Source of the DNA: a virus
DNA: 20,231 nt
Strand: one strand, 5' to 3'
Virus record (IMG/VR): IMGVR_UViG_3300005585_000014
Span: 1-20,231 of that record
The notes under the pieces are model-generated. The model had not been told where the DNA came from and made no database searches. It worked only from the letters and a program-made list of their open reading frames with translations. Made by a program: the position numbers and the translations under genes. Below, one piece after another: positions 1 to 20,231 of the stretch (the first letter of the stretch is position 1; each line of letters begins with the position of its first letter).

Positions 1-258
1 GGAAGCGGAGCGGGAAACGTGGATAGCGGAGAAAGCGGCGTGGGAAGCGTGGATAGCGGCGCGGGAAGCGGCGGATGCGGCGTGGGAAGTGTGGGTAGCG
101 GCGCGGGAAGCGGCGGATGCGGCGCAGGAAGCGGCGGAAGCGGCGCTGGAAGCAGAAGACCGCGAATAAACAACCTCAAAGAATGGGTGGAAGGGCTGGC
201 ATTCATGGTTGCCACTCTCAGCGGGTGGCAGAGGGTCGAACTTGAAACAGTTCAGTAG
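1..258 (+). CDS. Gly/Ser-repeat protein, C-terminal end only (5' partial)
   Basis: The frame is open from the first base of the window, so the true start lies upstream. The GTG at 19 is an internal codon unless proven otherwise. The visible part begins with about 50 residues made almost only of Gly, Ser, Ala, Val and a few Cys and Asp. They follow a 14-residue period, and two units contain the GSGGCG motif. A short non-repetitive tail follows (RRPRINNLKEWVEGLAFMV and on), with a basic patch and a helical, partly hydrophobic end. The stop TAG overlaps a GTG by one base. The gene leads into an operon of recombination genes, so the repeat may be a flexible linker in a replication or recombination protein. 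That is inference only; I do not recognise the family. Confidence 0.6.
   Translation, partial: GSGAGNVDSGESGVGSVDSGAGSGGCGVGSVGSGAGSGGCGAGSGGSGAGSRRPRINNLKEWVEGLAFMVATLSGWQRVELETVQ
19..160 (+). repeat. Imperfect 42-bp tandem repeat encoding a Gly/Ser linker
   Basis: A 28-base block at 55-82 recurs unchanged at 97-124, a period of 42 bases or 14 codons. Degenerate partial units of the same GGAAGCGGCG style lie on both sides. Because 42 is a multiple of three, gain or loss of a unit keeps the reading frame. Confidence 0.75.
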
Positions 259-644
259 TGACGAAATGGGCCCTAGAGCAATTCCGAATAGCGGCCCCGT
301 TAGGGAAGAAATTATGCGCTTCTTGTTTTTGGGAGATGTCACCAAGCGACCGGCACAAGTCCTGCCAGAAGTGCAGAAAGGCCGGCGGGTATCTGACGTG
401 GAGCGGAAAGCATGAACAAGCCGCCAAGCCTAGTGATTATCACTTGCGTCCGCTGCGGAACGACTCGCAAAACGACCGAGCGCAGGCAGAAATACTGCGG
501 CCTGGAATGCGCGCAGGAAGCGAAGGCCGACAAGTACCGCGCCGAGATCAATCAACTCATGTCGGAGGGCAAGATCCCGGCAACACGCATGGAAGCGTCA
601 TTCGCGGGCGCGAAGTTTTACTTCACCGGTCAGCCGTGCGGTAA
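258..644 (+). CDS. Zinc-finger reading frame, possibly frameshifted into the next gene
   Basis: A GTG at 258 overlaps the TAG of the upstream gene by one base. The first ~50 residues look like a real zinc-binding module: CASC near residue 21 and CQKC near residue 36, followed by basic residues, in the style of small phage treble-clef or HNH-associated fingers. After about residue 52 the frame runs through the well-supported gene at 412-852 and becomes Arg-rich and featureless, as an out-of-frame shadow would. No Shine-Dalgarno box precedes the GTG. Either this is a real gene with a long overlap, or its useful N-terminal part was once (or is still, by frameshifting) joined to the next gene. 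A competing frame at 209-415 ends in an ATGA overlap with the next gene but has no recognisable motif. Confidence 0.35.
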   Translation: MTKWALEQFRIAAPLGKKLCASCFWEMSPSDRHKSCQKCRKAGGYLTWSGKHEQAAKPSDYHLRPLRNDSQNDRAQAEILRPGMRAGSEGRQVPRRDQSTHVGGQDPGNTHGSVIRGREVLLHRSAVR

Positions 645-852
645 CGGACATATCGACGTGCGGACAACAAGCACGAAGAACTGCGTTGTCTGTTCGCGAG
701 ACAAACACCGCCGCGACAACGCACTCAAGGCCGGAAAACGCGAGAGTCAGGCGAAGCCGGTGAAGGTGTCCGAATCTGTCCAGACGAATACGACATGGCT
801 GCACATTCTGTCCGATTGGCGGCCTGTGGTGGTGGCGCGTGGAATGGTCTGA
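412..852 (+). CDS. Phage zinc-ribbon protein
   Basis: A 146-residue protein with two visible metal-binding modules. The N-terminal one has CVRC at about residues 12-15, then YCGLEC at about 28-33. The second is PCGNGH near residue 75 followed by CVVC near residue 92, preceded by the FYFTG lead-in. This second pattern is common in small phage proteins that accompany homing endonucleases or bind nucleic acid. The start is well supported: a GGAG box at 400-403 lies exactly 8 bases before the ATG. The region after the second module is basic and may contact DNA. I infer a nucleic-acid-binding role in the early operon, and no catalytic motif is visible. The upstream frame carries a further Cys pair that may have belonged to this protein. 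Confidence 0.7.
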   Translation: MNKPPSLVIITCVRCGTTRKTTERRQKYCGLECAQEAKADKYRAEINQLMSEGKIPATRMEASFAGAKFYFTGQPCGNGHIDVRTTSTKNCVVCSRDKHRRDNALKAGKRESQAKPVKVSESVQTNTTWLHILSDWRPVVVARGMV

Positions 853-856
853 CCCC

Positions 857-1051
857 ATGCCCGGACCTTACCCCGGAGTGATGGAGATATCCCGCGACGG
901 AGGCTGGTGCAAAGAATGCAACCGCCAGCATCGGGACACCATCTCAAGGCGCCGGGAAGGCGATACGTTGATTTACTGGCGAACGATTGGCCCGCATTGG
1001 GTGCGGCATTTCAATTCTGCGGATGAGGCGAAGGCATATGACTACGTTTGA
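857..1051 (+). CDS. Small hypothetical protein with a single CxxC
   Basis: About 64 residues. It contains WCKEC followed by NRQHRD, then a short Arg-rich stretch and an aromatic-rich C-terminal half (IYWRTIGPHWVRHF). The family is not recognised. Two starts are possible: ATG at 857, just after the preceding stop, or an in-frame GTG at 839 that would overlap the preceding gene by 14 bases. Neither has a clear Shine-Dalgarno box, so I prefer the ATG. The 3' end overlaps the start of the next gene at 1038 by 14 bases. Position in an unbroken chain of overlapping genes is the main reason to accept it. Confidence 0.5.
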   Translation: MPGPYPGVMEISRDGGWCKECNRQHRDTISRRREGDTLIYWRTIGPHWVRHFNSADEAKAYDYV

Positions 1052-1235
1052 GTGGCAACCGATAGAGACGGCTCCGAGGCAGAAGCATCCGATGATTGTG
1101 GTTCGCGGGTATTTTGCCGACCGCGATTATCTGACCGACCCGTGGTGTGTCTTTTGGGCGGATGGAGCATGGCAGCGATGGCCGCACAATGATCCGCCAA
1201 CGATGTGGGTAGCCCTCCCGGAGCCGCCAAAGTGA
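1038..1235 (+). CDS. DUF551-like small phage protein
   Basis: A 65-residue protein. The N-terminus MTTFEWQPIETAP and the C-terminus MWVALPEPPK match the signature ends of the DUF551-type proteins common in phages and prophages (a WxPIETAP opening and a W-x-PLPxPP close). Their biochemical role is unknown. The frame is open upstream to 987, but the ATG at 1038 starts exactly at the conserved opening and has GAGG at 1025-1028 at 9-base spacing. The TGA overlaps the GTG of ninB (GTGA), so translation is probably coupled. Confidence 0.7.
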   Translation: MTTFEWQPIETAPRQKHPMIVVRGYFADRDYLTDPWCVFWADGAWQRWPHNDPPTMWVALPEPPK

Positions 1236-1684
1236 ACTTCCGCCTATCCGGCCGCCACGACTGGCAACGCATTCGCGATTACGTCGCCAGCCTTTCATGG
1301 CAGCGCCCGAAACTCGTTGACGGCAAGCCCGTTATCGACAGTTTCGGCGCTCCCGTCATGCAGGGGATTCAGTACCGCGTGACGATTGAGGAAATCAAAT
1401 CGAAGCGCAGCCTTGAGCAAAATTCGCGCTATTGGGCGCTGATGACGGCTATCAGCAAGCAAGCCCCAGCGTATCAAGGCGGTGTCTGGTACTCCGCTGA
1501 GGTTTGGCACGCCTACTGCGCCACAAGGTTCCTTGGCATGGATTCCGGCCCCTATGGGACTGGCGTGCCGAAGCGCACTAGCGGCCTCAAGGTGGGCGAG
1601 TTCTGCGACTACATGACACAGATCGAGATATGGGCAGGCGAGCAGTTCGCGGGCTTTGAATTTGAGTGGGAGCAAGCGGCATGA
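1232..1684 (+). CDS. ninB: NinB/Orf-family recombination protein
   Basis: A 150-residue protein. The central KSKRSLEQNSRYWALMTAIS and the following YSAEVWHAYCATRFLG are hallmarks of the lambda Orf/NinB family. That family acts as a recombination mediator: it binds single-stranded DNA and SSB and substitutes for host RecFOR during phage recombination. Length agrees with the family (lambda Orf is about 146 residues). The longer frame from 1205 adds nine unlikely residues. The GTG at 1232 is preferred because it gives a 4-base overlap with the preceding stop and has GGAG at 1220-1223, exactly 8 bases upstream. With ninG downstream, this forms a lambdoid recombination module. The family call is confident; activity in this phage is inferred. 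Confidence 0.85.
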   Translation: MNFRLSGRHDWQRIRDYVASLSWQRPKLVDGKPVIDSFGAPVMQGIQYRVTIEEIKSKRSLEQNSRYWALMTAISKQAPAYQGGVWYSAEVWHAYCATRFLGMDSGPYGTGVPKRTSGLKVGEFCDYMTQIEIWAGEQFAGFEFEWEQAA

Positions 1685-1788
1685 AGAAAAGAGCGTTGCA
1701 TCGTCGGCACAAAATAAGCGGGCTCACGCTTGAGTGGTGGTTTGTGAAGTCGTATTTCGGGTTTAGTCACTACGAGATAAGCGAATGA
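1681..1788 (+). CDS. 35-residue basic micro-protein
   Basis: A short ORF beginning MKKRALHRRHK and continuing with TLEWWFVKSYFGF. It has a strongly basic N-terminus and an aromatic C-terminal half. It overlaps ninB by 4 bases (ATGA) and the next ORF by 4 bases. A GGGAG box ends exactly 8 bases before the ATG (1668-1672), the same arrangement as for ninB and other genes here. I do not recognise it. Tight coupling on both sides and the good ribosome site argue that it is translated. Confidence 0.55.
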   Translation: MKKRALHRRHKISGLTLEWWFVKSYFGFSHYEISE

Positions 1789-1922
1789 CCCTAGCCATCC
1801 CAAAAAAGGCCAAGAAGCCCAAAGCCAAGTCCCTCAAATGGTATCGCGACAAGGCATGGGAACTAACAAGCAAGAACGACGTTGATCGTGTTATGAGCGA
1901 ACTGGCGAGGTGGGCGGCGTGA
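1785..1922 (+). CDS. 45-residue ORF: truncated second copy of the NinG N-terminus
   Basis: The first ~30 residues (AIPKKAKKPKAK, then WYRDKAWELTSK) repeat the N-terminus of the downstream NinG, with only S for P and K for R changed inside the shared block. After the shared TSK the sequence departs (NDVDRVMSELARWAA) and stops. All zinc-binding and catalytic parts of NinG are missing. It overlaps the previous ORF by 4 bases and the next GTG by 4 bases, so it sits cleanly in the operon. A weak GAG at 1774-1776 lies 8 bases upstream. It may be a decayed duplicate, or a retained small basic protein that competes with NinG for its partner or substrate. The homology is seen directly; any function is inference. 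Confidence 0.6.
   Translation: MTLAIPKKAKKPKAKSLKWYRDKAWELTSKNDVDRVMSELARWAA
1792..1873 (+). repeat. Direct repeat, copy 1 (ninG 5' end)
   Basis: By hand alignment this 82-base block matches 2012-2093 at 73 of 82 positions without gaps. Seven of the nine differences are synonymous in the shared reading frame. Confidence 0.9.
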
Positions 1923-2011
1923 CTGATTGGGAAATTATTTTAATTGGCTTTGCCGTTGGGGCAATTACGGCGACGATTTGCGACCTCATCATGAGCTTTC
2001 GCCGGAAATGA
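1919..2011 (+). CDS. 30-residue single-pass membrane micro-protein
   Basis: A GTG-started ORF, opening MTDWEIILIGFAVGAITATI and ending MSFRRK. It consists of one hydrophobic helix of about 20 residues followed by a basic end, which predicts an N-out, C-in single-pass inner-membrane peptide. GAGG at 1907-1910 is exactly 8 bases upstream of the GTG. The ORF overlaps the previous stop by 4 bases and the ninG ATG by 4 bases. It separates the truncated and full ninG copies. Its role is unknown; the start signals and the clean helix make a chance ORF less likely. Confidence 0.55.
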   Translation: MTDWEIILIGFAVGAITATICDLIMSFRRK

Positions 2012-2493
2012 TAGCCATCCCCAAGAAAGCCAAGAAGCCCAAAGCCAAGCCCCTCAGATGGTATCGCGATAAAGCGTGGGAACTGACAAGCAAATACGTT
2101 CGACTCAGAGAGGCCGATGAAGATGGATATAACCGATGCGTCACCTGCGGATTGGTCCGTCATTGGAAGGAACTCCAAGCTGGACATTTTGTTGCACAGG
2201 CTCAAGGCAATGCCGCCCGATGGGATTTACGAAATATTCACCCCCAATGCTATCGGTGCAACATCAATCTTGGTGGGAACGGTGCCGAGTACGGACCTTA
2301 TATTCGTGCTCAATTTGGCGACGAAGCACATGACGAAATCCGCCGACTTGCTGGGCAAACGCGAATCATGCGACGAGCAGACTACGAAGAAATCATAGAC
2401 GACATGGCGACCCGGCTGGCCCGTATCGCGTTGAATCCGGGGGAACGTGAGGAATCCGAATCAACTCGCTGGGCCTTGGAGCATTGCTCATGA
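2008..2493 (+). CDS. ninG: NinG/Rap-family recombination endonuclease
   Basis: A 161-residue protein of the NinG (lambda Rap) family, structure-specific nucleases that resolve recombination intermediates such as Holliday junctions. The basic N-terminus (IPKKAKKPKAK) leads into WYRDKAWELTSKY. Zinc ligands are visible as C44-x2-C47 and C81-x2-C84, with QAGHF (H60) and NIHPQCYRCN (H78) forming the HNH-like core. The open frame extends upstream to 1927, but that part lies out of phase inside the membrane micro-gene. The ATG at 2008 overlaps its stop by 4 bases, and the homology begins there. No strong Shine-Dalgarno box is seen, so translation probably relies on coupling. Lambda Rap is somewhat longer (about 204 residues). 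It pairs functionally with ninB. Confidence 0.88.
   Translation: MIAIPKKAKKPKAKPLRWYRDKAWELTSKYVRLREADEDGYNRCVTCGLVRHWKELQAGHFVAQAQGNAARWDLRNIHPQCYRCNINLGGNGAEYGPYIRAQFGDEAHDEIRRLAGQTRIMRRADYEEIIDDMATRLARIALNPGEREESESTRWALEHCS
2012..2093 (+). repeat. Direct repeat, copy 2 (inside ninG)
   Basis: Partner of 1792-1873; the copies start 220 bases apart. This copy continues into the complete ninG gene. Confidence 0.9.
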
Positions 2494-2648
2494 ACGCACA
2501 ACAACGCGAAGCAATCCGCCAAGCCAAGATACTGCGAGCCGAGACAGACCCGACAGGGCTAGCCGAGGACGTTCGCAAGATTAGCTGCCGGTTCCAAATC
2601 AAGTATCGCTGCCAGCAGGGTCAGCAAAACTATTTGCAGTTGCTTTGA
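2490..2648 (+). CDS. 52-residue hypothetical protein at the operon end
   Basis: The ATG overlaps the ninG stop by 4 bases, and GGAG at 2478-2481 lies exactly 8 bases upstream. The sequence starts MNAQQREAIRQAKILRAE, a predicted charged helix. Its last ~17 codons lie opposite the 3' end of the endolysin gene on the other strand, a tail-to-tail overlap of 50 bases. The family is not recognised. A helix followed by a short basic tail resembles small phage DNA-binding or regulatory peptides, but nothing diagnostic is seen. Confidence 0.5.
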   Translation: MNAQQREAIRQAKILRAETDPTGLAEDVRKISCRFQIKYRCQQGQQNYLQLL

Positions 2649-3129
2649 CTTCTTCAACCCGACGCCCCCACCCCTTTCCAAACGTCGGCCAGGTTGACCG
2701 GCCCTTGAGAAACTCTAGTCGGATTGCGCTGTACTTGTCGATGACCATTTGCGGATTGGTCAGCAGCACTTGTTTCAACGTCTGCTCACCAATGGCGCCG
2801 TCTGCAACAGCGCCGACAGTCGTCTGGAGCCACTTTGCTGCGCGAGACAACCCGCTGTTGACCGCTGCATCAAAGACAAGGTAGTCAACGCCAGAGGGCA
2901 ATTTGTCGCCTTTGATGCGATCCCAGTACATCTCGCGGTACAACGGCGCAACCTTGGCTGGCGTCAACGCCTTCATCTCGTCTTCGCTGACGGCGCGGTC
3001 GATCCAATCCTCCCAGACATCCTGCGTCACGCCAAGGTTAGTCCTGCCGCCAGGGTCTTGCGGGTGGTTGACGTAGCCGCCTTCGTGCTTCAGAAGGTGG
3101 GCCAAGCATGACTCAAAGTTGGCTTTCAT
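2599..3129 (-). CDS. Endolysin, GH108-type N-acetylmuramidase
   Basis: A 176-residue cytoplasmic murein hydrolase that cleaves the glycan backbone of the host wall once the holin opens the membrane. The glycosyl hydrolase 108 signature is clear: HLLKHEGGYVN with the expected catalytic Glu at residue 16, then DPGGRTNLGVTQ at about 25-36. The rest, including FDAAVNSG and the region around IGEQTLK, fits the C-terminal peptidoglycan-binding domain that usually follows in this family. There is no signal peptide or N-terminal membrane anchor, so export should need a holin. The gene overlaps the upstream membrane-protein gene by 4 bases and is the last gene of the minus-strand late unit. Its length is typical of the family. 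Confidence 0.9.
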   Translation of the reverse strand: MKANFESCLAHLLKHEGGYVNHPQDPGGRTNLGVTQDVWEDWIDRAVSEDEMKALTPAKVAPLYREMYWDRIKGDKLPSGVDYLVFDAAVNSGLSRAAKWLQTTVGAVADGAIGEQTLKQVLLTNPQMVIDKYSAIRLEFLKGRSTWPTFGKGWGRRVEEVKATANSFADPAGSDT

Positions 3130-3359
3130 TTGTCACCCTTGTCTTGGTTCTCTTTTTGCTCTTTGCCCATCTTGATGCCCGCGATTGTTCCGACAAACGC
3201 TCCGACGATGGTATTGAAGGATGGCTGGAGCATCTTAAAGAGTTCGTCGTTGTTTACGATAGGGTCAAACAAACCAACCAACGAAGCAGTGCAAGTCGCC
3301 ACTAACACCACCGCCAAGGAAAGGCAGCAGATCATGGTGATGTAATCAGCAATCTTCAT
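3126..3359 (-). CDS. Small membrane protein, second holin or antiholin candidate
   Basis: A 77-residue protein. I chose the ATG at 3357-3359 (MKIADYITM) because AAGGA lies about 7 bases upstream and the start overlaps the preceding stop by 4 bases; a longer in-frame start at 3401 would overlap the holin gene widely. It has one strong membrane helix at about residues 8-30, a second weaker hydrophobic stretch (FNTIVGAFVGTIAGIKMG, about 47-64) and a very charged C-terminus. Position between a three-helix holin and the endolysin suggests a lysis role such as a second holin, antiholin or inner-membrane helper. It has no spanin lipobox or periplasmic coiled coil. The assignment rests on topology and context, not homology. 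Confidence 0.65.
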   Translation of the reverse strand: MKIADYITMICCLSLAVVLVATCTASLVGLFDPIVNNDELFKMLQPSFNTIVGAFVGTIAGIKMGKEQKENQDKGDK

Positions 3360-3832
3360 TTCTTGTCCTTTTCTTTGCTGCCAATGCTTGAGCCAAACCA
3401 AAAGTTCAACATGGTTGCGATCACCGTGCCTAGAATGAACCCCAAAATCGTATCGGCAAATCGGACGTTCTGTTCTGGAATTACGCTGAAAGTAATAAAG
3501 CCAATGTAGATCGCCGCGCAGACTGACCAGAAGGAGGTCAGATACATCGTGAACCGCTTGCTGAACACATCCGACTGTTGGAGCGCAGCGACTTGCATGG
3601 CCCGAGCGTCGGCGGTGTTGGCCTGCTCAACCTTCAGCGTCTCCAGATCAATCTGAGCCAGCTTCAAAGCAGCGTCAGGATCAGCGGAAATGGCTTTAGT
3701 GACCGCCTCGACGGTATCTGCTACACACAGCTTAGAAGCAATAGCCGATACAGCAAAACCCCCCAAGGGGCCAGCAACAGCAGTTGCGAGAGCGGGTGCA
3801 ATGTTACCAAGCAATCGGAGCAGTTCATTCAT
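3356..3832 (-). CDS. Three-helix phage holin
   Basis: A 158-residue protein matching the layout of the holin-of-three-membrane-segments family (GTA_holin_3TM type). A hydrophobic N-terminal helix lies at about residues 11-34. An amphipathic region follows, with the family-typical ARAMQVAALQQSD. Two further hydrophobic helices are at about 95-117 and 125-147, with FWFGSSIGSK near the end and a Lys/Asp-rich C-terminus. Such proteins form inner-membrane lesions that release the endolysin. The ATG at 3832 overlaps the upstream gene's stop by 4 bases, and the stop overlaps the downstream membrane-protein gene by 4 bases. Together these form a compact lysis cassette. Confidence 0.8.
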   Translation of the reverse strand: MNELLRLLGNIAPALATAVAGPLGGFAVSAIASKLCVADTVEAVTKAISADPDAALKLAQIDLETLKVEQANTADARAMQVAALQQSDVFSKRFTMYLTSFWSVCAAIYIGFITFSVIPEQNVRFADTILGFILGTVIATMLNFWFGSSIGSKEKDKK

Positions 3833-4062
3833 TTGTCTGCTTTGTTATCTAAGCGGTCAAACAGCTTGGTCAGCATCTCTTTGATCTCGCGGATGTCGTC
3901 TTTGTAGTCATCTCTCACTACATATGTTCGAGGCAAATCCTCGCGCAGTTTGCCTAAATCAGATTTCAAGTCTTTGACCGCCGCCCAGAGCTCTCTGGCA
4001 AACCAGCCCAACCCGCTTGCCGCTGCCCCGAAAGCCAAGTTGATGAGGTCTTGTGAGTTCAT
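3829..4062 (-). CDS. Small membrane-anchored coiled-coil protein of the lysis cassette
   Basis: A 77-residue protein. A short hydrophobic/amphipathic N-terminal region (INLAFGAAASGLGWFARELW, about 7-26) is followed by a charged helix containing YVVRDDYKDDIREIKEMLTK and a Lys/Asp-rich end. Proteins with this LPxxYVxxDDYxxDIxEIKxML pattern are common beside holin genes in phages and are usually unnamed. XhlA-like lysis accessory proteins have a similar overall plan with the anchor at the other end. I infer a membrane-associated accessory role in lysis. It overlaps the holin gene by 4 bases. Confidence 0.65.
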   Translation of the reverse strand: MNSQDLINLAFGAAASGLGWFARELWAAVKDLKSDLGKLREDLPRTYVVRDDYKDDIREIKEMLTKLFDRLDNKADK

Positions 4063-4068
4063 GGCAGA

Positions 4069-4425
4069 TTACAAGCCTTGGCCAGGTGTGATGTAGACAG
4101 TAGATGCCGCTGCTGCCAAACCGCTAAAAAACGTCTCCGTGTTAAAACGCAAAATCTCCACACTTCCGGGCAACAGAACAATTGCAGATGATGGAGTGCC
4201 GGCAATAGGCGCAACAGCGTTTGTTTGCGCCAGAGCGGCAGTCGCACCAAAACCTACAAACACAGTGTTTACTGCACTGGCATTGATGACCCGATACTGC
4301 CCCGCAGCCTGCGCATTTAGTTGATCATGCACTGGGGCTTGAACACCCGTTGGAGCCGCAGCATCAGCAGCAATGACAACCGTTTTGCCCAATGGCGAAA
4401 AAGCAATTTGTGAATTTGTAGACAT
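4069..4425 (-). CDS. Small Ala-rich beta protein, probable virion accessory
   Basis: A 118-residue protein with alternating hydrophobic and small residues (YRVINASAVNTVFVGFGATA, then SAIVLLPGSVEILRF), which suggests a beta-sandwich. There is no signal peptide or catalytic motif. AAGGG lies 7 bases upstream of the ATG. It lies between the fibre genes and the lysis cassette, so it may be a tail or fibre accessory, a fibre chaperone or a decoration protein. I do not recognise the family. The 40-base AT-rich gap before it is the only clearly AT-only intergenic stretch in this block. Confidence 0.6.
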   Translation of the reverse strand: MSTNSQIAFSPLGKTVVIAADAAAPTGVQAPVHDQLNAQAAGQYRVINASAVNTVFVGFGATAALAQTNAVAPIAGTPSSAIVLLPGSVEILRFNTETFFSGLAAAASTVYITPGQGL

Positions 4426-4465
4426 GATTAACCCTTAATAAAAATAAAACCAAAATCAAATAATT

Positions 4466-5473
4466 TTATATTAACACTCGCTTTTCTTTGCGCCTCGTAA
4501 AAATTGTTCTACCCAGTTGAGCAAAAAAATCCCAGCCTAAATTATTTCCAGCATTGACATTGCTGTTCACTGTATACGCATTGAATGTTGCGCCACCCGT
4601 GGCATTTATATCTTTGATGGTTAAATAACCTGTGCTGACTATTCCGGTGACTTGAGATAAAGTTGCTTGCGACCCAGCCAATGTAGATTGCAAAAACTTC
4701 TGTGTTGTGCCAGATGTGGCGAATGAACCGACTGTACTGATTACTCCAGATTTAAGCTGTATTGTTCCGTTAGTAAATGTAAACGCTCGGGTAGAACCTT
4801 GGGTAATTGCATCTTGAAATGCCCAAGAACCTCCAATACCATTAAAATTTAACGCTGTATCAACCGTAAGCCCACCCGTTGTAATAGTTTGAGCAGTAGT
4901 TGCGGCAAATGTTATTGTATTAGCAGTAGCTGTAAAACTCATGCCTGAGTGCATGGTCAAACTACCATACAGACCACCACTACTGGCACGTGTAAAGCTG
5001 CCAGTAAATGCCGACTGAAAGGTCAAGTTCATTAAACGAGCACCATTTCCACTCATGCTCACGATGTCGCTGCCCGAAACCACATTAAAGCTAACAGCAT
5101 TGGCTTCTGTTACGCCAATACCAGCAGTTATTGTGCGTGTCCCTGTCCCGCCAGCATATGTCAAATTTACGCGAGGTGTACCAGTCATTGTTACTGCCGT
5201 ACCACCAGAATAGACAGTTGTTGCATTTCCAGCAACACTAACAATGTTGCTATTAAAGTTGATCGTTCCAGTAAATGCACTAGGAATAAATGTCAAAACT
5301 GTTGTGTTTGCGGCAAGCGTAACCGTACCACCGCCAGAACTCGCGTCAAAAATTGCAGTATCGGCCGCAGTAGGAACTGTTGCCCCACCAGCACCCCCGC
5401 TAGATGTTGACCAATTCAGCAAATTTACGGCACTCCACGACCCTGTGCCGCCAATCCAATATCTGTTAGCCAT
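4466..5473 (-). CDS. Large low-complexity beta protein, probable fibre or adhesin
   Basis: A 335-residue protein. The N-terminal NRYWIGGTGSWSAVNLLNWS and VPTAADTAIFDASSGGG is a module I associate with uncharacterised phage and bacterial adhesin-like proteins. The remainder is rich in Thr, Ser, Gly, Ala and Asn, in short beta-strand-like runs (GTINFNSN, TITAGIGV, NTITFAATT, GTIQLKSG), consistent with a beta-solenoid. It ends with the odd basic tail RTIFTRRKEKRVLI. Position next to the sialidase-like and tailspike-adaptor genes supports a receptor-binding or fibre role. The start overlaps the upstream 31-codon ORF by 8 bases. The DNA is visibly AT-richer than the head genes, as expected for an exchanged host-range gene. 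Confidence 0.7.
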   Translation of the reverse strand: MANRYWIGGTGSWSAVNLLNWSTSSGGAGGATVPTAADTAIFDASSGGGTVTLAANTTVLTFIPSAFTGTINFNSNIVSVAGNATTVYSGGTAVTMTGTPRVNLTYAGGTGTRTITAGIGVTEANAVSFNVVSGSDIVSMSGNGARLMNLTFQSAFTGSFTRASSGGLYGSLTMHSGMSFTATANTITFAATTAQTITTGGLTVDTALNFNGIGGSWAFQDAITQGSTRAFTFTNGTIQLKSGVISTVGSFATSGTTQKFLQSTLAGSQATLSQVTGIVSTGYLTIKDINATGGATFNAYTVNSNVNAGNNLGWDFFAQLGRTIFTRRKEKRVLI

Positions 5474-5561
5474 TCAGTTTTATCTCAAATATCTGACCTG
5501 TCATCAAGCAAATGCAACGAATAGTGTTGCCAGTGATTTCAAGAATTTCGCAATTATCCAT
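5466..5561 (-). CDS. 31-residue micro-gene between two fibre genes
   Basis: The ATG at 5559-5561 has GAGG at 5567-5570, 5 bases upstream, overlapping the stop of the sialidase-like gene. The peptide begins MDNCEILEITGNTIRCICLM and ends FEIKLNG, a pattern that would fit three or four short beta strands with three Cys residues. It starts 7 bases after the upstream stop and overlaps the downstream fibre start by 8 bases. It leaves no gap in the operon. Function unknown; the ribosome site and the fit are the evidence. Confidence 0.5.
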   Translation of the reverse strand: MDNCEILEITGNTIRCICLMTGQIFEIKLNG

Positions 5562-5568
5562 GTCAGCC

Positions 5569-6939
5569 TCACAAGTTAGGGGCGTAAAAAGTTGCGCTGG
5601 CAATGATTGGCTTCTCATTTATGGCGCGGCGATGATAAAACACCGTGTTTACATGGTTTGCTGTTGAAATTTCATTGGTGTACGGCTGACCACCGTCTGA
5701 GCTAAACATACCCGCAATGCGGGTTCTGAATCCCCATTGAGTAATGTTGTAAACATTGATTGCACTGCCACCGCCTGAAAAACCGCCAGCAGTCGCGCCA
5801 GTCGTTGTCGTAAAGCTGTATGTACCAGAGTTGACAACAGTGATTGTTTTTAAACCATTCAACTCTGCTGTTGGAATGCCATCAAAACCAACCGCGCCGT
5901 AAATAAAAACAACATCGCCAGTTGTATAGCTGTGGCTTGATTGAGTTACGCGGATTACGGTAGTGCCTGGTGCGCCAAACGTGAGCATTGGGTTTGCACC
6001 CAACAACACTAGTGGTTTTCCGTAAACCGTAATGCCCGTCGTGTCGTAAACGTAAGGAACGATAGTACCGTCTGCTGCATAACCAGAACTTCCAGTTTTG
6101 CGGTCTGCACTAGAAAAGACAATATTGCCATCAGTTGTCTTTATCAAGTTTGGTTGCCGTCCATTGACTTTGGTTTGGTCAAGTAAAACAGCAGAGGCCC
6201 ATGTCACGCCGTCATCAACGCTAGTGCTGTAATACACAGAGTTGTAGATCGACGACGATAAGTCTTCCCGAGCCAATGACAGCCAGGTAGTCCCATTGAG
6301 ATAAACAACATCGGCTTCACTGAAGTTTTTAGCAGCATCAGCAAACATGACGGACACGCCGGTCCAAGTCACACCACCATCAGCAGACTGGAATAATGCT
6401 GTTTGAGTTTTTCCCGCAACAGTGCCATAACCAGTGCGCCACAAATTAGCGCCTGCGCCTGCAATAGATTTTGACCACAGTGCGTAAGTGTTCCCACCAA
6501 GCGTACCTGTACTTTGTACCGTAACGGTCAAAGTGCCAGCCACGTTTTTAATTGTCCAAACTTTTAGGACAACAGAGTCGCCAACAGCCAACAAAGAAGT
6601 CAGCAGGGTGGTGTTGTAAACGGTTGGTGCAGCATTATCAAAAAATTGAACCTTGCTCCAAGTTTCTCCATCATCGTCTGATCGAATCATGTATTGGCTT
6701 GAGCCACTAGCATGAGAGTCACTCTCTGAAAAAATGCCGACAAGCGATGCACCAACTTTTACGACGAACGGGAAAGCTAAATAGCGGTCTGGTTGAGTGT
6801 CGTCAATAATTTTTGTCTTGAAGTCGAACGCATCAACAAAAATTGGATTTGCAGGATCACGAGGAAAGATGCAAGGGTCACCACCAGGGTCAGTGCCAAT
6901 CATCTCAAATTCACGTTTTTTTGCGACAGTGATTGTCAT
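5569..6939 (-). CDS. Sialidase-like Asp-box propeller protein, probable tail-associated receptor protein
   Basis: A 456-residue protein with three clear Asp boxes (S-x-D-x-G-x-T-W): SDDDGETW at about 87-94, SADGGVTW at about 185-192 and SVDDGVTW at about 240-247. These mark the blades of sialidase/BNR-type beta-propellers that bind or cut surface glycans. The N-terminal region with FPRDPANPIFVDAFDF may be the attachment part. A different beta domain at about 316-395 (VIRVTQSSHSYTTGDVVFI, then LNGLKTITVVNSGTYSFT) resembles the small FCCH-like domains of phage tail proteins and interrupts the last part of the propeller. AAGGA lies upstream of the ATG. The neighbour encodes the tailspike-type adaptor. 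Whether it is catalytic cannot be decided, because the arginine triad is not obvious to the eye. Confidence 0.75.
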   Translation of the reverse strand: MTITVAKKREFEMIGTDPGGDPCIFPRDPANPIFVDAFDFKTKIIDDTQPDRYLAFPFVVKVGASLVGIFSESDSHASGSSQYMIRSDDDGETWSKVQFFDNAAPTVYNTTLLTSLLAVGDSVVLKVWTIKNVAGTLTVTVQSTGTLGGNTYALWSKSIAGAGANLWRTGYGTVAGKTQTALFQSADGGVTWTGVSVMFADAAKNFSEADVVYLNGTTWLSLAREDLSSSIYNSVYYSTSVDDGVTWASAVLLDQTKVNGRQPNLIKTTDGNIVFSSADRKTGSSGYAADGTIVPYVYDTTGITVYGKPLVLLGANPMLTFGAPGTTVIRVTQSSHSYTTGDVVFIYGAVGFDGIPTAELNGLKTITVVNSGTYSFTTTTGATAGGFSGGGSAINVYNITQWGFRTRIAGMFSSDGGQPYTNEISTANHVNTVFYHRRAINEKPIIASATFYAPNL

Positions 6940-6948
6940 TTCATTTCC

Positions 6949-8337
6949 TTAGAATACGCAACGCGCTGTCCAATGGCACAGAAGCACATCGCCAGCAGTC
7001 ACCGCGTCATTGTTTTGCAACGTGATGCCTTGATCGCTCAAGTTGTAAGGCAGGCCATTGACATACACGCCAGTAGTTTCATTTTCCCAGCGGTTTTCCG
7101 TGCCTGACAATGGGGACTGCATCAACACTTGCGGAATGATCGCCATCGGTGGGTCAAACCGCACCGAGGTAATAACAGCGGTGGTTGTGCTTGCGTTGAT
7201 TGCTGTGACGCGCACAGAGCCAGCTTTGGTTGTTGCTCCACGGGGTGCTGTGTACGGATATGTTGTCTGATAACGGGTTTTTGCTTTGACAATCAAGTCA
7301 TTAAAGGTTTGCTCAATAACTCCAGATTGCACAGTGCCGACAGTTAAAAAACAACCCTCAAGGTCAACATAATCATCAGCGCCAGCCGCGCCAGTCCAAG
7401 GCACTGTTACAACAACCGCAACTTGAACAGCATCGACTGGAAGCAACCCAGTGATGACATACGGGCTGTCCTTGGCGGTCATGCTGGTCGTCAAAGTAAA
7501 GTCATCCTCTACTAGTACCAAGTGACCGTTGGTGTACGTACCATCGGACGACACAATTGGCTGCTGCGGCTCTTTGGAGTATTGCAGACGTACATTGATG
7601 TCAGTGCCAGTAAAGCCAGCCGCTTTAAGTGCGTGAAGCTGCAAGCAGATGTTTTGACCGAGCAGTGGTTTAGTTTCTGTCTGCGTTAGGTTCATCACCA
7701 TGGTCGCAGATGCTGTGTCCACGTTGAGGTTGTTCCGCTGGATGCGAATTCCAGAAGGTTGATAAACACCCTTGACGTGGTACATCGTCACATTGTCATC
7801 AGTGAAACCAATTCTCGAAAATGTTGCACCACTGCAACCAATCTCACGTGCTCCAGTTCTTACTTTGAAAGCGTAACCATTCTGCCAAGTTTCAAAAAAT
7901 CCCATCCAGTTATAGTTAATTTTGTTTGAGCTATCAATTTCAGTTTGCAAATTGTCGATTTCATCAGACACATCATCAAATGCCTCTTGCACGTTCATGC
8001 TTACGTTACGATATGTAACAGTAATAATGGCCGCGCTAAATCTTTCGGTTGCGGCTGGCGCACTATAAATCAAACTTCCATTTTTGTTTAAAACTTGGAT
8101 GCTGTAATCACTGTCTACATATATAACGGCTGGTGTGCCTTGATAAACTGGATAACCACCCGATGTGCGAATTGGTTGGGCTGCTGGAATGGTCAGAGCT
8201 GCGTCCCAATAGGCCGCGATCTGGTTGACCTGGGGGTTCAGATTGACCGTGCCGATCCAGATGTAGCCGTTCTCCAACGGCAGGCCGTCAATGCCAGCGA
8301 AAGCTGGGTATGGCGGTTGAATCGAGAGTGTGGGCAT
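6949..8337 (-). CDS. Tail fibre with P22-tailspike head-binding domain
   Basis: A 462-residue protein. Residues ~1-95 match the P22 tailspike N-terminal head-binding domain: FAGIDGLPLENGYIWIG, then YWDAALTIPAAQPIRTSGGY and YVDSDYSIQVLNKNGSLIY. This domain docks the spike to the tail machine. A coiled-coil-like stretch follows (FDDVSDEIDNLQTEIDSS, about 120-138). The C-terminal 300 residues are beta-rich and lack the long beta-helix of the P22 endorhamnosidase; they resemble a generic carbohydrate-binding or shaft region. P22 gp9 is 667 residues, so this is shorter. AGGAG is at 8-base spacing from the ATG. It follows the ejection-protein genes as gp9 does in P22 and may carry or adapt the downstream receptor-binding proteins. 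Confidence 0.85.
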   Translation of the reverse strand: MPTLSIQPPYPAFAGIDGLPLENGYIWIGTVNLNPQVNQIAAYWDAALTIPAAQPIRTSGGYPVYQGTPAVIYVDSDYSIQVLNKNGSLIYSAPAATERFSAAIITVTYRNVSMNVQEAFDDVSDEIDNLQTEIDSSNKINYNWMGFFETWQNGYAFKVRTGAREIGCSGATFSRIGFTDDNVTMYHVKGVYQPSGIRIQRNNLNVDTASATMVMNLTQTETKPLLGQNICLQLHALKAAGFTGTDINVRLQYSKEPQQPIVSSDGTYTNGHLVLVEDDFTLTTSMTAKDSPYVITGLLPVDAVQVAVVVTVPWTGAAGADDYVDLEGCFLTVGTVQSGVIEQTFNDLIVKAKTRYQTTYPYTAPRGATTKAGSVRVTAINASTTTAVITSVRFDPPMAIIPQVLMQSPLSGTENRWENETTGVYVNGLPYNLSDQGITLQNNDAVTAGDVLLCHWTARCVF

Positions 8338-8405
8338 TACTGGCTCTCCTGAATTATGAATTGTCGGTTAAGGCTGCACGGGCGGCAATGCGTTGAGGGC
8401 TTCAT
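8337..8405 (-). CDS. 22-residue ORF exactly filling a gap before the tailspike gene
   Basis: The ATG overlaps the stop of the gp16-like gene (ATGA) and the stop TAA overlaps the ATG of the tailspike-like gene (TAATG). The peptide is MKPSTHCRPC followed by a polar tail. It has no Shine-Dalgarno box of its own and would depend on translational coupling. Its last codons contain the AGGAG used by the next gene. It may be only a spacer that keeps ribosomes moving; chance remains possible. Confidence 0.3.
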   Translation of the reverse strand: MKPSTHCRPCSLNRQFIIQESQ

Positions 8406-10408
8406 TTATTTTGGTTTTCAGTAATTTGGCCTTGAGTTTGCAGAATAGACGCAAGGCGCTTAAGAAGTGCGGCTTCCTCTGGGCCTCCAGAAACAGTCTG
8501 TGGAATTTTAATCAGCAAGTTGCGTACTGGTGCAGATTCGTAAATTCGAGCAGCCACACCAACTCCCCCAGCAGTTCCAAGCGTTGCAAGAAACCCTGGC
8601 AGGCCACCACCAAAGAAACTAGATAGTGCTGCAGCACTTACGGGGATTGCAGTCTGGACTCCTGTTGGTGGTGCTGCTGCGGCCTCAGATGCGCGTTTTG
8701 TGATGTTTAGCACTCGGGTAAGGCCTTCGACTTGTTTCAGATCGTCGCCAGTAAAAAACACGCCGATCGAAGTTCCAAGGCGTTTTACTTCATTGGAAAA
8801 CTTATCTGGTGATATGACCGTTCCTTCGGCAACGTCTGCTGTTGCTTTTTCTGCTGCTCTCGCAAGGATTGCAGCTCTAGCGCTTTGGCGGCCTGCTGGC
8901 GTAAGGCTTGAATAAAGCTGGCTTACTTCGCTTGGCTTTTTGCTGAATAGCATATTTCCAATTACTTCTGGTGTTGCATCGCCACGCTTAAGAACTGATT
9001 TAAGCGTTCCCATGCCAAGCTCGCCAGCAAGATCAGCCAGCCGTTTGTCTGCCACTTTCCACTTTGTAACATCACGACGTTCACCAACTTGTGTAATAAA
9101 CGATTCCATGTCTTGCTTAAGTGGCTTGTAGATGCTGGACAATGCTTTTTCACCAATACCGCGAACTGATGCTAATTCAGGAGCCTTAAAACTTTCTCCG
9201 ATTTGCTTGCGCAGTGTTTCAACATTGACTAAGCTCTGACCTTGCAATGCTGCTTTCCAGTCTGTCAGACGCTCAATGATTGGTGCAACTTCTTGGGTTT
9301 TTAATCCTTGAAGTTTAGCAATCTGATCGTCAATGGCTTGCACTGTGTTGGTCATTGGCACTGTGCCAGTCTGCCCAAGACGCTCAATTACCTCTGTTTT
9401 TAAACCAGCATACTTTGACAGATCAGCGCCACGTTTTTTGGCTAAGTCCTTCATCACATCGTCTGAGGCTCTGGCAGCATCATCAGCACCAAAGTCTCGC
9501 AATACATTCCGAACAGCCTCAATGCGCTCTGTCTGTTGAGCTTGACGCACGCCACCAGTGCCTGCGCCTGGGATACGTTCCCCAACAGTTTGCACCCACT
9601 TTGATGCAAAGGTGCGTGGCGGCACTACGTCGGTAGTCATAAGTCTGACGCCTGCTCGCTCTGCGTCTGCAATGTCTGATGGTAGCTGTGCTGCTGATGG
9701 CTGAATTTTTGTTCCTGCCATTTTTGCACCAGCCACACCACCAACAAGGCTGGCTGCAATTTGCCCGGCTGGGCCAGCGCCCATTTCCTTTGCTGCCTGC
9801 CCTGCTAGGCCAGCACCTGCGCCGCCTGCAATCTGTGCCACTGGATTTGCAGCCAGTTGAGCACCTACGGCCTGCGTGATAGGTTTGGCAGCGCCTGCCG
9901 CCATTTCAACGGCCTTTCCAGCAGCCGCCATGCCACCAGCGCCGGCAGCGCCTGCTGCAATGGTTTGAACAATTCGCTCTGCTGCCGTTCTTGGCTCGGC
10001 CACTCCTACACGGCTCAGGAGGTCTTGCAGTGCATCTGTGGGTAGCGTGTAGGTCGTGCCAAACATGCTGTTAATAGAGCCAACAATTGGGTCTGCGACC
10101 AATCCTGCAAGGGTCGCTGCACCAGCACCTGCGACAGCTCCAGGAATAGCGCCAACGCCGGCCAATGGAAGGCCAGCAGCGGCACCAAGGGCTGCGCCTG
10201 CCGCTGGAAGTGCCAAGCCTCTAGTAATTGCGCCCGTGATGCCTTGCAGGGTTGTTTCTGCTGGTTTCTGCTGCGATGCCGCCCACTGCTCTGGTAACAT
10301 GGGCGCAGCAGCCGGTGCCGCAGCAGGTGCTGTGGCCATGGGTGCAGGCGCAGGAGCTGCTGGTGCAGCCTGCTTAGGTTGAGATGCCAGCCATTCTTCT
10401 GGACTCAT
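8402..10408 (-). CDS. P22 gp16-like DNA ejection protein
   Basis: A 668-residue protein, close to P22 gp16 (609 residues) in size and in the third position of the ejection-protein cluster. In P22 these internal proteins leave the virion before the DNA and cross the envelope. The N-terminal third is an Ala/Pro spacer followed by long Ala/Gly hydrophobic stretches (about 60-120 and 150-235) able to interact with membrane. The middle and C-terminal parts are charged and helical, with another hydrophobic segment near 605-640. No lysozyme or transglycosylase motif is visible. The frame is open to 10441, but the ATG at 10406-10408 (MSPEEWLASQ) overlaps the preceding stop by 4 bases and is preferred. 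Confidence 0.7.
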   Translation of the reverse strand: MSPEEWLASQPKQAAPAAPAPAPMATAPAAAPAAAPMLPEQWAASQQKPAETTLQGITGAITRGLALPAAGAALGAAAGLPLAGVGAIPGAVAGAGAATLAGLVADPIVGSINSMFGTTYTLPTDALQDLLSRVGVAEPRTAAERIVQTIAAGAAGAGGMAAAGKAVEMAAGAAKPITQAVGAQLAANPVAQIAGGAGAGLAGQAAKEMGAGPAGQIAASLVGGVAGAKMAGTKIQPSAAQLPSDIADAERAGVRLMTTDVVPPRTFASKWVQTVGERIPGAGTGGVRQAQQTERIEAVRNVLRDFGADDAARASDDVMKDLAKKRGADLSKYAGLKTEVIERLGQTGTVPMTNTVQAIDDQIAKLQGLKTQEVAPIIERLTDWKAALQGQSLVNVETLRKQIGESFKAPELASVRGIGEKALSSIYKPLKQDMESFITQVGERRDVTKWKVADKRLADLAGELGMGTLKSVLKRGDATPEVIGNMLFSKKPSEVSQLYSSLTPAGRQSARAAILARAAEKATADVAEGTVISPDKFSNEVKRLGTSIGVFFTGDDLKQVEGLTRVLNITKRASEAAAAPPTGVQTAIPVSAAALSSFFGGGLPGFLATLGTAGGVGVAARIYESAPVRNLLIKIPQTVSGGPEEAALLKRLASILQTQGQITENQNK

Positions 10409-11817
10409 TGCGCCCCCATAGATTGCTTGTATGCGCTCCACTGATCATCAGTAAAGTTCGCAGGACGAGTGTAAGTCTTGCCACCAACTGTCACGCTGTT
10501 TGGAACTGCCGCAGGTTCAGGACCAAACACGTTCTCAGGGTTGAGCCGGTAATTCTTGACCACCACGCCCAATGCCTCCTTGTCTTCGTCTGCTTTTTTC
10601 TGTGCTGAATCCAAGTATTTCTGAGCCAAAGCCACGTACTCTTTGCGCTGGGTAGGGCGGAGAAGTTGGCCGTTTTGAGCCTTTTCAAGCATGTTTTGTA
10701 ACTGCGTAAACTGTCCGGCTGTATCGCGTGCCGTTGCGAATTCAGTCTCGCGCACAACTGAACCGGGATCGAGCATCTTCATGAAGCCGGTAATTAAGGC
10801 AATGTCGCCTGGACCATTGGCAGATTCAGATGAGGCTTTGAGTGTGTTGAATGTGCCTTGCAGCTCGCCAAAAACTTTGGTGCGCAATTGATATTCCTTG
10901 CGGATTTTTTCTTCCTGCTCAAATGCTTTCGGAGTAGCTAAAGCGCCGCCTTTCTTGAGTGCTTCCAATTCAAGAAGAGCTGCACTTGCCTCTGCTCCAA
11001 ATTTTTTACCTTGAGCCAGCGCCGAGTCAGTTTGTGCGCTTGTCAATCCAAGATCGGCAGCCTTCTTTTTAAGGTCTGCGAGTGCATTTCTCTCTGCATA
11101 CTGAGCATCGACTTTAGCCCTGTCTGCTTGCGCCCTGGCCAGTGCTGCATTCGCTGCCGCCGTCTCGGCTGCATTTGTGGCAGTTGCCTTCGCTGTGGTG
11201 GCATTTGCCACGGCTTCGTCAGCAGCAGCAATTTTCTGACGCAACTCTTCTGGAGCTAGAGCTTCGGCCCTGCCTGTTGAAAGTGTCTTATCAACATTTT
11301 CAAGCAGTTCTTTACCACCAGGCATTGTGGCTATCATCAATCCGATAGTTGTCTGAGCTCCAGTGGGGTTCATGTCAACCAATTGCAAATAAGTCTCTGT
11401 GGCTTTTGCCTCTTGCTCTTTACCGCCAGTGCGGAATGCGTCGGCCTGTTTTTGAAGCAAAGTCTTTGCAATATCAAGTTGGCCAGATTTCATGGCTGCA
11501 TAGACTTGACCAGATTCTTGTAGTCGATTTTTCTGCTGAGACGTTGACATCAGTTCGAACGACTTGAGAACGCTTTCTGCTTGATCTCTTGGTAGCATGG
11601 AAGAAACACGAGCAAAATCAGTCGCTGTCGCATTTGGATTTTTAAACAAAGTTGCAAGTTCTGTCTGAGCCTTTTTTGCTTGCTCACGCACCAGTGCTTG
11701 CGCTTGAGCTTCTGCACCCGCTGCGCCAAGTTTAAAGCCGCCGATTGCCGCCTCAAATGGGCTTTGCACATCGACTGAGTAGTTGATGGGTCCTTGGAAT
11801 GGGTTGATGGTTGCCAT
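10405..11817 (-). CDS. P22 gp20-like DNA ejection protein
   Basis: A 470-residue protein, nearly identical in length to P22 gp20 (471), in the second position of the ejection cluster. It is strongly helical. An Ala/Lys/Gln-rich coiled-coil region lies at about 195-275 (for example TTAKATATNAAETAAANAAL). The C-terminal part contains ITGFMKMLDPGSVVRETEFA near residue 345, a stretch recurrent in podovirus internal or DNA-transfer proteins. It ends with FTDDQWSAYKQSMGAQ. AAAGGA lies 7 bases upstream of the ATG. It probably forms part of the conduit for DNA through the periplasm. The assignment combines motif, size and gene order. Confidence 0.7.
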   Translation of the reverse strand: MATINPFQGPINYSVDVQSPFEAAIGGFKLGAAGAEAQAQALVREQAKKAQTELATLFKNPNATATDFARVSSMLPRDQAESVLKSFELMSTSQQKNRLQESGQVYAAMKSGQLDIAKTLLQKQADAFRTGGKEQEAKATETYLQLVDMNPTGAQTTIGLMIATMPGGKELLENVDKTLSTGRAEALAPEELRQKIAAADEAVANATTAKATATNAAETAAANAALARAQADRAKVDAQYAERNALADLKKKAADLGLTSAQTDSALAQGKKFGAEASAALLELEALKKGGALATPKAFEQEEKIRKEYQLRTKVFGELQGTFNTLKASSESANGPGDIALITGFMKMLDPGSVVRETEFATARDTAGQFTQLQNMLEKAQNGQLLRPTQRKEYVALAQKYLDSAQKKADEDKEALGVVVKNYRLNPENVFGPEPAAVPNSVTVGGKTYTRPANFTDDQWSAYKQSMGAQ

Positions 11818-11828
11818 GTTGTTTTCCT

Positions 11829-12548
11829 TTAGAACCCAAATCCAACTTTTTTGCCTGCGCCGTACTGCATTCCTAGGAACTGAGCTGGCAAATTGAATGG
11901 TTGGCTATAGGCCTTAGCCTCGTTAAGCACGCCGCCAGCTGCTGCTTGGCCTTGTTGGGCAAGTAGATTCGCTATATTAGTGCCTGTTTCCAATCCTGCC
12001 GCACCGACACCAGCTCCTGAAGATTGGCCGATCTGGGCCAAGTTCTGCTGTGTGACTCGACCAATGTCAGCCAGGCCACCCAATCGGCCATATTGCTTCT
12101 CAATTTCTTGCTGTAGCATTTGCGGTCTGAATTGTGCAAGTGCGCCTTGAATGTTTCCACCACGCAAGCCACCAGTTGCCGATGCGCGCTGAAGTAATGC
12201 TTCTTCACCGGCTTGCACTTGTGATTGGTAGCCTGCGCCACCTTCAATGCCGGCAATGGCTGCACGTTGAGCTTCTGGGCCTAGCAATCCAAGTAAGGCC
12301 TGCTGCTGCTCTAGTGCTGGCGCGCCGGCCTGGGCGTATGGCTGTAATCCCGCAAGAGCAGGAATACCGGCTTCAGTGTAAGGCTTGAGCAAGTTGCGCA
12401 TTGCATCGAATTGCCTACGCTGTTCGTCAATGCCTTGTTGAGCTGCATCGCCTTGGATGCCTGCGGCTTCACCGGCTGCGTCGGCTTGCATCATGCCGCC
12501 AATAAGCTGGCTTCCGCCAACAACTAGCAATGTGGCTGGATCAGGCAT
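11829..12548 (-). CDS. P22 gp7-like DNA ejection protein
   Basis: A 239-residue protein matching P22 gp7 (229 residues) in size and place. The N-terminus PDPATLLVVGGSQLIGGMMQ is a hydrophobic, glycine-rich segment of the kind that begins many podovirus internal proteins. An Ala/Gln-rich amphipathic helical body follows, with repeated GxxAQxG-like spacing, and the protein ends QFLGMQYGAGKKVGFGF. In P22, gp7 is packaged in the capsid and forms the first part of the ejection channel in the outer membrane. The start overlaps the 149-residue gene by 8 bases. The next gene starts 11 bases after its stop. Confidence 0.72.
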   Translation of the reverse strand: MPDPATLLVVGGSQLIGGMMQADAAGEAAGIQGDAAQQGIDEQRRQFDAMRNLLKPYTEAGIPALAGLQPYAQAGAPALEQQQALLGLLGPEAQRAAIAGIEGGAGYQSQVQAGEEALLQRASATGGLRGGNIQGALAQFRPQMLQQEIEKQYGRLGGLADIGRVTQQNLAQIGQSSGAGVGAAGLETGTNIANLLAQQGQAAAGGVLNEAKAYSQPFNLPAQFLGMQYGAGKKVGFGF

Positions 12549-12990
12549 TGCCGAACTCCTTCATGTAGTCTTCAAATTTTTCGCCGTACAACTCCATGAC
12601 CAGATGCGCATTCTTTGTGGCAAAGCCTGGACCATGTGTAAGCGAGACGGCCATCAATATCAGATCGTAGTAGCCTGCGCGCCAGACGAATGATCTGGCA
12701 TCGGCTTTACCTTTGCGTTCTGCATGGTCTGATGCTTGCCACTTCATAATTGCCGTTGCAAGCAATGGAATAAGGTGGTGGCTGTTTGTGATGAAAAATG
12801 GGTTTTGATGCATCCCCACCATCGTGTTCCAGATGACTGCATCCAGCTCTTTACGCTCGAACGTGTCACCATCGGCAACATCGTCAAACACCTGAATGGC
12901 CTCGTAGACCATGACGAGCCATTCCACGACCGGCGTAGGCAGCATAAGAACCTTTTGTAGGTTCTCTTTGAGCCAATCAAGACCAGTCAT
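12541..12990 (-). CDS. Conserved-looking helical protein in the gp14 position
   Basis: A 149-residue helical protein, Trp- and His-rich, with NPFFITNSHHLIPLLATAIM at about residues 63-82 and DHAERKGKADARSFVWRAGY further on. It lies directly before the gp7-, gp20- and gp16-like genes. In P22 that place is held by gp14, a small protein needed for incorporating the ejection proteins. Gene order suggests the same job; I see no sequence motif that proves it. CAGGAG lies 5 bases upstream of the ATG, inside the 22-codon ORF that precedes it. Confidence 0.6.
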   Translation of the reverse strand: MTGLDWLKENLQKVLMLPTPVVEWLVMVYEAIQVFDDVADGDTFERKELDAVIWNTMVGMHQNPFFITNSHHLIPLLATAIMKWQASDHAERKGKADARSFVWRAGYYDLILMAVSLTHGPGFATKNAHLVMELYGEKFEDYMKEFGNA

Positions 12991-13055
12991 GCCAACTCCT
13001 GTACATGGTGAGCTGCTGGCGGCCCGATAGACTCAGCAGAAGAATTTTCGCACAT
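12987..13055 (-). CDS. 22-residue ORF filling the gap before the gp14-position gene
   Basis: The ATG at 13053-13055 has GAGGA at 13062-13066 with a 6-base spacer. The stop TGA overlaps the next ATG (ATGA). The peptide is MCENSSAESIGPPAAHHVQE plus two residues. It fills the space between two larger genes, and its end holds the next gene's CAGGAG. The good ribosome site makes translation plausible; function unknown. Confidence 0.4.
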   Translation of the reverse strand: MCENSSAESIGPPAAHHVQELA

Positions 13056-13057
13056 AT

Positions 13058-13453
13058 TCAATCCTCAGACTCGCGCTCTTCCCACGCTTGGCAAACTCGC
13101 ATATCGTTGCAAATGAAATTCAGCTTTTCGCAGTGACCCCTGAACCCTGCGCCCTTGTCATAGGTCGCCATCGGGATGCGCTCAATTCTGACTTGGGTCA
13201 TAAAGCTGTTGTCATAATACTCGCAGTTTGAGCAATGCTTGCGCCGTGCGTCTTTTTCATCGCATTGCATCGCCTCTGCCAGTCCTGCATAGAACTCCTT
13301 ATTTGCGCCAGCTTCATTCGTTGGCATTTCAGGACCATAGTTCCAATCAGCAACCGCAACGGCATAGTTCTTTTTATTCTCTGCGTTGGTCAAAAACTCC
13401 TCTTCCATCGGCAAGCCATTAAAGCCCCGTGGGATAACCATAAATTCTTTCAT
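13058..13453 (-). CDS. Cysteine-rich putative metal-binding phage protein
   Basis: A 131-residue protein with six Cys at about 64, 74, 77, 108, 115 and 121. The C-terminal half has the series HCSNCEYYDN, GHCEKLNFICNDMRVCQAWE. A CxxC followed by a spread of further Cys and a closing C-x2-W is typical of small phage proteins that may hold zinc or an iron-sulfur cluster (HiPIP-like in spacing). The N-terminal part is acidic and not distinctive. It lies within the virion operon between a small beta protein and the gp14-position gene. Function is unknown; the metal-site proposal is inference from spacing alone. Confidence 0.6.
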   Translation of the reverse strand: MKEFMVIPRGFNGLPMEEEFLTNAENKKNYAVAVADWNYGPEMPTNEAGANKEFYAGLAEAMQCDEKDARRKHCSNCEYYDNSFMTQVRIERIPMATYDKGAGFRGHCEKLNFICNDMRVCQAWEERESED

Positions 13454-13463
13454 GCTGCGCTCA

Positions 13464-13799
13464 TTATGAAATTTCTCGGCCTGATGCTCGGATGGTTAGG
13501 GATGTTGCCGTCCCTGCCAGCGTAGATATAAAACCACCAACGTCTAATGCCTGACCCACCAGTTCAGGGCAAGTGTAGGTCTCATCTGGCACGATAGTTC
13601 GAGCATCAATAATCAGATTTGATGCTCCCGCTGACCCAGACACTGTGACCAAGTTGCAACTGAAAGTCACATTGTTGCCACTGGTGTTTGTCACCGTGAA
13701 CTTGTCAATGATGGCCTTGACATTGGTGGCGGTGTATTGCGTAGTTTGTGTGTTTTCTGCCTGTTTTGCAGGAATAAGCACTTTTACTGTTACTGTCAC
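13464..13799 (-). CDS. Small beta-rich protein next to the tail-needle gene
   Basis: A 111-residue protein with short beta strands (MTVTVKVLIPAKQ, FTVTNTSGNNVTFSCNLVTV, ATSLTIRASGREIS). Similar small proteins of about this size accompany tail genes in many podoviruses and are usually unnamed. It overlaps the needle-like gene by 4 bases, so the two are probably translated together, and it could be an accessory or chaperone of that protein. No catalytic motif or membrane segment is visible. Confidence 0.6.
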   Translation of the reverse strand: MTVTVKVLIPAKQAENTQTTQYTATNVKAIIDKFTVTNTSGNNVTFSCNLVTVSGSAGASNLIIDARTIVPDETYTCPELVGQALDVGGFISTLAGTATSLTIRASGREIS

Positions 13800-14590
13800 T
13801 GGACACCTCCGATATTGTTGTTAACTGTGAGAATTATGGACGGAATACCTGGGTGTGGGGCAGAAGCTGCAAATGCGGTAACTTCAACACTGAGGTCATC
13901 GACCGAGAACATCAGTTCAACATAGTCATTCGCCTTAAGATCAAAAAAGTAATTCAGCGATGAAAAAATCTCAGCGTTATTACCCTGAATTCTGATTCGA
14001 CTGCAACTATCTGGCACATCGACACCGTTAAGGCGAAACCAAAAATCAAATATCCCCGTGCCGCCTGCGGTCTTATCCAACTGAAACGATGTGTCAAAGT
14101 TGTAAATGCCCTCGCTATCTACAATGATCCGCGAGGTGGGAGAGCCAAGATAAACACCGTTGCTCAGGTCGGTGTTGTTAAACGTAATGGCCTTGGCTGT
14201 GTTGATAACTGTCGCTGTCTGGGTGGTGGTGTCATAAAACGACCCATATCTTGCCCTTTTGAACTCCCGTGGCGGTGGAGTCATCTGCAAGCCCTCAACG
14301 GCTTTATTCAGCTTGTCGACCAACGCCAGCGCCTGATTTGCTTTGTTCTCAGCCAGCGCCGCATTGATGGCTGATTGTTGCGCTAATGCAGAAATCTGTG
14401 CCAGCGCCTCGTTTGCAGTAGCGGCGGCATTGTCGGCCTGAAACTCAAAGTCGGTTCCGATGATGACTTGCAATGTGTCAACAGTGGAGAATAAAAGCTC
14501 GAACTGCCTGATCTGCTGTTGGTCAGTCAGAAATGCAGCAAGCTGGTCTCGCGTTAGATTTAGCTTGCGGGAAATGGGTGCGGTTGCCAT
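13796..14590 (-). CDS. Tail-needle-like protein with coiled coil and C1q/TNF-like knob
   Basis: A 264-residue protein in the place of P22 gp26, directly after the gp10-like gene. A helical N-terminal region leads into an Ala-rich heptad stretch at about 50-100 (for example ANEALAQISALAQQSAINAA). A beta domain of about 150 residues follows (TAKAITFNNTDLSNGVYLGS, then GIYNFDTSFQLDK and NDYVELMFSV), with the pattern of C1q/TNF-like jelly rolls. P22 gp26 (233 residues) is a trimeric coiled-coil plug, and the related Sf6 needle ends in a TNF-like knob, so the layout fits. A short fibre is the alternative. It overlaps the gp10-like gene by 1 base and the next gene by 4. Confidence 0.6.
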   Translation of the reverse strand: MATAPISRKLNLTRDQLAAFLTDQQQIRQFELLFSTVDTLQVIIGTDFEFQADNAAATANEALAQISALAQQSAINAALAENKANQALALVDKLNKAVEGLQMTPPPREFKRARYGSFYDTTTQTATVINTAKAITFNNTDLSNGVYLGSPTSRIIVDSEGIYNFDTSFQLDKTAGGTGIFDFWFRLNGVDVPDSCSRIRIQGNNAEIFSSLNYFFDLKANDYVELMFSVDDLSVEVTAFAASAPHPGIPSIILTVNNNIGGVQ

Positions 14591-15993
14591 CAGAATGCCA
14601 GTGGCTCGATCTGAGCCTCAAGTCGTACGAATGACACGTGGGCATCACTGTCGCCACGGAAGCGCTGGATGCGCCAGTTGCGCATGTGTCCTTGCTGGAA
14701 CCACGCCAGGCGCTTATTGCTGCCTGTGGTGCCAACGCTGATGCTGCGATCTTGGCTCCATGACTTTCCATCGATGCTGTAGCTGGTGCTGATTTGCGGG
14801 TTTTTGCCAAGAGCAATGCTGCCCGTGAGACTGACCAGCTCTAGCTCGTTAAAAATTGCGCCATTGCTCTCGTTGTAGACGATGAGCGTGCCAAACTCCC
14901 AGCGTACCTGTTGACCCCAATGGTGGCCGGTATCTTGAACCAAGTAACCGATGGTGCTGGATTGTGGATCGCCTACCAGCCACCTGTCATATGCCCAGAC
15001 TAGATTGCGAGCGCGGTACTGGGCAAAGCCTATCGTGGTGGTAGTCAGCGTAAACCATACCTGTTCACCAAGCGCTTCGGATGCCGATGCATCGTAGACC
15101 ACGGTGCGGTCTGGCAAGTGCACATAAAGGTGCTGATGGTTCTTGTCATTGCGTGCTTCGAGCTTGACGGTGGCCAGTTGCACCTCGGTGTAATTGAGCA
15201 GCAGATTGTCGATCTCCTGCGTGCTGATCTTTTGAGCGGTTGCGGCAGCGCCGACGTAAATGCCCGGAGCTTCATTGCGTCCACTCCCTAAAAAGGCAAT
15301 GCGCTCAATGAAAACGCAGCAAGCCTGCGTCCCGACAACACCCTTTTGTATCTGCGCTCCATCAATCCTTGCAAATGGAAAAAGCTCGCCGCCAACGTTG
15401 TCAAACACCTCGATGGTGTTGCGGTTCAGCGCATAGACCTCGTTTCTGAGTTTGAGCAACGCCACCACAGGGTCTGGATCAACTTCGGACGATCCGTACT
15501 TCAGCGGGTTGACTTGGGTGGGATCGTTCAGCTCGGTGACGATCAGAAACTCGCCGTCGGTGGTCATGAAGTAACCATCCACCCAAACCACATCCAGCAC
15601 CACGCCGAGGTCGGGGTCGGTGACTTGCGTCAGGGTCGTGCCGTCCCAGTAATACAGCCGCCCTCCGGAGGCAATCGCCAACTCGTCAAAGCTGTAATCG
15701 AATGTCACCAGTTGATCTGTTGGCCCACCTACATCACCCAGCACAGTCACTGTGCCCATGCTGGAGACCTCCACCAGCTTTGTGCCCATCACTCGATAGC
15801 AACTGCCTTGCCAGTTGATGCCGCCACGGTCAATGCCTGGGCCTGTTCCGTTGGCCACAATGCCGTCGCCTGGCCGCAAAAACCCGTTGCTAATCCCTGA
15901 CTGCTTCGGCACCGGGACGAAGTTGACCGGGTAAGCGGTGCGCAGCTCTGGAGAGTTGTCAGCGTAGATGCCGTTGAGGATGGGTATCTGCAT
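14590..15993 (-). CDS. P22 gp10-like packaged-DNA stabilisation / tail hub protein
   Basis: A 467-residue protein, almost the length of P22 gp10 (472), which completes the tail hub below gp4 and closes the head after DNA packaging. The N-terminus MQIPILNGIYADNSPELRTA matches the family opening (QxPxxxGxY). Repeated beta-propeller-like strands follow (LYYWDGTTLTQVTD, DVVWVDGYFMTTDGEFLIV), and the C-terminus includes DSDAHVSFVRLEAQIEPLAF. An upstream in-frame GTG at 15996 is possible, but the ATG at 15991-15993 has AAGG at 7-base spacing and overlaps the preceding TGA by one base (TGATG). It sits in a chain of overlapping genes. Confident family call. Confidence 0.85.
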   Translation of the reverse strand: MQIPILNGIYADNSPELRTAYPVNFVPVPKQSGISNGFLRPGDGIVANGTGPGIDRGGINWQGSCYRVMGTKLVEVSSMGTVTVLGDVGGPTDQLVTFDYSFDELAIASGGRLYYWDGTTLTQVTDPDLGVVLDVVWVDGYFMTTDGEFLIVTELNDPTQVNPLKYGSSEVDPDPVVALLKLRNEVYALNRNTIEVFDNVGGELFPFARIDGAQIQKGVVGTQACCVFIERIAFLGSGRNEAPGIYVGAAATAQKISTQEIDNLLLNYTEVQLATVKLEARNDKNHQHLYVHLPDRTVVYDASASEALGEQVWFTLTTTTIGFAQYRARNLVWAYDRWLVGDPQSSTIGYLVQDTGHHWGQQVRWEFGTLIVYNESNGAIFNELELVSLTGSIALGKNPQISTSYSIDGKSWSQDRSISVGTTGSNKRLAWFQQGHMRNWRIQRFRGDSDAHVSFVRLEAQIEPLAF

Positions 15994-16286
15994 CACTTGG
16001 CCTTGTTGCGTTCAGAGATGCGCTTGGCCTTGGCCTTGGCATCAGTCTTGGACGATGCGCCCCACGCCCTCAGACTCAACAGCAAACGGGTCGGTTCACC
16101 GTCTTTGTATTCTGGGCCAGAATTGCCAGCCATGCGAGCCAAGAACGATGCCCTGCGAGGGTTATCGCCAGACTTAACAGGAGGCTTTAGATTCATACCC
16201 TCGGCTTTTGCCGCAGCCCTTCCCTTGGCGTTCAAGCCGCCTTTGGGGTTCTGACCTTCCTTACGTGCATAGGCTGGGGTTTTCAT
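15993..16286 (-). CDS. Small basic conserved phage protein (KGGLNAKGR type)
   Basis: A 97-residue, strongly basic protein containing GQNPKGGLNAKGRAAAKAEG, LKPPVKSGDNPRRASFLARM and PTRLLLSLRAWGASSKTDAK. I recognise this pattern from small proteins in aquatic phages, usually annotated only as domains of unknown function; the exact family number is uncertain. It has no membrane segment or signal. It overlaps the next basic protein by 4 bases and lies just before the gp10-like gene. A DNA-binding or virion-internal role is suggested by charge and location only. Confidence 0.65.
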   Translation of the reverse strand: MKTPAYARKEGQNPKGGLNAKGRAAAKAEGMNLKPPVKSGDNPRRASFLARMAGNSGPEYKDGEPTRLLLSLRAWGASSKTDAKAKAKRISERNKAK

Positions 16287-16516
16287 CTGAAGCCCTTAAT
16301 CTTTTCAGCAATCTTTTTAGGCTGCTTGGCAAATTGCTTGCCTGCTTTAGTAGCCTCACGCTTTGCCCGTGTGGTTGCCGCATACTCAGCCGCTGTCAGT
16401 GACTTGATAGCCTTCTCAGGCAGATACCTCTCGCCCGTCTCAGACGATGGCTTTCCTGACTTGGTGCGCCATTTCTGCGAACCCCAGTCTTTCAGGCTTT
16501 TTTGTGTGGCTTTCAT
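16283..16516 (-). CDS. Small basic conserved phage protein (SGKPSSETGERYLP type)
   Basis: A 77-residue, Lys/Arg-rich protein with LKDWGSQKWRTKSGKPSSET, GERYLPEKAIKSLTAAEYAA and a C-terminal Lys-rich helix. I have seen this pattern in cyanophage and other aquatic phage genomes next to similar small basic proteins; no function is established to my knowledge. It overlaps both neighbours by 4 bases, making a coupled trio with the 97- and 60-residue genes. Confidence 0.65.
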   Translation of the reverse strand: MKATQKSLKDWGSQKWRTKSGKPSSETGERYLPEKAIKSLTAAEYAATTRAKREATKAGKQFAKQPKKIAEKIKGFR

Positions 16517-16695
16517 TTATAACCGCCACCTTTTTCTTTGTACTTCTTGGCCAGCAGTTGGGCTTTACGGGCTGACCATTCGTTTGGGTCACCGCCCTTT
16601 GTCCCTGCCTTGATTTTTTCAAACAAGGCTTTCCGCATGGTTGGCTTCGTGTAATTGCCAGCCGCATTGACCGAGGACTTGGGCTTGGTTGCCAT
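16513..16695 (-). CDS. Small basic conserved phage protein (NYTKPTMRK type)
   Basis: A 60-residue basic protein with SSVNAAGNYTKPTMRKALFE, a Gly/Asn stretch, WSARKAQLLAKKYKEKGGGYK and no acidic cluster. The NYTKPxxRKxLF and WSARKAQxLAxxYK signature recurs in small proteins of aquatic phages and some bacteria; the family is uncharacterised. It starts at the end of the fibre gene with a TAATG overlap and overlaps the next basic gene by 4 bases. It is the first of three consecutive basic proteins. Confidence 0.65.
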   Translation of the reverse strand: MATKPKSSVNAAGNYTKPTMRKALFEKIKAGTKGGDPNEWSARKAQLLAKKYKEKGGGYK

Positions 16696-17744
16696 TACGC
16701 TGCCACGCCTTTAATAACTGCAAAGTTAAACACTGGTGTTTCTGCGGTCGTGCCACCAGTGGTGCGGAATGTGATGTTGAAACTTCCAGCCGCCACCGCA
16801 GTGACCATCAAGTCATACAAGTCTGTGCCTGATTTTTGGTTCAAGATAATGACATCGGTTGCCGCCACGGTGCTATTAGTCACAGTGAAAGTTGCCGCTG
16901 TTGCCGAGCCTGCTGCACTGAACAAGGTGATTGCACCCGTTGTCTTGTCTAGCGTCACGCCCGTGGTGCGGCTTGTGATTTGCGTGACTGCACCGCCTGC
17001 GCCTGTGGCATATCCAACGCCAGCGGTGCCGCTTGATTTAATCAAGCCCGTTGCCGTCAGGCTTGTGCCGGTGGCTGCGCCGATGACAGGCGTCACCATG
17101 ACCATGCCCGTGCTGGTGCAGGCGCTGATGTTGCCGCTGGTCACTGTTCCCAACACAGGTGTGATGAGGGTCGGGCTGGTGTTGAAGACCAACACGCCCG
17201 TGCCCGTTTCATCGGTCATTGCCGTTCGCAGGTTGGCGCTCGATGGTGTTGCCAAGAAAGCTTGCACGCCAGCCCCGTAAACGGTGTCAGCATTGATCTG
17301 ATACCAAGAGTTTGTAGGCTGATAAAATCGAATCGCTGTTGCAGCGCCAGCACCCAAGAACGACACACCGCCGTAGATAGCCGATGCGCCATTAAGCGCA
17401 ATCGTCAACGAGGTGATCTCCTGCGTAGTCGTAATCAGCACCGTAGTGCCGTCAGGCACGCCCGTGTTCAAAGGCAGGGTAATCGTGCCAGTTGCCAGCG
17501 TTCCAGCGGGTTGCAGCAGCATCCATTGGTCATTGCTGACAGGGGTTGGCACAGTGATATTAAAGCCAGAGCCAGGCACATAAAGATTGACCGACAGCGT
17601 TGGCGATGCAAAAGTCTGCTGGAAAAACGTCAGCAAAGAACCAATCGAGGTGCGTCTTGCATCCCCGTTGTTTGGTGAATAAACCGGAAGCTGGTCGCCG
17701 CTTGAAATCGTGTTCAGGACTGGCAGTTGATTGATCGTTGGCAT
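16695..17744 (-). CDS. Tail fibre / collar-type beta protein
   Basis: A 349-residue protein. The N-terminus TINQLPVLNTISSGDQLPVY with RRTSIGSLLTFFQQ is the usual opening of many phage fibre or baseplate-attached proteins. The middle has YGAGVQAFLATPSSANLRTA and GTGVLVFNTSPTLITPVLGT, a motif common in tail fibres. The C-terminal ~100 residues (TTGVTLDKTTGAITLFSAAG, then VINQKSG-like strands and FNFAVIKGVAA) form a module found repeatedly at the ends of phage structural proteins. AAGGA precedes the ATG. It lies between the gp4- and gp10-like genes, where P22 has no gene, so it is an extra fibre or decoration of the tail. Confidence 0.75.
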   Translation of the reverse strand: MPTINQLPVLNTISSGDQLPVYSPNNGDARRTSIGSLLTFFQQTFASPTLSVNLYVPGSGFNITVPTPVSNDQWMLLQPAGTLATGTITLPLNTGVPDGTTVLITTTQEITSLTIALNGASAIYGGVSFLGAGAATAIRFYQPTNSWYQINADTVYGAGVQAFLATPSSANLRTAMTDETGTGVLVFNTSPTLITPVLGTVTSGNISACTSTGMVMVTPVIGAATGTSLTATGLIKSSGTAGVGYATGAGGAVTQITSRTTGVTLDKTTGAITLFSAAGSATAATFTVTNSTVAATDVIILNQKSGTDLYDLMVTAVAAGSFNITFRTTGGTTAETPVFNFAVIKGVAA

Positions 17745-17752
17745 GATTGTCC

Positions 17753-18235
17753 TTAGTAATATTCGATAGGCCCATCAGGGCCAGCAGTGACTGGGTTGGC
17801 TGGTGGCCTGATAAACGGATTGTCGTAGACCCTCCAAGGCTTGTTGCCAGCACCGGCAGGCATGGTCGCAGGCAGCTGCTTCTCAAGCGGGAACGTGGCC
17901 CGTTGCAACAAAATGTCATAGCCCTGCTTGGCCGTGGTCTTGGTCTCCATCATCACTTGCTTGCCGTAGGACGGAGCCAGCCTGATGCCCAGGCTGCAAA
18001 TGATGGCTTCATAAGCCGAATCAGGGACAAGCGTTTCTTCATCAAGATCGCTGTCCTGTGGGCTGGATGGCAGCGGGTAACCAAGACGGATGCCCTTGGC
18101 GTTCCAGTCTGCCATCATTGCGTCAAGACGACGCAGAGCGGATTCAAGCTGCTCGGGCTGTAGATCAAACACATAAGACGCAAGCCCGATTTCCTCGAAG
18201 GAGGCGCTTATGAATTGTCGTTTTGTGTAGCCCAT
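17753..18235 (-). CDS. P22 gp4-like tail accessory factor
   Basis: A 160-residue protein matching P22 gp4 (166 residues) in length, position and pattern: N-terminal TKRQFISASFEEIGLASYVF, then ALRRLDAMMADWNAKGIRLG, and SAYEAIICSLGIRLAPSYGK. Gp4 binds under the portal and is the first head-completion protein; in P22 it has also been reported to have peptidoglycan-cleaving activity. No catalytic motif is obvious here. The start overlaps the previous gene by 28 bases. The stop is followed after 8 bases by the fibre gene. Confidence 0.85.
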   Translation of the reverse strand: MGYTKRQFISASFEEIGLASYVFDLQPEQLESALRRLDAMMADWNAKGIRLGYPLPSSPQDSDLDEETLVPDSAYEAIICSLGIRLAPSYGKQVMMETKTTAKQGYDILLQRATFPLEKQLPATMPAGAGNKPWRVYDNPFIRPPANPVTAGPDGPIEYY

Positions 18236-18525
18236 GCTGATCCCTCGATGTGTTTTAGTAGGGTTGCATCTGACCAGCGTTTGTCAATCTTCAGCCCAAG
18301 CACCTCGGCTTGTTGCAGCATTTCCTCGCGGGTTGCTGGGCCTTCTTCCACAGAAGTTTCAATCTCATGGACTTCCACAAACTGCCTACCAATAGGCGAT
18401 GGACGCACTTGCTTGATTGCTTTGCGCTCTGCTGCCTGCGCCTTTTTTAGCCTGCGCTTTTCCAACCGCAATTCCTTCCGCGGGGCGAGAGCCTTGGTCT
18501 TGATAATTGCGGCTGACTTAATCAT
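18208..18525 (-). CDS. Basic protein with C-terminal HeH/SAP-like motif
   Basis: A 105-residue protein. The N-terminal 45 residues are Lys/Arg-rich (ALAPRKELRLEKRRLKKAQA). The C-terminal part has REEMLQQAEVLGLKIDKRWS followed by DATLLKHIE, which resembles the short helix-extension-helix motif (E-x-x-AxxLGIKxDxRWSxxTLxxxI) seen in phage head-tail and nucleic-acid-associated proteins. The gene overlaps the upstream basic gene by 4 bases and the gp4-like gene by 28. Its location suggests a small virion or assembly protein. DNA contact by the basic tail is inference. Confidence 0.6.
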   Translation of the reverse strand: MIKSAAIIKTKALAPRKELRLEKRRLKKAQAAERKAIKQVRPSPIGRQFVEVHEIETSVEEGPATREEMLQQAEVLGLKIDKRWSDATLLKHIEGSAWATQNDNS

Positions 18526-18692
18526 TTCATCTTTTTCATCGGTGCTTTACCTGGCTTGCCAGCGGCTTTTGCCGACTTGCTTGCCATGCCGAGAGCCATA
18601 GCGACGGCCTGCTTTTGGGGCTTTCCGGCCTTCATTTCCATAGCAATATTCTTGCCGATTGATTTCTTTGAGTAACCTTTGGTCATTGGCAT
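18522..18692 (-). CDS. Small basic conserved phage protein (KSIGKNIAxEMKAGKPQKQA type)
   Basis: A 56-residue protein with GYSKKSIGKNIAMEMKAGKP, QKQAVAMALGMA and a Lys/Ala/Pro-rich tail. This motif recurs in small proteins of many aquatic phages; I recall no experimental function. The longer start at 18704 lies in the terminator's T-tract flank and lacks a ribosome site. The ATG at 18690-18692 has GGAGA at 18698-18702 with a 5-base spacer and fits the motif better. It is the first gene after the intrinsic terminator. Confidence 0.65.
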   Translation of the reverse strand: MPMTKGYSKKSIGKNIAMEMKAGKPQKQAVAMALGMASKSAKAAGKPGKAPMKKMK

Positions 18693-18697
18693 ATCGT

Positions 18698-18702
18698 TCT
18701 CC
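18698..18702 (-). promoter_or_regulatory. Shine-Dalgarno box deciding the start of the 56-residue gene
   Basis: GGAGA on the minus strand lies 5 bases before the ATG at 18692 and inside the codons of the longer candidate start at 18704, which argues for the shorter start. Confidence 0.6.
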
Positions 18703-18705
18703 ATT

Positions 18706-18736
18706 AAAAACAGGCCAGCATCTCTGCTGGCCTGTT
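18706..18736 (-). terminator. Intrinsic terminator after the 204-residue gene
   Basis: A perfect 12-bp inverted repeat (18709-18720 with 18725-18736; one arm reads AACAGGCCAGCA) encloses a 4-base loop. On the minus strand it is followed directly by five T residues (18706-18710, overlapping the stem end). It begins 4 bases after the stop of the 204-residue gene, and no promoter is obvious between it and the next gene. It probably lowers expression of the tail genes relative to coat protein rather than ending transcription completely. Confidence 0.85.
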
Positions 18737-18740
18737 TGGT

Positions 18741-19355
18741 TTAACCACCGATACGATAAACGATAAACGTATCAGCCGCAGTCTTGCGAAGACGGAAGCG
18801 TGCAGATGCACCAGACGTTGCAGCCGTTGTAGCAGCACCCACAATGGTCACGCCAGTGTTGACCGTGATGGTCAAAACATACGCAGCCAGAGTGAGGACG
18901 GTGAAGTCAAACGAATCACCGATTGCCCATTCAGTTGCCAGGTCAAGGTTTGCACCCGTTGGCAGTTGAATACTTCGAGCAGTCGTTGGCGTTGCTGTCA
19001 CGATGCCAGTCAGCACGTTGGCTGCCGTGGCAATCATCGAGCCACCATCAGCTATGTCAGCAGGCGCACCTTGAGGCTGCCAGTTGCCATTGTTGTTGAT
19101 GTCAGGTGCTACGCCCACCGAGTAGTACGCGCCCGATGCACCAGCTTGAATAGTCACGCTGGTGGCATTAGTGAATGCGCCTGATACATAAGTGGTGTTC
19201 TCAACCGTGGTCAACAAGTCCTGTGATTCAGGAAAGTTGGGGTAACCAACTTCCTGAAACACGCTCGCTGGCGAGTATGCTTGAACGGCGATTTTTTCAT
19301 TTGCTGGGACGGTAACGGTGGCCGTGCCTTGCGCAAAAATTACGTTGTAGCTCAT
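18741..19355 (-). CDS. Beta-rich protein after the coat gene, possible head decoration protein
   Basis: A 204-residue protein. The N-terminal SYNVIFAQGTATVTVPANEK and the following beta strands are of a common phage structural type. The C-terminal half (ARSIQLPTGANLDLATEWAI, then GDSFDFTVLT and FRLRKTAADTFIVYRIGG) resembles modules seen in virion surface proteins. AAGGAG is at 6-7 base spacing from the ATG. It lies 9 bases after the coat gene and is followed by a strong terminator, so it should be expressed at nearly coat-protein level. A capsid decoration or stabilising role is a reasonable inference, not proven. Confidence 0.65.
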   Translation of the reverse strand: MSYNVIFAQGTATVTVPANEKIAVQAYSPASVFQEVGYPNFPESQDLLTTVENTTYVSGAFTNATSVTIQAGASGAYYSVGVAPDINNNGNWQPQGAPADIADGGSMIATAANVLTGIVTATPTTARSIQLPTGANLDLATEWAIGDSFDFTVLTLAAYVLTITVNTGVTIVGAATTAATSGASARFRLRKTAADTFIVYRIGG

Positions 19356-19364
19356 GATGGCTCC

Positions 19365-20231
19365 TTATGCCTGATTGAACAGCAAGATGCCAGACATCTC
19401 TGGCTGCTTGTTGACCACGCCGAACAAGGTATCGAGACGATACTTGGTCTTCATGGTGTTGACGTCGTACTGCTTTTGCATGACCAGCTCGATGCCCTGG
19501 TCGGTGCTTGCACGCATCACTGCGACACCAGCATCAGACGGGACAGCGTAACGGCCAGGCAGAATCTCCAGCGCATCCTTCTGCCAGAAGCAGTTCATGG
19601 GTGCGGTGGTGGTGTTCAAGCGGTTCACGGTGCGACCAGCAGCAGCGGTGACGATGCAGTTCTGATATTGCAACTCAGCGTCAGTGCCACCCTGGGCCGA
19701 GATGATCGGCGGGGTGATGACGCAAGTGGTTGCATTGGTCACGCTCACGACACGGAAGGTCTTCGAGAAACCAGTACCTTGCTTGGTGATGTGATGGCAA
19801 GCCTCAACGCCTTCGATTTCAATAGCAGAGCCAGCAGGCAGGTCGGTGGTGCTCGACACGGTAATCGTCTGGAAACGATTGTCCACGTTCTGCGTTTCGC
19901 CCGTTGCTGCGGTGGAAGTTGCGACAGGCACATAGTAGTTGCTTGCCGCAGCCAAAGTGCTCATGGTCGGATCAGCACCAGTTGCGCCGGTGAGGCGATT
20001 GGCGTAGTCCAGCTTGTAGGTCTCAAAGCCAGCGACCATGCCGACGAAAGAACGCTCGAAGGCGGTGTTGGACTTGGTGCCAGAGAAACTGCGTGCTGCG
20101 CCACCACCAGTAGCGCCACCAGCGATGTTGCCAGCGATGCCGTTGTAGTCGCGCGAAGACAGAGCCATATAACGATCGAAGGCTTGGACGCCCTGCTCGT
20201 TCATGATGCTGTCGCACAGGGCCACATCGTC
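19365..20231 (-). CDS. Major coat protein, P22 gp5-like (5' partial)
   Basis: The frame stays open to the window edge, so the N-terminal part is missing; 288 C-terminal residues are visible (P22 gp5 has 430). The GTG at 20225 is internal, not a start. Recognisable family stretches are AFDRYMALSSRDYNGIAGNI, SFVGMVAGFETYKLDYANRL and, near the end, RYAVPSDAGVAVMRASTDQG and YRLDTLFGVVNKQPEMSGIL. These fit the P22-type HK97-fold coat. The middle (TITVSSTTDLPAGSAIEIEG and on) fits the beta-rich inserted domain of this coat type. It is the first visible gene of the late unit; scaffold, portal and terminase would be expected beyond the right edge. Confidence 0.85.
   Translation of the reverse strand, partial: DDVALCDSIMNEQGVQAFDRYMALSSRDYNGIAGNIAGGATGGGAARSFSGTKSNTAFERSFVGMVAGFETYKLDYANRLTGATGADPTMSTLAAASNYYVPVATSTAATGETQNVDNRFQTITVSSTTDLPAGSAIEIEGVEACHHITKQGTGFSKTFRVVSVTNATTCVITPPIISAQGGTDAELQYQNCIVTAAAGRTVNRLNTTTAPMNCFWQKDALEILPGRYAVPSDAGVAVMRASTDQGIELVMQKQYDVNTMKTKYRLDTLFGVVNKQPEMSGILLFNQA

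Follow-up and report, generated by a model that had tools for sequence, protein, structure and literature searches.

A chimeric short ORF bearing the ninG 5' end ahead of ninG in a virus contig: a probable relic of recombination between ninG alleles

The window, as the whole of a linear viral record of 20,231 bases is called here, contains two copies of the 5' end of ninG, one at the start of ninG itself and the other in a 45-residue ORF lying upstream (Table 1). This short ORF is probably a relic of recombination between phages with different ninG alleles and would, as such, have no selected protein function. Examination of the two copies, of the gene boundaries around them and of other ninG loci forms the basis of this reading.

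Gene order and the repeated ninG 5' end

The first 2.6 kb of the window correspond to an early region on the plus strand, in which ninB, a 35-residue ORF, the 45-residue short ORF, a 30-residue ORF, ninG and a truncated gene follow one another, with all gene junctions from ninB onward being four-base ATGA or GTGA overlaps. From about 2.6 kb on, endolysin, tail, head-closure and major head genes are found on the minus strand. At the edge of the record (window positions 1-170), G+C-rich repeats with a 21-base spacing are seen. The assignment of ninB relies on matches to PF05772 (29.3 bits, as compared to a cut-off of 23.8) and PHROG 72 (E 9e-19). The product of 2008-2493 is a NinG family member and a predicted junction endonuclease, scoring 71 bits against PF05766 (E 1.5e-19; cut-off 25.4) and matching PHROG 5034 with an E-value of 1.4e-20. 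Residues C44, C47, H60, C81 and C84 are invariant and common to 15 relatives (alignment A1), while the full invariant set of the family, namely, C44, C47, Q57, G59, H60, Q80, C81, C84 and N85, lies entirely beyond the copied part. In the NinG structure model (mean pLDDT 89.7), residues 16-33 form the first helix.

Table 1. Features of the early region considered here (window coordinates).
Feature	Position	Strand	Basis or remark
ninB (orf-type recombination mediator), upstream edge of the putative exchanged cassette	1232..1684	+	PF05772, PHROG 72
35-aa ORF, ATGA overlaps at both ends	1681..1788	+	No family match in Pfam/PHROG
Short ORF, 45 aa: NinG residues 2-29, then 16 unrelated residues	1785..1922	+	ORF call and alignment
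Repeat copy 1, ninG 5' end	1792..1873	+	Repeat search and alignment
Unrelated 3' tail of the short ORF, with Shine-Dalgarno-like AGGTGG before the next start codon	1878..1922	+	Sequence; DNA shuffles
30-aa ORF, GTG start, one hydrophobic stretch	1919..2011	+	No confident family match
ninG (predicted Rap-type DNA junction endonuclease), 161 aa	2008..2493	+	PF05766, PHROG 5034
Repeat copy 2, start of ninG	2012..2093	+	Repeat search and alignment
First shared gene after the cassette, truncated: 52 aa vs 116 aa in L054	2490..2648	+	94% DNA identity to L054 over 2499-2617

The preliminary description of this DNA had reported an ungapped 82-base recurrence with seven of its nine differences synonymous, and both statements were borne out upon alignment of the two blocks, which are identical at 73 of 82 positions, with no gaps. 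Across the first 5 kb (window positions 1-5000), the runner-up ungapped match to the block scores 35/82, and over the entire contig, the ninG 5' end occurs twice, both times in this locus. A repeat search yielded slightly longer copies (1792-1878 and 2012-2098), and the similarity, as read from the sequence, can be extended to the ATGA start of both genes by allowing one three-base gap. Its downstream limit corresponds to NinG residue 29.

That the upstream copy encodes the NinG N-terminus before leaving the homology and stopping after 45 codons was likewise confirmed, with the ORF in question beginning with ATG and ending with TGA. Divergence from NinG begins just ahead of the conserved core; the short ORF contains none of the invariant Cys and His residues, with homology ending before residue 44. 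According to the structure model, the copied part comprises the basic tail and about three quarters of the first helix, such that the break falls inside that helix. Because the start and stop of the short ORF overlap the neighboring genes by four bases, it is probably translated.

No relative of the short ORF was detected. It matched no Pfam profile at E-values up to 1, and so fell short of the PF05766 cut-off, no PHROG family, and no phage sequence in a tblastn search at E-values up to 10. Scans of viral contigs with the degenerate pattern WYRDKAWE and the looser form WYR--KAW returned no matches, nor did a scan with the tail pattern DVDRVM-ELARWA, and no source of the tail, NDVDRVMSELARWAA, came to light.

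Divergence of the two copies and distribution of the short form

The 27 core codons of the two copies differ by eight synonymous and two non-synonymous changes. In simulations in which both copies were neutral, two or fewer non-synonymous changes arose in <0.1% of runs, as compared to 0.3-0.9% when an in-genome duplication left the short copy alone neutral, and 15-88%, depending on the omega assumed, when both copies were constrained. Given how rarely the neutral runs yielded so few non-synonymous changes, the copies probably diverged while both were constrained. With only 10 differences and a simple substitution model, the comparison is suggestive, rather than conclusive, of both lineages having been constrained for most of their divergence.

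These values bear directly on the possibility that the 5' end of ninG was recently duplicated within this genome and then decayed neutrally. The two copies are indeed found in the same contig, 220 bases apart and 89% identical, and no second ninG allele is known; however, such an origin predicts that about six of the 10 changes be non-synonymous, rather than the two observed (P 0.003-0.009), and the structure of a tandem repeat is absent. Specifically, no DNA similarity was detected between 1878-2007 and the ninG body or between 1700-1784 and 1923-2007, and the arrangement is therefore not a tandem duplication, a candidate rejected at the DNA level. In-genome duplication is thus considered highly improbable. 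A decayed ninG body following copy 1 was also rejected at the DNA level, with the similarity of the short-ORF tail to the ninG body not exceeding that of shuffled sequences (P 0.32); upon translation, one frame of three reached P 0.03, which was treated as chance.

It had also been proposed that both copies were kept under protein-level constraint or came from related genes. The excess of synonymous changes is genuine and speaks against a simple duplication after which the short copy drifted neutrally, yet it does not single out selection on the short form. Since two ninG genes in two phages would leave the same pattern as would ninG and a selected short gene, the bias is silent as to where the constraint acted, and a pair of ninG alleles, each diverging as a full-length gene, would fit it at least as well as would selection on the short form.

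The distribution of the arrangement was considered in other ninG loci. A second copy of the ninG start above chance was seen in none of the 60 loci tested, comprising 52 IMG/VR and genome loci and eight named phages, many of them distant and some near-duplicates. Weak self-matches (best E 0.001 in L227; 0.008-0.015 in L029, L011 and L013) were rejected as second copies, as they are about what is expected from 60 tests or fall in other parts of the locus where identity is low. The closest ninG relatives, none of which presents a second N-terminus, are just 50-57% identical, and for this reason a recently formed arrangement limited to close relatives could have been missed; the collections searched may, moreover, omit records very near the window. 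In one locus (L016, 2386-2740), ninG is split, with 38 codons preceding a stop and the remainder lying in another frame, reflecting either a sequencing error or a broken gene.

A maintained small protein, in which a Lys-rich NinG N-terminus modulates NinG, for instance, as a competitor for DNA or for NinB or another partner, would account for an intact ORF with a synonymous bias, for four-base overlaps with both neighbors and for the fact that the basic tail has been kept along with most of the first helix. Against this stand the absence of the short form from all 60 other ninG loci and of any family match, a break within helix 16-33 that leaves the fragment without a single invariant core residue, and a synonymous bias that can be explained without it. 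Such a protein is accordingly deemed unlikely. The earlier suggestion of a competitor peptide likewise has a low probability: apart from the intact ORF in its tightly overlapping operon, nothing supports it, whether in the loci, in the family searches or in the fragment, whose NinG part amounts to a basic tail and a first helix cut short. It is very unlikely that selection maintains the NinG N-terminus as a separate peptide, encoded immediately ahead of ninG in its operon, to regulate NinG activity.

Alternatively, the short ORF might be kept only as a translational relay from the 35-residue ORF to the 30-residue ORF and ninG, its protein sequence being irrelevant. The four-base ATGA or GTGA overlaps at every gene junction between 1232 and 2493 are in line with this idea, as is the location of the AGGTGG preceding the 1919 start within the short ORF. 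At the same time, coupling may be unneeded, because a Shine-Dalgarno-like site precedes the 1919 start itself, and a relay alone does not account for the synonymous bias. This explanation is hence regarded as quite unlikely.

Cassette edges and the origin of the short ORF

The closest ninB relative, L054, is 89% identical to the window in the amino acid sequence of this gene and 83% in its DNA sequence, with homology ending at the ninB stop codon and resuming at the start codon of the next shared gene, such that the breaks coincide with ATGA junctions. Between these homologous flanks, the content differs, with L054 containing two unrelated nuclease genes, one matching an endonuclease family (PHROG 93) and the other a small HNH-like gene (PHROG 1588 and 131); ninG is absent both from between the flanking genes and from the rest of the L054 record. 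Since L054 has other nuclease genes at this position and homology breaks at gene edges, the stretch from ninB to the next gene appears to be a slot in which nuclease genes are swapped at gene edges, in agreement with a published comparison of lambdoid phages, in which orf was located upstream of rap or, alternatively, of rusA (PMC4118853). L054 was the only relative identified when ninB and the downstream gene were used in searches. The cassette boundaries thus revealed at ATGA gene junctions favor the other option raised in the preliminary description, namely, that of a recombination scar.

A relic of recombination between phages with different ninG alleles is, therefore, the preferred explanation. 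The ancestor would have carried ninB, a small gene and ninG allele A. An exchange in the resolvase slot, extending from ninB to the next shared gene, would then have brought in the tail of a small gene, together with the 30-residue ORF and ninG allele B. Of allele A, the first 29 codons alone would remain, fused to the foreign tail, and the resulting ORF would at most hand ribosomes along the overlapping gene chain. The presence of AGGTGG inside the foreign tail is as would be expected were the tail and the 30-residue ORF to have travelled together, and lambda Red is able to efficiently recombine DNA that is 22% diverged (PMC2327257). The donor of allele A is hypothetical, as neither protein nor pattern scans turned up a phage with a full-length version. 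That the short ORF fits cleanly into the four-base overlap chain counts against a relic, since this is also expected of a maintained gene.

Relatives are unevenly distributed along the window. The early region has almost no relatives in viral contigs, unlike the head-closure gene (14590-15996; 599 or more) and the endolysin gene (2599-3129; 422 matches), where identities reach 90%. For the structural and lysis genes, many freshwater-type relatives exist at 85-90%, with one of the 30 records checked containing ninG (31% identity). A second, sharp breakpoint is found at 2617-2622, outside the short ORF and the repeat. To its left, the sequence matches L054 (94%) up to 2617, while from 2622 on, its match is to L140 and relatives, in their lysis region, at about 80-83%; a shared CAGCA lies close to the break. 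This junction, which truncates the gene at 2490 and changes the end of the endolysin gene, reflects a genuine recombination event or else an assembly join; L140 and L146 have the same convergent layout.

Relation to known systems

The downstream gene resembles NinG/Rap of lambdoid phages (PF05766, PHROG 5034/171), being a member of that family and following ninB with short genes in between. Indeed, phage 21 presents the same layout of small overlapping genes, ordered ninB-ninE-ninF-ninG. By contrast, the short ORF lacks the Cys/His core of NinG/Rap, its NinG-derived part being limited to the basic tail and a portion of the first helix. It shares with ninE and ninF of phage 21 the slot between orf (ninB) and rap (ninG), small size and mostly four-base overlaps, yet is itself partly ninG-derived. 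The sharp exchange, the related phages and the diverged gene copies are reminiscent of homeologous recombination and mosaicism in temperate phages (PMC2327257; PMC3945230), although in this case a fragment of the old allele would have stayed in place, and no recombinase of the phage was identified on the partial contig.

The locus thus offers a readable example of what appear to be phage resolvase cassettes swapped at four-base gene overlaps, an exchange by which an operon can gain a small chimeric ORF. Were the short form functional, it would tune a phage junction endonuclease in an unusual manner.
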